DNA of 64,000 nucleotides from Halonotius pteroides (lineage in GTDB: Archaea; Halobacteriota; Halobacteria; Halobacteriales; Haloferacaceae), in NCBI RefSeq assembly GCF_003605635.1, contig NZ_QMDW01000008.1:62001-126000 (forward strand). The letters are read 5' to 3'. Both the position numbers and the translations under genes were made by a program. The stretch's first letter is position 1. The number at the start of each line of letters is the position of its first letter. Under the pieces are notes generated by a model. That model saw only the letters and a list, made by a program, of their open reading frames with translations, was not told the DNA's origin and ran no database searches. Positions 1 to 64,000 of the stretch are shown in pieces.

Positions 1-563
1 AGAACGGCCCCGATCGCAGCAACGATCGCCGTTCGCGTGCTGGCCACAGCGATCGAGGCCACGAGCACGACAGCCACAACGGCGTTGCCAAACAGCAGCG
101 TCACCACCAGAAACCGGGCAAAGAGGATCGGCGAGTCGACGCCGGAATGTGTCGCAAACACGCCGGTGTCGGGGGCAGCGGCGACGGCGACGACGAGCCC
201 AACCACAAAGAGGGCACCACCAACAATCGCTGACAGGACAGCCGCACGACCGAGATAGACCGCCCCAACGTAGGCAGACGGCGAGACGGCGTAGGTGTTC
301 AACATCGCCACCTCGCCACGGCCGAGATCCGAGGGGATCGCCCGATAGCCGATGGCAACCGCGACAGCTGGGACAAGCACCTCCAGTGGCAACAGTAAGT
401 CGACGACAGTTGGGATGTACCCCGTTGCGGCCCCGCCGCCGCTAACTGTCAGCCCGAGCAGGGTTCCGGCAACCACAATCCCAAGCAGGTAGTAGCCCCG
501 CGTTCGGGCAGCCGTGCGGAGTTCCCGCCGGATCAACGTAGAGATGATCGCCAGAGAGCTCAT
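1..563 (-). CDS. nosY: NosY-type ABC transporter permease, partial (C-terminus outside window)
   Basis: About 187 residues are visible, running off the left edge with no stop. After a short basic N-terminus (RRELRTAARTRGYYLLG) come repeated hydrophobic segments near residues 22-40, 53-70, 108-130 and 150-187, the pattern of the NosY/ABC-2 permease family. The start codon overlaps the stop of the upstream ATPase gene (ATGA at 560-563), so the two are translationally coupled. NosY normally pairs with NosF ATPase and periplasmic NosD in copper-site maturation. The call rests on the operon order nosD-nosF-nosY and the topology. A generic ABC-2 permease is the alternative, but the NosD partner makes NosY more likely. 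Confidence 0.8.
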   Translation of the reverse strand, partial: MSSLAIISTLIRRELRTAARTRGYYLLGIVVAGTLLGLTVSGGGAATGYIPTVVDLLLPLEVLVPAVAVAIGYRAIPSDLGRGEVAMLNTYAVSPSAYVGAVYLGRAAVLSAIVGGALFVVGLVVAVAAAPDTGVFATHSGVDSPILFARFLVVTLLFGNAVVAVVLVASIAVASTRTAIVAAIGAV

Positions 564-1414
564 CGGTCGCCTCCCGAGTCGGTGGGCCCACCGGACACCG
601 CCGTGTCCTGATCGGTAGGCTTGTCGCCGCGACGAGGGGCTCCCACGGTCGTCGCCGAACCGTCGCCGGCTGCCGGATCGATGGCAGCGTCGTACACCGC
701 CCAGAGGTCGGCGGCGTCGTACCGCCCGATCAGGTCTGTGGGTGCTCCGGCCGCGGCCACACCGCCTGATTCGAGGATGACGACGTGGTCGGCGTACATC
801 TCGACCAGCGACAGCGTATGGGAGGCGACGACGACCGCCATCCCGTCGGCGGCCCGCCGGGTGAGACTCTCGAAGACTTGCTGAGCCATGCTTGGGTCGA
901 GGCCGCTTGCGGGCTCATCACAACAGACGACCGGTGGGGTGCCAAGAACAGCCTGTCCGACCGCGAGCAGTCGGCGCATCCCGCCCGAGAGCGCGGACAC
1001 CCGCCGGTTGCGAGCCTCGTAGAGATTGACCTCACACAGGAGTTCCTCCGTGTCGACGGCGGCGTCAACCAGCGACGCGTAGAAATCGACGGTTTCGCTG
1101 ACGGTGAACTGCGGCCGAAACGCCGGCTCCTGTGGCAGATACCCCATCGGTCGATCCACGTCTGGGCCGGTGTACGTCACCGTGCCAGCCGTGGGGTCGA
1201 CATGGCCCAACAGCGTCTTCAACAACGTTGTCTTGCCGATCCCGTTGGGGCCGATCACGGCGGTCATCGCGCCAGCGGCGATATCGAGGTCAACGTCGTC
1301 GAAGATGGGTCGGTCACCGTATGCTTTCGTGAGCCCGGTCGTTGTGACGACTGCTGTGGCTCCGTCACCGGTGGCGTGATGCTGCTGTGAGTCGGTGCTG
1401 TCAAAGTTGGTCAT
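560..1414 (-). CDS. nosF: NosF-type ABC transporter ATP-binding protein
   Basis: A cytoplasmic ABC ATPase of 284 residues from the ATG at 1414. Walker A GPNGIGKTT lies at residues 55-63, the signature ALSGGMRR at about 141-148, Walker B VVCCDEPASGLD at 162-173 and the switch His near 199. The reading frame is open further upstream into the nosD 3' region, but the conserved domain begins only about 25 residues after 1414 and a longer start would overlap nosD. It sits between nosD (70 nt gap) and nosY (4 nt overlap). NosF energises NosY/NosD for copper-centre assembly in the family. The last 45 residues are polar and low-complexity. Confidence 0.88.
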   Translation of the reverse strand: MTNFDSTDSQQHHATGDGATAVVTTTGLTKAYGDRPIFDDVDLDIAAGAMTAVIGPNGIGKTTLLKTLLGHVDPTAGTVTYTGPDVDRPMGYLPQEPAFRPQFTVSETVDFYASLVDAAVDTEELLCEVNLYEARNRRVSALSGGMRRLLAVGQAVLGTPPVVCCDEPASGLDPSMAQQVFESLTRRAADGMAVVVASHTLSLVEMYADHVVILESGGVAAAGAPTDLIGRYDAADLWAVYDAAIDPAAGDGSATTVGAPRRGDKPTDQDTAVSGGPTDSGGDR

Positions 1415-1484
1415 AGGAGAGGAGAGTGCGCGTGCCGCGTGCGATCTTTGCGCGTGCCGTTGCCATCGCTGCTGTGGAGTGGGG

Positions 1485-3419
1485 TCATCGGTCAGGTGGT
1501 GACGGTGTTGCGGGGACGCCGGCAAGCCCGTCGGTGTGGAGCGTCTCCGTTGTCTCAACAAGATCTTGATTCTGTGAGGCCTCAACTGGATCAGGATCGA
1601 GGATGCTCCCGGATCGAAGTCCGGGCGAGGCACCGGTGAGTTCGCGGAGCCCCTGATACACCGGCGAGGCGGCGACCGTCCGGCGGGCCATCGAGCGGTG
1701 TCGCTGGCCGTCAACCGGGTCGGTTGGCATGTATGCTCGCTCGGCTGTTCGGCCACTCGGCGTCGCCAGCGCGTCCTCCCAGTGGTTGCCGCGCCAGACC
1801 CGCAACGGGCCGGCACTCGCACCGGCATGGCGGTCGTTGGCGATGAAATCGTTGCCGGTCACCTTGCTTGTCGCCACAACCGAGCCGGTTCGCATTCCCT
1901 GATTGTTGTGTCGGACGACGTTGTGCTCGTACAGCGAATTGATCGCCGTCGTCGTGATCCCGATCCGGCTGTCGGTGACGCCGTTGTGGGCGATGTAGGC
2001 GTTCGAGCCGCTGGTCGAGATTCCGGTCGCTGTGTTGCGAACCAGGTTGCCGACGATCGCGGTGCGGGTCGGATCGGTCATCACCGTGATCCCGCCGTAC
2101 TCCTGGCCGGCCATGCGGTTGTTAGCGACCAGCGTCTCGGAGCTATACATCAGGTGGACGCCGTAGCGGTTCTCCCGAAAGGTGTTGTTACGGATGACCG
2201 TGCCGTCAGAGCGGTGGAGATAGACGCCATCCCGGCCGTCAGTAACTGCCGAATCCTCGATGACAGTCGGTGAGTACATGGCGATAACGCCCATGAAGCC
2301 GTCATGCCAATCTTCGGGGCCGGCCACCGAGAGGTTCGTCACGACCCCGCCGGGGCTGCGCCGCAACAACACGCCGTTTGCGGGCGTGTGTGGCACGGTC
2401 ACGTCGGCGATGAGCGTGTCGTTTGCCCCGGTTGCCTTGATCGCCGCATCGCCGTGGCCGTAGCCGAGTTCGATATTCGCATCCCACGTGTCGCCAGCCA
2501 CAGCGTCGGGGTTGCGGGTTTGGTTGCCAACGCCGGTGACAGTCACCCCCTGGATCGCCACTCTGTCAGCGGTGACACTGATCACGCTGCCCTCACCGTC
2601 GCCGGCGATCGTCGCGCCCGGCCCGCGAAGCGTGATCGGGTGGTCGATCTCGATAGACCCCGGATACTGCCCGGGGGCGACGGCGACTGTTGTCCCGTTT
2701 GGCGCGTCGTCGATGGCAGTCTGGAGATCATCGTCCGACCCGACGATGACTGATCGCTCACGATCAAGGAGTTCGGTTCTGTTAGCGACCCACGCGTCAG
2801 CGTCGGCCCGCTGCTCTGAGACGCGGTCACGGACGACCGCGCCGTCGTCGGCCTCAAAGGACTGCTCGCTGAGGGTTGTCCATGAGACGACTCGCCCACC
2901 GGTGTCGTCGGCGAATGCGGTGGCGTCATCGCGGTCGCTAAACGGAACGATCGCCTCGCCGACCGGCGTCGTCGCGCCGCTGTCGACGACGAAAACGGCG
3001 TCGCTGGCGGCCGTCCAGGCGGGGTATCGCTCGGTGTCGATCCGGCCGTCGTCGCCGACGCTGGGTGTCGTACTGCTGTAGTCGGTGACGTAGGTCACAA
3101 GCGGGTGGCCGTACTGCTGGCGGGTCGCCGGCTCGGTGATCGCCGCCAGCGCGGTCGGCAACCCGTAGTAGCCGATGACATACTGGTACTGGGAGTAAAA
3201 CACCTGGACGCGGGGGATTGCCGCGGTGTCGTCGGCAGCGACCTCCTCGGCGGAGGCGACCCCGATCGCGCGGGTGTCCTCGAAGGGTACCGGCTCCGGG
3301 GCCGCCGAATCGACAGGGATCCCGAACAACGCGGCCGGAATGACGACCACAAGCACGAACAGCATGAGTCCGACCTGCCACCGTCGGGGGAGCCGCCAGT
3401 CCATACCCCGATTCATCAC
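1485..3419 (-). CDS. nosD: NosD copper-insertion protein with fused N-terminal NosL-like domain
   Basis: 644 residues. A signal or anchor segment lies at about residues 15-35 (VGLMLFVLVVVIPAALFG). Residues about 60-200 look like a NosL domain: the YVTDYSSTTPS stretch, DAVFVVDSG and PFSDRDDATAFADDTGG match the same blocks in the separate NosL lipoprotein at 12092-12712. Residues about 230-560 form a parallel beta-helix (CASH/NosD repeats such as VIRNNTFRENRYGVHLMYSS). I see no cysteine in the protein, so the fused NosL domain lacks the usual Cys ligands. NosD acts outside the membrane with NosF/NosY to deliver copper, classically to N2O reductase; no nosZ lies upstream here. An alternative start is the ATG at 3404. 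Confidence 0.88.
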   Translation of the reverse strand: MMNRGMDWRLPRRWQVGLMLFVLVVVIPAALFGIPVDSAAPEPVPFEDTRAIGVASAEEVAADDTAAIPRVQVFYSQYQYVIGYYGLPTALAAITEPATRQQYGHPLVTYVTDYSSTTPSVGDDGRIDTERYPAWTAASDAVFVVDSGATTPVGEAIVPFSDRDDATAFADDTGGRVVSWTTLSEQSFEADDGAVVRDRVSEQRADADAWVANRTELLDRERSVIVGSDDDLQTAIDDAPNGTTVAVAPGQYPGSIEIDHPITLRGPGATIAGDGEGSVISVTADRVAIQGVTVTGVGNQTRNPDAVAGDTWDANIELGYGHGDAAIKATGANDTLIADVTVPHTPANGVLLRRSPGGVVTNLSVAGPEDWHDGFMGVIAMYSPTVIEDSAVTDGRDGVYLHRSDGTVIRNNTFRENRYGVHLMYSSETLVANNRMAGQEYGGITVMTDPTRTAIVGNLVRNTATGISTSGSNAYIAHNGVTDSRIGITTTAINSLYEHNVVRHNNQGMRTGSVVATSKVTGNDFIANDRHAGASAGPLRVWRGNHWEDALATPSGRTAERAYMPTDPVDGQRHRSMARRTVAASPVYQGLRELTGASPGLRSGSILDPDPVEASQNQDLVETTETLHTDGLAGVPATPSPPDR

Positions 3420-3833
3420 CTCGCGGACTTAGCCCGTGTGGTACGCGATCCGAAGGGCGACCGGGATCCGATTGAGGAACGGTCACAGCCACAGGCGTGA
3501 CAGGTCGGATCCGGCTTCTTGGTCGGTTCGACAGCCGGTTAACAGTGAGAACACCAGCGAAGCGATTTGTCCTGATTGGGTGTGTCGTGGGGCATGGTGG
3601 CGTGGTAAATCGCGGTCGACTTTATGATCGGGAGATGTGAAGCGTGTTACTCAGTTTCGTGACCGCGTGTTTTGACACCTGTTCGATTGGGTATCATCTT
3701 CTTGCTGTATGCAAGGCTGGAGGCGCGTCTTTTACACGAACAACTTTTTGAATTTTATACGTCAAATACGTTATCATAGTAAAATTAGACTCCGCTGTGC
3801 AAGAAATATACTATATCCGCGTACAGTTGGAGT
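3420..3833. other. Intergenic region upstream of nosD, no gene assigned
   Basis: This stretch separates the divergent nosD start from the IS-interrupted gene. Short open frames exist, but none has a recognisable domain. Base composition falls toward AT from about 3650. No convincing TATA box was found for nosD close to 3419. Confidence 0.5.
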
Positions 3834-3959
3834 ATGATACGGTGGTTTCAATCCAAGAAGTTTGCCGTGCAACTCATTATTCTCGCAGTGGTCTTCGATC
3901 CCCTTGGATTCGCTAGCGGCTACGTACTCGCCCCCTCGTTTGATGTTGCTCCGCTTTAC
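3834..3959 (+). pseudogene. 5' part of small membrane-protein gene split by the IS200/IS605 element
   Basis: The ATG at 3834 opens 42 codons containing one hydrophobic segment (AVQLIILAVVFDPLGFASG) and ending in Tyr (TAC, 3957-3959) exactly at the inferred left junction. The frame then runs into transposon DNA. Joining position 3959 to 5795 continues the frame for 53 more codons to a TAG at 5954-5956, giving a 95-residue product. I do not recognise the family. The rejoined frame is the best support for the element boundaries, although a one-in-three chance frame match cannot be ruled out from one sequence. Confidence 0.55.
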
Positions 3960-3964
3960 GGAAG

Positions 3965-4037
<73 letters not shown>

Positions 4038-4091
4038 CAGACGGGGTTCCAACGCAATCTTTAATCCGTCTGGCCGTGATAGTATGCATAG

Positions 4092-5956
<1,865 letters not shown>

Positions 5957-5960
5957 GTGA

Positions 5961-8387
5961 TCAATCCAGCGGGCGGAGCGTCGAGTTCACCACGACCAAC
6001 AGACTGCTCGTTCCCATTGCCACCGCGGCCAACAGTGGATTCAGCAGGCCGGCGACCGCAAGCGGGATCGCCACCGCATTGTAACAGAGTGCCCAGCCGA
6101 GATTCTGGGTGATGCGGCTATTTGTCTTCTTGATGATTGTTAGCAGCGAGGGCACCGCCTCAAGGGTGCCATCGGCGACGACCACGTCGCCGGCGTCGGT
6201 TGCGAGTTTCGTCCCCGTCGCCAACGCGATTCCGAGATCTGCCGTCGCCAACGCCGGGGCGTCGTTGCTCCCGTCGCCGATCATCGCCACCCGACCCTTT
6301 GACTGGAGCTCCCGCACCGTCGCCGCCTTCGCCTCCGGCGGCACACCGGCGAACACGTGGTCGACAGCCGGATGCTCGCCGAACCTCTGGGTTGCGGCCT
6401 CGTTGTCACCGGAGAGAACAACGATCTCGCGGTCGTCGGCCGCAAGCTCGCTGACGACGCCCTCCCAGTCGGCTTTCGGCTCATCGCCGACAGCGATCAC
6501 CCCCTGGATCATCTCGTCCCAGCCGACGACGACAGCGACCGCGCCGCTTTCGGCGATGCGGTCGGCGGCCGCCAGATACTCCGCGGGGTCGTTCCACTCT
6601 CCCTCGCCGAACAGTGATCGATGGCCAACGAGTGTGTCCGCACCGTCGACCTCGCCGCGGACGCCACGCTCTAAGGTGTCGACCGTCTCGATCGAGGCGT
6701 CGGTGTCGGCCCAGCCGGCGGTCGCCACACCGCCATCAGTCGCCGTCGACGGCGGCTCCTCATCCGTTGGCTGGCTTGCTGCCGACACATCGGGGGCGGC
6801 TGCCGCGACGATCGCATCGGCGACCGGATGAGCGGCTGCGCGTTCGAGGGTGGCAGCCGCCGACAGGACGGTCTCGGGGTCGTCGGCGACCGTCTCGGTG
6901 ACTTCCATCTCGCCGGTCGTCAGCGTGCCCGTTTTATCCAGGGCGATCACATCGAGATCGATCGGCCGCTCAAAAACGGTGTCACTGGCAACGACCAACC
7001 CGTGGTCGGCAGCTGTCTGAATCCCGCGGGCAACCGCCAACGGCGTCGCCAACCCGAGCGCACAGGGACAGGAGACGATGATCACGGTCAGCCCGGTGAG
7101 CAGCGCGGCCGTCGGCGGCGTGCCGATTGCGATCAGGCCACTCGTGGCGACCGCACCGATCGTCAACACGAGTGGAACGAAGATCGTCGCCAACTTGTCG
7201 GCGAATCGCTGGACACCCGGGGAACTGCTTTGGATATCCCAGAGGAGTTCGACGAGCCGATCCAGCGTGCTGTCGGCGTCATCGCCGGCCTCGATCGTCA
7301 GCGGCTGATCGGTGACGACGGTGCCGCCGCGGACAAAGTCGCCGGCGCGTTTCGTGCGGGGCAACGACTCACCGGTCACCAGTGCCTCATCGACGGCGGC
7401 GACACCGTCGACGACCGTGCCGTCAACCGGGATCCGATCACCCGGTCGAACAAGGAGCTTGTCGCCTGGTTGCACCTCGGCAACAGGAACAGTCGTGCCA
7501 TCCGGCCGCCGAGCTTCGTCGACCTGAATCGCCGTCAGCTCCGAGAGCAGATCCGACGCCCGGCGTTTGATCCGGGTCTCGTAGTAGTTGCCGAAGGTGA
7601 CAACCAGGATGATGGCGACGGTGACATCGAAATAGAGGTCGGTACGGCCCAAGCCCAAAGCCAGCGTGCTGTACCCGTAGGAGCCCACGGCGGCGACAGC
7701 GATCAAGAGATCCATGTTCGGCTCGCCGGCCTTGAGGCTGACATACGCCCCCCGGAGGATCGGATACCCGGTGTAAAACAACACAAGCGACGCCAACAGC
7801 CACAGCTGGGTGAACAGATACAGCCCATCAAACCCGCTGAGATCGATCAGCGGCTCAAAGCCGAAGTACTTGGGATAGATGAACAACACGTACCACATCA
7901 TCGTCATCATTCCGAAGAACCCGCCACCGATGAGGAACTTGGCGACGGCGACATCGCCGGCCATCGCGGTGTCGTCGCTCAGGGCGCGTTCGGTGGCGTC
8001 GTAGCCGTAGCCCGAAACCAACGCCGGCAGCCGGTCGCCGTCGATGGCGTCGGGATCGTAGTGGAGTTTCAGCGTGTCCGTCGCGTAGCTCGCACTTGCC
8101 GCACCGACGCCGTCATTCTCGACGGCGGTTGATTCGAGAAACGCCTCACAGGTAGCACAGTGCATGCCATCGACATGGAGATACTGCTCGTCGTACTCGT
8201 CCGGGAGGTCGTCAGGATCGGTGTCGGGGTGGAGTTCATCGCGTGCGTCTTCGGGGCTTGTCGCTTCGAGAGAGCCGACCGAGCGCGCAACTTCCAGACA
8301 GCCGTGACAACAGAACTCACCGTCGACAGCCTCGTCGGTGATCGGCGGATCTGGCGTCGGCAGCTCACAGAGCGAACAGGTGTTCAT
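5961..8387 (-). CDS. Copper-translocating P1B-type ATPase (CopA/CcoI-like)
   Basis: 808 residues. A Cys-rich N-terminal module (CSLC at 4-7, FCCHGC at 25-30) precedes a heavy-metal-associated domain with GMHCATC at 74-80; this arrangement resembles FixI/CcoI ATPases that supply copper to haem-copper oxidases. Membrane segments follow, with the copper motif SCPCALG, phosphorylation site DKTGTLTTGE, nucleotide-domain HP (AAHPVADAIV) and hinge GDGSNDAPAL. It would move Cu(I) across the membrane. It lies downstream of a small membrane-protein gene and divergent from the oxidase operon, so a role in oxidase maturation is likely by context. Detoxifying CopA is the alternative. Confidence 0.92.
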   Translation of the reverse strand: MNTCSLCELPTPDPPITDEAVDGEFCCHGCLEVARSVGSLEATSPEDARDELHPDTDPDDLPDEYDEQYLHVDGMHCATCEAFLESTAVENDGVGAASASYATDTLKLHYDPDAIDGDRLPALVSGYGYDATERALSDDTAMAGDVAVAKFLIGGGFFGMMTMMWYVLFIYPKYFGFEPLIDLSGFDGLYLFTQLWLLASLVLFYTGYPILRGAYVSLKAGEPNMDLLIAVAAVGSYGYSTLALGLGRTDLYFDVTVAIILVVTFGNYYETRIKRRASDLLSELTAIQVDEARRPDGTTVPVAEVQPGDKLLVRPGDRIPVDGTVVDGVAAVDEALVTGESLPRTKRAGDFVRGGTVVTDQPLTIEAGDDADSTLDRLVELLWDIQSSSPGVQRFADKLATIFVPLVLTIGAVATSGLIAIGTPPTAALLTGLTVIIVSCPCALGLATPLAVARGIQTAADHGLVVASDTVFERPIDLDVIALDKTGTLTTGEMEVTETVADDPETVLSAAATLERAAAHPVADAIVAAAAPDVSAASQPTDEEPPSTATDGGVATAGWADTDASIETVDTLERGVRGEVDGADTLVGHRSLFGEGEWNDPAEYLAAADRIAESGAVAVVVGWDEMIQGVIAVGDEPKADWEGVVSELAADDREIVVLSGDNEAATQRFGEHPAVDHVFAGVPPEAKAATVRELQSKGRVAMIGDGSNDAPALATADLGIALATGTKLATDAGDVVVADGTLEAVPSLLTIIKKTNSRITQNLGWALCYNAVAIPLAVAGLLNPLLAAVAMGTSSLLVVVNSTLRPLD

Positions 8388-8455
8388 GCGGTGGTGTGGC
8401 GGTTGCCGTTCGATGACGACCGACGCCGGCGGTCAGCCGCGGACGACAACGGCCG

Positions 8456-8641
8456 TTATGCGTGGTCGTGGCCGTGTTGTCCATCGCCGGACAGCGGCCC
8501 AAAGGCGATAAACAGCGCGGCGGCGATGATCGCAACGTTGAGAAGCGAGATGACAGCAATCTGCTCTTTGACAACCGCATAGTATCCCATCGCCGGCAGC
8601 GCGGTGAGCGCGACCAGTGTACCAGCCCGTGGTGAAACCAT
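8456..8641 (-). CDS. Small membrane protein with His-rich tail, upstream of the copper ATPase
   Basis: 61 residues from the ATG at 8641. Two hydrophobic segments (TLVALTALPAMGYYAVV and VISLLNVAIIAAALFIAFG) end in GDGQHGHDHA, a short His/Asp tail that could bind metal. It is the first gene of a minus-strand pair with the ATPase (68 nt gap) and faces the oxidase operon across a short divergent promoter region. I assign no function; its position suggests an oxidase or copper accessory peptide. Confidence 0.7.
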   Translation of the reverse strand: MVSPRAGTLVALTALPAMGYYAVVKEQIAVISLLNVAIIAAALFIAFGPLSGDGQHGHDHA

Positions 8642-8710
8642 GTTGCCCGCAGTTTTGTTTCATCAGTGTTAATTCTTTGTGGCTGTTCCCACTCAGTGAG
8701 CGACACCCAC

Positions 8711-8720
8711 TACGTTTATT
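8711..8720 (+). promoter_or_regulatory. Probable TATA box of the oxidase operon
   Basis: TACGTTTATT ends 28 nt before the ATG at 8748 and only 10 nt before the ATG at 8730. Typical archaeal TATA-to-start spacing with near-leaderless mRNA favours 8748. Confidence 0.5.
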
Positions 8721-8747
8721 GGTTGAATTATGCAAGACGGGCGTGAT

Positions 8748-8906
8748 ATGGAAGAGGAGCAAACAGTTCGCGAACTCAGCCACGACGAGTTTGATCCAAA
8801 CGGAACGCTAGCCCTCATTGCGGTGTATTTCGTGATCCTACTCGCGATGTGGGTCTTTATGTACTTCGTCGAGTTCCTCGGCAACGAACTAACGGTTGTG
8901 GGATAG
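8748..8906 (+). CDS. cbaD: Small subunit of the ba3-type terminal oxidase (CbaD-like)
   Basis: 52 residues with a charged N-terminus (MEEEQTVRELSHDEFDPNGT) and one membrane helix (LALIAVYFVILLAMWVFMYFV). An in-frame ATG at 8730 would add six residues, but the TATA box spacing favours 8748. The stop abuts the subunit II start at 8907 with no gap. Single-helix small subunits precede subunit II in haloarchaeal ba3-type operons (CbaDBA order). Identification is by position and topology. Confidence 0.75.
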   Translation: MEEEQTVRELSHDEFDPNGTLALIAVYFVILLAMWVFMYFVEFLGNELTVVG

Positions 8907-9410
8907 ATGAACATTCACAGCTACGAAAAGATCTGGCTTGTCGTCGCGATTCTACTGATCGTCGGCTTCATCAGTACGGTCACGTACGGCGCGACGGCCG
9001 TCGGGATTGATATGGTCGACGATGAGGGTGGCACAGTCAATGCAAGCGCGCTCGATGAGGATCCACGGTTTAGCGAGCCACGGGTCGAACAGGTTGGTGA
9101 CAACGAGTACGAGGCGTATGTCATCGCCCAGCAGTATATCTTCAACCCTGATCCGATCAGGGTGCCGGCCAACAGCACGGTGACGTTCTTTATTACCTCG
9201 CCGGACGTGATCCACGGCTTCGAGATCGTCGGCACAAACGCCAACACGATGGTCATTCCCGGGCAGGTCGCAAAGATCACGGTCAACTTCAATGACCCCG
9301 GGGAGTACGGCATCGTCTGTCACGAGTACTGTGGGAGCGGCCACCACACGATGGAAGGCTCCGTTGTGGTACAACCCGAGGATGAGTTTGAACCCGGAGG
9401 TGACGAATAA
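8907..9410 (+). CDS. cbaB: Haem-copper oxidase subunit II with CuA site (CbaB)
   Basis: 167 residues. One N-terminal membrane anchor (about 9-30) and an extracytoplasmic cupredoxin domain. The CuA ligands are visible: His103 (VIHGFEIV), Cys138, Cys142, His146 and Met149 in CHEYCGSGHHTM, with Glu140 as backbone ligand. It receives electrons from a blue copper protein or cytochrome and passes them to subunit I. The short length with a single anchor is typical of ba3/B-type oxidases. The TAA stop overlaps the next ATG by one base (9410). Its CuA site needs copper delivery, relevant to the Sco1, NosL and NosDFY genes nearby. Confidence 0.93.
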   Translation: MNIHSYEKIWLVVAILLIVGFISTVTYGATAVGIDMVDDEGGTVNASALDEDPRFSEPRVEQVGDNEYEAYVIAQQYIFNPDPIRVPANSTVTFFITSPDVIHGFEIVGTNANTMVIPGQVAKITVNFNDPGEYGIVCHEYCGSGHHTMEGSVVVQPEDEFEPGGDE

Positions 9411-11197
9411 TGGGGTCAGCACTCGAAACTGGTACACCAAGCTTCGTTGATCGCTTCCCACAGGAGGCATCAGTCGTCAAAGCCGCCCTGACAAGCTCAT
9501 TTATCGCGCTGTTCCTTGGCGCGGTGTTTGGGCTTATTCAGGGGTTACACCGAACCGACGTTTTTCGCTTCCTCGATTCACAGTACTACTACACCGTGCT
9601 GACAGCCCACGGTGTGCTGATGGTCGTCTCGTTTACCATCTTTTTTCTCGTTGGGATCTTCACCTGGGCCGTTGTCCGCAGCCTTGATCGGCCGGTCGAG
9701 GATATCCGCTACACGTGGGCCTGGTATGGCCTGATGGTGGTTGGAACACTGATGGCCGTTGTGGCGATTCTCGGCGGGTTTGTCCCCTCAACGGAGCTGA
9801 GTGCCGACGTGCTGTACACGTTCTATGCCCCGCTCCAGGCCCATCCGCTGTTTTATGGTGGGTTAGCCATCTTCATCATCGGCACCTGGCTCGCCGGAGC
9901 GGATTGGTTCCGCTCGTGGTACGCCTGGAAACAGGAGCATCCCGACGAACGCATTCCGCTGCAGACGTTTATGGTGTTGACGACGATGCTGATGTGGTAT
10001 ATCGCCACGATCGGGATTGCGATCGCTGTCGTCGGCTTCCTGCTGCCGTGGTCGCTGGGGCTCATCGAGAGTGTCAATCCGCTGTTGACCCGAACCTTGT
10101 TTTGGTTCTGGGGCCATCCGGTGGTCTACTTCTGGCTGATGCCGGCGTACCTGCTGTGGTATACGGTGCTGCCGAGTATCTCGGGTGGGCGGCTGTTCAG
10201 CGATCCACTCGCCCGCGTCGTCTTTGTGTTGTTCCTCCTGTTGTCGACGCCGGTGGGCATCCACCACCAGTACGTTGATCCGGGCATCGCCGAAGGGTTC
10301 AAGCTGATCGCCATGACGAACACGATGTTCCTCCTGCTGCCGAGTCTGTTGACTGCCTTTACTGTCGTCGCCAGCATGGAACACGGTGCGCGACAGCGCG
10401 GCGGGAGTGGCCTCTTCGGCTGGCTGCGCGCACTGCCGTGGCGGAATCCGGCCTTTACCGGCATGGCTCTTGCCGGACTGATGTTTGCTGCCGGTGGGTT
10501 CAGCGGCATGATCAACGCCGGGATGAACATCAACTATCTTATACACAACACGCTGTGGGTGCCAGGTCACTTCCATCTCACCGTCGGCACAGCAGTTGCC
10601 CTGACGTTCATGGCAGCGAGCTACTGGCTGTGGCCACAGCTCACGAACAAACCGCTGTTCAGCCGACCGATCGCGCTGACACAAACTGTCGTCTGGTTTG
10701 TCGGCATGGCACTGATGTCGAATGCGATGCACGTTATGGGGCTGTTCGGTGTCCCACGGCGCACCGCCGAGCCACAGTACGAGGGCTTTGAGTTCGTCGC
10801 CTCATTCGGCTCGATTACCGAGCTGCGAATGCAGCTTGCCCTCGGAGCGACCCTGTTGTTCATCTCGACGGTGTTGTTCGTGAGCAACATCGCACTCTCA
10901 ACCGGGTCGCCGACGCGGACAGGGCTCGGACAACCGCTCTCAAAGCCGCTGTCGCCGGCGGCTGATTCACCGGAGGTGCTGGACAATCTCAAGCTCTGGT
11001 TTGGGATCGCTATGGTGTTGGTCGTCTTGGCATACATGCTCCCGCTGGCCAGCATTGTCGGCGACAGTGGTGTCATTGACCGTGGCGTCTCCGCCGCACC
11101 GGTGATGATCGATCTCCTCACAGGGCTCAATCCAGTTACTGCGGTCACTGAGGCGGTCAGCCGTCTGAGTGTGGCGATCGTGGGGGTGGTTCCATGA
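9410..11197 (+). CDS. cbaA: Haem-copper oxidase subunit I, ba3/B type (CbaA)
   Basis: 595 residues and about 13 membrane helices. Low-spin haem ligands are His67 (TAHGVLM) and His389. CuB ligands are His236, His285 and His286 (IHHQYVDPG), with Tyr240 spaced for the His-Tyr cross-link (HPVVY). The high-spin haem ligand is His387 (VPGHFHL). The enzyme reduces O2 to water and pumps protons. The sequence lacks the full D-channel motif of A-type oxidases, as expected for the B family. It overlaps the next gene by 4 nt (ATGA at 11194-11197). Confidence 0.95.
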   Translation: MGSALETGTPSFVDRFPQEASVVKAALTSSFIALFLGAVFGLIQGLHRTDVFRFLDSQYYYTVLTAHGVLMVVSFTIFFLVGIFTWAVVRSLDRPVEDIRYTWAWYGLMVVGTLMAVVAILGGFVPSTELSADVLYTFYAPLQAHPLFYGGLAIFIIGTWLAGADWFRSWYAWKQEHPDERIPLQTFMVLTTMLMWYIATIGIAIAVVGFLLPWSLGLIESVNPLLTRTLFWFWGHPVVYFWLMPAYLLWYTVLPSISGGRLFSDPLARVVFVLFLLLSTPVGIHHQYVDPGIAEGFKLIAMTNTMFLLLPSLLTAFTVVASMEHGARQRGGSGLFGWLRALPWRNPAFTGMALAGLMFAAGGFSGMINAGMNINYLIHNTLWVPGHFHLTVGTAVALTFMAASYWLWPQLTNKPLFSRPIALTQTVVWFVGMALMSNAMHVMGLFGVPRRTAEPQYEGFEFVASFGSITELRMQLALGATLLFISTVLFVSNIALSTGSPTRTGLGQPLSKPLSPAADSPEVLDNLKLWFGIAMVLVVLAYMLPLASIVGDSGVIDRGVSAAPVMIDLLTGLNPVTAVTEAVSRLSVAIVGVVP

Positions 11198-11412
11198 GAG
11201 ACGCCTCCCCCGGCGGCATCCTGCTCGGAAGCGGCGTCCTGTTTGTGGTTCTCTGGGAGATCCGCAGCGCGCTCGGCCTGCTGGCCGGCGTCGACACCAA
11301 CGGTGCGGCGTACTTCATCGGAACGGTCATCGTCGTTGCGTTCGTCGCCTTCGGCCTGAGCGTCGGGCTGTTTCAGGTGTCGGCGATGGTGTTCAACGAG
11401 CGTCGATCCTAA
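11194..11412 (+). CDS. Small two-helix membrane protein of the oxidase operon (CbaC-like)
   Basis: 72 residues from an ATG overlapping the cbaA stop. Two hydrophobic segments (GILLGSGVLFVVLWEI; AYFIGTVIVVAFVAFGLSVGLFQV) flank a short loop. Tight coupling to subunit I suggests a structural or assembly subunit. The family is not recognised beyond this position, and no metal-binding residues are evident. Confidence 0.75.
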   Translation: MRDASPGGILLGSGVLFVVLWEIRSALGLLAGVDTNGAAYFIGTVIVVAFVAFGLSVGLFQVSAMVFNERRS

Positions 11413-11434
11413 TCGGGGTCGACAACCCCTTCTC

Positions 11435-12088
11435 ATGTCGCAGACAGCATCCATCTGGTCGCCGGTCGGAACCGCGGTGAGCATCGCGGTTGTCGCGGCA
11501 GTGATGCTCGTGGCCGCGATCATGGCGTATCTCAACGGCACCAACGCGGCGATTACCGAGCTACGAGCGCTGGCGTATCCGGTTGTGTGGATCAGCGTCA
11601 GCCTCGCGGCGGCGGTCTGGATCGGGCAGACAGTGCAGGGCCGCCCGCGGCGGTGGCGAGGAATCGCTGTCGGCGGCGGCTACACGCTGGTGATCGCCTG
11701 GCTCACCGGCCTGCTCGGAGCGACGACCGGCGGCTTCCCGCTGGGGGTGCATGCGGCACCGCCGGGGTGGGGGCCGATCATCCTCTATGACAGCGGGCTC
11801 CTTCGGCTGTCGATCGTCCCATTCAAGCTGATCGCGTATCTCGCCTTGGGCTATGTCATCTACGCCCTCGTGGCCGCACATCGTGGCTCGATTCGAGCGG
11901 CTGCGGTCGGTGTGTTCTCCTGTGTAAGTTGCACCGGCCCGTTGCTGGTCGCGATCATCGGCGCAGTCGGTGGGACACAGGCGACGACCGCGGTGGCAAC
12001 CGCCGGCTACGACATCGCCACGGCGGCGTTGGTGGTGACGTTCGGACTGCTCGTCGCGGTCGTTGCGCGACAGCAGCCGACCGGCTGA
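11435..12088 (+). CDS. Polytopic membrane protein at the end of the oxidase operon, function unknown
   Basis: 217 residues with about six hydrophobic segments. A CxxC in FSCVSCTGPLL lies near residue 167 inside or next to a membrane segment, a feature that could handle copper or thiols. It follows the small subunit gene after 22 nt, so it is probably cotranscribed with cbaDBA. Haloarchaeal oxidase operons often end with such a gene (CbaE-like). An assembly role is my inference. Confidence 0.7.
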   Translation: MSQTASIWSPVGTAVSIAVVAAVMLVAAIMAYLNGTNAAITELRALAYPVVWISVSLAAAVWIGQTVQGRPRRWRGIAVGGGYTLVIAWLTGLLGATTGGFPLGVHAAPPGWGPIILYDSGLLRLSIVPFKLIAYLALGYVIYALVAAHRGSIRAAAVGVFSCVSCTGPLLVAIIGAVGGTQATTAVATAGYDIATAALVVTFGLLVAVVARQQPTG

Positions 12089-12091
12089 CCG

Positions 12092-12712
12092 TTACCGGCC
12101 GGTCGACGCTTTGATACCGTCGATCAGATCGCGGTCGACAGCGGTCGCTTGCCGAACGCTTCCCCCGTGAGTCGACGCAAACGAGTCGGCGTCCTCACGA
12201 ACCGAAAAGGCGATCACATCCGACCCCATCGCGCCCCGCACCTCGCTGCCGGCGACAACGAACAGTTCGGATTCAAGCGCGAAGCTGTCGGCATCAAGTG
12301 CCGCCGAGATAAACGGCTCGCTGTCGTCGCTGAGGTCGTACTCAACCTGGCTGTAATCGGTGAGATAGGTACCGATCGGCGTCGCACCCTCATCAACACG
12401 GTCGAACCGGTAGCTATAGGCACAGATGCCACTGCAGAACCATGCTGGGCCATCACGGTCGTCAGGCAGTGATTCAAAGTAGACCTGACCGGTTGGCCCA
12501 GGGTAGTCCTGGATGATCATGCCGCACTCATCGCAGGCCTGGCCCGCACCGAGTGAGACGGGGGCTGGAACCTCGCCGCCAGCCGAGGAGCCGCCAAGAC
12601 AGCCGGCGACAACGGTGGCTGCCAGCCCACCGCCGGCAGCAACCATCGACCGCCGGGACAGCGATGGCGACAGCAGGCGGTCGGGGATCGATCGATCAGG
12701 CGGGTGTGACAT
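12092..12712 (-). CDS. nosL: NosL-family copper-binding lipoprotein
   Basis: 206 residues from the ATG at 12712; upstream codons in the same frame lack signal-peptide features. A twin-arginine-like SRRSMVA and lipobox VVAGC (cleavage before Cys near residue 36) predict an exported lipoprotein. The core has CDECGMII, the NosL copper-site motif, then a second Cys pair (WFCSGICAYS), YLTDYSQVEYDL and FSVREDADSFASTHGG. NosL proteins are Cu(I) chaperones that work with NosDFY. The gene is convergent with the oxidase operon and divergent from the Sco1 gene. It shares sequence blocks with the N-terminal domain of the NosD at 1485-3419. Confidence 0.87.
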   Translation of the reverse strand: MSHPPDRSIPDRLLSPSLSRRSMVAAGGGLAATVVAGCLGGSSAGGEVPAPVSLGAGQACDECGMIIQDYPGPTGQVYFESLPDDRDGPAWFCSGICAYSYRFDRVDEGATPIGTYLTDYSQVEYDLSDDSEPFISAALDADSFALESELFVVAGSEVRGAMGSDVIAFSVREDADSFASTHGGSVRQATAVDRDLIDGIKASTGR

Positions 12713-12865
12713 ACAGACGGGTATGGGTCGGTCGAGCAAAACCGGTCTGGTGTAGCCATCAAACAGCGGTCGATGTGGGTGGGTAGATGGCAAAAAGCGC
12801 GTCACGGAGTTACTTCGAGGCCCACACCAGAGGCTACTTTCAGCCGGCACCAGTACAGATGAGTA

Positions 12866-13558
12866 ATGGATCGACGGTCGTATCTCAATGCAGGCGCGGC
12901 GGTAGCGGCAGCGGGTGCGACCGCCGGCTGTCTCGGCGGCCTCTTCGACAACGGGCCGGAAAACGTCGTGTTGTCCGAACCGGACGACCAGCTCGCCGAC
13001 AGCAGTTCGCTGGCGTATCCGGCCTACGGCGAGTCGTTCCCGACGTTTACGCTGTCAAATCCGTTCGCTGAGGCGTCGTTTTCGGTCGCCGACTTCGGGG
13101 AGCCGTTTCTCTGTACGGCGTTCTATGCGTTCTGTCCCGCCGAATGTATCCTGCTGTTGAACTCGTTTGGGAAGGTGCAGGCGCGGCTGCTCGAAGCGGA
13201 TCGAGCCGATGAGATCGGCCTTCTGGCGATCACGTTCGATCCCGAACGCGACACACCCGAGACGTTGCGGACAAACGCCGACCGGCGGGGCATCAACTAC
13301 CAGCATCCGATGTGGTACTATCTGCGACCCAGATCGGCCGACGCCGCCAAACAGGTCGTGGAGGAAAAACTCGGGTTGGCCTACGAGAAAATCGGTGATG
13401 TCAACGGCGATGCCTACGAGTTCACCCATATCAGCGTCACCTTCCTTGTCAACCCAGACGGGGTGGTCGAACGCGCCTATCGGGGCGAACAGCCGGCTGT
13501 CGACCGTCTCGTCGACGACAGTCTCACCGTCCAGAACGCCTATTCTCAGGATACCTGA
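12866..13558 (+). CDS. SCO1/SenC-family copper chaperone lipoprotein
   Basis: 230 residues. The start MDRRSYLNAG leads into a hydrophobic stretch and lipobox TAGC (Cys22). The thioredoxin-like domain carries CPAEC (Cys90, Cys94) and the copper-ligand His187 (FTHISVTFLVNPDG), the complete Sco1 set. The family delivers copper to or reduces the CuA site of oxidase subunit II. Two bases separate it from the next gene. It is probably expressed divergently from nosL. Confidence 0.9.
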   Translation: MDRRSYLNAGAAVAAAGATAGCLGGLFDNGPENVVLSEPDDQLADSSSLAYPAYGESFPTFTLSNPFAEASFSVADFGEPFLCTAFYAFCPAECILLLNSFGKVQARLLEADRADEIGLLAITFDPERDTPETLRTNADRRGINYQHPMWYYLRPRSADAAKQVVEEKLGLAYEKIGDVNGDAYEFTHISVTFLVNPDGVVERAYRGEQPAVDRLVDDSLTVQNAYSQDT

Positions 13559-13560
13559 TC

Positions 13561-14391
13561 GTGAGCCTGCTTCTCCAACACAGCTGCAGCGCGCCGAGTT
13601 CGGCCAGCAGCCTTGCTGGCCAGCCGGTAAGTCTGGGGGTGTTTCTGCTGATCGGGCTCTTTGGTGGGGCCCACTGTCTGGGGATGTGTGGGCCGTTGGT
13701 GACGACCTACGCCGACCGGATGCGCGAACAGGACGACTGCGGTGGCGGCCGTGGCGGCGGCCGGCTCTCTGTCGGGATGGTCAAACAACACGGGCTGTTC
13801 AACCTCGGGCGGGCGGTGAGCTACACGCTGATCGGCGGCCTCTTTGGCCTGGCCGGCTCGCTGGTCGTCGTCTCGGCGGGGCAGGTGACGACAGCGTTCC
13901 GCGAGCTCAACATCGTCGTCGGCTTCAGCATCGGGCTGCTTATCATGGCCGCCGGCGTGAGCTATCTGATTCGCGGCCAGGTCATGTCGCTGCCCGGCGA
14001 GTCGCTGGTGACGCCGGTGACGACGGCGGTGCAATCGCGGCTCATGGTGCGGGTCGACGACTACGTCGGTGGGCCACGGATCGCACTGCTCGGCGGGATC
14101 CACGGGTTGTTGCCGTGTCCGCTGCTGTATCCGGCGTTTCTGTACGCGTTTGCCCAGGCTGCGCCGGTGCGGGGTGCGCTATCGCTGGCCGCGCTTGGGC
14201 TCGGCACGATCCCGTCGCTGTTTCTCTATGGAACGCTGTTTCAGTCGGTGTCGGTGTCGACCCGGGTGAAACTCCATCGGGTACTCGGCGTTGGCTTTCT
14301 CGTGTTGGGGTATATCCCGTTTCAACACGCGCTGATGCTCATGGGGATCGAGTTGCCACACCTGCCGGTACCGTTCTATCAACCGCTCTGA
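13561..14391 (+). CDS. COG2836 (SafE/TauE-like) cytochrome-biogenesis membrane protein
   Basis: 276 residues from a GTG start 2 nt after the Sco1 stop. Six or so membrane helices. The first carries GGAHCLGMCGPL (His38, Cys39, Cys43), diagnostic of the COG2836 family often found next to ccoGHIS genes in bacteria; a related GGIHGLLPCPLLYPAF occurs near residue 180. The Cys/Met/His set suggests copper handling in the membrane. Database names (sulfite exporter, urease accessory-like) are likely misleading here. Context with Sco1, NosL and the oxidase supports copper supply. Confidence 0.85.
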   Translation: MSLLLQHSCSAPSSASSLAGQPVSLGVFLLIGLFGGAHCLGMCGPLVTTYADRMREQDDCGGGRGGGRLSVGMVKQHGLFNLGRAVSYTLIGGLFGLAGSLVVVSAGQVTTAFRELNIVVGFSIGLLIMAAGVSYLIRGQVMSLPGESLVTPVTTAVQSRLMVRVDDYVGGPRIALLGGIHGLLPCPLLYPAFLYAFAQAAPVRGALSLAALGLGTIPSLFLYGTLFQSVSVSTRVKLHRVLGVGFLVLGYIPFQHALMLMGIELPHLPVPFYQPL

Positions 14392-14409
14392 AACCCCGGA
14401 GTGAGAGAA

Positions 14410-14429
14410 CCCGCGGCTCCAGCCGGGGG
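14410..14429. repeat. Hairpin downstream of the COG2836 gene: terminator or IS605-type end remnant
   Basis: CCCGCGGCT, loop CC, AGCCGGGGG: a 9-bp stem with one mismatch and a 2-nt loop, the same geometry as the IS200/IS605 ends at 3979 and 5765. No T-run follows. It lies 19 nt after the stop at 14391. Confidence 0.45.
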
Positions 14430-14602
14430 AACACGACGAAACGGAGGCTCTAGACCACTCCTCTCGGAGTATCGGGGCGACCATCAGATCCCCGTTGCTG
14501 GAGCGTATAGCCCTCGTCGAACCATGTCGATGCGGCCGGGGGTCGGATGCCCGCCGGGTAGCAAACCATGGTGATTATCACCAGACCCGATCAAGTGCTG
14601 GT

Positions 14603-15643
14603 ATGAGCGAGTCGGTATATGAATCGATCGTTGAACACAGCAACGACGGGATCTTCCTCGCCCAAGACGGCGAGATCACCTACGCCAATCAGCGACTGTG
14701 TGAGCTGACAGGCTATAACCCGGACGAACTTGATGGAATGGCAAAGCTAGATATCGTCGCCCCCGACGACCGTGAGCTGGTCAAAGGCTACCATTTTGCC
14801 CGGATGAGCGGCGATCCCGCCCCCAACCAGTATGAGGTCGCATTGCAGACGGTCGACAACGAGTTGGTGCCCGTCGAGCTGTCGGTGAGCCGCGTCCACT
14901 ACAAGGGCGAGCCCGCGGCCGTCTCGGTCTGTCGGGATATCACCGATCGACAGCAGTATCAACGCCGACTGGAGGAACAGCGGGATAATCTCGAGTTGCT
15001 GAATCAGGTAGTGCGTCACGACATCCGCAACGACCTCCAGATCGTTGTCGCCTACAGCGAGATGTTGACGGGAAGTGTCGATGCGGACGCCGAGGCGTAT
15101 CTCCAATCGATCCGTGAGAGCGCGCGCAACGCGGTCGATCTAACCGCGACCGCCCGAGATCTCGCCGATGTGATGCTCCAACAGCACGAGCGGGGGACAA
15201 TCGAGCTTGCCCGACCGCTCGAACAGCAGATCGAATCCATCCGAACAGCCCATGCCGCCGCGGTGATCAACGTCGAGGGCTCGATCCCGTCGGTAACCGT
15301 CTACGGCAACGAGATGCTCGATGCCGTCTTTCGGAATCTCTTGCAGAACGCGATCCAACACAACGACACGGAGATCCCCGAGATCACCGTCAGCGTCGAC
15401 CACGGCGACGACACCGTCCGGGTCGCCGTCGCCGACAACGGCCCTGGCGTTCCCGAGAGCCAACGCGAGGAGATCTTCGGCAAAGGCGAGAAAGGCTTAG
15501 AGAGCGACGGCTCCGGGATCGGGCTGTATCTCGTCTATACGCTTGTCGACAGCTACAGCGGCTCGGTGTGGGTTGAGGACAACGATCCCGAGGGGGCGGT
15601 GTTTGTCGTAGAACTCCCGATCGCCGAGGCGGACGAGGCGTAA
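14603..15643 (+). CDS. PAS-domain sensor histidine kinase
   Basis: 346 residues from the ATG at 14603; the upstream frame has no domain and lies in the intergenic stretch. A PAS domain spans about 5-115 (HSNDGIFLAQDGEITYANQ). The HisKA box VVRHDIRND has the phospho-accepting His139. The ATPase domain shows an N box (NAIQHND), G1 DNGPGVPE and G2 GSGIGLYLV. There is no membrane segment, so it senses cytoplasmic or redox signals. No response regulator is adjacent. Its position after the oxidase genes may be coincidental. Confidence 0.9.
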   Translation: MSESVYESIVEHSNDGIFLAQDGEITYANQRLCELTGYNPDELDGMAKLDIVAPDDRELVKGYHFARMSGDPAPNQYEVALQTVDNELVPVELSVSRVHYKGEPAAVSVCRDITDRQQYQRRLEEQRDNLELLNQVVRHDIRNDLQIVVAYSEMLTGSVDADAEAYLQSIRESARNAVDLTATARDLADVMLQQHERGTIELARPLEQQIESIRTAHAAAVINVEGSIPSVTVYGNEMLDAVFRNLLQNAIQHNDTEIPEITVSVDHGDDTVRVAVADNGPGVPESQREEIFGKGEKGLESDGSGIGLYLVYTLVDSYSGSVWVEDNDPEGAVFVVELPIAEADEA

Positions 15644-15691
15644 TCACAAGACACTGATCGGCAGGCACAGGGTAAGCTATCGCACAACAGC

Positions 15692-16429
15692 TCACGCATC
15701 CCGGACGACGAGCACCGGGCGGCGCGCCCGATCAACGAGCTGTCCGGTCATCCGGCCGAAGATACGCTCACGGAGCGACGGCTCGGACTCGCCGACGACG
15801 AGCATATCATACCCCTTGGCTGTCTCGACGATCGCATCGCCGGGCGAGCCGCGCTGGTCGACCTGCCAGTCAACACGGTCAGGGTCAATGCCGATCTCTG
15901 CGAGGCGATCGCAGGCTCCCCTGAGAAGAAACTCGCCGTGGGAGGCTTCATCGTCGGCGTCGGCAACGTTGTACAGCGTTGCGGTCGCATCACTCGCGCC
16001 CAGCAGGTCGGCCACAAAGGAGACGATCCGTTCGATATTCTCGTCGCCGCGTATTGGAACCAGCAGACGAGCAAACGTCTCATCGCTATCGCCGGGTGTG
16101 AGCACCGCATCGACGCCGTACTCGACCGCGATGTGGTCGATGGTCTCGGCGCGATCGTGAGTAAAGACAACGACAGAATCGACCGCCGCACCCCGGTCGG
16201 CAAACTGCGCAACCGCCCTCTCGGTGGCGGCGGTTGCCGCCTCGTCGTGGTTCGCGCGGAGCTGTTCCGGCGGTGCCTGACTCGGAACCGGGTAGTAGCC
16301 CAACACGACAACATGGAGCGGCGACAGAATATCGACCAACGCCACCGGTAACGTCTTTCCGTCGGCGGCGTTTACCGGGATTAACACCGTCGGCTTCCCC
16401 TCGTTGTCGTTGCTCTTATGCGTGGCCAT
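15692..16429 (-). CDS. Universal stress protein, two Usp-like domains
   Basis: 245 residues from the ATG at 16429 (MATHKSNDNEG), chosen because upstream codons are low-complexity. The N-terminal half starts KPTVLIPVNAADG; the second half starts RLLVPIRGDENIERI and ends RPVLVVRDA, the Usp C-terminal strand. The nucleotide-binding G-2x-G-9x-G(S/T) pattern is not intact: VVGESEPSLRERIFGRMTGQL is a variant. It is divergent from an amino-acid permease that carries its own Usp domains, suggesting a functional pair. Confidence 0.82.
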   Translation of the reverse strand: MATHKSNDNEGKPTVLIPVNAADGKTLPVALVDILSPLHVVVLGYYPVPSQAPPEQLRANHDEAATAATERAVAQFADRGAAVDSVVVFTHDRAETIDHIAVEYGVDAVLTPGDSDETFARLLVPIRGDENIERIVSFVADLLGASDATATLYNVADADDEASHGEFLLRGACDRLAEIGIDPDRVDWQVDQRGSPGDAIVETAKGYDMLVVGESEPSLRERIFGRMTGQLVDRARRPVLVVRDA

Positions 16430-16494
16430 GCGTTTAAAATAGGCTCTGTTCGGATTAAACACCGGGGATCTAGCCGTCGCCGTGGGCGTCCCGG

Positions 16495-16504
16495 TATATA
16501 AATA
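16495..16504 (+). promoter_or_regulatory. TATA box for the permease-Usp gene, in a divergent promoter region
   Basis: TATATAAATA lies about 90 nt ahead of the GTG at 16596. Between them an ATG at 16535 opens a 19-codon frame ending TAA at 16592-16594, one base before the GTG; this could be a leader peptide or chance. A TATA read on the minus strand could also serve the Usp gene starting at 16429. Confidence 0.45.
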
Positions 16505-16595
16505 CGGCCGGCACATCCGTTAGAGTACGATCACATGGTGAGCAACACGTATCTCAGTTCCCCTGACCAACTCGGCCGCCGTCCGGCGTGGTAAC

Positions 16596-18800
16596 GTGGC
16601 CGAAAGCCAACTTGACAGAACGCTTGGCTTCACCGAGGCGATGACGCTGGGCGGCGGGACGATGATCGGGGCGGGGATCTTTATCCTGCCAGCGATCGCG
16701 GCTGAGGGGGCTGGACCGGCAAGCTCGATCTCGTTTGGGATCGCCGGTTTTGTCGCGCTGTTGGCCGCTCTTTCGCTTGCGGAGCTGGCGACCGGAATGC
16801 CGATCTCCGGCGGCAGCTACCACTACGTTAACCGCGGACTGGGGAGCTTCTTCGGCAGTATCGTCGGCTGGGGGATGTGGACCGGGCTTATGTTCGCCAG
16901 CGCGTTTTATATGGTCGGCTTCGGCCAGTATATCGTCGAATCGGTCGGCTTTCTGGACGGTCGGGCTCTAATCGTCCTGATCGGGATTCTCGGGCTCGGG
17001 CTCATTGTCGGCATGAACTACTACGGCACCGAGGAGTCAAGCGGTGCCCAGAACCTGATGATCGGCACCGAGTTCCTCATTGTGCTGATCTACACCGGGG
17101 TTGGCCTGTTTTTCATCGAGACGGCACACTTGGTTGACTTCGCGCCGACCGGCCCCTCGGGGATCGTCGCCACAACAGGCACCGTCTTCGTGACGTTTCT
17201 CGGCTTTGAGATCATCGCGACCGTCGCCGGCGAGATCAAGAAACCGGGGAAGCTCATCCCGTTGACGATGGTGCTGTCGGTCGTTGGGGTGACGATCCTC
17301 TATATGCTCATCATGATCGTCTCGACCGGCGTCATCCCGTATCAGGAACTCGGCGGCTCGCTGGTTCCGGTTGCCGACGTTGCGGTCGTGTTCTTGGGTT
17401 CGATCGGCGTGGTGGCGATCGTCTTTGCGGCAGTTATCGCCGCGATTTCGAGCTCGAACTCCTCGATCCTCGCGGCCTCGCGGGTGCTGTTTGCGATGGG
17501 GCGGGACAACCTGATGAGCGACTGGTTGAACGCGACCCACGACCGGTTTCACACACCTCACCGGGCGATCATCGCAACCGGTGGGGTGACCGCGGGGCTG
17601 ATCGGGATCGGCCTCGAGGTCGAGGCGATCGTCGCGCTGCTGGCCGAGGTAGCGAGTTTCAGCTTTCTGGTGACCTACGGGCTTGTCCACGTCTCGCTGG
17701 TCGTGTTCCGGCGGGCTGACCCGCCGGCGTACGATCCCGACTTCGCCGTTCCCGGGCTTTTCTATCCGATCGTCCCGATCCTCGGGGTCGCCCTGTCGGT
17801 GTTTGTCATCGCACAGATGACACGTCCCGTCCAGATTGTCGGAACAGGCATTGTCGCCCTTGGTGCGATCTGGTATCTCGTCTACGCCAGAACAAACAAT
17901 GTCGAAAGCGGGCTGCTCAGGGAGGCACTTCCCGGAGACGAGTCGGCGTATACCGTCCTTGTCCCGGTGGTAAATCCCCAGACACAGCGTGGACTGCTTG
18001 AGCTTGCCGCCGCGACCGCTGTGGCCAACGCCGACGACGGGAGGGCAGAGCTGGTCGTGCTCAACGTGCTCCGGGTTGCCGGTGACGACCGGCAGAACGT
18101 TGAGGCCGACCGGCTTGACCACCAACGCGACCTGTTGGAGACCGCCCGAAGTACCGTCGCTGAGATGGATGTCTCCCTACGAACACGGGCCCTGATCGGG
18201 CAGGATGTCGGCGAGACGATCTTGGAGGAAGTCAAATCGGAAGACGCCGATCAGGTTGTCGTCGGCTGGCGTGGCTCCTTTGCCGGCGGTGAGTACGCCT
18301 TCGGCTCAAATCTCGATCCCGTGCTCACCGACGCCCCCGCGGATGTAACGCTTGCCAGTCTGGGCCAGCTCCCGGTCGGCAACGTGACCGCACTTGTCGG
18401 CGACGGCCCCAATACCCCGGTCGCCGTCAGACGAGCCGCCGAGTTCGCCGCCCGCAGTGAGGGGAACACACAACCGACACTGCTCACCGTTCAGCTGACA
18501 GACGAGGAGACAGGAGCACCCGAACCGAGTGCTACTGCGAGACAACAGGGGAGAGAACAGATTACAGCCGTGGCCCAACGGGCCGGCCTCGACCCCGAGG
18601 AGTATACGCCGTCGGTGCTGGCCGGCGAAACCGTCGAATCGGCTGTCAGCGAGACACTCGACAAACAGGATCTGGTCTGTCTCGGCTTGTCGGATCGGTC
18701 TGCTCTCCGTGCGGATCGATCCGGCTCGATCGCCGAGCAGATTCACGAGCGGGCGTCGTGCAATGTTGCAATTTTCGAACGCGACACGACCGGTTCGTAG
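16596..18800 (+). CDS. APC-family amino-acid permease fused to C-terminal Usp domains
   Basis: 734 residues from a GTG. Residues about 1-430 form an APC transporter with about 12 helices; the first contains GGGTMIGAGIFILP, the family substrate-binding signature. Residues about 450-590 and 600-730 look like two Usp-type domains (YTVLVPVVNPQTQRGLLELA; final CNVAIFERDT). Such fusions are known in haloarchaea; the Usp part probably regulates transport through nucleotide binding. Substrate cannot be inferred. It is divergent from a free two-domain Usp. Confidence 0.9.
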   Translation: MAESQLDRTLGFTEAMTLGGGTMIGAGIFILPAIAAEGAGPASSISFGIAGFVALLAALSLAELATGMPISGGSYHYVNRGLGSFFGSIVGWGMWTGLMFASAFYMVGFGQYIVESVGFLDGRALIVLIGILGLGLIVGMNYYGTEESSGAQNLMIGTEFLIVLIYTGVGLFFIETAHLVDFAPTGPSGIVATTGTVFVTFLGFEIIATVAGEIKKPGKLIPLTMVLSVVGVTILYMLIMIVSTGVIPYQELGGSLVPVADVAVVFLGSIGVVAIVFAAVIAAISSSNSSILAASRVLFAMGRDNLMSDWLNATHDRFHTPHRAIIATGGVTAGLIGIGLEVEAIVALLAEVASFSFLVTYGLVHVSLVVFRRADPPAYDPDFAVPGLFYPIVPILGVALSVFVIAQMTRPVQIVGTGIVALGAIWYLVYARTNNVESGLLREALPGDESAYTVLVPVVNPQTQRGLLELAAATAVANADDGRAELVVLNVLRVAGDDRQNVEADRLDHQRDLLETARSTVAEMDVSLRTRALIGQDVGETILEEVKSEDADQVVVGWRGSFAGGEYAFGSNLDPVLTDAPADVTLASLGQLPVGNVTALVGDGPNTPVAVRRAAEFAARSEGNTQPTLLTVQLTDEETGAPEPSATARQQGREQITAVAQRAGLDPEEYTPSVLAGETVESAVSETLDKQDLVCLGLSDRSALRADRSGSIAEQIHERASCNVAIFERDTTGS

Positions 18801-18856
18801 CACAGGTGTGATGCGACAACAACGCGATCCGCTCAACAGTATCGACAGGTGGTCGA

Positions 18857-19483
18857 CTACGCAGTCACAAACTGTAGCAGCTCATCGCGTTTGGCAGCCC
18901 GGATGTGATGTTGTAGCGCGGTTCGAAGGCTGTCGATCCGGCCGGCCTTGGCGGTGATCGGCGCGATGACCTCCTCCTCGTACTGCTGCCACGGCGGAAA
19001 CAGCCCAAGGCGGTCACAGAGGTCGTTGAGCCGGTCGTCCGTGTCGTCGACTTTGTCCATCTTGTTGACCGCGACAACGGTTGGGATGCCGACTTCCTTC
19101 AGGAAATGGTACATCTCCACGTCGTGGGGGATCTCGCCGCGGTCGCTGTGGCGGTCGATGATGTCGATGACGCTCTTGCCGTCGACAACGAGGACGGCCG
19201 CCAGAATCGACTCGGCGTTATCCTCAATGTAGCGAACGATGTCGGTCTGAATCGCTTCGCGGTGCTCGCCCTCAACACCGGACATGAACCCGAACCCCGG
19301 TAGATCGGTGAACATGAAGCTCTGAGATGACCAATCGAAGTGGTTGGGCTCGCGGGTTACCCCGGGTTTCTGGCCTGTCGGCACGCTGTGACCTGTCAGC
19401 TCCCGCATGATCGTTGATTTCCCGACGTTTGACCGGCCGACCAACGCGATCTCGTCGTCACAGTCAGGGCGAGCTTCGAACAT
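18857..19483 (-). CDS. engB: GTP-binding protein EngB/YihA family
   Basis: 208 residues. G1 GRSNVGKST at 16-24, G3 DLPGFG and G4 NKMD are all present in the TrmE-Era-EngA-EngB-type order. The bacterial family is linked to large-subunit ribosome assembly; the haloarchaeal protein is annotated by similarity. The start [16 protein letters not shown] is close to the G1 motif, as normal for EngB. It is convergent with the permease gene and divergent from the SHOCT-type protein. Confidence 0.9.
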
Positions 19484-19597
19484 ACCGGCTCTCGGCGACC
19501 GGCAGGGAAACGGGTTGTGTTCGGTCGCTGGGTCGTTTTGAGAGCCTGTTACTCGGAAGCAAACAGATATTTGCCGATCGCCGGCCTATCAGTGGAT

Positions 19598-19990
19598 ATG
19601 AACTGGCGGAACGTCGCTCTGTATACGCTTCTCGGGCTCGGCGTGCTTGTCGCCATTCAGATCATCTTCTCGGTTATCGCTACGATCATCGGCATTGCGT
19701 GGGCGATCGCCAGCTCGCTTCTCACGTTGGCTGTCGTCGGGGCGATGTTCTACGGTGGGTTCAGACTCGTCTCGTGGTACCGTGGAGACAACAACGCGGG
19801 TGCCGGAACCGGCGACGTGAACGACGCGAACCGCCCGGCACCGAACCAACAGAGCCGTATCGACACAGTGAAACAACGCTACGCCGACGGTAAGCTCTCA
19901 GACGCCGAGTTCGAACGCCAACTGGAGCGGGAGCTTGATGGCCTTGATATCGACAGCAGCAACCGCGAACGCAGCCGTGAGTACGAGTAA
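19598..19990 (+). CDS. Membrane protein with C-terminal SHOCT-like domain
   Basis: 130 residues from the ATG at 19598. Two hydrophobic segments (VALYTLLGLGVLVAIQIIF; LLTLAVVGAMFYGGF) are followed by an acidic linker and RYADGKLSDAEFERQLE, the SHOCT oligomerisation motif. The frame extends upstream to 19517, but that part lacks the expected topology. Function is unknown. The next gene's preferred start is 20 nt downstream. Confidence 0.75.
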   Translation: MNWRNVALYTLLGLGVLVAIQIIFSVIATIIGIAWAIASSLLTLAVVGAMFYGGFRLVSWYRGDNNAGAGTGDVNDANRPAPNQQSRIDTVKQRYADGKLSDAEFERQLERELDGLDIDSSNRERSREYE

Positions 19991-20009
19991 CGGCTCCGAA
20001 CCCCCACCT

Positions 20010-20729
20010 ATGGTGAATCTATCCAAACCTGACCTCCGCGAACGCATCTGGGATCTCCTCGAAGCCGAAGGAATCGCCCGATTTCCGTTTCCGCCGCACG
20101 GCCGCATCCCCAACGTCGCCGACGCCAGCGACGCCGCCGACCGACTGGCCGACACCGACGCGTGGGCCGCCGCCGACACGCTGAAATGCAATCCTGACGC
20201 CCCGCAGTTGCCGGTGCGCCGTCAGGCCCTCCGCGAGGGGAAAACGGTCTACATGGCTGTCCCGCGGCTCAGCGAGGCCAAACCGTTTCTTCGACTCGCA
20301 CCCGACGAGGTCGACGACATCGACGATGCGACGACGGTCTCAGGCTCATCGAAACACGGCGTCCCCGTCGATCCCGAGGCGATGCCGCAGATCGACCTCA
20401 TCGTCGCCGGCAGCGTCGCCGTTGACACCGCTGGCAATCGCGTCGGCAAAGGTGAGGGATTCAGCGATCTCGAATTCGCCGTCTTGCGCGGCTTCGACCG
20501 CGTTGACGCCGATACCACCGTCGCCACGACCGTCCACGATAGTCAAATTGTCAACGATGGCGACATTAAGCCCGACCGTCACGACGTACCGCTAGATCTG
20601 GTCGTGACGCCGACACGAACGATTTCGACTAAAACGGCCGCCGAGCGGCCGGCCGGGCTCTACTGGGATGATATCGCTACCGAGAAAATCGACGAGATTC
20701 CCGTATTGGAACGGCTCCAGCCCGAGTAG
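20010..20729 (+). CDS. 5-formyltetrahydrofolate cyclo-ligase family protein
   Basis: 239 residues from the ATG at 20010 (MVNLSKPDLRERIWDLLE); an earlier ATG at 19935 would overlap the previous gene by 56 nt. The protein matches the 5-FTHF cyclo-ligase-like fold: RIPNVADASDAADRL, KTVYMAVPRL and IDLIVAGSVAVD...GKGEGFSDLEF, the last being the nucleotide/folate site. The reaction would convert 5-formyl-THF to methenyl-THF using ATP. Distant archaeal members may have another substrate. Confidence 0.82.
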   Translation: MVNLSKPDLRERIWDLLEAEGIARFPFPPHGRIPNVADASDAADRLADTDAWAAADTLKCNPDAPQLPVRRQALREGKTVYMAVPRLSEAKPFLRLAPDEVDDIDDATTVSGSSKHGVPVDPEAMPQIDLIVAGSVAVDTAGNRVGKGEGFSDLEFAVLRGFDRVDADTTVATTVHDSQIVNDGDIKPDRHDVPLDLVVTPTRTISTKTAAERPAGLYWDDIATEKIDEIPVLERLQPE

Positions 20730-20744
20730 AGCGTGTCGCCGTGT

Positions 20745-21716
20745 TCAGGCGTCCCGCGACGGGAGTTCCGGCTCGTAGCCGACCGCATCAATCGCTAACG
20801 CAAGCACCTCATCGATACCCTCCTCCTCGGTGATACTCATGTAGGCGTCAGCCTCGACATCGGTCGAACGGTCGCTCTTGTTGCAGATCGTCAGCACCGG
20901 AATATCGCGGTCGGCAAACCGGTCGACGACGGCAGCCTGCAGTTCCAACTGTACGTCCAATGGGTAGCCGCAGTCGCCGGAGGCATCGACGAAAAACAGC
21001 ACCGTGTCGGCCAGATGTTCAAGCGCGCCGGCAGCCTGTCGCTCGATATCGTTGCGCTCGTCTTCCGGGCGATCGAGCAGCCCAGGCGTGTCGATCAGTT
21101 GATAGCGGATGTGGTCGCGTTCGAGGTGGCCAACTTGGACGCCGCGGGTCGTGAAGGGGTACTCCGCGATCTCGTTTGAGGCCCGCGTCACGTGGTTGAC
21201 AAAGGAGGATTTGCCGACGTTTGGGTAGCCGGCGATGACGATCGCTGGTTCGTCAGGGCGGATGTCAGGGATCGTCTTCAGCTGGTCGCGGGCGTCGCCG
21301 ACCGCCCGGAGGTCGGCTTTGATCTCGTCCATGATGTCGGCGATGCGGGCGAAGGCCTGCTTGCGATGCTTGCGGGCGGTGTCAGAGTCGGTTTTGCGGA
21401 GTTTTGACTGGTACTCACGGCCCAACTCCTCGATCTGCCGGCTGGCCCAGGTGACCTCAGAAAGCGATTGGCGGAGCTCGTTGACATCGACGATGGCGTC
21501 GGCGAGTTCGTAATAGAAGGGATCAATGTAGTCGAAATCCGGCCACGCCGTGACGACGTTTTCGAGGTTATCGGAGGTAATGTTGACCGCGACGGTCAGC
21601 ATCGACTGCTGTGCCTCAAGGCCGCCTTTGGCGTTGCCCGCGCGGGCGGCCCGCGAGAAGGCCTTATCAAGGAGCTCCTCCGACCGGGGAGCTGTAGGGA
21701 GGTTCTCGAAAATCAT
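20745..21716 (-). CDS. NOG1-family GTPase
   Basis: 323 residues. An N-terminal NOG1 helical domain (about 1-155, MIFENLPTAPRSEELLDKAF) precedes the G domain with G1 GYPNVGKSS, G3 DTPGLL and G4 NKSD. NOG1 proteins act in 60S/50S ribosomal subunit biogenesis. The gene is convergent with the cyclo-ligase gene (15 nt apart). Confidence 0.93.
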   Translation of the reverse strand: MIFENLPTAPRSEELLDKAFSRAARAGNAKGGLEAQQSMLTVAVNITSDNLENVVTAWPDFDYIDPFYYELADAIVDVNELRQSLSEVTWASRQIEELGREYQSKLRKTDSDTARKHRKQAFARIADIMDEIKADLRAVGDARDQLKTIPDIRPDEPAIVIAGYPNVGKSSFVNHVTRASNEIAEYPFTTRGVQVGHLERDHIRYQLIDTPGLLDRPEDERNDIERQAAGALEHLADTVLFFVDASGDCGYPLDVQLELQAAVVDRFADRDIPVLTICNKSDRSTDVEADAYMSITEEEGIDEVLALAIDAVGYEPELPSRDA

Positions 21717-21833
21717 TTCTGGAGCCTACAGCCCCAACGCCTAAAAGCACGTTCGTTCGCGGTGTTACACCGGATACGGTCGTTCGGCCGGCCCGATCAC
21801 AACCGGTATGACGGGCGCGGGTGAAAATGGCGT

Positions 21834-22286
21834 ATGCTTGAAGTCGGCGATTCAGCCCCGGCAGTCACAGCACGCAATCAGCACGGCGAGACGGTATCGC
21901 TCAGTTTTGACGACCCAACGGTCGTCTTCTTCTATCCAAAGGATTTCACCGGCGGCTGTACGGTCGAAGCAACCGAGTTCCAAGCGGCCCTCCCAGAGTT
22001 TCGGGAGGTTGGCATCGGCGTCTATGGTGTCTCAATGGATGGCGTCGAAAGCCACGCTGACTTCGCTGATGCGGAGGGGATCATCTTCGACCTGCTCGCC
22101 GATCCTGACGGCGACCTCGCTGACGCCTTTGGCCTCGCTACCGGCAACGGACACACCGACCGCCGAACGGTCGTGCTCGCAGACGGCGAAGTGGTCTCGG
22201 TGTATGATCCGGATGTGGCTGATCCATCGGGACACGCCCGTGAAGTGTTGCGAGACACACGAAACAAGTTCGTTCGGGGCGGCTAA
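21834..22286 (+). CDS. Peroxiredoxin, Bcp/AhpC type
   Basis: 150 residues. The peroxidatic Cys42 is in FTGGCTVEATEFQ, corresponding to the Bcp motif. I see no second Cys, so it would be a 1-Cys enzyme resolved by an external thiol. The thioredoxin-like fold is shown by VVFFYPKDF and GVYGVSMDGVESH. It reduces peroxides in the cytoplasm. It stands alone, with a 250-nt spacer before the next gene that holds no other feature I can identify. Confidence 0.9.
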   Translation: MLEVGDSAPAVTARNQHGETVSLSFDDPTVVFFYPKDFTGGCTVEATEFQAALPEFREVGIGVYGVSMDGVESHADFADAEGIIFDLLADPDGDLADAFGLATGNGHTDRRTVVLADGEVVSVYDPDVADPSGHAREVLRDTRNKFVRGG

Positions 22287-22536
22287 CGACTACCGCCGTT
22301 GTGTGGTCAGTTGTATGTTACACGCTCACGAATAGAAATGGTCGATGCGGAAACGACAGCCGACCACAGGCTGGTCAGTAGAGTTGGGTGTCGGTCACGC
22401 TACCGACGCTGTTGGGCTTGATCGCGGCGACAACGGGATCAGCTGTGGCGTGTATGACCGCATAAATATTCACACATACAAACATGTTAGACCAAAATCA
22501 TTATCTTTTTCATTAGTACTCCCATAGTATGGTAAG

Positions 22537-23811
22537 ATGGCACAGTCTCCCTCACCGGACACAGCAGACTATCTGTATTCGCTCGCAAACCGCGGCGAGT
22601 ACGGGGAGCTGATCCGTCATATCCGGGATCACGACAACCAACACGTCCGCTACGGCGCGGCCGGGATCGTAGCCGAATCGGCCGACGCATTCGCCGAGAC
22701 GGTAACGCCACAAACCCAACAGGCACTCATCGGCTGTGTTCTCTCCGAGCCATCCGATGCGGTTCGGGCCAACATCCTCAACGTCTTGCTCACCGTTGAC
22801 GAATCAACGTTCGATACCATTATTACGCGGCTGGAGGCCGACCCGGAGTCGACGCCGACGGAGAGACCGTATCCGCTCATCCTGACGAAGTGGCATTCGT
22901 CAGGCCGGCCGTCGCTGCGGTTTCTGGCCGTCGTTGGCTTCGGCCGCGTGGGAAGTCAAAGCACGATCAACAAACTCCGCACGACCCTCTCACGGGAGAC
23001 GGATCTCCGCGTGCTCAGACGGGCGATCGAAGCGGCCGGCACCGTTGGCGATGAGACATTTGTGAGCCCGATCCAAGATCACCTGCGGGCCGACAACGAC
23101 GAATTCCAGCAGGCCGCCAACAGCAAGCAGATTGCGGCGGTCAAGGAGGCCGCGGTCGAAGCCCTCGTCGAGATCGGCACCAACGCAGCCTATGAGGCCC
23201 TCGTAACAGCCTCCAGAAGCACCGACGACGAGCTGAAAGAGCAGGTAATCGGCAAGATCGGGCGGTTCGGAGCCCAAGAGACGGTTGATCTGGTCGTCGA
23301 CGAGCTGGACGACGACTCGAATGAGTCGATACGCGAGGAGGCGGCGGAAGGCGTTATCACGACGTTCACCGAAACGGAGTTCGACGAGGGTGATGCGGTT
23401 CGCCAGCAGGCCATCGAGAAGATCGCCGAGGATGTCTCAACTGATGTCTCCGAGGAGTTTGCCTCGATCGTCGAGGAGTCGCCACACAGATTAGAGCAGC
23501 GCAACGCCGCTTGGCTGCTGGGCCAACTGGAGGGGTCGAGTGAGAAAGCGGTCGACTCGTTGGTCGATACGCTGGACGACGACGACCCTGACCTCAGACG
23601 GATCGCCTCAGCAAGCCTCACTAAGCTTGATCAAGCCACGGTTGAGGGGAAAATCGAGACGTTCCTTGAGACGGTCGACGAGGACACTGAGGCGCACACA
23701 CTGGCCTCATTTGTCAAGTCGAATCTCCATGACACTGCTGCGGAGGCAAAAAAGGAGTTAGTTGAGTATACCCACGTCACAAGCCCCAGCGACTACACCT
23801 CATCCGAATAA
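22537..23811 (+). CDS. HEAT-repeat protein
   Basis: 424 residues built of about ten HEAT or PBS-lyase-like helical repeats (for example HVRYGAAGIVAESADAF, VKEAAVEALVEIGTNAAYEA, QRNAAWLLGQLEGSSEKAVD). There is no signal or membrane segment. The fold binds proteins; no catalytic site is visible. An AT-rich stretch at 22470-22535 probably holds its promoter. Its last 85 residues recur as a decayed copy immediately downstream (23882-24187). Confidence 0.85.
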   Translation: MAQSPSPDTADYLYSLANRGEYGELIRHIRDHDNQHVRYGAAGIVAESADAFAETVTPQTQQALIGCVLSEPSDAVRANILNVLLTVDESTFDTIITRLEADPESTPTERPYPLILTKWHSSGRPSLRFLAVVGFGRVGSQSTINKLRTTLSRETDLRVLRRAIEAAGTVGDETFVSPIQDHLRADNDEFQQAANSKQIAAVKEAAVEALVEIGTNAAYEALVTASRSTDDELKEQVIGKIGRFGAQETVDLVVDELDDDSNESIREEAAEGVITTFTETEFDEGDAVRQQAIEKIAEDVSTDVSEEFASIVEESPHRLEQRNAAWLLGQLEGSSEKAVDSLVDTLDDDDPDLRRIASASLTKLDQATVEGKIETFLETVDEDTEAHTLASFVKSNLHDTAAEAKKELVEYTHVTSPSDYTSSE

Positions 23812-23881
23812 GCGAGGCGTCGAAGTGAAAACGCTCACACCCATGGCCAAGTGCAGCGGCGACACAACGAGGCTATAGAAC

Positions 23882-24187
23882 GTGGTCATTCGGTTCGGCA
23901 GCGCACGTTCGAGCGAGGATGCAGCGTCATATTTGATTGCTGCCCTCCAGACGGACGATGCCTATCTCGGACAGATCGCCGCAGCCAGCCTGACACAGCT
24001 TGAAAGCACCGAGGTGGACTCCGAGATCGAATCGGTGTTCGAGACGGCCGACGAGGACACCGAGGTGCATGCGCTTGCGTCCTTCGTGCAGTCGGCTCTC
24101 TAAAACACCGCCGCGGGGGCGAAAAAAGAGCTGGTCGAGTACACGCATGTCGTCGAACCGAGTGACTACGAGACGGCTAGTGCGTAG
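23882..24187 (+). pseudogene. Decayed partial copy of the HEAT-repeat gene
   Basis: The frame from GTG 23882 gives 73 residues that align with the C-terminus of the upstream HEAT protein (TQLESTEVDSEIESVFETAD against TKLDQATVEGKIETFLETVD), then meets TAA at 24101-24103. After that stop the same frame continues KKELVEYTHVVEPSDYE, matching KKELVEYTHVTSPSDYT of the intact gene, to a TAG at 24185-24187. One nonsense change (CAA or AAA to TAA) plus loss of the 5' part explains it. Confidence 0.85.
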
Positions 24188-24383
24188 CCCATAGCTGAGC
24201 AACCAGAGAGATCGCACTGCCGGCGGCGAGCACCGCACCGACAACGAATGGGGCGTCAGTGCCAGCGGTCGACTGATACATCGTCAGCAGTCCGACAACG
24301 ACCCCCAAACCGCTCAGAGACGCTTTCAGGAGCCGTGTCGACCCGACACCGGAGTCCTTCTCGTATGTGTCGCGGCTGCTCAT
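24177..24383 (-). CDS. Small two-helix membrane protein, unknown function
   Basis: 68 residues from the ATG at 24383 (MSSRDTYEKDSGVG). Two hydrophobic segments (ASLSGLGVVVGLLTMY; PFVVGAVLAAGSAISLVAQL). Its 3' end overlaps the end of the HEAT pseudogene on the other strand by 11 nt. No family is recognised. Confidence 0.55.
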   Translation of the reverse strand: MSSRDTYEKDSGVGSTRLLKASLSGLGVVVGLLTMYQSTAGTDAPFVVGAVLAAGSAISLVAQLWATH

Positions 24384-24471
24384 AGCAGAGATACGAAACA
24401 AATCCTCCTAACAGCTTATACGTCGATGCGTACAGTTAGCTCACGCGCAACTGTGCTACTGAGATCGGTGC

Positions 24472-24906
24472 TCACGAGATCGCCGCTCGCTCGCTGCTCG
24501 TGTCGCCGACGACTTCGATATCGATATGGACGCGCTCATAAGGGATGACAGGGCGTTTCGCTCGACCGTCGCTCTCGAAGTAAATGATATCGTGATCGGC
24601 CAGCACTGCCACGTCACTGTGAACCTCCGAGTAGTTCCGATTGAGGCGGTCAGCAAGGTCGCTGATGCTGTCCGGCGGTGCGGTCATGATCGACCGCATG
24701 ACTTCGAGGCGTCGCTCCGTGAGCAACTGTCTGATATCGGCCACCCTGTCGAATGACCGAATGGCCTCCTCGGCTGAATCCTCTCCGTCAAGCTGTGTCA
24801 CCGCGGCATCAACCATCGACGCGACCGAACCGACCGTGATTCGAAGCGTCTCAGGGTAGCTTTCAGCACCGTTCGCGGCCAGTTCCGTGGGATTACTCTC
24901 TGTCAT
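24472..24906 (-). CDS. Winged-helix antitoxin/regulator (TumA / HVO_A0114-like)
   Basis: 144 residues from the ATG at 24906. A winged HTH lies at about 65-125 (LTERRLEVMRSIMTAPPDSISDLADRL, then YSEVHSDVAVLADHDIIYFE). The C-terminal PVIPYERVHIDIEV is typical of the HVO_A0114 family. It overlaps by 14 nt the small gene just upstream, which looks like a TumE toxin. In this type II arrangement the HTH protein neutralises the toxin and represses the operon. The repeats at 25208-25258 are its probable operators. Confidence 0.82.
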   Translation of the reverse strand: MTESNPTELAANGAESYPETLRITVGSVASMVDAAVTQLDGEDSAEEAIRSFDRVADIRQLLTERRLEVMRSIMTAPPDSISDLADRLNRNYSEVHSDVAVLADHDIIYFESDGRAKRPVIPYERVHIDIEVVGDTSSERAAIS

Positions 24907-25201
24907 TGGCTCGTATCTCCGTTTCGAAGCGGGTGAGGTGTGTTTCGAGGTCAACAAATTCGATAGCTATCACCGACTCCTCGCCACCAATCCAAGCATG
25001 TCGGTGGTGGTACCCCGCGCCGTGGGTTGGTATCCGTGTGTTGTCGTAGCGGAGGAACTCGGCTCCGGTCTCGGGATCGTAGTGTTGGAACCGATAGTTT
25101 ACACCACCGGGGTACTCCGAACTCTCGACGGCGAAAAGCCTGACACGTTCTCCGTTGGGCAGCATCATCGCCGTGTCAACGAGCACATCGCCGTCGGCCA
25201 T
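24893..25201 (-). CDS. TumE-like (DUF6516) toxin
   Basis: 102 residues. MLPNGERVRLFAVESSEYPGGVNYRFQHYDPETG and the following Tyr/Asp-rich blocks (RYDNTRIPTHGAGYHHRHAW) fit the TumE/DUF6516 family of small toxins that pair with HTH antitoxins. The ATG at 25201 is about 30 nt from a TATA-like TTTTAT, so the mRNA is near leaderless. It is first in the operon and overlaps the antitoxin gene. The family is proposed to act on RNA; the exact target is not shown here. Confidence 0.8.
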   Translation of the reverse strand: MADGDVLVDTAMMLPNGERVRLFAVESSEYPGGVNYRFQHYDPETGAEFLRYDNTRIPTHGAGYHHRHAWIGGEESVIAIEFVDLETHLTRFETEIRANDRE

Positions 25202-25207
25202 CCGTAC

Positions 25208-25258
25208 TATTGGGTAGTACCCTATATGAAATAAAAGTATTGGGTTATGCCCTATATG
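25208..25258 (-). promoter_or_regulatory. Promoter and paired operators of the TumE/TumA operon
   Basis: Two 21-bp copies at 25208-25228 and 25238-25258 match at 18 of 21 positions and are spaced exactly 30 bp, about three helical turns. The first contains the perfect palindrome GGGTAGTACCC, the second GGGTTATGCCC. Between them on the minus strand lies the TATA element TTTTAT (25231-25236). One copy covers the transcription start, the other the BRE side. This is a good layout for autorepression by the HTH protein. Confidence 0.72.
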
Positions 25259-25290
25259 TCAGCGACGTACGCTATCGGCGTGATACCGAC

Positions 25291-26589
25291 TTACGCCCAG
25301 TCCTCGTAGGTCGGCCGCTCCAGATCACCCGGGAAGTCGTCGACGGGTGCGGTCGTCTGGTCGCCGGTTGCCATCTCTTTCACCGTCACCTCGCCGTTTT
25401 CGAGGTCGCGCTCGCCGACGATCACGACCGTCTCGGCGTTAATCGAGTCGGCGTAGTTCATTTGGGCACCGAAGCTGCGTTCGGCGATGTCGGTTTCGAC
25501 GACGTGGCCACGGCCGCGGAGTTGGCGAGCAACATCGGCGGCGACCGCCTGGGTGTCGCCGACGCTCAGGACGTAGTAGTCGGTTGCGGGGGCTTCCTCG
25601 GGCCAGACGCCAGCGCGCTCACAGAGCAACTGCAGGGTGGCGTGGCCGGGGGCGACGCCGACGGCAGGTGTCGGTTGGCCACCGAAGCTCTCGATGAGGT
25701 CGTCGTAGCGACCGCCGCCGAAGACCGACCGCGAGACCTCGCCCGTCGAGTCAAAACACTCGAAGACGACGCCGGTGTAGTAATCGAGCCCGCGAGCGGT
25801 CTCCAGCGACACGTCGCAGTACTCACGGACGCCGAGATCATCGGCCGCCGCAAGGACGGCTTCAAGATTGGCGACGGCGTCGGCGACGCGCTCGGTGTCG
25901 GCGAAATCGACGAGATCGTTGAGGTCGTCAGTCCCGAGCAACTCATCGAACGTTTCGGCCTGCTCGTAGCGTAGGCCGGCGTCCTGTAAGAGGCCGTAAT
26001 ACTCCTGATCGTCGATCTTTGCGGATTTGTCGACCGCGCGAATCGCCGCCTCGGTGTCGACATCGGCGTCGAAGGCCTCCAAGAGACCACCGAGCAGATC
26101 ACGGTGTGAGACGCGGAACTCGAAATCGTCGCTCGTGAGACCGAGATCGGTCAGTGCCTCAGCCGCAAACGCTAAGATCTCGGCGTCGGCGGTGGGCTCA
26201 CCCGAGCCGAAGATATCGACGTTGGTCTGGTAGAACTCTCGGAACCGACCCTGTTGAACCTGTTCGTATCGCCAAAACGCACGCGTCGAATACCATTTGA
26301 TCGGCTTCGAGAGCGCTTGCTGTTTGGCGACGACCATCCGGGCGACCGTCGGCGTCAACTCCGGAGTGAGCGTCACATCACGGCCACCTTTGTCGGTGAA
26401 GTTATACAGTTGATCGACGATCTCGTCGCCGGATTTGTCGGTGTAGAGTTCGGTCGCCTCTAGGGTCGGTGTGCCGATCTCGCGGAAGCCATACCGGGCG
26501 GCGGCGGTCTCAACGGTGTCGATGACCTCCCGGCGAGCGGTCATCTCGTCGGGGTAGAAGTCACGAAACCCTTTGAGTCGGTCGTACAT
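25291..26589 (-). CDS. hisS: Histidyl-tRNA synthetase
   Basis: 432 residues. Class II synthetase with motif 1 near the N-terminus (RLKGFRDFYPDEMTARREVI), motif 2 (YSTRAFWRYEQVQQGRFREF), the HisRS-specific ARGLDYYTG and motif 3 (FGGGRYDDL...GVAPGHA), plus the C-terminal anticodon-binding domain. It charges tRNA-His. The length is normal. It is transcribed away from the toxin operon, whose promoter region lies about 30 bp beyond the hisS stop. Confidence 0.97.
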   Translation of the reverse strand: MYDRLKGFRDFYPDEMTARREVIDTVETAAARYGFREIGTPTLEATELYTDKSGDEIVDQLYNFTDKGGRDVTLTPELTPTVARMVVAKQQALSKPIKWYSTRAFWRYEQVQQGRFREFYQTNVDIFGSGEPTADAEILAFAAEALTDLGLTSDDFEFRVSHRDLLGGLLEAFDADVDTEAAIRAVDKSAKIDDQEYYGLLQDAGLRYEQAETFDELLGTDDLNDLVDFADTERVADAVANLEAVLAAADDLGVREYCDVSLETARGLDYYTGVVFECFDSTGEVSRSVFGGGRYDDLIESFGGQPTPAVGVAPGHATLQLLCERAGVWPEEAPATDYYVLSVGDTQAVAADVARQLRGRGHVVETDIAERSFGAQMNYADSINAETVVIVGERDLENGEVTVKEMATGDQTTAPVDDFPGDLERPTYEDWA

Positions 26590-26687
26590 AGCCGGGCGTT
26601 TGCGAGGGCCGCGCTTGAATGCTGTCCTTTGGCGGTTCGATCAGCGACGAGTAATAACTCGTAGGTGCCGTTGCCGCCGGATGTCGA

Positions 26688-27056
26688 CTACGCAACGATT
26701 TCGAGTCGTGTCCCGAGGTGTTCGGTAAGCGCGGCTTCGAGATCCGGATACAGCCCGAGCAGCTGCCCCGCCCAACGACGGAACCGCCCGCGTTTGGTCT
26801 TGCCGACGAGAACGCGGTCGGCGTTTTGTCTGGCGGCTTCGTCGATGATCGCTTCCTCAAGGACGTACCCCTGTCGGACGATATAGTGGGCACCGATCTC
26901 GCCGAGTTCGCTCCGGGTGGCTCGCTCGCCGTTCTGCAGCAGTGAGATATGAAGCACAATCAGCGACCCGCCGTCGTCGGTCAGCTCACGCCCGCGTTGG
27001 ATCGTCCGATAGCTATCCGCTGTGAGGGGATAGCGCACCGAGACGAGCGTCGTCAT
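26688..27056 (-). CDS. Usp-like single-domain protein
   Basis: 122 residues from the ATG at 27056 (MTTLVSVRYPLTADSYRTI). DGGSLIVLHISLLQNGER and ADRVLVGKTKRGRFRR follow the Usp fold, but the Gly-rich nucleotide loop is replaced by basic residues. It is a divergent, probably non-ATP-binding member. It lies 99 nt downstream of the hisS start, in the same orientation. Confidence 0.75.
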   Translation of the reverse strand: MTTLVSVRYPLTADSYRTIQRGRELTDDGGSLIVLHISLLQNGERATRSELGEIGAHYIVRQGYVLEEAIIDEAARQNADRVLVGKTKRGRFRRWAGQLLGLYPDLEAALTEHLGTRLEIVA

Positions 27057-27165
27057 ACGAGTGGTACGCCGAGCGCGTATATTTGTCTTCCTATCTATCA
27101 CCTTTTCGACGTGTGGATTTCATGCACATCGAGCGTTGAGAGACTCACACTGCGAGCCAAGTGTC

Positions 27166-28047
27166 TCACACCGCGATCATCGTCACGCCGATCACCGCGA
27201 GCACGGCGGCGACAGTCCGGATCCTAAACTGCTGTTCGTCAAGCAACAGCCCGCCGAGCAACACAGCGACGATGGCTTGGGTGTTGACGATCGGCGAGGC
27301 GATACTCGCCGGCACCAGCGAGAAGGCGACGTTGGTCAGCCCTTCACCGGCCGCAACGAACAGTCCGCCGACCGCAAGCTTCGGCAGATCCGCCCGCAGC
27401 GTCGCCGGCAGGGTCGCTCGAAACGCGGCCGGAAGCAACACGACCGCGACGCCGCCGAGTACGATCGGGATCCAGACGCCGACCGGGATCGCCAGCTCCT
27501 GGAGGGCGATCCGTCTGGCAACATCGCTGACACCAAACGCCATCGCGCTGAGAATCGCCAGCCGCGCCGCGGTCGATGTGGTTGCTTGGCGCAACGGCTC
27601 AAGCAAGGAGCCACCACGAAAGTTGGCGACGTAGACCGCGGCGGTCGCAACGAGGACACCAGCGACCTGCAGCGGCGTCAACACCTGCCCGAGGACGACA
27701 ACCTCAATCGGGAGCACAAACACGGGAACGATCTTGCTGATCGGCGCGACATAGGAGACCTCCCCGATGGCTAACGCGCGCAGGAAAGCGATCATCGCCC
27801 CGGCGATCATCGTTGTCGTCGCCACGATAATGCCGAGTTCACCAATCCCAAACGTCATTAGCACCTTAGTTGTCGTCGCCGAACCGACGCGAAAATACCA
27901 CACAGGTAGATACCACACCAGCGCGAAGCTGTTGATCCCGACGGTCAACAGCGAGGCTGCATACCCCTCGAAGGCCCGTTTGAGATAGTAGAGGTACCCA
28001 CCCCACACAACGGCTGCGGCCACCGCGATGACGATCCCACCGACCAT
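27166..28047 (-). CDS. EamA/DMT-superfamily transporter
   Basis: 293 residues, ten hydrophobic helices in two EamA-type halves (residues about 1-135 and 150-293). The second half ends IRTVAAVLAVIGVTMIAV, the usual DMT finish. The substrate is unknown; small metabolite export is typical. No operon partner is evident. Confidence 0.88.
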   Translation of the reverse strand: MVGGIVIAVAAAVVWGGYLYYLKRAFEGYAASLLTVGINSFALVWYLPVWYFRVGSATTTKVLMTFGIGELGIIVATTTMIAGAMIAFLRALAIGEVSYVAPISKIVPVFVLPIEVVVLGQVLTPLQVAGVLVATAAVYVANFRGGSLLEPLRQATTSTAARLAILSAMAFGVSDVARRIALQELAIPVGVWIPIVLGGVAVVLLPAAFRATLPATLRADLPKLAVGGLFVAAGEGLTNVAFSLVPASIASPIVNTQAIVAVLLGGLLLDEQQFRIRTVAAVLAVIGVTMIAV

Positions 28048-28132
28048 TCACCCCATTGAACCCCGGGAGCCGCTTCAAGCGTTCGGTCTCGGCGTACGGC
28101 TGTGTGATCTCAGTGTGCGATGTGGCGCGTCG

Positions 28133-28723
28133 CTACCGACGCCCGTGAACGTAGGTCTGCTCGTGATCGGGAAAGACTTCACCGACGGCGTCATCACCGT
28201 GGCGGTCGGCTAAGATCGCCCGCAACTCGCCTTCGTAGTCGGCTTTTGGCACCGTCTCACTGGGGCCGGTTTCGACTTCAAGATTCGCGGCGACGAGGTC
28301 GTCGACAGCGTGGCGACCGAACCCTGCTAACGGCGCGATGTAGTCGACGTCGTGGCGGTCTTCGAGACTTTGGGCCGCCGCCCGCGAGACCGTAGGCACA
28401 CGGTCATCACGGCGGCTCCCGTCGGCGATAGCGTCGACAGCGAGCTCAACCGCGGTTTCGAGCGCGTGATCGTGAACCCGCTGGATGCCGTTGCGCGGAA
28501 AGCCGTCGTCGATCATCTGTTCGACGGCGTCGTCGGCGACTGACTCATCAAGTGTGATCGTCTCGAACGGAAAGCCGAGCTCGGCAGCGGCATCGCGGGC
28601 ATGCTGGAAGTCGTCGGTGACGCCGAAGTGTGCCGTCACGAGCCGAACGTCGTAAAACCCGTCTAAAAGGAGGGCTGCAAGCGAGGAGTCCTTCCCACCG
28701 CTGTACAGCAGCGCTAACTCCAT
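28133..28723 (-). CDS. PP-loop ATPase (adenine nucleotide alpha-hydrolase superfamily)
   Basis: 196 residues. The PP-loop YSGGKDSSLAALLLD begins at residue 8. The rest (FYDVRLVTAHFGVTDDF, ETITLDES, IAPLAGFGRHAVDDLV) is typical of small haloarchaeal PP-loop proteins related to Dph6 and tRNA-modifying enzymes. It probably adenylates a carbonyl or tRNA base. One base separates its start from the stop of the PDCD5 gene, so they are cotranscribed with S19e upstream. Confidence 0.82.
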   Translation of the reverse strand: MELALLYSGGKDSSLAALLLDGFYDVRLVTAHFGVTDDFQHARDAAAELGFPFETITLDESVADDAVEQMIDDGFPRNGIQRVHDHALETAVELAVDAIADGSRRDDRVPTVSRAAAQSLEDRHDVDYIAPLAGFGRHAVDDLVAANLEVETGPSETVPKADYEGELRAILADRHGDDAVGEVFPDHEQTYVHGRR

Positions 28724-28724
28724 G

Positions 28725-29081
28725 TTAGCGGTGTTGGATATCGTAGGATTTCGAATCCGGCTGGAGTTCCTTTAGCAGCTCTTTCATCTGCTGTTCGTCG
28801 ATTCGATCCTGGACGCGGCCGCTCTGGGCGAGGGCAACAACCTGCTGTTTGACCTGTTTGGCGACCTGTGGCTTCGACATCTCGACGGCGTTGAGCCGCT
28901 GGCGCGCCCCATCGGTCAGATGTTTTTTCAGGACGGCCTCACGTTGGGCCTCGGCCTGTTGTTGGGCAGCTTGCTGACGTTCAGCGGGGTCGCCCTCGCC
29001 GCCCTGTTGTTGCTGTTTGAGTTCCTTCCGCTTCTGCTCGCGGAGTTCTTCGAGTCGATCGTCGTCAGGGCTGTTGCTCAT
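28725..29081 (-). CDS. DNA-binding protein, PDCD5/TFAR19 family
   Basis: 118 residues from the ATG at 29081. The N-terminal half is basic and Gln-rich ([18 protein letters not shown]); the C-terminal helical core is [20 protein letters not shown] and [15 protein letters not shown]. This is the conserved archaeal PDCD5-like protein, commonly next to S19e, as here (48 nt). Confidence 0.92.
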
Positions 29082-29129
29082 ACATGATATATCGTCGTGC
29101 AGCCCCAAAAACGGTTTCGGACAATCAAA

Positions 29130-29585
29130 TCAGGCGTAGCGTTCGAGTTCGGGGTTGTCGAGGTCATCGAAGACATCTTTTGCGACCTCGTCGAGGAAGG
29201 CATCGCCCTCGGCGGTGGTGCGGCGACCCTCGCCTTGAGCCGTCTGGATGAGCCCGTCGTCTTCGAGTTGGATCAGGAGTTCACGGATGATCTTTGTCGA
29301 GCCATCGACCTGTGTAGCAGGGGCAACGGCGTAGCGGTTCGAGCCGCCTTTTGTACCGCCGTATCCGGTCGAAAGTCGTTCGACGCCGATCGGGCCCTCG
29401 ATAGCAACCTTTCGGAGGAGGCTGGCCCCGCGTCGCTCCCAGAAGTCATCCTGTTGGGGTGGCAGTTCGCGGTCGTGGCTCGTTTTCGTGTACTCAACCC
29501 ACTCCGGCGTTTCGAGCCGGTCTGCAAGCCGGTCGGCGAGCTCCTCGATGAGCTCCTCCGGCGGCACGTCGTAGAGAGTTACCAT
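29130..29585 (-). CDS. rps19e: 30S ribosomal protein S19e
   Basis: 151 residues. TLYDVPPEELIEELADRL, WVEYTKTSHDRELPPQ, FWERRGASLLRKV and YGGTKGGSNRY are S19e hallmarks. The family is archaeal/eukaryotic only. The first gene of an S19e-PDCD5-PP-loop operon. Confidence 0.97.
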   Translation of the reverse strand: MVTLYDVPPEELIEELADRLADRLETPEWVEYTKTSHDRELPPQQDDFWERRGASLLRKVAIEGPIGVERLSTGYGGTKGGSNRYAVAPATQVDGSTKIIRELLIQLEDDGLIQTAQGEGRRTTAEGDAFLDEVAKDVFDDLDNPELERYA

Positions 29586-29609
29586 AGGGCCGTATTCCGG
29601 TTTGGTGCG

Positions 29610-29615
29610 TTTAAA
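29610..29615 (-). promoter_or_regulatory. TATA box of the S19e operon
   Basis: TTTAAA is centred about 28 nt before the S19e ATG at 29585, consistent with a leaderless transcript. Confidence 0.5.
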
Positions 29616-29827
29616 GGCATCGTATCGACGCCGCAGCCGCCGTCTGCCGGCCGATTTCGTGCGAGACGGTCACAAGCGCGACCCTTACCAAGGACAGTGA
29701 AACGCTGATGGCTATCTCGAGGCTGAGAGATCGAACGCTCCAAAAGACAGAGATTGCATCTTATACAGGTATCAGCGGGAGGCAGAGAAGATGCAGAGTG
29801 TGTCAGTTTGAAAACTGAAAGTGGCTA

Positions 29828-31696
29828 TTAGCTATTCAGCTTGGGAAGCTTAACAACAAACACGGATCCCTCTGGTTCGTTGTCAACTACCTCGACTCTT
29901 CCATTATTCCGTCCGACAACTTTCTTCACCAAATAGAGGCCTAGACCGGTTCCGTCACTTTCTAGCCCGCTATTGCCTTCCTCAAACATGGCCTCTTTAT
30001 GACGATCAGGAATCCCCGGGCCATTATCAGCAATCTCAATTATTGCATCTGACGCTGTTTGGCTCACCGAGACGGTTACTTCAGGAACTTCTTTGGTATT
30101 ATGCTGAATTGCGTTGCTCAATAGATTTCTGAAGACTGATTCCAGCATGTCACTACCTACGACATCGATATTAGGAATCTGACCACGGGTTTCAATTTGG
30201 GATCTTGGGTAGCTGTTGTTTATGTTCTTGATCTGTTGGGGTAGAATGTTATTAAGATTTACAAACTCATCAGGTTGCCCTGCCTGAAGAACCATGTCTG
30301 TCACGTCTCTTGCGGTTTCTGTTACTTCAACCGCATTGGTGACACACTTACTGATCTTCTGTGGCTCCTCAAATTCATCTGTTCTGTTTGCCAATCGGTC
30401 TGCGTACGCGGAGATTAATTGTAGGTCGTTCCGAATGTCATGGCGAACGATCTTGTTGACGATTCTGAGATTGTCTCGCTGCTCTTCAACTGTTTTCTCA
30501 CGTTGTTGCAATTGTTCGTGCGTTTGGATTCGTGAGAGCACCGCTGTTGCGTTCGTAGCTAACGTATTAGCTAACGTTATATCTCGATCAGAGAATGCAT
30601 CAGTTTCGGTAGACGAAACCAAGAGCACGCCTTGATCGCCTAACGGAAATGCGATCTCACTTTGAATCTCTGTTTGATCGTTGTAGATCTCGTCAGCGGC
30701 TTGGAGGTCGTGATAGATTTGTGGTTCCCCTGTTTTGTATGCCTGCCAGCCAATCCCCTCATTGAGAACTGGTGGCTCCTCAATAACTTGTTTACTCTTG
30801 TGGGAGACGCTTACAGGAGCCAGCCCCCCGGCGGTTTCATCATACAAATGAACACCATTCATCGCAAAGCCGATCGACTCTCTAATCGTGGTCGTAACCA
30901 CCTCAGCAACCTCCTGTACTGTTGTCGCGGAAGCCATCTGGTGGGTTGCATCTAACAAGGCGTTTAGCGCATCTTGATATTGTTTCCTTTCAGTGATATC
31001 TTGGATAATACCAAGGAGATATTTCTCGTTACCAATTGTTTCAATGCTTGCTGTAGTCGACCCCCAAAGTGTATCACCGTTTACTGTTTTTAGTTTGAAC
31101 TCCTTATCTTGAACTGAACCAGAGTCATGAACCTCTTTGAGCAGTGCTTCTCTATCGCTGGGGTCTGCACACAAATCTTGTACCGAGTGGTTTTTTGCCT
31201 CAGTTTTTGATTCAGCGTCAAACATCTCAACCATGGCGCTATTTACAAAACTAAATTCGCCATCAGCTTCCAACTCATTTTGGCCAACTGCCACCGGCAG
31301 ATTCTCCACTATCTGTTCATAACGTGTGAGTTCAATCTCTCGTTGTTTTCGGTCGCTTATATCGGTAAAAAGTATTGAAGCACCGTCGTTGCTCGGATAG
31401 ATCCGCACCTCGAACCAACGGTCAAGTTCTGTATTGTATCGCTCATAACTAGTTTGAGTCTGTTCAGTAAGCGATTTTTTGATTTTATCTTCGGCGATTG
31501 TGTCAACGGTTTTAGGAAATGCTTTCCAAATAGTCTGTCCGCGGAGTTCCACTTCGGATCTTTCTAGCAATTTTTCTGCCTTTTTGTTTAAATACGTACA
31601 CCGATACTCTTGATTAATAGAAACGATTGCATCAGATACTCGTTCCACTATTCGTTGGTGGACATCTTGTGGAGGAAGATCTCCGGCTTCGGACAT
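29828..31696 (-). CDS. Multi-domain sensor histidine kinase (PAS-PAS-GAF-HisKA)
   Basis: 622 residues. PAS at about 10-110 (RVSDAIVSINQEYRCTYLNK), a second PAS at about 120-235, a GAF-type domain at about 250-395 (ATTIRESIGFAMNGVHLYDE), HisKA box IVRHDIRNDLQLIS and an ATPase domain with NAIQHN, DNGPGIPD and GTGLGLYLV. No membrane helices. The gene is markedly AT-richer than its neighbours and uses A/T-ending codons more often, which suggests transfer or a distinct ancestry. No response regulator is adjacent. Confidence 0.9.
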   Translation of the reverse strand: MSEAGDLPPQDVHQRIVERVSDAIVSINQEYRCTYLNKKAEKLLERSEVELRGQTIWKAFPKTVDTIAEDKIKKSLTEQTQTSYERYNTELDRWFEVRIYPSNDGASILFTDISDRKQREIELTRYEQIVENLPVAVGQNELEADGEFSFVNSAMVEMFDAESKTEAKNHSVQDLCADPSDREALLKEVHDSGSVQDKEFKLKTVNGDTLWGSTTASIETIGNEKYLLGIIQDITERKQYQDALNALLDATHQMASATTVQEVAEVVTTTIRESIGFAMNGVHLYDETAGGLAPVSVSHKSKQVIEEPPVLNEGIGWQAYKTGEPQIYHDLQAADEIYNDQTEIQSEIAFPLGDQGVLLVSSTETDAFSDRDITLANTLATNATAVLSRIQTHEQLQQREKTVEEQRDNLRIVNKIVRHDIRNDLQLISAYADRLANRTDEFEEPQKISKCVTNAVEVTETARDVTDMVLQAGQPDEFVNLNNILPQQIKNINNSYPRSQIETRGQIPNIDVVGSDMLESVFRNLLSNAIQHNTKEVPEVTVSVSQTASDAIIEIADNGPGIPDRHKEAMFEEGNSGLESDGTGLGLYLVKKVVGRNNGRVEVVDNEPEGSVFVVKLPKLNS

Positions 31697-31844
31697 TGGT
31701 CACCACACGGTAGCATCATTCATTATTATTTCGATAAACTAATGTCCGTTATCATGACGAACTAACCGTTTGACACGACCTTACCCGTTAAATATCAGAC
31801 ATTATGATTGTTTTCAGATCCGAATCCACTTGATTTGAAGAGAT

Positions 31845-32009
31845 GAGTCCGAACGGCCGTGCCTCGGAAATGACACGTATATTAACGATTCCACCGGAGA
31901 TTTCATTAAGGGTCTGTTGGACAACAGGCTCGGTATCTATCGTGAGGATACAAACTTAGATATCGTCAAGCCCTCAGACTTCCTCAGTATCTCGTTTCCA
32001 GCCACGTGA
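31845..32009 (+). pseudogene. Possible gene remnant in the AT-rich gap
   Basis: 54 open codons with no start, ending in TGA at 32007-32009. The product contains LGNDTYINDSTGDFIKGLLD and VKPSDFLSISF, which loosely resembles the C-terminal NDxDF-type region of PIN-domain proteins. The similarity is weak and from memory; treat it as coding-like sequence of unknown origin. Confidence 0.25.
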
Positions 32010-32030
32010 GAGCAGAGCCACTTCAACAAT

Positions 32031-32243
32031 TCACCAGGCTGATGAGAAGAGATAAATAAGTAGTGCTACCCATAAAATAACGGCTAAGAGCCCCTGTAGC
32101 GACACTATATCTACCACATCATCCAGTTGCGTCCTGTCGAAGTAAGGATTCGATAAGCTGATTAACACTACCCCAGATATACTACTCTGAGCTAATCCAC
32201 GCTGCAATCCGATGAGTAGAACTGCGTGAAGGGTACGCGCTGT
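32031..32243 (-). pseudogene. Possible membrane-protein remnant in the AT-rich gap
   Basis: 70 codons open without an ATG, ending in TGA (32031-32033). The last part, LQGLLAVILWVALLIYLF, is a clear membrane helix preceded by NPYFDRTQLDDVVDIV. It may be the 3' end of a truncated gene or begin at an in-frame GTG or TTG. No family is recognised. Confidence 0.3.
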
Positions 32244-32400
32244 CTATTCATAACTCGGCAGAACATTTTATCCAGTAGCCGATAGGTAGCTGAGTGGCCG
32301 ATACCGAAAATATAAGTATCACACAGAGCACTAGTAATTACACTTCACTGATGGATAGTTGAGGTGGTTGCTAGTACTATGTCTGAAGGTCATATTATTA

Positions 32401-33843
32401 TCAACTCGTATTTGACTTACCCACCTCAACACCCATGAAAACAAATTTTGCCCCACCAGTTGAACTATCCATTATCTTAATATCCCATCCATGGGCGTCA
32501 GCAACGCGTTTCACGATTGGCAATCCCAGTCCTGTGCCGTTCTGTGAGGATGTCTCCCCATATTCGAAGACTTTCTCGCGGTCATCAGGATCAATGCCAG
32601 TGCCGTTGTCTGCGAGATAAAACCCGCCACAGTTGCTTCGTGTCGACGTCCCAATTGCGGAGTACTCCTCGACCTCAATCGTGACCGATTCGTCGTTGTG
32701 TTCGATAGCGTTTCGATACAGGTTCTCGAACATTCGACACATTCGGTCAGGGTTGCATTCGATAGTGAGTTCATCTCTGATATGCAGGTCAGCATCGGCT
32801 GTCTCGACGCTTTGCCACGCTCTATCAGCAATCTCCGAAATAGACACATAACTTAGATCTTCGGCAGCACCTGATTCGTTATACAACGCAAGTGTGTCGT
32901 CAATTAATGCTCGCATGCGACCCGCAGCACGCTCAATTTTCATCACCTGACTGGCATTCTCTTCTGTTTTAAGCTGTTGAGAGTAGCCGTCGATAATATT
33001 GAGCGGATTCCGGATGTCGTGGGTGAGAATAGAGACGAACTGCTCTAACTGCTCCTTTTGTTGGCGTACCTGTTCACGTTGCTTTTTGCGAGTTGAGATG
33101 TCACGCAGAACACCCGCTGCACCGTTGTACAGCCCGTCCTGCAGCAGTACTCCGATGTGGTCTTCACAAACGATCACATCTCCTCCTTTTGTTTTGATTT
33201 CCACCTCAACGGTCTTGTCTGCTGGGCCGTCATCTGAGAGGATGTCTCGGATAGCCTCTCGAACCCGCTTTTGTGACTCGTGTGACTTGAGCAGGTGTGG
33301 GTGAGAGTTCATCAGCTCGTCTTTGGTGTACCCGGTGAGGTCAGCGAACGCATCGTTGACGTAGGTGAATTTCGGATCAGAGTCGCAGACATAAACTGGA
33401 TCACCGAGTGCCTTAACGATCGTATTTAGTCTGTTGTGCGCTTCTCTTAGCCCTTCCTGTCTGGTTGTGATGTCAACGATGAACAACCCAAGTGTGGCGT
33501 CTGATTTGCCCGTCAGCGGTTCACCGTCGATCGTCACGTACTCAGTCAATCCATTATCGCCGGTGATGGCGTACTGTCCGGTCAGCGGGGTTCTATCCTT
33601 GAGAACCGTATCAAACAGATCTAGTTCCTCGCTCGGTTCCCGATCACTATTTGACGGCAACTCGAAGACCCGGCCCGATTGGCACAGTTCCGGCAGCGGA
33701 GCGTCAACAGCGATATTGAAATCTATGGTATTACTGCGCTCTCTCACTGTGAGAGTCTCATCTACCACGATGGCCTCCCTGTTTTGATTGCCCGTCGCCC
33801 TAATCACCGATTCGGTTATTACTTCTGACGGATCGTCACTCAT
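32401..33843 (-). CDS. PAS-domain sensor histidine kinase
   Basis: 480 residues from the ATG at 33843; an ATG at 33873 would add ten. The N-terminal 140 residues form a divergent sensory domain, then a PAS (RLNTIVKALGDPVYVCDSDPKFTYVN) with PAC segment, HisKA box LTHDIRNPLNIIDGYSQQL, and ATPase motifs NAIEHND, DNGTGIDPDD and GTGLGLPIV. It is soluble. Like the kinase at 29828-31696, it sits in an AT-richer block and lacks a regulator partner, but its sensor part is different, so it is not a simple duplicate. Confidence 0.9.
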   Translation of the reverse strand: MSDDPSEVITESVIRATGNQNREAIVVDETLTVRERSNTIDFNIAVDAPLPELCQSGRVFELPSNSDREPSEELDLFDTVLKDRTPLTGQYAITGDNGLTEYVTIDGEPLTGKSDATLGLFIVDITTRQEGLREAHNRLNTIVKALGDPVYVCDSDPKFTYVNDAFADLTGYTKDELMNSHPHLLKSHESQKRVREAIRDILSDDGPADKTVEVEIKTKGGDVIVCEDHIGVLLQDGLYNGAAGVLRDISTRKKQREQVRQQKEQLEQFVSILTHDIRNPLNIIDGYSQQLKTEENASQVMKIERAAGRMRALIDDTLALYNESGAAEDLSYVSISEIADRAWQSVETADADLHIRDELTIECNPDRMCRMFENLYRNAIEHNDESVTIEVEEYSAIGTSTRSNCGGFYLADNGTGIDPDDREKVFEYGETSSQNGTGLGLPIVKRVADAHGWDIKIMDSSTGGAKFVFMGVEVGKSNTS

Positions 33844-34136
33844 GGCCCGGAACACCGCAGTATATCTGACCAAACATAATAATAATTACTCCTAAATAGG
33901 CTTCAGTATGTAACACCGTCACTACCATACCGAGGTTGTCCTAATTGTTGTCGTTTAACCGTAAGCTAACTACTTGTACAGTGACTCTACCTACCACACG
34001 ATAATGAAACAGTGGGTAGTCAAAATCATCTCAAAGTACTCAAACAGAAACCCTCAGCCTCTCACTATTCTTAAATTATTACGTACAATTCAATCTTAAT
34101 CTAATAGGATCTTGTGGATGGGTTCATCATCATCCC

Positions 34137-35177
34137 TCAGCGACGCGACTGACGATACCAGCCGACGGCCGACTCCGCGAAAACAAGCCCACCCAGTGTC
34201 GTCGGCAGCCAGTAGGCAAATCCTCGAAACAAGACGACCCCAGTGACGGCCGTCGCCGGCGACACCGTCGTCAACGGCGTTCCGACGAGAACGGCGACCA
34301 GCGCGCTCTCGATGCCGCCGGCTCCACCCGGCAACGGGAGGGCCAACGCGACCGACGCCAGCGGCAGCGCGACGAAGGCGGCCACCGCGGAGATCGGCGT
34401 GCCGATGGCCGCGAAAGCGGCCCACAATGCCAGCAGTTGACACAGCCAGCCGGCCACTGAGTAGCCGAGAACAGCCAGGAGGGATCGGCGGTCAGCCGCG
34501 ATGTGTTCGAGATCATCGACAAAGCCCGCGACGCGGTCGGCGACAGTCGCCCGATCCGGGGCCGAGAGCCGCGGGACGATCGCCGCAAGCCAGCAAAGAA
34601 GCTGGGTCAGCCCATCGATACATCGGGTTGTGATGCCGCGGCGGCGACGCCAAAGCCTAACCGCACCACCGCACCCCACGACAACCGCGGCGACGACAGC
34701 GGCGGCTGCAACGGTGAGCTGGCCCGCAAGCGAGCCGGCGACCGCGAGCCATGTCAGCCCACCGAGCGCAAAGCCCACCGACGAAACGATATTGACCGCG
34801 TCGACAGCAGCCATTGCCGCCAGCCCGCGCTCGTAGGGAACGCTGGTGCGCTCGGCGACCAACAACGTCGTCAACGGCTCGCCGCCAGCGTTGCCGAAGG
34901 GGGTAACGTTGTTTGCAAACCCCGCGCCGGCCGACAACAACAGGCCGGTCCACGGCGAGATGACCGCGTCATAGCTCCGGAGCGCGGCGCGCATGCCTAA
35001 CCCCCAACAGGCGACCCAGCCACCGATCAGGGCGGCGACGGTGGCGACACCGCTACGGTCAGCCTGCTTGAGCGACTGCACGACATTGTCGATGCCGACA
35101 ACCCACGCGAGGACGGTGATGACGGCGGCTGCCAGCAGAAAGCCCGCCAGCGTCGTCCGCAACCGGTCGCGTGCCAT
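34137..35177 (-). CDS. Flippase-like membrane protein (UPF0104 / lysylphosphatidylglycerol synthase TM region)
   Basis: 346 residues with about eight hydrophobic segments, including the family blocks FANNVTPFGNAGGEPLTTLLV and PLPGGAGGIESALVAVLVG. These are the conserved GGxP and P(G)xxGxxE motifs of the UPF0104/AglD-like group. Members include glycolipid or dolichol-related membrane proteins. No catalytic domain is attached. The 260 bp between its stop and the kinase start at 33843-33873 are AT-rich and contain nothing identifiable. Confidence 0.85.
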   Translation of the reverse strand: MARDRLRTTLAGFLLAAAVITVLAWVVGIDNVVQSLKQADRSGVATVAALIGGWVACWGLGMRAALRSYDAVISPWTGLLLSAGAGFANNVTPFGNAGGEPLTTLLVAERTSVPYERGLAAMAAVDAVNIVSSVGFALGGLTWLAVAGSLAGQLTVAAAAVVAAVVVGCGGAVRLWRRRRGITTRCIDGLTQLLCWLAAIVPRLSAPDRATVADRVAGFVDDLEHIAADRRSLLAVLGYSVAGWLCQLLALWAAFAAIGTPISAVAAFVALPLASVALALPLPGGAGGIESALVAVLVGTPLTTVSPATAVTGVVLFRGFAYWLPTTLGGLVFAESAVGWYRQSRR

Positions 35178-35285
35178 ACCGAGGCGTCGGGCAGGGCGAC
35201 AATCAACGCACCGATCGGACGCGTGGCCGGGAGCGGCTCAAGAGCATACGCTTTTGTCGCCGAGGCGAAAACGATAGATAACCTG

Positions 35286-36164
35286 ATGGACGAACGTGCG
35301 GCGCTCCGACAGCTCGCGGCGACCCTCCCGTATGCCGGCGATGACGCCGCCGTCGTTGACGACACGGCGATCACGACCGACATGCTCCATGAGACAACGG
35401 ATTTTCCCGCGGGAACGACACGCTACACCGCTGGCTGGCGGTCGGTCGCCGCCTCGCTGTCGGATCTCGCGGCTGTCGGCGCAAGCCCGACCGCGGCGGT
35501 CGCCGCCTACGCTGACACCGCCTTCGACGGTGAGACACTCAGCGAGTTCATCGACGGCGCGCAAGCAGTCTGTGCGGCTGTCGATGCCGAATACGTCGGT
35601 GGCGATCTCGATACCCACAGCGAGTTCACCATAGCGACAACGGCGATCGGTGCCGTCGACGAGTCGGTCGACCGCGCGGGGGCAACCCCCGGCAACCGGG
35701 TCGTCGTCACCGGTAGATTCGGGCGGAGCGCGGCCGCCCTCCGGTATTTCGAGCAGGAAGCGTTCGACACCGCCAACGATCTCTTTCAGTTCACCCCGCG
35801 GGTCGACACCGGCCGCACGCTTGCCGGCGTAGCGACGGCGATGATGGACTCCAGTGATGGCTTAGCGCGGTCGCTGCACCAGCTCGCCGAGGCCAGCGAC
35901 TGTGGGTTCGCGATCAATCGCGCGGCCGTCCCCGTCGCCGACGCCCTCAGCGAGGTTGCCGACGACCGCGAGGATCGCTGGGAGGCAGCCGTCCACTTCG
36001 GCGAGGACTTCGAGTTGGTGGCGACAGTGCCGGCCGACGCTGTTGCCGATGTGCGGGCGGCCTCGCCGACACCGCTGACTGAGATCGGTCGCGTTGTCGC
36101 CGACGACGAGGGTGTCGGTGTCGACGGCGAGCCGTTAGCCGATCGTGGTTACACACACGCGTAG
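35286..36164 (+). CDS. thiL: Thiamine-monophosphate kinase
   Basis: 292 residues from the ATG at 35286. GDDAAVVDD near the N-terminus, the Mg-binding DMLHETTDFP and AVGASP motif, the GDLDTHSE block and MDSSDGLARSLHQLAEAS are ThiL hallmarks. It phosphorylates TMP to TPP with ATP. It is divergent from the flippase-like gene. Confidence 0.95.
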   Translation: MDERAALRQLAATLPYAGDDAAVVDDTAITTDMLHETTDFPAGTTRYTAGWRSVAASLSDLAAVGASPTAAVAAYADTAFDGETLSEFIDGAQAVCAAVDAEYVGGDLDTHSEFTIATTAIGAVDESVDRAGATPGNRVVVTGRFGRSAAALRYFEQEAFDTANDLFQFTPRVDTGRTLAGVATAMMDSSDGLARSLHQLAEASDCGFAINRAAVPVADALSEVADDREDRWEAAVHFGEDFELVATVPADAVADVRAASPTPLTEIGRVVADDEGVGVDGEPLADRGYTHA

Positions 36165-36233
36165 GGCAGCGGCATCACGTACCGAACGGATCTGTTCTGC
36201 GAACACCAAGCTGATCGTTCCAGTCTTGGATCG

Positions 36234-37376
36234 TCAGCCGACCTGAATCGGCACGAGCATGAAACACAGCGAGCCGAGGGCAAAGGTCAGCAGGCCGACC
36301 ACCAGACGTGGCAGCCCGATGGCCGTCTCATCGCCCGGATCGGCGGGCCCCTTGTAGGCGATAACCAACGAGAACAGCCCCCAAAACGCCCAGAGTCCGA
36401 CCGAGTCGTTGAGTCCAAGATCACGGACGTAGTACAGGTAGCCGGCGATTGTCACAAGAACAGCCGGCACCAGCGCGGCGATCGTCTCCTGTCGCTGTCC
36501 AACCATCGCGCGTACCATATGACCGCCATCAAGTTGGCCAACCGGGAGCAGATTCAGGAAGGTGAAAAACATCCCAACCCAGCCACCGATGATGACCGGG
36601 TGGGGATTGAGGCCCGGATCGCTGTAGACCACCGGCTCACCGATCGCCCACGCGATGAGATCCATCAACGGCGGGTTGTTGAACACGATCGACTCGGCAG
36701 ACTGGGACTGTTCGACGACGCGAGCCGGTAGTTCAACCGGGCCCAACGAGAGCCCGATAGCGGTGACAGCGATGGTGGCGACAAGGCCGGCGATCGGGCC
36801 GGCAACGCCGATATCGAAGAGCGCTTTCCGATCCGGCATCCGGCTTTTCATCTTGATGATCGCCCCCAGCGTGCCGAAGGGGAATACGAAGGGAAGGACA
36901 TACGGCAGCGAGACGGTCACATCGTGGTACCGGCCCATCGCGTAGTGGCCCAACTCGTGGGTCATGAGCACGCCGAGAACGGCGGCACTAAAGGGCCACG
37001 CCTGCAGCACCGCCAGCGGGTTGGCAACGATCTCCGAAAACGGGACAAAATACCAGCCGACGGCCCCGACAATCAGCGTCGAAATGATCGTCGCGGCAAA
37101 CAGCGCGATGTTTGTCCACGGCACGCCCTCGTTGCCGACGCTGCCGGACTCGATGGCGACGAGAGCGGTGCCATCGGCTCCACTGGGGGTCGCAAGCTTG
37201 AGCTCGTAGCCGGCTTCCTGAAACGCCGGCCACAGCTCCTTGTGAAGTCGTTGTTCGGGGATCAACGGCTCACCGTAGTAGATAATCCGGTCGCCGTCGA
37301 TCCGCACATCACTGAGCTGGTACCACGTTTCAAGCCCCTCCGGGCGGGGGATCGACTCCGGCTCAGCCATCGTCAC
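36234..37376 (-). CDS. Site-2-type membrane metalloprotease (M50 family)
   Basis: 380 residues. The zinc motif HELGH is at 140-144 in a membrane helix (GVLMTHELGHYAMGRYHDV), and the third ligand is in NLLPVGQLDGGHMVRA near residue 285. At least six helices. An N-terminal cytoplasmic domain of about 85 residues precedes the first helix. Such enzymes cut membrane-bound regulators, but no substrate gene is adjacent. An ATG at 37370 is an equal start candidate. Confidence 0.92.
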   Translation of the reverse strand: MTMAEPESIPRPEGLETWYQLSDVRIDGDRIIYYGEPLIPEQRLHKELWPAFQEAGYELKLATPSGADGTALVAIESGSVGNEGVPWTNIALFAATIISTLIVGAVGWYFVPFSEIVANPLAVLQAWPFSAAVLGVLMTHELGHYAMGRYHDVTVSLPYVLPFVFPFGTLGAIIKMKSRMPDRKALFDIGVAGPIAGLVATIAVTAIGLSLGPVELPARVVEQSQSAESIVFNNPPLMDLIAWAIGEPVVYSDPGLNPHPVIIGGWVGMFFTFLNLLPVGQLDGGHMVRAMVGQRQETIAALVPAVLVTIAGYLYYVRDLGLNDSVGLWAFWGLFSLVIAYKGPADPGDETAIGLPRLVVGLLTFALGSLCFMLVPIQVG

Positions 37377-37451
37377 CCATTACGAACGAGTACGTGGCAG
37401 AGAGGCATAAACGCTTGTCGTCGTCGCCATGCCTGCCGACGGCGACGCCGT

Positions 37452-38270
37452 CTACTCCCCCCGCTCGTGGAGCCAAAACTCGTCGGCTTCGGTTGTTTCC
37501 TTCTTGAAGATCGGCACCTCGGCTTTCAGGCGGTTGATCCCATCTTCCACAGTGCGAAACGCTTCCTCGCGGTGGCCTGCCAACACAACGACAAAGACGA
37601 TGTCCTCGCCCGGGCCCATGGCGCCAACGCGGTGGTGCATCACCACCTCGAAAACGCCCTCGCGGTCGGTGAGGTCGTCGCTGATGGCGGCCATCCGTTC
37701 GTCGGCGACACCCTCGTATTTCTCGAAGGCGAGCTGTTCGGTGCGGTCGTCCTCGGGGCTATCTTTGACGCGAACCCGACCCGTAAAGGTCGCAATCGCG
37801 CCGGATCGCTCGGCCAGCGGCGAGGCCTCAACCCGGTCGATGAGCGTCTCCAGGGTGACGTGTGGCTCGACATCATCGATCTGGGCAGCGAGGTCTGGGA
37901 TGTCAGCGGCGTCGGCGGTCGGTGCCTCGGCGACGACGTTCGCTGGCTCGGGGGTACTGTCGCCAACGACGACCGTTGGCAGTCGATGATGGCTTGTGCC
38001 GGCAACGACGGCGTACGCGTAGTCGGACGCAAGCGAATCTAGGAGGTCGACAAGCGAGCGGTCGTCGCCGCGGCCGACCCACCGACCGTCGCTTGTGAGA
38101 CTGAATCGGCCGTCGGCGGTAGTGGACGCACCCTCAGCGACAGCAACATCGTCAACAGCATCGCCGTAGTCGACGGTGGCGACCCGGCCCTCGTGCGTCT
38201 CGGCGATGCGGGTAGCGAGCGCGCCAGCGACCGCTGAGGCGTCGCCGCCGACCACACAGAGCGTTTGCAT
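37452..38270 (-). CDS. moaE: Molybdopterin synthase catalytic subunit MoaE fused to MobB-like N-terminal domain
   Basis: 272 residues. The N-terminal 120 residues (QTLCVVGGDASAVAGALATRI) resemble a degraded MobB-type nucleotide-binding domain without an intact P-loop. The C-terminal 140 are MoaE: TFTGRVRVKDSP, FEKYEGVADERM, HHRVGAMGPGEDIVFV and the catalytic KAEVPIFKKE. MoaE with MoaD converts cPMP to molybdopterin. A mobA gene lies at 57114. Confidence 0.9.
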   Translation of the reverse strand: MQTLCVVGGDASAVAGALATRIAETHEGRVATVDYGDAVDDVAVAEGASTTADGRFSLTSDGRWVGRGDDRSLVDLLDSLASDYAYAVVAGTSHHRLPTVVVGDSTPEPANVVAEAPTADAADIPDLAAQIDDVEPHVTLETLIDRVEASPLAERSGAIATFTGRVRVKDSPEDDRTEQLAFEKYEGVADERMAAISDDLTDREGVFEVVMHHRVGAMGPGEDIVFVVVLAGHREEAFRTVEDGINRLKAEVPIFKKETTEADEFWLHERGE

Positions 38271-38399
38271 GGGCCATCTACCGCCCCCGATGTGCTTGAG
38301 TGTTAGTGTCCTGAGTGACCCGCCGCCACAACGGCCACTGTTTCACACCGAGAAACACCCCGCCCCGGTTTTTGAGCCGAGGGAGCCTCAACAACACCA

Positions 38400-38954
38400 A
38401 TGGATTCGAACCGATCGCCGCGCAGTGACAGCCCACCTACCGACCAAGCGACCGAGAGTCCCACGGCAACACACACAACCCGTCGCCGGCTGTTGGCGGC
38501 CGGCGGGGCGACAGCTCTCGCGGGGGTGGCCGGCTGTATGGACATCATGAACAGCATCGCTGGGGCGATTCTCAAGGATGTCAATGTGCTCAACGGCACC
38601 AATCAGGAACAGAGCGGCAGCGTCACCGTCGTCGATCCGAACGGCGAGACACAGCTCTCGGAGTCATTCACGGTCGCGCCAAGCGATAGCGACAACGAGG
38701 AAAGCACGGACGAAGAGCGGTCGACACCGGCCTACGACGACGTGTTTACCGACGCCGGAGAGTACACTGTCACGGTTGCCCTCGACAGCGCGATCAACGG
38801 GACGAGCAACCGAGAGGCGAGTGTCACCGTCGACAACACCGACGACCAACACATCATCGTCGGCCTCGGTGCCGACGGCGCGCCGACCCCGATCGAGATC
38901 CTTGTTATCGATGCGTTCAGCGACCTCGCCGATCGGTTTGGCGACGACGCATAG
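38400..38954 (+). CDS. Tat-exported lipoprotein, unknown function
   Basis: 184 residues. TTRRRLLAAGG is a twin-arginine signal, followed by a lipobox VAGC (Cys near 46). The mature part is acidic and beta-rich (SGSVTVVDPNGETQLSE; AGEYTVTVALDSAINGTSN), suggesting an immunoglobulin-like surface domain. It is isolated between convergent or divergent neighbours. Confidence 0.78.
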   Translation: MDSNRSPRSDSPPTDQATESPTATHTTRRRLLAAGGATALAGVAGCMDIMNSIAGAILKDVNVLNGTNQEQSGSVTVVDPNGETQLSESFTVAPSDSDNEESTDEERSTPAYDDVFTDAGEYTVTVALDSAINGTSNREASVTVDNTDDQHIIVGLGADGAPTPIEILVIDAFSDLADRFGDDA

Positions 38955-39026
38955 CGGCTGACAATCGCGGTGAACCGGTCACGGCTCCCCGTGTGAGAAC
39001 GCTTAAGGCCGACTCGGGGGTATCGG

Positions 39027-39752
39027 ATGGCAATGAAGGTCATCCTTTCACTTGGCGGGAGCGTTCTCGCGCCGGATCTCGACGCCGAGCAGGTGGCGGC
39101 CCACGCCGCGGCGATCGAATCGCTTGTCGACGCCGGGTTTGCGGTCGGGGTTGTCGTCGGCGGCGGCGAGGTCGCCCGCGATTATATCACGACCGCCCGC
39201 GAGCTCGGCGGCAACGAGGTCGAACTCGACGAACTCGGGATCGCCGCGACCCGACTGAACGCTCGGCTGTTGATCGCCGCCCTCGATACCTGCACAAACC
39301 CAACGCCGGCTACCGATTACGCCGAGGCCGGCGAGGCACTCAACCGCGGGGACGTGGCGATCATGGGCGGGGTGATGGCCGGCCAGACAACTGACGCCGT
39401 CGCCGCCGCCCTCGCCGAGTATGTCGATGCTGACCTGCTGGCCTACGCGACCAGCACCGACGGCGTCTACGACGCCGACCCCAACGAGGATCCAGAGGCG
39501 ATCCGTTATACGACGATGTCGCCGGCGGAACTCGTGGAGTTGGTCGTCCCGATGAGCCGGGATGCGGGCTCCTCGGCACCGGTCGATCTGCTGGCCGCGA
39601 AACTCATCGAGCGGGCAGGGATGCGGGCGATCGTTTTCGACGGTACCGAGCCGGGCGATGTCACCGACGCGGTACTCAACGGAAGCCACACCGGCACCGA
39701 TATCATCCCCGAAGGCGGCGAGGAACCAGCGGAGTGGATCACGACAGAATGA
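39027..39752 (+). CDS. pyrH: UMP kinase, archaeal type
   Basis: 241 residues (ATG 39027 or 39033). ILSLGGSVLAPDLDAE is the amino-acid-kinase N-terminal loop, with VVGGGEVARDY and ATSTDGVYDADPNEDP as further family blocks. It phosphorylates UMP to UDP. The stop overlaps the lysS ATG (ATGA), an operon common in haloarchaea. Confidence 0.94.
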   Translation: MAMKVILSLGGSVLAPDLDAEQVAAHAAAIESLVDAGFAVGVVVGGGEVARDYITTARELGGNEVELDELGIAATRLNARLLIAALDTCTNPTPATDYAEAGEALNRGDVAIMGGVMAGQTTDAVAAALAEYVDADLLAYATSTDGVYDADPNEDPEAIRYTTMSPAELVELVVPMSRDAGSSAPVDLLAAKLIERAGMRAIVFDGTEPGDVTDAVLNGSHTGTDIIPEGGEEPAEWITTE

Positions 39753-41401
39753 GCACCGACGACACTGATTCCGACACCGGGGTCGACGAACCAGACGGTG
39801 CCCACCACGACTTTTGGGCCGAAGGTGTCGCCGACGAGATTGAGCAGCGGGAGCCCGACAATCCGATCGTGATCAAGGGTGGCGTCTCGCCGTCGGGAGT
39901 TGCTCACCTCGGCAACGTCAACGAGATTATGCGGGGCTATTTCGTCGCCGAAGCCCTCCGCGATCGCGGCCATGCGGTGCGACAGGTGTTCACCAGCGAC
40001 GACCGTGATCCGCTGCGTAAACTGCCTCGCAAGTTGGCCGACTCGGACGGCAACATCGTCGGTCTCGGCGAGGTCGACGCCGGCGCGCTCGGCCGTAACC
40101 TCGGCAAGCCCTACACCGACATTCCCGATCCCTTCGGCGAGCGCGACTCCTACGCCGCTCACTTCGCCGCGCTGCTTGAGGCCGACGCCGATCGGCTTGG
40201 GGTCGATATCGAGATGTACTCGAACACCGAGCTCTACGGCAAGGGAGCCTTCGATCCGGTTGTCGAGCGCGTGCTTGATCGCGTCGACACCGCCCGCGAG
40301 GTGCTCAGCGAGTACCAAGCAAAGGCCGACGACGAGTACGTCCCGTTTAATCCGATCTGTGAGGCGTGTGGCAAACTGACCGAGACGGTGACCGACATCG
40401 ACCTTGCTGCCGAGACCGTCGACTACGTCTGCACGGATATGGCTGTCGGCGACGAGACAATCGAGGGCTGTGGTCACGAGGGCACCGCCACCTTCCGTGA
40501 GGGCAAGCTTCCCTGGCGGTTCGAGTGGCCCGGCCAGTGGCAGGTGCTGGATGTCGACTTCGAGCCGTTCGGCAAGGATCACGCCGAGGGCTCGTGGCCC
40601 TCCGGTGTCGACATCGCCAAGAACGTGCTGGATATCGAGCCGCCGGAACCGATGGTCTATGAGTGGTTCACGCTCAACGGCGAGGCCCTCTCGTCGTCGG
40701 CCGGCAACATCGTCACCGTCCCCGAACTGCTTGAGCTACTGGAACCCGAGGTCATCCGCTACTTCTTCGCGCTGCATCCGAAGACGGCCCGCGATCTTGA
40801 TCTCTCACAGCTTGACCAACTCGTCGACGACTTCGATCGCTTCGAGGAAGCCTACTATCAGGGCGTCAACGACAGATCGGTGACAGCCTTTGCCGAGGCG
40901 GCCTACCCCTACGTCGTCGACGCGGTTGCCGACGAGCGGCCGGTTCGACTCCCCTACACCTTCGCCGCGGTGCTCGGCATGGTCGAGGATCAGGCACTCC
41001 GGGAGAAGCTCGCCCGCGATGAGGGCCACATCCCCGACGATGCCGACGCGGCGACCGTTGAGGCCGCCCTCGCTCGCGTCGAGCAGGCCCGCACCTGGGC
41101 CGAGCGGATGGACAACGCCTACAACTACCGGCTACAGGCCGACCTCCCCGATTCCGAGTTCGACGACCCAACGAGTGACGCCCTCGATTCGCTGGCCGAT
41201 GTCGTCGCCGCAGGCCACGACGGCGAGACGATCCAGTCCGAAATCTACGACACCGCCCGCGAGCACGGTATCGAGCCCGGTGCCCTCTTCGAGGCCGGCT
41301 ACCGGCTGTTCTTCGATGAGACACAGGGGCCGCGGCTCGGTGAGTTCCTCGGCGACCTCGAACAGGAGTTCGTCGTCGGGCGGCTCCGCCGCGAACGCTG
41401 A
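39749..41401 (+). CDS. lysS: Lysyl-tRNA synthetase, class I
   Basis: 550 residues from the ATG at 39749. The class I signature is SGVAHLGNVNEI (HIGH-like), and the KMSKS equivalent is SSSAGN. A CxxC...C zinc-binding insertion is present (ICEACGKL...GCGHEG). This is the archaeal class I LysRS, unrelated to the bacterial class II enzyme. It is translationally coupled to pyrH. Confidence 0.96.
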   Translation: MSTDDTDSDTGVDEPDGAHHDFWAEGVADEIEQREPDNPIVIKGGVSPSGVAHLGNVNEIMRGYFVAEALRDRGHAVRQVFTSDDRDPLRKLPRKLADSDGNIVGLGEVDAGALGRNLGKPYTDIPDPFGERDSYAAHFAALLEADADRLGVDIEMYSNTELYGKGAFDPVVERVLDRVDTAREVLSEYQAKADDEYVPFNPICEACGKLTETVTDIDLAAETVDYVCTDMAVGDETIEGCGHEGTATFREGKLPWRFEWPGQWQVLDVDFEPFGKDHAEGSWPSGVDIAKNVLDIEPPEPMVYEWFTLNGEALSSSAGNIVTVPELLELLEPEVIRYFFALHPKTARDLDLSQLDQLVDDFDRFEEAYYQGVNDRSVTAFAEAAYPYVVDAVADERPVRLPYTFAAVLGMVEDQALREKLARDEGHIPDDADAATVEAALARVEQARTWAERMDNAYNYRLQADLPDSEFDDPTSDALDSLADVVAAGHDGETIQSEIYDTAREHGIEPGALFEAGYRLFFDETQGPRLGEFLGDLEQEFVVGRLRRER

Positions 41402-41465
41402 GCGTGGTCGCCGGTGACGGCAGCTGATCGCCCGGCTTTACTATCTCGCCGACCAACAGCAGCCG

Positions 41466-41786
41466 ATGAGTAAGGATCGGCCACTGACGGAATTTACTGA
41501 CGCCGAGAGAGGTTCTGGCGACAGCGAGAGTGACAGCGGCGACAGTGTGATACCCACTGGTGACGACGAACCGACGACTGGCACCGAATCGATGGGTGAT
41601 GACGAACCGACGACTGACGACGAACCGACGGCTGATGATGAACCGACAGCTACAGAGGCTGATCCGGCAACTGTCACGTACCGTTGGCAGCCTGACGGCG
41701 CGGCGTGTGCTCGCTGTGGCACGACAACCGAACGACAGTGGCGCGATGATGACGGGTTCGTGTGTGCTGACTGCAAAGCGTGGTAA
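41466..41786 (+). CDS. Small acidic-repeat protein with C-terminal zinc ribbon
   Basis: 106 residues. The first half is Asp/Glu/Ser/Thr-rich with near-tandem DDEPTT(D/A) units (about residues 33-58). The C-terminal 40 residues carry CARC...CADC, a four-Cys zinc ribbon. The DNA at about 41565-41650 is a short tandem repeat and may vary in copy number. The function is unknown. It is convergent with mutL (12 nt apart). Confidence 0.8.
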   Translation: MSKDRPLTEFTDAERGSGDSESDSGDSVIPTGDDEPTTGTESMGDDEPTTDDEPTADDEPTATEADPATVTYRWQPDGAACARCGTTTERQWRDDDGFVCADCKAW

Positions 41787-41798
41787 CGTCGTCGCTTT

Positions 41799-43466
41799 TT
41801 ATTCGAAACGCGTCGATTCGCGGTCGAAGCCGGCGGCCAACGTCGATTCCTCGATAGAACAGACGGTCGGCCGCCCGTGTGGACATCCAAAGGGGTGCTC
41901 GCACTCGCCAAGCCGTGCCAATAGCGACATTGCATCCTCCGTTGACAGTTCCGCGCCGGCTTTCAGCGACGGCTGACAGGCCAGCGTCGCCAGCAACGTC
42001 TCGCGTGGATCGGCCGGCGACTCACCGGCAGCCAACTCGTCGAGGGTCGTTCGCAACGCCGCGGCGTCGGCGACGCGACCGAACGGGGCCGGCACCGCCG
42101 ACACCCGCAGCGTCCCGCCGCCGAACGGTTCGACATCGAAGCCGAGGGTCGCAAGCAGGTCGGCGTACTCCTCAGCGAGCGATGCGGCTGCTGGCGACAC
42201 CGACACGGATTCCGCCGGCTCAAGTGTCGCCGTCGGAATCGCGTCGTCGCCGACGGCGGCCTGCAGTCGCTCATAGTTGACCCGCTCGTGGGCGGCGTGC
42301 TGGTCGATCACGAGCAGCGCGTCGTCGTCCTCACAGAGCAGATAGAGGTCTCGAAAGCTGCCGATAACTTGCAGATCGGCGAAGGGATCGCTACGGTCGA
42401 CACCATCGAGTTCGGTCGTGAGATCGGTCGCGGCCGCCTCAACCCGGCGGGCGTCGGCCGTCGACAACGCCCCCGAAACAGCGGTTTCGACGGCGGCTTC
42501 GATGTCGTCTCGATACCGAAGTCCGACCCGTTGTTTCGCCGGGTGGACGTTCGGGTCGACGGCACCGGTCGGCGGCTCGATATCGACCGCGGCGATCGGG
42601 AACTGGTCGCCGGGCAACAGCGATCCGTAGCCGTCGATAACTGCTTGCCGGAGCCCGGAATCCGAGACGGGCCGGCCGGCGACGCTGACCCGGACATGGT
42701 CGCGGGTCGATCGCGTGACCGATGGATAGGTGAGAATCCCGCGGAGATCGAACGATCCGGTTCCGTCCTTGATATCGATATCTGTCGCGTGTTCGACGAC
42801 GGTCGCGTTGCGAGCGACATCCGCGTCGTAGACGCCGAGGAGTGCGTCGCGCAGGCCGCCGCCAGGGGTCGAGAACGTCTTCGCCCCGTCGTGGCGCAGC
42901 GAGAACCCGACATCGGGTTGGGCAAGCGCGTAGGCCGCGACGCGGTCGCTGATCCGGCTGAACTCGGCGGCCGGCCCCGAAAGCGACTCTCGGCGGGCTG
43001 GGCGGTCGGCGAAAAGGTCGGTGACGGTGACGGTGGTGCCTTGCCCGCGGGCGGCGTCGGCGACGGTTGGCTCGCCGTTCTCGACGCGGAGTTTGGTGCC
43101 GACGGCGTCGCCGTCGTTGGTACTGATCTCGACGGTGGCACAATCGCAGATCGCCGCCAACGCTTCGCCGCGAAAGCCAAGCGTCGAGACCGCCGTCAGC
43201 GACGCGCCGGCGTCGGCTGGAAGCTTGCTCGTCGTGTGCCGCTGGACGGCGAGTCCGGCGTCGCTACGAGAGAGGCCGTGGCCGTCATCCTTGAGGCGAA
43301 TCTGCTCAGTGCCGTCGCCGTCGACCGCAACATCGATTCGGTTCGCGCCGGCGTCCAGCGCGTTGTCGATGAGTTCGCTCACGACGCGGGCGGGCCGGCT
43401 GATGACCTCGCCGGCCGCGATTTCGGCGACCGTCGCGTCGTCGAGCCGGGTGAGTTGTGGCGGCAT
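41799..43466 (-). CDS. mutL: DNA mismatch repair protein MutL
   Basis: 555 residues from the ATG at 43466. GHKL ATPase motifs: ELIDNALDAGAN, DDGHGLS, TSKLPADAG and STLGFRGEAL. The C-terminal dimerisation domain contains LLVIDQHAAHERVNYERL. The tail CEHPFGCPHGRPT has the C-P-H-G-R-P endonuclease-associated motif. It acts with MutS, whose gene ends 56 nt upstream in the same direction. Confidence 0.96.
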   Translation of the reverse strand: MPPQLTRLDDATVAEIAAGEVISRPARVVSELIDNALDAGANRIDVAVDGDGTEQIRLKDDGHGLSRSDAGLAVQRHTTSKLPADAGASLTAVSTLGFRGEALAAICDCATVEISTNDGDAVGTKLRVENGEPTVADAARGQGTTVTVTDLFADRPARRESLSGPAAEFSRISDRVAAYALAQPDVGFSLRHDGAKTFSTPGGGLRDALLGVYDADVARNATVVEHATDIDIKDGTGSFDLRGILTYPSVTRSTRDHVRVSVAGRPVSDSGLRQAVIDGYGSLLPGDQFPIAAVDIEPPTGAVDPNVHPAKQRVGLRYRDDIEAAVETAVSGALSTADARRVEAAATDLTTELDGVDRSDPFADLQVIGSFRDLYLLCEDDDALLVIDQHAAHERVNYERLQAAVGDDAIPTATLEPAESVSVSPAAASLAEEYADLLATLGFDVEPFGGGTLRVSAVPAPFGRVADAAALRTTLDELAAGESPADPRETLLATLACQPSLKAGAELSTEDAMSLLARLGECEHPFGCPHGRPTVCSIEESTLAAGFDRESTRFE

Positions 43467-43522
43467 ACTGTTGTAGCGTGGGTGAACGCGCGACCGGTTT
43501 AGCCGCTTCGGGCGAATCCCGG

Positions 43523-46216
43523 TCACGTTTCATCAAGCTGTGAGCGAAGCTCATCCAGTGTATTGAGCGCTTCCAGCGGCGTCATCGTCGCAATGTCGAG
43601 ATCCTGGAGTTCAGTGGCGACCGCTGCGACGGCCTCCGCGTCGAGTGTCTGTTCGTCAAGCGCGTCGCAGACAGCGTCGTCAGCCGTCGCGCTCGCGGGC
43701 GGGTCGGTCGCGGTATCATCGTCGGAGGCGGTCGGGGCGGCAGCGCTGCCGGTAGCGTCGTCAACAACAGTACCGTCGCTGGCGTCACCGGTTGTCGTTG
43801 CGACGACGTCGCGGGCGCGATCGACAACGGGTGTCGGCACACCGGCCATCCGGGCGACTTCGATCCCGTAGGACGCCGACGACGCGCCGGGGGCAACACG
43901 GTGGAGGAATGTCACGTCGTCGCCATCACGGGTCGCCGCAAAGTGGAGGTTGTGGACGCCCTCGCGCTCGTCGGCGAGGTTGGTCAGGCCGTGGTAGTGG
44001 GTCGCAAACAGCGTCGTCGCGTCGAGTTCGTCGTGGATGAACTCGGTCGTCGCTTGGGCGATAGCCAGCCCGTCGGCCGTGCTCGTCCCCCGGCCGACCT
44101 CGTCAAGTAGAACCAGCGACCTATCGGTCGCGTCGTGGAGGATTTCGGTCAGCTCACTCATCTCCCGCATGAACGTCGACTGGCCGCCGGCGATGTCGTC
44201 GCTCGCGCCGACCCGGGTGAAAATTCGATCGAGGATCGGGAGGGTGGCGGCCTCCGCCGGCACGAAACTCCCGGTCTGGGCGAGCAGGCAGATCAGCGCG
44301 ACCTGCCGCATGTAGGTCGATTTCCCGCTCATGTTGGGGCCGGTGATGATCGCCACGTCGCCGCCGGTGAGGTCGGTATCGTTCGGAACAAACTCCGCTT
44401 GCGTGGTTTCGACAACCGGATGGCGACCGCCGTGGATCGCGATGCGGCCATCGTCGCTGGCGGCCTGAACGTTCGGACGGACGTAGTCGTTCTCGGCGGC
44501 GGCAGTCGCGAGAGAACACAACGCGTCGAGTTCGGCGATCACCGTCGCCAACGCCTGAATCCGGTCGGTTTCGGCGGCAACGGTCTCACGAACCTCACAG
44601 AACAGGTCGTATTCGAGGCTGTCGGCGCGCTCGGCGGCTCCGAAGATCTCGTCTTCGCGCTCTTTCAGTTCGGGTGTGTAGAACCGCTCGGCGTTTTTCA
44701 GCGTTTGACGGCGGGTGTAGTCGTCGGGTACCTGATCGAGGTTTGGGTTCGTCACCTCGATGTAGTAGCCGTGAACCTGATTGTGGCCGACCGACAGCGA
44801 GTCGATTCCCGTTCGCCGGCGTTCGGCGGCTTCGAGGTCGGCGACCCACTCACGGCCCTGCTGTTCGGTCGTTCTGAGATCAGTGAGCTCGTCGTCGAAG
44901 GACTGTTTGATGACACCGCCCTCGGTGAGCTCCATCGGTGGCTCCGGGCTGATCGCCTCGTCGATCAGCGTCGCCACGTCACGAAGTTCGTCGAGGCGGT
45001 CATGGTAATCACTGAGCGCGGGGATGTCGGCGATACGTTCCTTCAGGTCAGGGACGATCGACAGCGTCGCCTGCAGGGCGCGGAGGTCACGGGCGTTGGC
45101 GCGTTCCCGCGAAACGCGGCCGGCGAGGCGTTCGAGGTCGTAGGCTTCTGCTAATAGATCCGAGAGGTCGCTGCGGACGACGCTGTCGCCGACAAGTGCC
45201 TCGACGGCGTCGAGTCGATCCTCGATGGCGGCACGGTCAACCAACGGTCGGCGGAGCCAGCGGTCGAGACACCGCCGACCGAGCGCACTTGCGGTTTCGT
45301 CGAGTACGTCGAAGACCGTCTCGCCGGAGCCCGGGCCTCGATTGTCGAACAGTTCGAGGCCCCGGAGCGCGGCGGCGTCGAGCCGCAGTTGGTCGCGCTG
45401 GTCGTGTCGCCGGATCCGCGAGACGTATTCGAGCGGGCCGTCGTCGCCCTGCGTATACTCGGCGTAGGCCAACACCGCGCCGCAGGCCCGCTGTTCGGCG
45501 TCGTTGTCAAGGCGGCGGTCGGGGTCGGCGACGTACTCGGTTAAGCGATCGCGGGCGATGGTGGGGTCGAACAACTCGGCGTCGACCGCGCTTTCCATCC
45601 ACTCGCCGTCAGGGGCGACCGTCGGCGCGTCGTCGGCGACAAGCAGTTCGTTGGGCTGGATACGGTCGAGTTCTTCGCGCACGTCGCCGCGGGTCAGCAC
45701 CGTCGTGACGAAACACGCGCCGGTTGAGGCATCGACGGCGGCGATACCATACCCGTCCCGAACTCTGTCAGCTGTAGTTCGTTCGACGACACTGGCGACG
45801 TAGGTCGTCGATCCCGCCGCCAGCAACGCGTCTTCGACGACCGTGCCGGGTGTGATAACCCGCGTGACAGCGCGGTCAACGAGCCCGCTTGCCGCCTCAG
45901 CGTCTTCGACTTGGTCAGCCAGCGCAACGCGGTAGTCGGCCTCGACGAGGGCTTCGAGATAGGAGGCCGCGTTGTCGATCGGGATCCCCGCCATCGGATA
46001 CTCGCCGGTGGAATCCTCGCGTTGGGTCAGCGTTACCTCACAAACGCGGGCGACTTCCGCGGCGGCCTCACAGAAGGCTTCATAGAAGTCGCCGACCTGA
46101 AACAAAACGAGTGCATCGGAGTGTTGCTCGCAGCACTCGACGTACTGGCCCAACATGGGCGTCACCTCGTCTTTGCGGTCAGCCATCGTCGGTGGCAGCC
46201 CCGTCACCGCGGTCAT
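43523..46216 (-). CDS. mutS: DNA mismatch repair protein MutS
   Basis: 897 residues (an alternative ATG at 46186). The mismatch-binding GDFYEAF lies near residue 43, with the clamp and lever domains in the middle and the ABC-type ATPase at the C-terminus: Walker A TGPNMSGKST, Walker B LLDEVGRGTST and ATHYHGL. A Thr/Asp-rich linker near residues 800-860 (DDTATDPPASATADD) precedes the C-terminal helix-turn-helix. First gene of a mutS-mutL operon. Confidence 0.96.
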   Translation of the reverse strand: MTAVTGLPPTMADRKDEVTPMLGQYVECCEQHSDALVLFQVGDFYEAFCEAAAEVARVCEVTLTQREDSTGEYPMAGIPIDNAASYLEALVEADYRVALADQVEDAEAASGLVDRAVTRVITPGTVVEDALLAAGSTTYVASVVERTTADRVRDGYGIAAVDASTGACFVTTVLTRGDVREELDRIQPNELLVADDAPTVAPDGEWMESAVDAELFDPTIARDRLTEYVADPDRRLDNDAEQRACGAVLAYAEYTQGDDGPLEYVSRIRRHDQRDQLRLDAAALRGLELFDNRGPGSGETVFDVLDETASALGRRCLDRWLRRPLVDRAAIEDRLDAVEALVGDSVVRSDLSDLLAEAYDLERLAGRVSRERANARDLRALQATLSIVPDLKERIADIPALSDYHDRLDELRDVATLIDEAISPEPPMELTEGGVIKQSFDDELTDLRTTEQQGREWVADLEAAERRRTGIDSLSVGHNQVHGYYIEVTNPNLDQVPDDYTRRQTLKNAERFYTPELKEREDEIFGAAERADSLEYDLFCEVRETVAAETDRIQALATVIAELDALCSLATAAAENDYVRPNVQAASDDGRIAIHGGRHPVVETTQAEFVPNDTDLTGGDVAIITGPNMSGKSTYMRQVALICLLAQTGSFVPAEAATLPILDRIFTRVGASDDIAGGQSTFMREMSELTEILHDATDRSLVLLDEVGRGTSTADGLAIAQATTEFIHDELDATTLFATHYHGLTNLADEREGVHNLHFAATRDGDDVTFLHRVAPGASSASYGIEVARMAGVPTPVVDRARDVVATTTGDASDGTVVDDATGSAAAPTASDDDTATDPPASATADDAVCDALDEQTLDAEAVAAVATELQDLDIATMTPLEALNTLDELRSQLDET

Positions 46217-46354
46217 AGCCGGGAGGCCGTCCGCGAGCGGTATAATCGCTCGGATGTCAGCCGTGGAGCGGCAAAGAGAACCCCCGAGGAGGTCGCGATC
46301 AAACGCCTGTGACCGAGAGTGGCCGGCACAGCGGGGTTGGAAATCCCGACACTG

Positions 46355-46680
<326 letters not shown>

Positions 46681-46750
46681 CCGCAACCTAACCCCGCCCC
46701 CGTTCTGACGCCAACTTCCCACGTACCGCCACTCGTCGTCGGGAACCGTT

Positions 46751-48571
46751 ATGCGGCTCCGAGGCGTTGTATCAGCTATGTTGACGTGGCGGGCCTCAGC
46801 TGTTGTCTGCCTCATACTTGCGAGTCTGCTCACAGCACCGGCTGTGGTCGCTCCAACGAGTCCAACAGCAACACCAGCTTCATCAACAGCCACATCAAGC
46901 GCGTCGGTGCCGCTTGAATCGGTGCCGGCCACCAACACGCCGTCACCAACACCGCTGTCGACACACAACGAGTTGGAGTTGACGACAGCGTTGGATCGAA
47001 CGCCGGATCGAGTCGGCGAGATCACCGCCACTGTCACCGCCGAGATCCCCTCGCAGTTTACCGAACTGACGCTTGAATTGCCAGCAGGGGCGCAGGTGGT
47101 TGCGACCAGCGGCTTCACCCGCACCGCCGACGGCGACGTGGCGTGGGACAGCAACAGCAACCCGGCAACGGTCACCTATCGGATCGATGCAACCGTCCGC
47201 AGTGGGGCCGACCAGCCTGGGGCGGAGGGGAGCTACCGGTTTGCCGACACCGCCAACTGGTCGCTCGTCCAGATCCCATCGGTCGGCGACATCAGCGGCC
47301 GGATCGTCGGCGACGACCCCGAGATCGTCCGGAAAACAACCGTTGCGGGCCCCGGCGTCGCCGGCGACCGGATCGCGTTCCTCGGCCCCTCCGAGCAGCG
47401 GACACAGACAGCCCACGGCCAGCGGTTCACGCTCGTCGTTCCCGAAGCCGCCGACCTCAAAGCTGAGCCACGCGAGATCTTCGAGTCGGTGACGGCCGCC
47501 TCCGACCGACTTCGGGTCGGAGCCCGCGACGACGAGGTGCTGATGATCGCCGCCCCAACCGGCGACATCGAGTGGGCCGTTCGGGGGATTCAGACCGGCG
47601 ACAGCGACTTTTGGGTGCGGGCTGACGAGCCACTCGACACGCCGGCAAACAACTGGGTTCACGAGTACGTCCACACCCGGCAGGACTACAGCGCGGCAGC
47701 AGATGCCCGGTGGATCACCGAGGCGACAGCGACCTACTACGCCGCGTTGCTGACGCTGGAGGCCGACCGGGTTGAGTTCGATCGCTTCCAGCGGTTTCTC
47801 GCCCAAGGAGAAGACGAACCCCAAGCATCAGCAGTGATGACCGACCCTGACACCTGGGAAAACTTCGCCAACTACCGCAAGGGTTCCCTCGTCGCCGGCG
47901 ATCTTGACCGCCGGATCAGGGTGGCGACCGACGGCGAGGCCAGCCTCGATACCGTCATCCGGGCGATCAACAGCCACGAGGGCGAGTTGACGGCCCGAGA
48001 CGTTTCGGGGTATATCGACCGCATCGCCGGCGAGGGGGTCGCCAGCGAAACTGACGCGGCGACGACCGCAACAACCGTCGGCGATATGTGGGGCAGCGAC
48101 GCCCACGTCGCCGCCTTCGGGGGCGAGCCTGCTCGCTTTGCCTTCCGGTTTGCTGACGACACACCGCTCAGCGTTAACGGAACGAGTCGCCCGCTCCCAG
48201 CGGCTGGCGAAAATCTCACTGTCGCTGTCAACGAGACGGTTTCGGTGGGAGTCACCGTCGAAAACGTCGGCGGGACGACCGGCGACTATCAACTTCCCTT
48301 CAATGTCGGCGACTACGAGACGACACAGACGGGCCGGCTGTCACCGGGGGAGACGACAACACATCGTTTTGACCAGCGGTTTACTGAGTCCGGCAGCTAC
48401 CGGATCGCTGTCGGCGGCGAAGAGATTCGTGTGACAGCAACGGAGAACGCAACGACAACGCGGCCGCCGATCAACGTGCCTACCCAGATCGAAGTGCCTG
48501 GCTTCGGGGTTGCTGTCGCCGTGAGCGCGCTCTTGCTTGTCACTCGAATCTGGTTACAGCGAAGCGGCTAA
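46751..48571 (+). CDS. Surface-anchored HExxH metalloprotease-like protein with PGF-CTERM-like tail
   Basis: 606 residues from 46751, or 597 from the ATG at 46778. Signal peptide (AVVCLILASLLTAPAVVA), then a Thr/Ser/Pro-rich linker typical of S-layer-associated proteins. A gluzincin-like site has HEYVH at residues 304-308 with a downstream TEATATYY Glu. The C-terminus has VPGFGVAVAVSALLLVTRIW followed by Arg, the layout of a PGF-CTERM signal handled by archaeosortase A with lipid attachment. It probably acts outside the cell; the substrate is unknown. It ends overlapping the convergent rhodanese gene by 4 nt. Confidence 0.8.
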   Translation: MRLRGVVSAMLTWRASAVVCLILASLLTAPAVVAPTSPTATPASSTATSSASVPLESVPATNTPSPTPLSTHNELELTTALDRTPDRVGEITATVTAEIPSQFTELTLELPAGAQVVATSGFTRTADGDVAWDSNSNPATVTYRIDATVRSGADQPGAEGSYRFADTANWSLVQIPSVGDISGRIVGDDPEIVRKTTVAGPGVAGDRIAFLGPSEQRTQTAHGQRFTLVVPEAADLKAEPREIFESVTAASDRLRVGARDDEVLMIAAPTGDIEWAVRGIQTGDSDFWVRADEPLDTPANNWVHEYVHTRQDYSAAADARWITEATATYYAALLTLEADRVEFDRFQRFLAQGEDEPQASAVMTDPDTWENFANYRKGSLVAGDLDRRIRVATDGEASLDTVIRAINSHEGELTARDVSGYIDRIAGEGVASETDAATTATTVGDMWGSDAHVAAFGGEPARFAFRFADDTPLSVNGTSRPLPAAGENLTVAVNETVSVGVTVENVGGTTGDYQLPFNVGDYETTQTGRLSPGETTTHRFDQRFTESGSYRIAVGGEEIRVTATENATTTRPPINVPTQIEVPGFGVAVAVSALLLVTRIWLQRSG

Positions 48572-48921
48572 AATGGTGCCTCAGGGCCCTCATCGGCGGA
48601 CTGTGTCGTTGTCGCCAGCGGCCCATCCCACGCGGTGAGACCGCCTTCCATACTCTCGACTTGGCAGTCGGTGGTGCCCTCATAGGAGCCGATCAGCCGG
48701 GCAGCCTGCACGCTGGCCTGCCCGTGTGGACAGACCGTAATGATCCGGTCGGCGTCAGTAAGTTCCGCGACCCGATCCGGTAGCTCCTCGAAGGGGATAT
48801 TCACGCTTTCCGGGATATGTTCACGTTCAAACGCAGTTGGGTTGCGAATATCGACGATACGGGGTGGTGTGTCACGCTCGTTGAGTGCAGCCACCGTCGA
48901 CGGGGCGATTTCGCCGTCCAT
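48568..48921 (-). CDS. Rhodanese-like sulfurtransferase
   Basis: 117 residues from the ATG at 48921. RIVDIRNPTAFEREHIPESVNIPFEEL and the active-site Cys in VCPHGQASVQAA match the single-domain rhodanese fold. It moves sulfane sulfur to thiol acceptors. Upstream codons of the same frame lack the fold and are probably untranslated. Confidence 0.9.
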   Translation of the reverse strand: MDGEIAPSTVAALNERDTPPRIVDIRNPTAFEREHIPESVNIPFEELPDRVAELTDADRIITVCPHGQASVQAARLIGSYEGTTDCQVESMEGGLTAWDGPLATTTQSADEGPEAPF

Positions 48922-48998
48922 ACGCGTGGGTGCCGAGCCGAGGTAAAAAGCGTCTCGCCGATCGGTGGGGACAACGTAGGGGCGACCGACAGTAAGAC

Positions 48999-49352
48999 TC
49001 AGGGCAGTGGCAACTCTCGGGTGTCCTTGTAATAAAAGATGATCCCAAAGAGGATGGTCATGAGGAAATACACCACCGCGAAGATCACGCCCATCAGCAC
49101 CCCCATCAACGGGCCGGTGTTCCACACCAACAGCGCGTACAGCGTCAGCGGAAAGATCAGTGTCGTCGAGATGAGCACCAGCGCGATCGACGGCGAGATG
49201 GTCGCATCACGGATGGCTATCAGCACGCGTCTGGTGCGACCCGTGGCGAGAAACCGGATGACGCGCTCCTGCACCATACCGGTGGTGACGACCTGAGACG
49301 CTAAATACTCACTGGCTGGGCGACGGCCTGACAGGGATCCGTCTGTCGCCAC
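48999..49352 (-). CDS. Small membrane protein, unknown function
   Basis: 117 residues (92 if it starts at the ATG at 49277, MVQERVIRFLAT). Two strong membrane helices (PSIALVLISTTLIFPLTLYALL; MGVLMGVIFAVVYFLMTILFG) and a C-terminal YYKDTRELPLP. The N-terminal helix may be amphipathic. No family is recognised. Confidence 0.7.
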   Translation of the reverse strand: MATDGSLSGRRPASEYLASQVVTTGMVQERVIRFLATGRTRRVLIAIRDATISPSIALVLISTTLIFPLTLYALLVWNTGPLMGVLMGVIFAVVYFLMTILFGIIFYYKDTRELPLP

Positions 49353-49369
49353 CGGCCGACCTACTAACT

Positions 49370-49558
49370 ATGACGAATCCGTTTGTCGTTGTCGGGGCCG
49401 ACCGGGTGGCCGTCCGGATCAACACGCTGGCGACAGCGTTGGCGTCGGGGCTCACCGTCGCCGAGGGTGAGCGGTTAGATCTCGCCTCCGCGCCGCCATT
49501 TAGCCCAGTCTGGGATTCGGTGGTTGTCGCCGCGAAGGTGCTTAGAGGCGCGCTGTAG
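49370..49558 (+). CDS. Small hypothetical protein
   Basis: 62 residues. Open from ATG 49370 in GC-rich sequence (MTNPFVVVGADRVAVRINTL). No motif is recognised; its reality depends on a conserved homologue. Confidence 0.4.
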   Translation: MTNPFVVVGADRVAVRINTLATALASGLTVAEGERLDLASAPPFSPVWDSVVVAAKVLRGAL

Positions 49559-49591
49559 CTACCTGCCGGTGATACAGAATGAGCACTACAC

Positions 49592-49599
49592 TTATATAA
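49592..49599 (+). promoter_or_regulatory. TATA box of the UspA gene
   Basis: TTATATAA lies about 25 nt before an in-frame GTG (49624) and 34 before the ATG (49633). A short leader is likely. Confidence 0.55.
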
Positions 49600-49632
49600 T
49601 GATCTTTTGTATTACAAAAAGAGGTGGTTCAC

Positions 49633-50145
49633 ATGTACGACAACATCCTCTATCCAACGGACGGTAGCGAGGCCGCAGAGTCAGTGATGGATCACGTTCG
49701 GACGCTTTCGGAGACCTATGATGCGACGATTCACATCCTGTATGTCGTCACGCCCGACAGCGGCGATGCCTCACTCACACTAGATAAAGACGAGCAAGGC
49801 AACTGGCGGACAGGTATGTTCAAACGACAAAGCGAGCCGGTCAGCACCAGCGGCATGGCGAAAGGCAGCGTCGATGTCAACGAGGTGCTCCGCGCGGAGG
49901 GTGAAGGCTACACCCAAGCGATCGCCGACGAGTTAGAAGATGACGGCTGTGAGACCGTCTGTGTCACCCGAGAGGGGAAACCAGACGGGGAGATTATCAC
50001 CTATGCCGACGAGAACGATATTAACATGATCGCAATGGGCACCCATGGCCGCAGCGGTGTCGAACACGCGTTCCTCGGCAGCGTCACCGAGAAGGTCGTC
50101 CGAAAGTCAGCAACACCGGTGCTGACGATCCGTCAGGACAACTAA
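49633..50145 (+). CDS. UspA-family universal stress protein
   Basis: 170 residues from the ATG at 49633. MYDNILYPTDGSEAAES is the classic start, and MGTHGRSGVEHAFLGSVTEKV is the intact ATP-binding G-2x-G-9x-GS/T loop, so this is the ATP-binding type. An insertion of about 30 residues (DEQGNWRTGMFKRQSEPVST) sits between beta strands. Convergent with the Nudix gene, 4 nt overlap. Confidence 0.93.
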   Translation: MYDNILYPTDGSEAAESVMDHVRTLSETYDATIHILYVVTPDSGDASLTLDKDEQGNWRTGMFKRQSEPVSTSGMAKGSVDVNEVLRAEGEGYTQAIADELEDDGCETVCVTREGKPDGEIITYADENDINMIAMGTHGRSGVEHAFLGSVTEKVVRKSATPVLTIRQDN

Positions 50146-50741
50146 GCTGACAGCACTCCATGTTCTTCTGCCAGGAGGATGCCTTCAAGAGTGGCGTCGT
50201 TCGTCGGTTGGGCCCGCGCAACCGACAGTGCCTCCTCAGCCGGTACCGATTTCGGCACCAGAAACTCGTTTGAGTCGAGTGTTCGCTCGGCCGGTGTCAA
50301 CTCGGTGGCAAGGACGACCCCCCGGCGGTGCCGCAACAGGCCGGTCGAACACCAGCAATCCTGGAGCAGTTCGGTCTCGCCGGGGGTGAAGCCAACCTCC
50401 TCTTTGAGTTCGCGGGCTGCCGCCTCACTAAATGACTCGTCGGGCTCGACAATGCCAGCCGGGAGTTCATACTGAGTTTCTCGAACTGTCGGGCGGTACT
50501 GCTCGACGAACAGCAGCTCGCCGTCGGTGACCGCCACGATCACCGTCGCCGGCGGGAGTTCCGCCCAATAGTAGCGCTTCGTCGAGCCATCCGGCTGCTT
50601 GACCAGGTCGTAGCCGCCCGTGAACCAGCCGGTGTCGTACTCGGCGACCGAGTTGATGACCGGCCACTCGGGGTCGGCAAGCGTCGATAGCTCGTGGGTG
50701 TCGGTCGATCTGTCGCCAGCCTCGTCGTCAGGCTCGCTCAT
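50142..50741 (-). CDS. Nudix hydrolase, ADP-ribose pyrophosphatase type
   Basis: 199 residues. The Nudix box is GIVEPDESFSEAAARELKEEVGF in part, with the RELKEEVGF core; the N-terminal half (YYWAELPPATVIVAVTDGELLFVEQYRP) matches the ADPR pyrophosphatase group. It hydrolyses ADP-ribose or a related nucleoside diphosphate. Its start overlaps the stop of the upstream gene (ATGA at 50738-50741). Confidence 0.9.
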   Translation of the reverse strand: MSEPDDEAGDRSTDTHELSTLADPEWPVINSVAEYDTGWFTGGYDLVKQPDGSTKRYYWAELPPATVIVAVTDGELLFVEQYRPTVRETQYELPAGIVEPDESFSEAAARELKEEVGFTPGETELLQDCWCSTGLLRHRRGVVLATELTPAERTLDSNEFLVPKSVPAEEALSVARAQPTNDATLEGILLAEEHGVLSA

Positions 50742-51148
50742 TGTTGCTCACCGCCGGTTCCGTCGCTGGCGACGGTAACGCTGTAGCGATCACCCTCGTA
50801 GGTGACGAGGACGCGGTTGCCGTCGTCGCGGACGGCGTCGCCGTCAAGTCGCTGGAGGGCGTCGAACTCGTCGAACGGCGAGTGGGTGAACCACGTTTTA
50901 GCGCCACCGAGGGCGCGCTGATAGCCGGCCGAGCGGTCGTCATCGGTGGTTAAGGCGGTTGTGAGATACGGAAACCGCCGCTCGCTGATCGCGGTCGCGT
51001 TGACCGCGGCTCCACCTTCGTCGGTCGGGGTGGCTTCGAGATAGTAGGCCTCGCCGCTGCCGAGATAGCTCGGGACGGCCCCGACGGCCAGCAGCGCGAC
51101 AACAACAAAGCCCGTCAGCAACAGCGCGTTCCGCATGATCCGGCGCAT
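50738..51148 (-). CDS. Small membrane-anchored extracytoplasmic protein
   Basis: 136 residues from the ATG at 51148 (an ATG at 51136 is also possible). One N-terminal membrane helix (ALLLTGFVVVALLAVGAV) anchors an exported domain of about 100 residues (YYLEATPTDEGGAAVNATAI; YEGDRYSVTVASDGT). No family is recognised. It is coupled to the Nudix gene. Confidence 0.75.
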   Translation of the reverse strand: MRRIMRNALLLTGFVVVALLAVGAVPSYLGSGEAYYLEATPTDEGGAAVNATAISERRFPYLTTALTTDDDRSAGYQRALGGAKTWFTHSPFDEFDALQRLDGDAVRDDGNRVLVTYEGDRYSVTVASDGTGGEQQ

Positions 51149-51252
51149 ACCGGTCGTAGGCGACCCCTCGGGATACCGATTTCGGGACGCCAGCGACCGC
51201 TCGAAGCGCGCGGTGGCGACCGGTTTTTTGTTGTTGGGAGCCAACGAACGGT

Positions 51253-52209
51253 ATGGAATTTCGCTTCGAGTTGGCACTGGCGGCCCATCTCGAAGTCACA
51301 ACCGACTGGCTGATCGCCCGTCAGCTCGGCGGCGCGGTCGCCACCCCCGGCGGGCGGATCATGGATCTGTGTTGTGTCCGGCCGACCGACGCCCTTGCCG
51401 ACCGGGCAGCGATCACCAGCGAGACGATTCCGCCGCTGGCGATCGAAAGCGACGTTGGCTCCGGGGAGGCTGTCGACTGGCGACCCGCCTTCGACTGCAG
51501 CATCGACCATGCTCGAAGCGTCGTCGACCGCGCTGTCGACTGCGGGTTTTTCGCGGCTGAACCCCACAACGGCCGGCGATATGTCCGCCAGACAACCCGC
51601 TATCCCGACTGGGTCGACTCGCTGGTCGGCATCGAGAACAAACCCGATCTCGACCAGCCGGGCGATCTTGACCGCCAGCTTCGGGTCGATATCGCCTTGG
51701 GGCTTTTCGATGCGGTGATCCTCGCCACCGAAAGCTACGTCACGCGGGCGCATCTCAACCGCCTCCCTGAACCGGTTGGTGTCTGGCGATTTGATCCCGA
51801 CAACGGTGAGCGCACGGTCGTCCGCGAGCCGACGCCGCTGTCAACGAACGAACCCGGGATCGAACCAACCGCCGCCGAGCCGCTCCGCACCGATATCGCC
51901 GTTGTTGACGCCGAGGCAAAGGCGCGCAAGCGACGACGGATCGCTGAACGCGCCTACGGAAAGGGGTGGCGTACATACGACCTCCCAGCGTGTGACCACG
52001 CCGATCCAACCGACGATGGACGCCCATACTGTGGATTTTACGACCGCGTTGTCGATCCCGCAACCGACTGCGGCGAGTCGTGTCCGGGCTACAAGCCGGC
52101 CGATCCGCCCGAGATTGATCAGGAAGCGATCCGCGAGCAGCGAAGCCCATGGGTCGCCGACCCAGAGGGTATCAGTCGTTCACAGAGTGGGCTAAATCGG
52201 TTCCTGTGA
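51253..52209 (+). CDS. DUF5787-family haloarchaeal protein
   Basis: 318 residues. MEFRFELALAAHLEVTTDWLIARQLGG, YPDWVDSLVGIENKPDL and RAYGKGWRTYDLPACDHA are family blocks. The IENKPDL and LGLFDAVILAT segments recall a PD-(D/E)xK-like core, which is only a suggestion. The C-terminal CDHADP...YCGFYD...CGESCPGY has five Cys that could bind a metal. Function is undetermined. Confidence 0.8.
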   Translation: MEFRFELALAAHLEVTTDWLIARQLGGAVATPGGRIMDLCCVRPTDALADRAAITSETIPPLAIESDVGSGEAVDWRPAFDCSIDHARSVVDRAVDCGFFAAEPHNGRRYVRQTTRYPDWVDSLVGIENKPDLDQPGDLDRQLRVDIALGLFDAVILATESYVTRAHLNRLPEPVGVWRFDPDNGERTVVREPTPLSTNEPGIEPTAAEPLRTDIAVVDAEAKARKRRRIAERAYGKGWRTYDLPACDHADPTDDGRPYCGFYDRVVDPATDCGESCPGYKPADPPEIDQEAIREQRSPWVADPEGISRSQSGLNRFL

Positions 52210-52239
52210 GCGTCATTGCCGGCAATGTCGACGGCGCGA

Positions 52240-52410
52240 CTAGTCGGCAAAGTAGCTGGTGAAGAATCCGGAGAGAAACGCCGAGATCGCCACCGAGAGT
52301 GTCACGTCGCTGAGCGTGTAGCTGTCATCGTCGCCAGCCAGTGCGACGGTGATTGCGACACTAATTACGAGTGAGATGATCCCATTCAGGAAGTCCTTGT
52401 TGAGTCCCAT
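52240..52410 (-). CDS. Small two-helix membrane protein
   Basis: 56 residues: MGLNKDFLNGIISLVISVAI followed by TVALAGDDDSYTLSDV and a second helix (LSVAISAFLSGFFTSYF). The acidic GDDDSY loop between two helices is a typical haloarchaeal small-membrane-protein form. The reading frame is clean and coding-like. Unknown function. Confidence 0.6.
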   Translation of the reverse strand: MGLNKDFLNGIISLVISVAITVALAGDDDSYTLSDVTLSVAISAFLSGFFTSYFAD

Positions 52411-52532
52411 ATAGTACTGATCAACCGAGAGGAGTATAGGTTTTGTGCGACCGACTAGCTCAGACTGGTAGTTCCGGGTCGTGTGGGTACCGATTCCAGA
52501 ACAGCTTCCAGCATGGCCGTCCTTGGATACCT

Positions 52533-53276
52533 ATGCCCACCACAGCAGTTGCCGGACAGACCGCTATCGTTACCGGCGCAAGCAGCGGGATCGGCGCGGC
52601 AACCTGCCGCGGCCTCGCCGCCGCGGGAGCCACCGTCGTTCTCGCGGCGCGCAGCGAGGATCGGCTGCGTGAGCTAGCCAGCGAGATCGACGCTGACCAC
52701 GGGGTTGACACGCTGGTTGTACCGACCGACATCCGCGATGAGGCTGCTGTCGACACCCTCATCGAACGGACGGTCGCCGAATTCGACGGGATCGACATCC
52801 TCGTCAACAACGCCGGGCTCGCCCGCGGGAGCGACGTCGAAACGATGTCGACGGCGGCTTACGAGACGATGCAAGAGACCAACGTCGACGGGATGTTTTA
52901 CGCGACGCGGGCGGCGATCCCACACGTCCGCGAGCGAGACGGCCATCTCATCTTTGTCGGCAGCTTCGCCGGGCAGTACCCGCGGTCGTACAACGCGGTG
53001 TATGCGGCCTCAAAATGGTGGACGCGGGGGTTTGCCAAGAGCGTCGCCGCCCAGGTCGGCGATGACGGTGTCGGTGTGACCGTCGTCAACCCCGGCGCGG
53101 TTCGTACCGAGTTCGAATCTGCGGACGGACAAGCCTTCGAGGAGGTCTTTGCGGAAGGCGAGGCCAGCGAACCCGAGGAGGTCGCCGAGGCGATCGTCTT
53201 TGCCGCGAGCCGAGACGGCTCAAGCGTCAGCGAGATCGACATCAACAACCGAAGCAAGTTCGCCGACGACTTCTGA
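52533..53276 (+). CDS. Short-chain dehydrogenase/reductase
   Basis: 247 residues from the ATG at 52533. Cofactor motif TGASSGIG, NNAG, catalytic Ser in FVGSFAG and the YAASK Tyr/Lys pair are present. The Arg after the Rossmann beta-2 strand (ARSEDRL) suggests NADP(H). Substrate unknown. Confidence 0.94.
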   Translation: MPTTAVAGQTAIVTGASSGIGAATCRGLAAAGATVVLAARSEDRLRELASEIDADHGVDTLVVPTDIRDEAAVDTLIERTVAEFDGIDILVNNAGLARGSDVETMSTAAYETMQETNVDGMFYATRAAIPHVRERDGHLIFVGSFAGQYPRSYNAVYAASKWWTRGFAKSVAAQVGDDGVGVTVVNPGAVRTEFESADGQAFEEVFAEGEASEPEEVAEAIVFAASRDGSSVSEIDINNRSKFADDF

Positions 53277-53325
53277 GCCGACAACGGCCAATGATTAATG
53301 TTGGTGTCGGTAGTTGGACAACCCA

Positions 53326-54318
53326 ATGCAAGCGACACCACAGCTCAGTGACGATCTGCTGCAGTGGCCGTATCTGTCCCTGCTAGCGTCGAGTGTCGCC
53401 GTCGGCATCGTCTATCTCCTCTATCTGTTCGAGCTTGCGCCGACGCTGATCGGGGTGGTGCCGCGATCACAGCTAACCGTCCTGTTGGGACAGCTATCGG
53501 TGACGCTCTTTGGGGCGTATCTCGTCGTCGTCTTCATCGACCGACCGGCTGCGGCGACACCCGATGCCCTACAGTCGACAGCCCGATCCGACAGCCCGAG
53601 CGGTGTTGTCCGGCACGCTGACAGCGCCGAGCGGCGTAGCGATGGCGACAACGAGGCCACCGATGTCGGCGACGATGGCGGCACCGATGACGACAGCAGC
53701 GACGAGAACAGCACCCACGAGACGGCGATGACACAGTTCACACAGGCGTTGGACGAACACCTCGGGATGCTGTGTGCGTGGTATGTTGCCGCCCACCCCG
53801 ATTCGACAGGTGAGCCACCGGCAAGCTACGACGCGCTGTTCGATGCCGACTTCGCCGAAACCGTCCGCCGGCTCGACTTTGCGGCCCCCCACGAGGGTGG
53901 CCCACGCAACGGAACCTGGATCGCCTGGAGTGCGGTGCGGCTCAGTGAGTTCCGACGCGAGACGATGGCGATCATCGATGTCCACAGCGGTTCCATCGAG
54001 CCGACTGTCGGTGCATCACTCCACAACCTTGCGAACTCCCGGCTCACGAAACGTGTGATCACCGCCGAGGAGGCCGCACTACCCGACCATCTGCCAGCCG
54101 ACACCGCACTGGTACTGTTTACCGAGACCAACGGCGACGACCCACTGCACGCACATCTCGAATTGCTGCGTGAGATGGTGGCGACGCATGAAACTCACAG
54201 TGCCACGTCGCTAACGCCACTCGCTGAGCGAGACTGCTGGAGTGGCGACAGTCCCGAAGCGGGTGTTGCGCGGGCAAACGCGGCCGACGACGCCGAACAG
54301 TACTACAAATTGTTCTGA
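53326..54318 (+). CDS. Membrane protein with large acidic cytoplasmic domain, unknown function
   Basis: 330 residues from the ATG at 53326. Two helices near the N-terminus (LSLLASSVAVGIVYLLYLFEL; LTVLLGQLSVTLFGAYLVVVF), an acidic low-complexity linker (about 85-130) and a folded C-terminal domain (TQALDEHLGMLCAWYVA ... VITAEEAALPDHLPADTALVLF). No family is recognised. Confidence 0.7.
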   Translation: MQATPQLSDDLLQWPYLSLLASSVAVGIVYLLYLFELAPTLIGVVPRSQLTVLLGQLSVTLFGAYLVVVFIDRPAAATPDALQSTARSDSPSGVVRHADSAERRSDGDNEATDVGDDGGTDDDSSDENSTHETAMTQFTQALDEHLGMLCAWYVAAHPDSTGEPPASYDALFDADFAETVRRLDFAAPHEGGPRNGTWIAWSAVRLSEFRRETMAIIDVHSGSIEPTVGASLHNLANSRLTKRVITAEEAALPDHLPADTALVLFTETNGDDPLHAHLELLREMVATHETHSATSLTPLAERDCWSGDSPEAGVARANAADDAEQYYKLF

Positions 54319-54336
54319 GCGGCCGCGGCGACCGAA

Positions 54337-55221
54337 TCAGTCCGTGGTCGGCCCGGATTCAGTCGTCGCGGTATCAAGCCGGGTTACTCCGGTTCCATCG
54401 AGGCGATACTGCTCGCCGTCGACAGCCAACGGCTCCTCAAACGCTTCGTCGGCTGGATAGTAGTGAGCAGTGTGTACCAGCCGCGTCACGTCAGCTTCGA
54501 GCTCGTCGGCCAACGCCAGCGCGCCCTTACGGGTCATGTGTTTGGTACCAAAGCTTCGCGGAACCCCGTCGGCGTCGTGGTGGCTCCCGCCAAGCGGGTG
54601 GTGGTCACAGAGTGCGGCCGACACGATAGCGTCAGCGAGAAACAGGTCAGGGCCACTGAGTTGCTCACGGGAGTCAGCAGGGATATCGTAGCTGGTGTCA
54701 CCCGACAGCGAAAGCTGAGCACCTGTCTCGGGGTCGACAACGACAAGCCCGAAACAGAGTAGCGGCGGGTGTTCGACCGGCACCAGCGTGAGTTCAAGTC
54801 CACAGATCTCAACCGACGCCAGTGGCGTCATATCGAACACCGACACCCGATCGAGGTACTCGTACTTGCGGCGGATCGTCTCGGCGACCGATTCGCCGGT
54901 TTTGGGGTCGACCTCGTTGGCGGCGTAGACGGGTAGCTCATCGAAAACACGGTAGGCGTTGCCGAGGCCGTCGAGATGATCGAAGTGAATGTGGGTGACA
55001 ACCGCGGCGTCGGGCAGTGGCACGGCCTGACTGAGAAACTGCTGGCGGAAATCCGGGCTCAGATCGACGAGGATCGACTCGTCGGTGCGTTCGTTCTCGA
55101 TGTGGACGGAAAATCGGCTGCGTTCGATACCGCGAGCGCGGGCCGCAACACAGGTTGCACAGTCACAGCCGACGGTCGGCGTGCCCGTCGTATCGCCGGT
55201 GCCAAGAAGCGTGACGCGCAT
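54337..55221 (-). CDS. MBL-fold phosphodiesterase, PhnP-like
   Basis: 294 residues from ATG 55221. MRVTLLGTGDTTGTPTVGCDCATCVAA is the PhnP/tRNase Z-like start with its Cys pair; the metal motif is THIHFDHLDG, with further His in LVHTAHYY. It lies 15 nt after the AAA ATPase gene. PhnP hydrolyses cyclic ribose phosphates; other MBL roles are possible. Confidence 0.87.
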   Translation of the reverse strand: MRVTLLGTGDTTGTPTVGCDCATCVAARARGIERSRFSVHIENERTDESILVDLSPDFRQQFLSQAVPLPDAAVVTHIHFDHLDGLGNAYRVFDELPVYAANEVDPKTGESVAETIRRKYEYLDRVSVFDMTPLASVEICGLELTLVPVEHPPLLCFGLVVVDPETGAQLSLSGDTSYDIPADSREQLSGPDLFLADAIVSAALCDHHPLGGSHHDADGVPRSFGTKHMTRKGALALADELEADVTRLVHTAHYYPADEAFEEPLAVDGEQYRLDGTGVTRLDTATTESGPTTD

Positions 55222-55236
55222 GCTCATTCCGGTTCC

Positions 55237-56691
55237 CTACTGTGGTGGTGTTTCGGCGTCGTCGGTGGTAGCTGCCCCGTCCGTACTGTCGTGGTCGTGA
55301 TCATGCTCGCTGTGGTCGTGGTCATCGTGGCCATCAGCACTGCCGGTGAGTGCCGCACCGTCGCCGTCGATCATATCCATGTTCTTGAGGTTGTCACGCT
55401 CCTCGAAGTCCTCGACGGCAGCGATCAGATCGGCTTGGGTGAGTTCGGTTCGTTCCTCGGTCAGGGCCTCAAGCACGGCCTCCCGCAGCACCATCCGGAG
55501 GTCGCTGCCGGTCAATCCCTCGGTGTGTTCGGCGATCACCGCAGGATCGAAGCCGTCGATCTCCATCGGCTGGGTGATGACCTCGAGGATGTCCGACCGC
55601 ATGCCGCGGTCGGGTTTCGGAAAGTTGACGATCTCGTCGAACCGTCGCCACGCCGCGGCATCCAGCTGATCAGGGTGGTTGGTCGCGCCGATCAGCAGGA
55701 CATCGTCGCGGATCAGCGAGATGTCGTCGATCGATTTAAGCAGGGTGTTGACCGCCCGTTTCAGCGCGGCGTGTTCGTCGCTGCGGCGGGTTTTGGCAAC
55801 CGAATCGAACTCGTCGATAAAGAGGATACACGGCGAGAGCCGTTTGGCGACCTCAAAGGTCTTTTCGACGTTTTTCGCCGTCTCGCCGAGATACTGGCTG
55901 GTGATCATCGAGAGTTTGACCTCGACAAACGGCAGGCCGAGTTCGTGCGCCAGCGCCCGCGAGATCGTCGTCTTCCCGGTGCCCGGCGGGCCGACGAACA
56001 ACAGTTTGCCGATCTCGCGCAGCCCGATCGAGGCGAGGTAATCGCGGTGTTCGATCGCCTTGACGATCTTCTGGATCTCCGCTTCCTGATCGGTTGTGAG
56101 CACGAGGTCGTTGAGAGTCATCTCGATCTCTTCGGGGGCACGCACCGAGACGAGATCCAACATCTCGGCGTCGTCGTCCTCGTCGAAATACTGCGACAGC
56201 AAGGCATCGATCCAGACGCGGTCGGCCTGGATCGGGCGCGTGTTCTCACGGGCGTCCTCGTAGGTGACCGAGACGCCATCCTCGTCCTCGGCCGCGAAGG
56301 CGATCGTGGGGTTTGTCGCCAGCTGCTCATCGTCGGCGCGTTCGAGATACCACTCCACAGCCATCTCCGGTTGGGTCAACGAAATCTCGCCGGAGAAATC
56401 ATCACGCTGAGTAAACAGCAGGCCAGAAACCGCCTCCCACGGGCGCTCGACGCCGGTGGCCGTTTTCGCAGTTGATTCGGTCACCGTCAGCGGGCGGGCG
56501 ATCTCACCTGGGGGGGTCGGTTCGTCGGCTGTCGATGCGTCGCTCTCGTCGGCATCGTCAGCCGTGTCGGTATCAGTCCAAAACACCTGCCGGAAGCGCG
56601 GCGGGAGATCGTTCTCGTCTAACGAGCGCCTCTCGTTGTAGACGTGGGTCGTCAGGAGGAACTCGACAACGGTCAACGCCGGGTCACTCAT
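55237..56691 (-). CDS. AAA ATPase (CdcH/proteasome-ATPase-like core) with His/Asp-rich C-terminal tail
   Basis: 484 residues. The N-terminal 190 are specific to this protein, with acidic low-complexity at 40-65. The AAA core has Walker A GPPGTGKTT (about 234-242), Walker B CILFIDEFD (288-296), sensor 1 GATNHPDQLD and an Arg-finger-like AAWRRFDEIV. The tail (about 450-470) has GHDDHDHSEHDHDHDS, a likely metal-binding stretch. It shares the operon with the PhnP-like gene. The target is unknown; archaeal relatives unfold proteins or remodel complexes. Confidence 0.88.
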   Translation of the reverse strand: MSDPALTVVEFLLTTHVYNERRSLDENDLPPRFRQVFWTDTDTADDADESDASTADEPTPPGEIARPLTVTESTAKTATGVERPWEAVSGLLFTQRDDFSGEISLTQPEMAVEWYLERADDEQLATNPTIAFAAEDEDGVSVTYEDARENTRPIQADRVWIDALLSQYFDEDDDAEMLDLVSVRAPEEIEMTLNDLVLTTDQEAEIQKIVKAIEHRDYLASIGLREIGKLLFVGPPGTGKTTISRALAHELGLPFVEVKLSMITSQYLGETAKNVEKTFEVAKRLSPCILFIDEFDSVAKTRRSDEHAALKRAVNTLLKSIDDISLIRDDVLLIGATNHPDQLDAAAWRRFDEIVNFPKPDRGMRSDILEVITQPMEIDGFDPAVIAEHTEGLTGSDLRMVLREAVLEALTEERTELTQADLIAAVEDFEERDNLKNMDMIDGDGAALTGSADGHDDHDHSEHDHDHDSTDGAATTDDAETPPQ

Positions 56692-56703
56692 CCCACATAG
56701 CTT

Positions 56704-56781
56704 CTAGCTAAGTTCGCTTAAGACCGTCGAAGCAACCACCGCGACGCAGGCGATCACCGCAATGAATCCGACCCAAAACAT
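56704..56781 (-). CDS. Possible 25-residue membrane peptide
   Basis: MFWVGFIAVIACVAVVASTV followed by LSELS. A single hydrophobic helix from an ATG, ending 12 nt before the AAA gene start on the same strand. It is too short to be sure; it could be the first cistron of that operon. Confidence 0.25.
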   Translation of the reverse strand: MFWVGFIAVIACVAVVASTVLSELS

Positions 56782-57113
56782 ACGCAGTTTCGAAACTGTG
56801 TATGTCGAGTTCAGATATATCCATAAAGTAAGACAATCGGTTATGAAAGTATACACAATCACCTAGTACATGTTTATAAAATAGACAGATAGCGGCCATC
56901 TGACGCACAACTCGACACATATTAACAAACAGTATTTTACCTCGCCGGGCCAAGAAGTACGACAGTCATAACGTAGATGAGGGCCACTCTGTCACCCGGA
57001 TATCGACACCCGAACAGCCCCCAGATCATACACAACACCCCAACCGCAGACAACGACCGATACGGAGACGAAACAACAGCGATAGCGGCCGGCGACAACA
57101 GCGCTGGTCGACA
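56782..57113. other. AT-richer intergenic region, no gene seen
   Basis: Between the AAA-operon start and mobA. It contains TATA-like TTTATAAAAT near 56874 and no coding-like frame. Confidence 0.5.
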
Positions 57114-57797
57114 ATGGGAGGAGACACCGTGTCGTTGACCGACGGCGACAACGTCTCAGAGTCACCATCGACCGACGATGATGCGGCAGCAACCCACGCG
57201 GATACCGGACGTGCAGGGGTAATCCTTGCGGGGGGTCGCTCTGAACGGTTTCCAACGATCGACAAGGCGTTAGCCCCGCTTGACGGGACGCCGCTGCTCC
57301 GCCGTGTTGCCGATGCGTTGTCGCCAACGGTTGAGGAACTCATCATCAACTGTCGGCGTGACCAGCAGGCAGCGTTCGCCGAGGTGGTCAGCAGCGATCC
57401 CCGATTTGCGATCGATCCGGTTGCTGATCGTGGGCCGCTGGCTGGCCTTCGTACCGCGCTGTCAGCGACCGAGGCGACGTATGCGGCGATCCTCCCCTGT
57501 GATATGCCGTTTGTCCCGGCAGGGTTCATCGAGTATCTGTTCGGCCAAGCACAGCACCAAACCGGGGCGGTGCCGTGTGTTAGAGGGCGACAGCGAACGT
57601 TACCGGCGGTCGTGCATGTTCGGGCAGCCGCCGCAGCCTGTGAATCAGTTCGTCGGCAACGCGACAGCGATCTTGCGGCGTTCGTTGCGGCGCTTGATCC
57701 GGCTGTTATCCCCGAACAAGCGGTGACCGCACACGTCGAACCGAAATCCCTCACCGATATCGACACCTATCACGACCTCGCTGGCTGTAGAGACTGA
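57114..57797 (+). CDS. mobA: Molybdenum cofactor guanylyltransferase MobA
   Basis: 227 residues. AGVILAGGRSERFPTIDKALAPLDGTPLL is the nucleotidyltransferase signature, with DRGPLAGLRTAL and LPCDMPFVPAGFIEYLF as MobA blocks. It attaches GMP to molybdopterin. The N-terminal 30 residues are acidic and probably disordered. It is 19 nt from the convergent DUF4870 gene. Confidence 0.93.
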   Translation: MGGDTVSLTDGDNVSESPSTDDDAAATHADTGRAGVILAGGRSERFPTIDKALAPLDGTPLLRRVADALSPTVEELIINCRRDQQAAFAEVVSSDPRFAIDPVADRGPLAGLRTALSATEATYAAILPCDMPFVPAGFIEYLFGQAQHQTGAVPCVRGRQRTLPAVVHVRAAAAACESVRRQRDSDLAAFVAALDPAVIPEQAVTAHVEPKSLTDIDTYHDLAGCRD

Positions 57798-57816
57798 CGC
57801 CGTGGGCCATGCGGCG

Positions 57817-58305
57817 TTAGGTGAGCCGATCGCCAAGCTCCAGTGTCCCGAGCCAGGTGACCAGATCCGGGGCGAATGGGTAGGCCCAAGCACTACCGAA
57901 GATTGCTTTGAATGTCGCGGCGATACTGAAAACGATCGTCAGCAGACTCCCAACACCAGCCAAGAAGAGCAACACACCACCAACAAGAGCAAAGACGGTC
58001 GCTAACGGCTCCGGCAACAACGAGACAGACACTGTTTGACCAGTAGTGGTTGTCAGGTCGTCGGCACCCAGCACAAACAACACGATGCCGACAGTCGCGA
58101 CGCCGAACACCGAGAGATGCCAGTTCAACGCGTTGCGGGCATTAGCCCGTGTGAACTGGTGTGAGGAAAGCAGATACACGACGGCAGTAAGCATAATCCC
58201 GATCCCGAAAAAGCCGGTGAGCAGCGTAATCGGGTGAATAAAGACACCGAGAACGGAGCGTTCAGCGAGCAGTTCAGGGCCATCAGGCGAGTCGGGCGGG
58301 GACAT
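57817..58305 (-). CDS. DUF4870 (Tic20-like) membrane protein
   Basis: 162 residues. Four helices with the family start SVLGVFIHPITLLTGFFGIGIMLTAVVYLL and the NARNALNWHLSVF block. Many archaea carry it; function is unknown. 24 nt from the next gene in the same direction. Confidence 0.9.
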   Translation of the reverse strand: MSPPDSPDGPELLAERSVLGVFIHPITLLTGFFGIGIMLTAVVYLLSSHQFTRANARNALNWHLSVFGVATVGIVLFVLGADDLTTTTGQTVSVSLLPEPLATVFALVGGVLLFLAGVGSLLTIVFSIAATFKAIFGSAWAYPFAPDLVTWLGTLELGDRLT

Positions 58306-58329
58306 CAGTTACGTCGTTGGCGGATATAC

Positions 58330-58944
58330 TCACAGCCCCGGTATCAAATCATTGGATCCGAACCGCCGACGAAGCCACCGAACAAGTCGTTCAACAACGA
58401 GGATTCCGATACTGATCAACAACAGGTCAAACGCTGTGCCCCAGAGGGCAATGTCACTGGTTGTCGACCCAACATCGAGACCAGCGATCGTAAGGACGGC
58501 CCCGAGAGCTAACAATAGCAGTGTCAACTGGAGCCCGGCAAGCGCGAGCGTCCGAACCCCGGCGGTATCGCGCATCGTCAGAAAGCCGCGCGTCGAGAGC
58601 CGATCCAGCGGTGAATCGCTCGCCAACAAACGTTCCCCGGTCGGCGACAGCGGCCACTCGGTCTCGGGGTGGTTGATGTAGTAGAGCGTAATCGATTCGG
58701 GGTAGGTTTCGGTGGCAACAACATCGATCGCCTGAAGCTCGGTGAGGCGGTTGCGGACAGTCGCCGTGGACACATCAGGTTTGATCCGTGCCTGCAGTTG
58801 GCGGATCGAAAAAAACGGCCGGTCAGCGTCCACCATCGTCTCAACGACGTGGGCCTGTGTCAGCGTGTTGTCGAGGTTGCGTTCGATCCGCTCGTCGATC
58901 CACTCGGGCAGCGACGACACGGATAGGGGTTTGCCAGCGGTCAT
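58330..58944 (-). CDS. Winged-helix protein with two C-terminal membrane helices
   Basis: 204 residues from ATG 58944; a GTG at 58920 fits the TATA box better (TATTTATAAT centred near 58949 is only a few nt before 58944 but about 27 before 58920). An HTH lies at about 35-80 (IRQLQARIKPDVSTATVRNRL), then a beta wing and a domain with TEWPLSPTGERLLAS, and two helices at about 125-185. It would be a membrane-bound transcription regulator. Next gene upstream is another HTH. Confidence 0.82.
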   Translation of the reverse strand: MTAGKPLSVSSLPEWIDERIERNLDNTLTQAHVVETMVDADRPFFSIRQLQARIKPDVSTATVRNRLTELQAIDVVATETYPESITLYYINHPETEWPLSPTGERLLASDSPLDRLSTRGFLTMRDTAGVRTLALAGLQLTLLLLALGAVLTIAGLDVGSTTSDIALWGTAFDLLLISIGILVVERLVRWLRRRFGSNDLIPGL

Positions 58945-58995
58945 TATAAATACACCAGCGTCGTCTCCGCGGCTGAAACAATCGTTGAAGCGCAA

Positions 58996-59400
58996 TCAGT
59001 CATCGCCCATCGGTGATGCCGGCCGGGGGCCGTAGCCGCCGGCTGTTTGCCCAGCTGCCGATTCAACGGTGAGGTCGCCGGTCAGCCCATCCTCAGAGAT
59101 TGAGATCGCGACTGACGCTGGACGGGCGCGGTATGTTGTGCGGTGGTTGCCGTCGGCGGCAATCTGCGTCGTTGTTGTGACAAGGCCGACGGTTTCAAGC
59201 CGGTTCAGTCGGCGGTAGACTGTGACCGTCGATGCCTCACAGCGATCGGCGATCTCCCCCGCTGTTTGTTCGCCGTCAGCCAGCGCGTGAAGAATCGACT
59301 GGGCGTAGTCGTCGGCAAGCAACGACAGTACCTCGTCGACAGCGATATCCTCGGTCGGTTCCGCAGCATGTGGTGTTCGGGAGGGCTGCATACACGCCAC
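58996..59400 (-). CDS. ArsR-type winged-helix transcription regulator
   Basis: 134 residues (ATG 59400 or 59391). HTH LLADDYAQSILHALADGEQTAGEIADRCEASTVTVYRRLNRLE matches the ArsR/HTH_20 fold. TATA TATTTATG near 59421 is about 25 nt upstream. Together with the adjacent membrane-bound HTH protein it forms a two-gene regulatory unit. Confidence 0.88.
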   Translation of the reverse strand: MACMQPSRTPHAAEPTEDIAVDEVLSLLADDYAQSILHALADGEQTAGEIADRCEASTVTVYRRLNRLETVGLVTTTTQIAADGNHRTTYRARPASVAISISEDGLTGDLTVESAAGQTAGGYGPRPASPMGDD

Positions 59401-59554
59401 CCATGGCTGAGAGGGTCATAAATACGGTTGCGAATTCGGCGTCGGCAAACCGGGATTTTGCCGCGACAAATCGGCGTTTGGCGCGCGTTAAATCGCCCGA
59501 CTGCGATCGAATTTAGGAGTAAAGCGATCAAATCTGCAGCGCAGCGTTTGGCAG

Positions 59555-60469
59555 CTACGACGCCCCGTTACCATCGACACGGCCCTGATCGAGGGCGGCC
59601 AAGACGCCGCGAACATTGAGCCGCGTTTCGGCCCACCCTTTCTCGGTGCCCCAGATCTCGGTGAGATCGGTGTTTGTGACGAAGTGATCAATAACTGCCC
59701 CGTCGTCGGCTTGCCGCTCGCGTTGCCGGCGGATCGCTTCGACCCACTCGATGAGACCCCGTTTGTAGCCATCGAGCAGTCCCTCGTCGTAATCTCGCGG
59801 GCCAAAGTGAGCAAAACAGAGCGTGTCGGGGTCGAGTGACTGGATCATCGACACGTCGTCGAGACAGTGCTGGACATCGAACTGCGGTGGTGGCGAGGTG
59901 ACATGGATCTCATCGCGGGCGGCAACGTAGATGCCGGCGGCATCGCCGGTGAACACGAGGCCGTCGGTCTCGAAGATGAGTTGGTGAGGGGCGTGGCCCG
60001 GAGCCGCATACGCCGTCAGCGTTCGGTCACCGAGATCGATCTCATCGCCATCAGCAAGGCCAGCGATCCGATCAGCTGGGATAGGTTTGGGCTCGGTGTA
60101 GTAGGGCCACATCTCGTCGACAGCGGCCTTCGTGCCTTCGATCAAGCGACCCGGATCGATGAGGTGGTCGACCCCGCGGTCATCGACGAGTACCTCGGCG
60201 TCCGGAAACGCCTCGGCGAGAAAGCCCGCACCGCCGGCGTGATCGAGGTGGACGTGGGTTGGTAGAATGTAGCTCAACGCGTCGATCCCGAGTTCGCCGA
60301 GGGCGTCGAAGATGTACTCGCGGTTGGTGCCGATCCCGGTGTCGATGACCGCCGGCTCGGCGGTGTCGAGGATGTAGACCGCGCCGTAGCCGGCGACATC
60401 GTACATCCCGGTGTCGACGTAGTAGAGATCCGGTCGGTCGGAAACAGCTTCGAGATCACCTGGGGGCAT
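59555..60469 (-). CDS. MBL-fold hydrolase
   Basis: 304 residues from ATG 60469. THVHLDHAGGAGFLAEAFPDA is the metal motif, with VIDTGIGTNREYIFD, GHAPHQLIFET, FTGDAAGIYV and CFAHFGPRDYDEGL as further ligands. The family includes glyoxalase II- and lactonase-like enzymes. A HTH and IS remnant surround it. Confidence 0.92.
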   Translation of the reverse strand: MPPGDLEAVSDRPDLYYVDTGMYDVAGYGAVYILDTAEPAVIDTGIGTNREYIFDALGELGIDALSYILPTHVHLDHAGGAGFLAEAFPDAEVLVDDRGVDHLIDPGRLIEGTKAAVDEMWPYYTEPKPIPADRIAGLADGDEIDLGDRTLTAYAAPGHAPHQLIFETDGLVFTGDAAGIYVAARDEIHVTSPPPQFDVQHCLDDVSMIQSLDPDTLCFAHFGPRDYDEGLLDGYKRGLIEWVEAIRRQRERQADDGAVIDHFVTNTDLTEIWGTEKGWAETRLNVRGVLAALDQGRVDGNGAS

Positions 60470-61084
60470 ATCTGAACGGGCGGCTGGCAGGTCGTTAACG
60501 GTTCGGGAATCGGTGCCGGTCGGAGTGAGTATTAACCCGAAATTAAGCACTAAGTCCTCTTCCTCAAGGAGCTACACAGGGAGCGAAGCGACCGAGTAGC
60601 GCAGTGGGGAGGGGATACAGTGCCGCACAATTGTTAAACACTCACAACGCTTGGCCCACAAGCCCACCGCTACTTTTATGTCTATTCATAGCATATACAC
60701 TGGTGATGGATAGGTTTGAAATCAAAGGAAAAGAAGTCCTCAACGGAACGGCAAAACCGTCAGGGAATAGTGCCCACGTTGTGACATCCTCCTCGCCGTA
60801 AACGGCGAGGCTTCCCACCGCACTGGAAGCGGTTGATTTGGGAACCTCGAGTTTCCACACCGACAAGTGTTGGGAGTGCCACGCCCCCGCTACTCCTATC
60901 CTGTAAGGGATTCAGAGTTACCTGATTATTTTACGTCGGTGTCCATACCCTCTCACGCAGGGGTACCTGCGAAAGCCAGAGATGGAATCCCAATATTGTC
61001 CGATTATCCCGACATGGGGGCGGATATACCGCCTTGGTCAATGTATATTATGAAACCATTCGATATAAATGTCGGGATTGTCGG
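60470..61084. other. Intergenic region with a solitary IS605-type end
   Basis: About 600 bp without a supported gene. It holds the hairpin at 60791-60810. A frame open at 60867-61199 runs across the left end of the tnpB element and lacks a recognisable domain. The composition is mixed and shows no promoter that I can place. Confidence 0.5.
60791..60810 (-). repeat. Solitary IS200/IS605-type right-end hairpin
   Basis: CCTCGCCGT, loop AA, ACGGCGAGG: a perfect 9-bp stem. Read on the minus strand it is followed by AGGATGTCA, as at the right end of the complete IS (5785-5793). No tnpB lies on the minus strand here, so the gene part is lost or this is a non-autonomous copy. Confidence 0.65.
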
Positions 61085-62450
61085 ATTCACGCCCGGCGTA
61101 AACGCCGGGATTCTCTCCTTGGTACAGATAGTTCCTAAACGCTGGCGTGGAGCCGACGTGAAAGTCGTCCGCGTCTCCGAACCCGACTCAGACGATTAGT
61201 CAATGCACTATAACTACAAGTATCAACTTGACCCGTCAGAAGACATCGTTGAGACGCTTCTGCACCACGTCGATACTTGTAGGCAACTGTACAATCACGT
61301 CCTCTACAAAATCAACGAGACAGACGATATTCCAGCACGCTACAAGATACAGGACACACTTCCTGACCTCAAAGAGTGGTGGAATGACCTGAACGGTGTT
61401 CACTCGAAAGTGTTGCAGATGGTCGTCAAACGCGTCTACGACAACCTCTCCACGCTGAAAGCACAGAAAGAGAACGGACGCGCTGTGGGGATGCTCAATT
61501 GGAAACCGCCTCGGGAGTACCGCTCGCTCACCTACAACCAGTCCGGCTTCAAACTCAAGAATACGAGTGGTCGGCCTGTGCTGTGGTTGAGCAAAATCGG
61601 TGAGATACCCGTCAATCTTCACCGGGACATCCCTGAGAACGCGACCATCAAACAGGTCACGGTCAAAGAAGAACCCACGGGAGAATGGTACGCCACGTTC
61701 GGCATCGACGTGGACGAAGCCCCACCCGAGAAACCAGCGAACCCTGAGGAATGCGTCGGCATCGACGTGGGGATTCTCAAGTACGTACACGACACTGATG
61801 GCACTGCGGTCGAATCGCTCGACCTTTCGGACGAACGCGACCGACTCGAACGCTCTCAACGTGACCTCTCCCAGAAAGAACACGGCTCTGCGAATTGGGA
61901 GAAACAACGGCAGGACGTGGCCGAACGCCACGCCGAGTTGAAGAACAAGCGGCGAGACTACCTCCACAAGCTCTCAGCGTACTACGCTCGGGAGTACGAC
62001 CTCGTGGCCGTGGAAGACTTGGACGCGAAGGGGTTGGTCGAACTACCGGGCAACTCTCGGAAGCGAGCGTCGGCGGCGTGGGGGACGTTCAAGCGGATGC
62101 TTGAATACAAGTGTGAACGGGAAGGAACGCACTTTGTCGCTGTTGGTTCGAGAGGGACAACCAAAGAGTGTGCGTCTTGCGGCGTTTCGACGGAAAAACC
62201 GTTGTGGGTTCGGAAACATTCCTGTCCTGCCTGCGGGTTTGAGGCGGACAGAGACGCGAACGCAGCGTGGAACATCCTTTCTCGCGGGTTGTCAAAACTA
62301 GGAGTGGGACACTCCGAATCAACGCCTGTGGAGACTGTGCTCCCTACGGACACCGATTCGGTGTCTGCAAAGCGCGTCGTGGAAGCAGGAAGCCCTATTC
62401 TCAAGGAGCGAACGGCGTCAGCCGTGAGCGAGTAGGGTAGGGTAATTCAC
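61085..62450 (+). mobile_element. tnpB-only (IS1341-type) element
   Basis: About 1.35 kb. ATTCAC occurs at 61085-61090 and again at 62445-62450, just outside a left hairpin (CCCGGCG-TAAA-CGCCGGG, 61092-61109) and a right inverted repeat (ACGGCGTCAGCCGT, 62412-62425). Only tnpB lies inside; no tnpA, so movement would need a TnpA in trans such as the one at 4092. Boundaries are inferred from these repeats and are approximate. Confidence 0.65.
61203..62435 (+). CDS. tnpB: TnpB, IS200/IS605-family RNA-guided nuclease
   Basis: 410 residues. RuvC-I Asp in CVGIDVGILKYV (about residue 182), RuvC-II Glu in AVEDLDAKGLVELPG (about 266), zinc finger CASCGVS...CPACGF and RuvC-III Asp in EADRDANAAWNIL. 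All three acidic residues are intact, so it is probably active. Its sequence is only distantly related to the TnpB at 4469-5743. It stands alone without tnpA. Confidence 0.93.
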   Translation: MHYNYKYQLDPSEDIVETLLHHVDTCRQLYNHVLYKINETDDIPARYKIQDTLPDLKEWWNDLNGVHSKVLQMVVKRVYDNLSTLKAQKENGRAVGMLNWKPPREYRSLTYNQSGFKLKNTSGRPVLWLSKIGEIPVNLHRDIPENATIKQVTVKEEPTGEWYATFGIDVDEAPPEKPANPEECVGIDVGILKYVHDTDGTAVESLDLSDERDRLERSQRDLSQKEHGSANWEKQRQDVAERHAELKNKRRDYLHKLSAYYAREYDLVAVEDLDAKGLVELPGNSRKRASAAWGTFKRMLEYKCEREGTHFVAVGSRGTTKECASCGVSTEKPLWVRKHSCPACGFEADRDANAAWNILSRGLSKLGVGHSESTPVETVLPTDTDSVSAKRVVEAGSPILKERTASAVSE

Positions 62451-62476
62451 GTCGCCTGCGACCCAATCGATAATCG

Positions 62477-62896
62477 ATGCGAGAGATCGACAAAATAGCG
62501 AGCCTTTCGGTCGACCCTGATCGACTCGTCTCGGTGCTTGCCGACGCCCCGGTCACGGTTGCCGTGCTGTATGGCTCACATGCACGCGGCGAAGTTACCG
62601 GCGACAGTGACATCAATCTCGCAGTTGCGTTCGACGACGATCTTGATTCAACCGCACGAACCCGAGCTAGACTCCGGCTGATCGAACGACTCAGTGCTGA
62701 GCTCGGAACTGACGCGATCGATGTTGTGCCTCTTGCTCACACGGGAGCAGCCCTCCGGCGATCAATCCACGAGGAGGGGATCGTTATTTACGGAGCAGCC
62801 GATGCCGTACCGACAGCCAAGGAGCCTGAGACGACACACGACGAACAGCTGGCCGCCTTCGACGACATACTCGCCGATATCGAACGCGTCCTTTAG
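62477..62896 (+). CDS. MNT-type nucleotidyltransferase, orphan, with altered metal motif
   Basis: 139 residues. The MNT motif is GSHARGEVTGDSDINLAV: the usual GSx10DxD appears as GSx10DxN. The C-terminal HDEQLAAFDDILADIERVL is family-typical. Related genes are usually paired with a HEPN partner; none is present here. The tnpB element ends about 26 bp upstream, so a partner could have been lost or may never have been present. Confidence 0.85.
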   Translation: MREIDKIASLSVDPDRLVSVLADAPVTVAVLYGSHARGEVTGDSDINLAVAFDDDLDSTARTRARLRLIERLSAELGTDAIDVVPLAHTGAALRRSIHEEGIVIYGAADAVPTAKEPETTHDEQLAAFDDILADIERVL

Positions 62897-62909
62897 TTGG
62901 ATTACCGAG

Positions 62910-63482
62910 CTACGCGAACGACAGCTCCTTGCTGGTCGTAACCTCGCCAAACAGGAACTCACAGTGATCGACCGCATACTCGCGATCACCCTCCTCGATG
63001 TAGCCCAGCGCGTCCTCGATGACGACCGGCTTGAAATCCCGCACGCCAGCACTGCCGGCAGTGTGGAACACACAGACGTTGGCGAGGGTGCCACAGATCA
63101 GGAGATCCTCGATCCCGTGGGCGTTCAACCAGCCTTCCAATTCGGTTTGATAGAAGGCATCGTAGGTGTGTTTAACGACAACGTGATCGTCGTCACCGAC
63201 AGGCAGGTCGTCGACGATCTCGGCTTCCCAGCTGCCTTCGACGACGTGTTCACCCCAGCGATCGAATTCATCGTAGTAGTGAGCATCATCGAACTGCTCC
63301 GGCGGGTGGACATCCCGGGTGTAGACGACTGGCATCCCTGCATCGTGAGCGCGGTCGACGAGATCGCCGACCGGGTCGATGGCGGCCTCGCTGCCGGGCG
63401 CGTACAATGAGCCATCCAGGTGACAAAAGCCGTTTTGCATGTCGACAACGATGAGCGCGGTGCTGTCTGCGTCGTACTCCAT
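62910..63482 (-). CDS. Isochorismatase-family hydrolase, nicotinamidase-like
   Basis: 190 residues from ATG 63482. Catalytic triad: Asp in IVVDMQNGF, Lys in VVVKHTYDAF, and Cys in GTLANVCVFHTA. Metal-ligand region DVHPPEQFDD resembles the nicotinamidase D-x-H set. It would convert nicotinamide to nicotinate for NAD salvage. It is convergent with the MNT gene (13 nt). Confidence 0.88.
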   Translation of the reverse strand: MEYDADSTALIVVDMQNGFCHLDGSLYAPGSEAAIDPVGDLVDRAHDAGMPVVYTRDVHPPEQFDDAHYYDEFDRWGEHVVEGSWEAEIVDDLPVGDDDHVVVKHTYDAFYQTELEGWLNAHGIEDLLICGTLANVCVFHTAGSAGVRDFKPVVIEDALGYIEEGDREYAVDHCEFLFGEVTTSKELSFA

Positions 63483-63572
63483 ACCAGTCGATACTATCGC
63501 CGAGAAATAAAAGCCAGCGACCCCGCGGTCGATAGGGGAAAGGAGTTTACCCCCACAGCGGTACCCCACTGT

Positions 63573-64000
63573 ATGACGCTGGAGGATTTTAGTGACGTGA
63601 CCGACGACACCGACGAAGGCGAGACAGAATCCGACTCGGTGTCGTCGGCTGACGGCGGGACAGCCGCAGGCAGCGCTGAATCTGACACGATCGACAATCA
63701 CAGCGACAACAACACAGACGACCGTGACAGCTTCGAGCTCATCGCCGCCGACGTGGCGGGTGATGACACCGGAATGGGCGCGCTGTCGGTCTCCCAAGGC
63801 CTGCGCGTTGCCGAGGACGACGACGAGACAACACTGCGGGCGTTCATCACGACCGGCAACCGCGAGGCCGTGCGGATCGGGAAATATCTCCTTGTCCCGT
63901 ATCCGGACGATGAAACGCTGTTCTGTCGGATCACCGGCCTCGAATACGCCCAGGAGTTCCATGCCGACGACGCCACCGAGATACACGCCCGCCGGATGAT
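63573..64000 (+). CDS. HerA-like ATPase, N-terminal part (cut by the window edge)
   Basis: 142 residues visible, open to the end. An acidic low-complexity start (TDDTDEGETESDSVSSADGG) precedes a folded domain: RAFITTGNREAVRIGKYLLV, DETLFCRITGLEYAQEF and ATEIHARRM, similar to the HAS-barrel of HerA/DUF87 ATPases involved in DNA end processing. The P-loop lies outside the window, so the call is tentative. Confidence 0.6.
   Translation, partial: MTLEDFSDVTDDTDEGETESDSVSSADGGTAAGSAESDTIDNHSDNNTDDRDSFELIAADVAGDDTGMGALSVSQGLRVAEDDDETTLRAFITTGNREAVRIGKYLLVPYPDDETLFCRITGLEYAQEFHADDATEIHARRM

Follow-up and report, generated by a model that had tools for sequence, protein, structure and literature searches.

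The nosLD gene of Halonotius pteroides (contig NZ_QMDW01000008.1) encodes a protein that starts with a complete NosL-fold domain, as shown by sequence comparison and structure modeling, from which the copper ligands of NosL have been lost. We propose that this NosL-NosD fusion (NosLD) would, together with NosF and NosY, carry out an ABC-driven hand-over of Cu(I) to a cuproenzyme other than nitrous oxide reductase (NosZ), with a ba3-type cytochrome oxidase as the best guess and the pseudo-NosL domain serving as an adaptor. The probability of this reading is put at about one-half. The whole stretch of DNA analyzed, 64,000 nucleotides long, is referred to as the window, and its relevant features are collected in Table 1.

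Table 1. Features of nosLD and of its neighboring genes (positions in the window)
Feature	Position	Strand	Basis
NosY-like permease, 273 aa, runs 258 bases past the window	1..563	minus	
NosF-like ABC ATPase, likely start 1414	560..1414	minus	Pfam ABC_tran, 95.5 bits; start chosen by eye
NosLD, NosL-NosD fusion, 644 aa	1485..3419	minus	Pfam NosL and NosD matches exceeding their cut-offs; full-length AlphaFold model
NosD right-handed beta-helix and C-terminal part, residues 222-612	1584..2756	minus	PDB folds 7osf_A, 7o0y_A; profile match
H422-x-M424 ... M447, candidate Cu(I) ligands of NosD	2079..2156	minus	Conservation; putative role
Linker helix, residues 193-219, from NosL-like domain to beta-helix	2763..2843	minus	Secondary structure of the model
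NosL-like domain, residues 38-186	2862..3308	minus	HMM match 69-186; hhalign to NosL over about the whole domain; Foldseek top five are NosL
PRVQVFYSQYQYVIGYYG, residues 69-86, most conserved stretch of the domain, equivalent to NosL GPTGQVYF and beyond	3162..3215	minus	Invariant or near-invariant columns
Degenerate copper site, residues 49-54, TRAIGV versus CxxCGM in NosL	3258..3275	minus	hhalign; column counts
N-terminal hydrophobic helix, residues 12-32, probable membrane anchor	3324..3386	minus	Helix in the model and hydrophobic sequence; putative anchoring
Copper-type P-type ATPase with N-terminal HMA domain	5961..8387	minus	Pfam E1-E2_ATPase, HMA
Oxidase subunit II with CuA motif CHEYCGSGHHTM	8907..9410	plus	Pfam COX2; motif from sequence
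Oxidase subunit I, ba3 type	9410..11197	plus	Thermus ba3 oxidase 1ehk, E 1e-119
Free NosL with intact CDECGM	12092..12850	minus	Pfam NosL, 114 bits; PDB 7osf_H
SCO1/SenC copper chaperone	12866..13558	plus	Pfam SCO1-SenC
DsbD_2-type membrane protein	13561..14391	plus	Pfam DsbD_2, 148.7 bits

The reading frame at 1485-3419 was confirmed and lies on the minus strand. As evident from the full-length AlphaFold model (pLDDT 87.6, pTM 0.85), helix 12-32 is followed by the NosL-like domain, the long helix 193-219 and a beta-helix. The closest PDB folds found for the beta-helix were 7osf_A and 7o0y_A, the NosD chains of NosDFY(L), and the NosLD profile matched 7o0y_A with an E value of 2e-33. Pfam NosD (PF05048) matched residues 385-549 with 73.6 bits (cut-off 23.6), and the curated cut-off of TIGR04247 (NosD) was missed (178 versus 300 bits). 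Residues His422, Met424 and Met447 were 100% conserved in 41 NosLD proteins and 20 canonical NosDs, and the H-x-M...M pattern is matched in NosD from Pseudomonas stutzeri. From this conservation, the three residues are likely Cu(I) ligands of NosD. In the structure of the NosDFYL complex, NosD reportedly holds a Cu+ ion. The genes nosF and nosY belong to the same operon as nosLD, as in NosDFY systems. In the interval from nosLD to the P-type ATPase gene, two ORFs (4092-5743) resembled, by eye only, an IS200/IS605-like element with TnpA-like and TnpB-like proteins.

The preliminary description had placed a NosL-like domain at residues about 60-200, sharing sequence blocks with the free NosL encoded at 12092, and this assignment was borne out. 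Pfam NosL (PF05573) matched residues 69-186 well above its cut-off of 24 (57.1 bits, E 3e-15); an independent NosL search of the whole genome returned the same match with 60.6 bits, one of four NosL domains in this genome. BLASTP aligned NosLD with the free NosL across the named blocks (E 6e-6). A profile of 47 NosLD-type domains aligned nearly end to end with that of haloarchaeal NosL (probability 99.1, E 5e-19), and a PDB sequence search with the domain retrieved exclusively NosL chains at E < 1e-5. Structure prediction agreed. AlphaFold2 modeled the domain alignment with pLDDT 82 and pTM 0.76, and all five PDB structures matched by Foldseek at E <= 1e-3 were NosL (7og7, 7znq, 7osj, 7osf and 7osg), with a TM score of 0.68 for 7og7 by target length. 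The domain is not a free lipoprotein copper chaperone of the NosL kind; it is fused to NosD behind the N-terminal helix. The Pfam match begins at profile position 23, and absence of the copper-site part was considered as an explanation; it was rejected by the profile-profile alignment, in which this part is present in degenerate form.

In that alignment, PVSLGAGQACDECGM of NosL was paired with PVPFEDTRA---IGV of NosLD, so that the glycine was kept and both cysteines and the methionine were lost; CDECGM of the free NosL corresponded there to TRA---IGV. Gly53 was retained in 85 of 86 homologues, none of which carried cysteine at the copper-site positions and one of which had methionine at position 54. 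Among 133 full-length NosLD homologues, CGM did not occur and any CxxC occurred once, in agreement with the earlier remark that the CxxCGM site is absent. The earlier observation of no cysteine in the whole protein holds for NosLD of the window; of its relatives, about 44% are free of cysteine after the transmembrane segment, and the remainder mostly have a cysteine pair at non-motif positions. The CxM motif of NosL is believed to bind a single Cu(I) (PMC6530538). Because these ligands are gone, copper binding in the manner of NosL can be excluded for the NosLD domain on the basis of its sequence. Loss of cysteine alone is no proof that metal binding was lost, because free haloarchaeal NosLs without cysteine exist (GGM type). 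In NosLD, methionine was lost along with cysteine, and the domain of the window protein (residues 38-216), devoid of both, is left with a single histidine. The domain had been described as a fused, non-metal-binding NosL, and we retain this description in the sense of a NosL fold predicted to be unable to bind copper as NosL does.

The cysteine-free free NosLs form a subfamily in which GGM (or HGM) stands where other NosLs have CGM, and in which WFHT/FPYHF is conserved (L112:1993-2586; also L092, L103, L106, L109, L154, L168 and others). Members are encoded within nosZ operons as well as close to some nosLD genes, and they possibly have a His/Met copper site.

A search of 292 genomes sampled from the class with the full NosLD sequence gave matches in 207. 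Twenty of these matches were weak and were taken as canonical NosD only, which left the fusion in 187 genomes from 48 of 77 genera. Its closest named relatives were from Halonotius species; the bacterial plasmid NosDs among the matches listed aligned only from about residue 217 onward, i.e. without the NosL domain. Forty further fusion loci, 20 NosZ loci and 77 loci from named genomes were compared, with partly overlapping species, and fell into two clearly distinct groups. NosZ operons encoded NosF, NosY, often NosL, and a NosD of about 460 aa lacking the NosL domain, whereas fusion genes were mostly followed downstream by nosF and then nosY. This canonical haloarchaeal NosD (L091-L110) shares the beta-helix and the conserved H/M/M residues with NosLD; it differs in that it adjoins nosZ, has no NosL domain and is weakly similar to the window protein (E about 1e-15 to 1e-24). 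The profile of the NosL-like domain matched 118 NosL and 136 NosLD ORFs and no canonical NosD. The fusion is no peculiarity of this genome; it is how a whole haloarchaeal NosD family is normally built. This family resides in NosLD-NosF-NosY operons, is separate from NosZ-linked NosD and has a degenerate NosL domain throughout.

NosZ was present in 85 of the 292 genomes, was not found in the window genome and was encoded at none of 118 NosLD loci. Because nosZ is absent from the window genome and from all NosLD loci examined, the NosLD system does not serve nitrous oxide reductase.

Several peculiarities were seen at individual loci. Tandem nosLD copies occurred at L080, L082, L081 and L076, in some cases with a separate nosF and nosY for every copy, and several genomes had two to four NosLD matches. 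At L060, L062 and L075, nosLD had no adjacent nosF or nosY and stood beside a cluster including a NosL-domain lipoprotein. Haloarchaeal nos operons hold a conserved gene without Pfam match (L103:10945-11715), flanked by nosZ and nosD, that may be the counterpart of nosB in clade II clusters. One contig assigned to a Nitriliruptoraceae MAG (L135) encoded a NosLD of typical haloarchaeal type with 46% identity; a binning error is the probable cause.

A free NosL was encoded near NosLD at 68/77 and 32/41 loci. SCO1, counted by search with the SCO1 of the window, was encoded within about 9 kb at 42/77 and 14/41 NosLD loci versus 0/20 NosZ loci (Fisher p 2e-6 and 2e-3), and DsbD_2 was found at 34/77 loci. 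The ba3 COX1 gene was a less common neighbor than SCO1 and NosL (9/77 and 8/41 loci). A conserved helix-turn-helix protein of mostly 166-209 aa, possibly their regulator, adjoined nosLD operons at L191:12484-13011 and at 36/77 loci, and the small membrane protein DUF7471 was encoded near nosLD at 41/77 loci (e.g. L072:11809-12171) and nowhere near nosZ.

Genomes with NosLD included ones that have nitrous oxide reductase and ones that lack it; what NosLD strongly tracked was the ba3-type oxidase. Both NosLD and ba3 COX1 were present in 168 of the 292 genomes and both absent from 72; 19 had NosLD only and 33 COX1 only. Agreement was hence seen in 240 genomes, with an odds ratio of 19 that carries no full-phylogeny correction. 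By genus, the respective numbers were 44, 20, 4 and 9 (odds ratio 24, p 4e-8, likewise without full phylogeny), and the link persisted within ten variable genera (permutation p 0.0004). The association of NosLD with NosZ by genus was not significant (p 0.22), and co-occurrence with NirK was far weaker (odds ratio 2.9 at genome level); NirK was not found in the window genome at the cut-off used. Fifteen of the 33 COX1-only genomes contained NosZ and thus own a canonical nos system. The link is not strict: 19 genomes with NosLD had no ba3 COX1 above the cut-off used, and in 18 others the oxidase was accompanied by neither NosLD nor NosZ. The co-occurrence may instead reflect a shared aerobic lifestyle. 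No report of a link between NosLD and ba3 oxidase was found in the literature searched. Many nirK matches in one genus group (g27; e.g. G154, G084, G102) contained one in-frame TGA, which may be mere read-through at the 3' end.

The system shares with NosDFY(L) of P. stutzeri (PDB 7o0y, 7osf, 7znq) the NosD beta-helix, NosF, NosY, a separate NosL and the H-x-M...M residues of NosD; it differs by the fused copper-less NosL with its N-terminal helix, the lack of NosZ, and SCO1 and a ba3 oxidase nearby. With the NosL chaperone (PF05573; PDB 2hpu, 2hq3, 7og7), the NosLD domain has in common the fold and the C-terminal half of the sequence; unlike the chaperone, it possesses neither CxxCxM nor CxM, no methionine and one histidine, and it is part of NosD rather than a free lipoprotein. 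NosZ-less NosDFYL systems with alternative recipients have been proposed in Bacillota (PMC3475470, PMC13068155), a copper nitrite reductase being the recipient suggested for Parageobacillus thermoglucosidasius (PMC13068155). Haloferax volcanii is reported to have nosFY without nosZ (cited in PMC9240420). Both resemble the present case in having a NosDFY-type operon without nosZ, and the passages drawn upon describe no fused pseudo-NosL. The fusion itself has been listed without a functional reading, as "nitrous oxide reductase accessory protein NosL/NosD" in the annotation of Natrinema thermotolerans QCC61054.1 and as NosL family plus NosD for H. mediterranei HFX_RS15875 (PMC9240420). Accordingly, the fusion as a name in database annotation and NosZ-less NosDFY in bacteria are already known. 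New are the separation of the fused family from NosZ-linked NosD, the degeneration of its NosL domain throughout and its tracking of the ba3 oxidase.

In the proposed mechanism, NosLD, NosF and NosY, whose gene order is evident, would assemble into a NosDFY-type ABC complex. A free NosL of the CxxCxM kind would give up its Cu(I) to the H-x-M...M residues conserved in NosD, and NosF, at the expense of ATP, would drive the hand-over of this copper to a respiratory copper enzyme. The best guess for the recipient, based on neighborhood and co-occurrence, is the ba3-type cytochrome oxidase whose genes lie at a distance of 5-8 kb; insertion or hand-over of copper specifically for this oxidase by such a machine with its pseudo-NosL adaptor is proposed tentatively. 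With its attachments to the membrane and the first beta-helix turn, the pseudo-NosL domain would probably be a fixed adaptor that permanently replaces or shapes one docking surface. This is the weakest step.

Two other roles of the domain were weighed. According to the preliminary description, it could serve to dock the free NosL; copper would thereby be brought to NosD. The frequent proximity of a free NosL gene is compatible with docking without demonstrating it, and the retained fold with its highly conserved non-metal stretch would fit; canonical NosD, however, takes NosL without any pseudo-NosL domain, and because NosL is described as monomeric (PMC7558416), we found no precedent for pairing of NosL with NosL. 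Docking is considered possible but rather unlikely. Less probable still is an internal gate that covers the NosL-binding face of NosD until displaced by real NosL or ATP. Such a gate would have an obvious seat on NosD, because the NosL-NosD complex is solved (NosDFYL; 7osf, 7znq), but the degenerated part of the domain is the very copper-binding surface.

As to the recipient, NosLD-NosF-NosY might supply several copper proteins (NirK, halocyanins, multicopper oxidases) rather than the ba3 oxidase specifically. The weak co-occurrence with NirK, the proposal made for Parageobacillus (PMC13068155) and the genomes with two to four NosLD matches agree with this idea, which is nevertheless somewhat improbable: no NirK passes the cut-off used in the window genome, and NosLD co-occurs far more strongly with the ba3 oxidase than with NirK. 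Maturation of nitrous oxide reductase, as the annotation has it, finds backing in the family names and the NosD fold. The absence of NosZ contradicts it for the window genome, nosZ is missing from all 118 NosLD loci, and NosZ loci have a NosD of their own, which makes this role most improbable.

NosLD is found both where nitrous oxide reductase is present and where it is absent, and it tracks the ba3 oxidase instead, so that its nitrous-oxide name is probably misleading. This label is attached to a family found in nearly two thirds of the sampled haloarchaeal genomes, and predictions of N2O reduction made from NosD annotation are affected by it. Delivery of copper to oxidases is usually credited to passive chaperones, such as SCO1 and PCuAC. 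If the link to the oxidase is true, NosLD with NosF and NosY would be a concrete, testable route of energized copper delivery to a heme-copper oxidase, and its N-terminus would be a natural case of a chaperone domain that has become an adaptor without metal binding.
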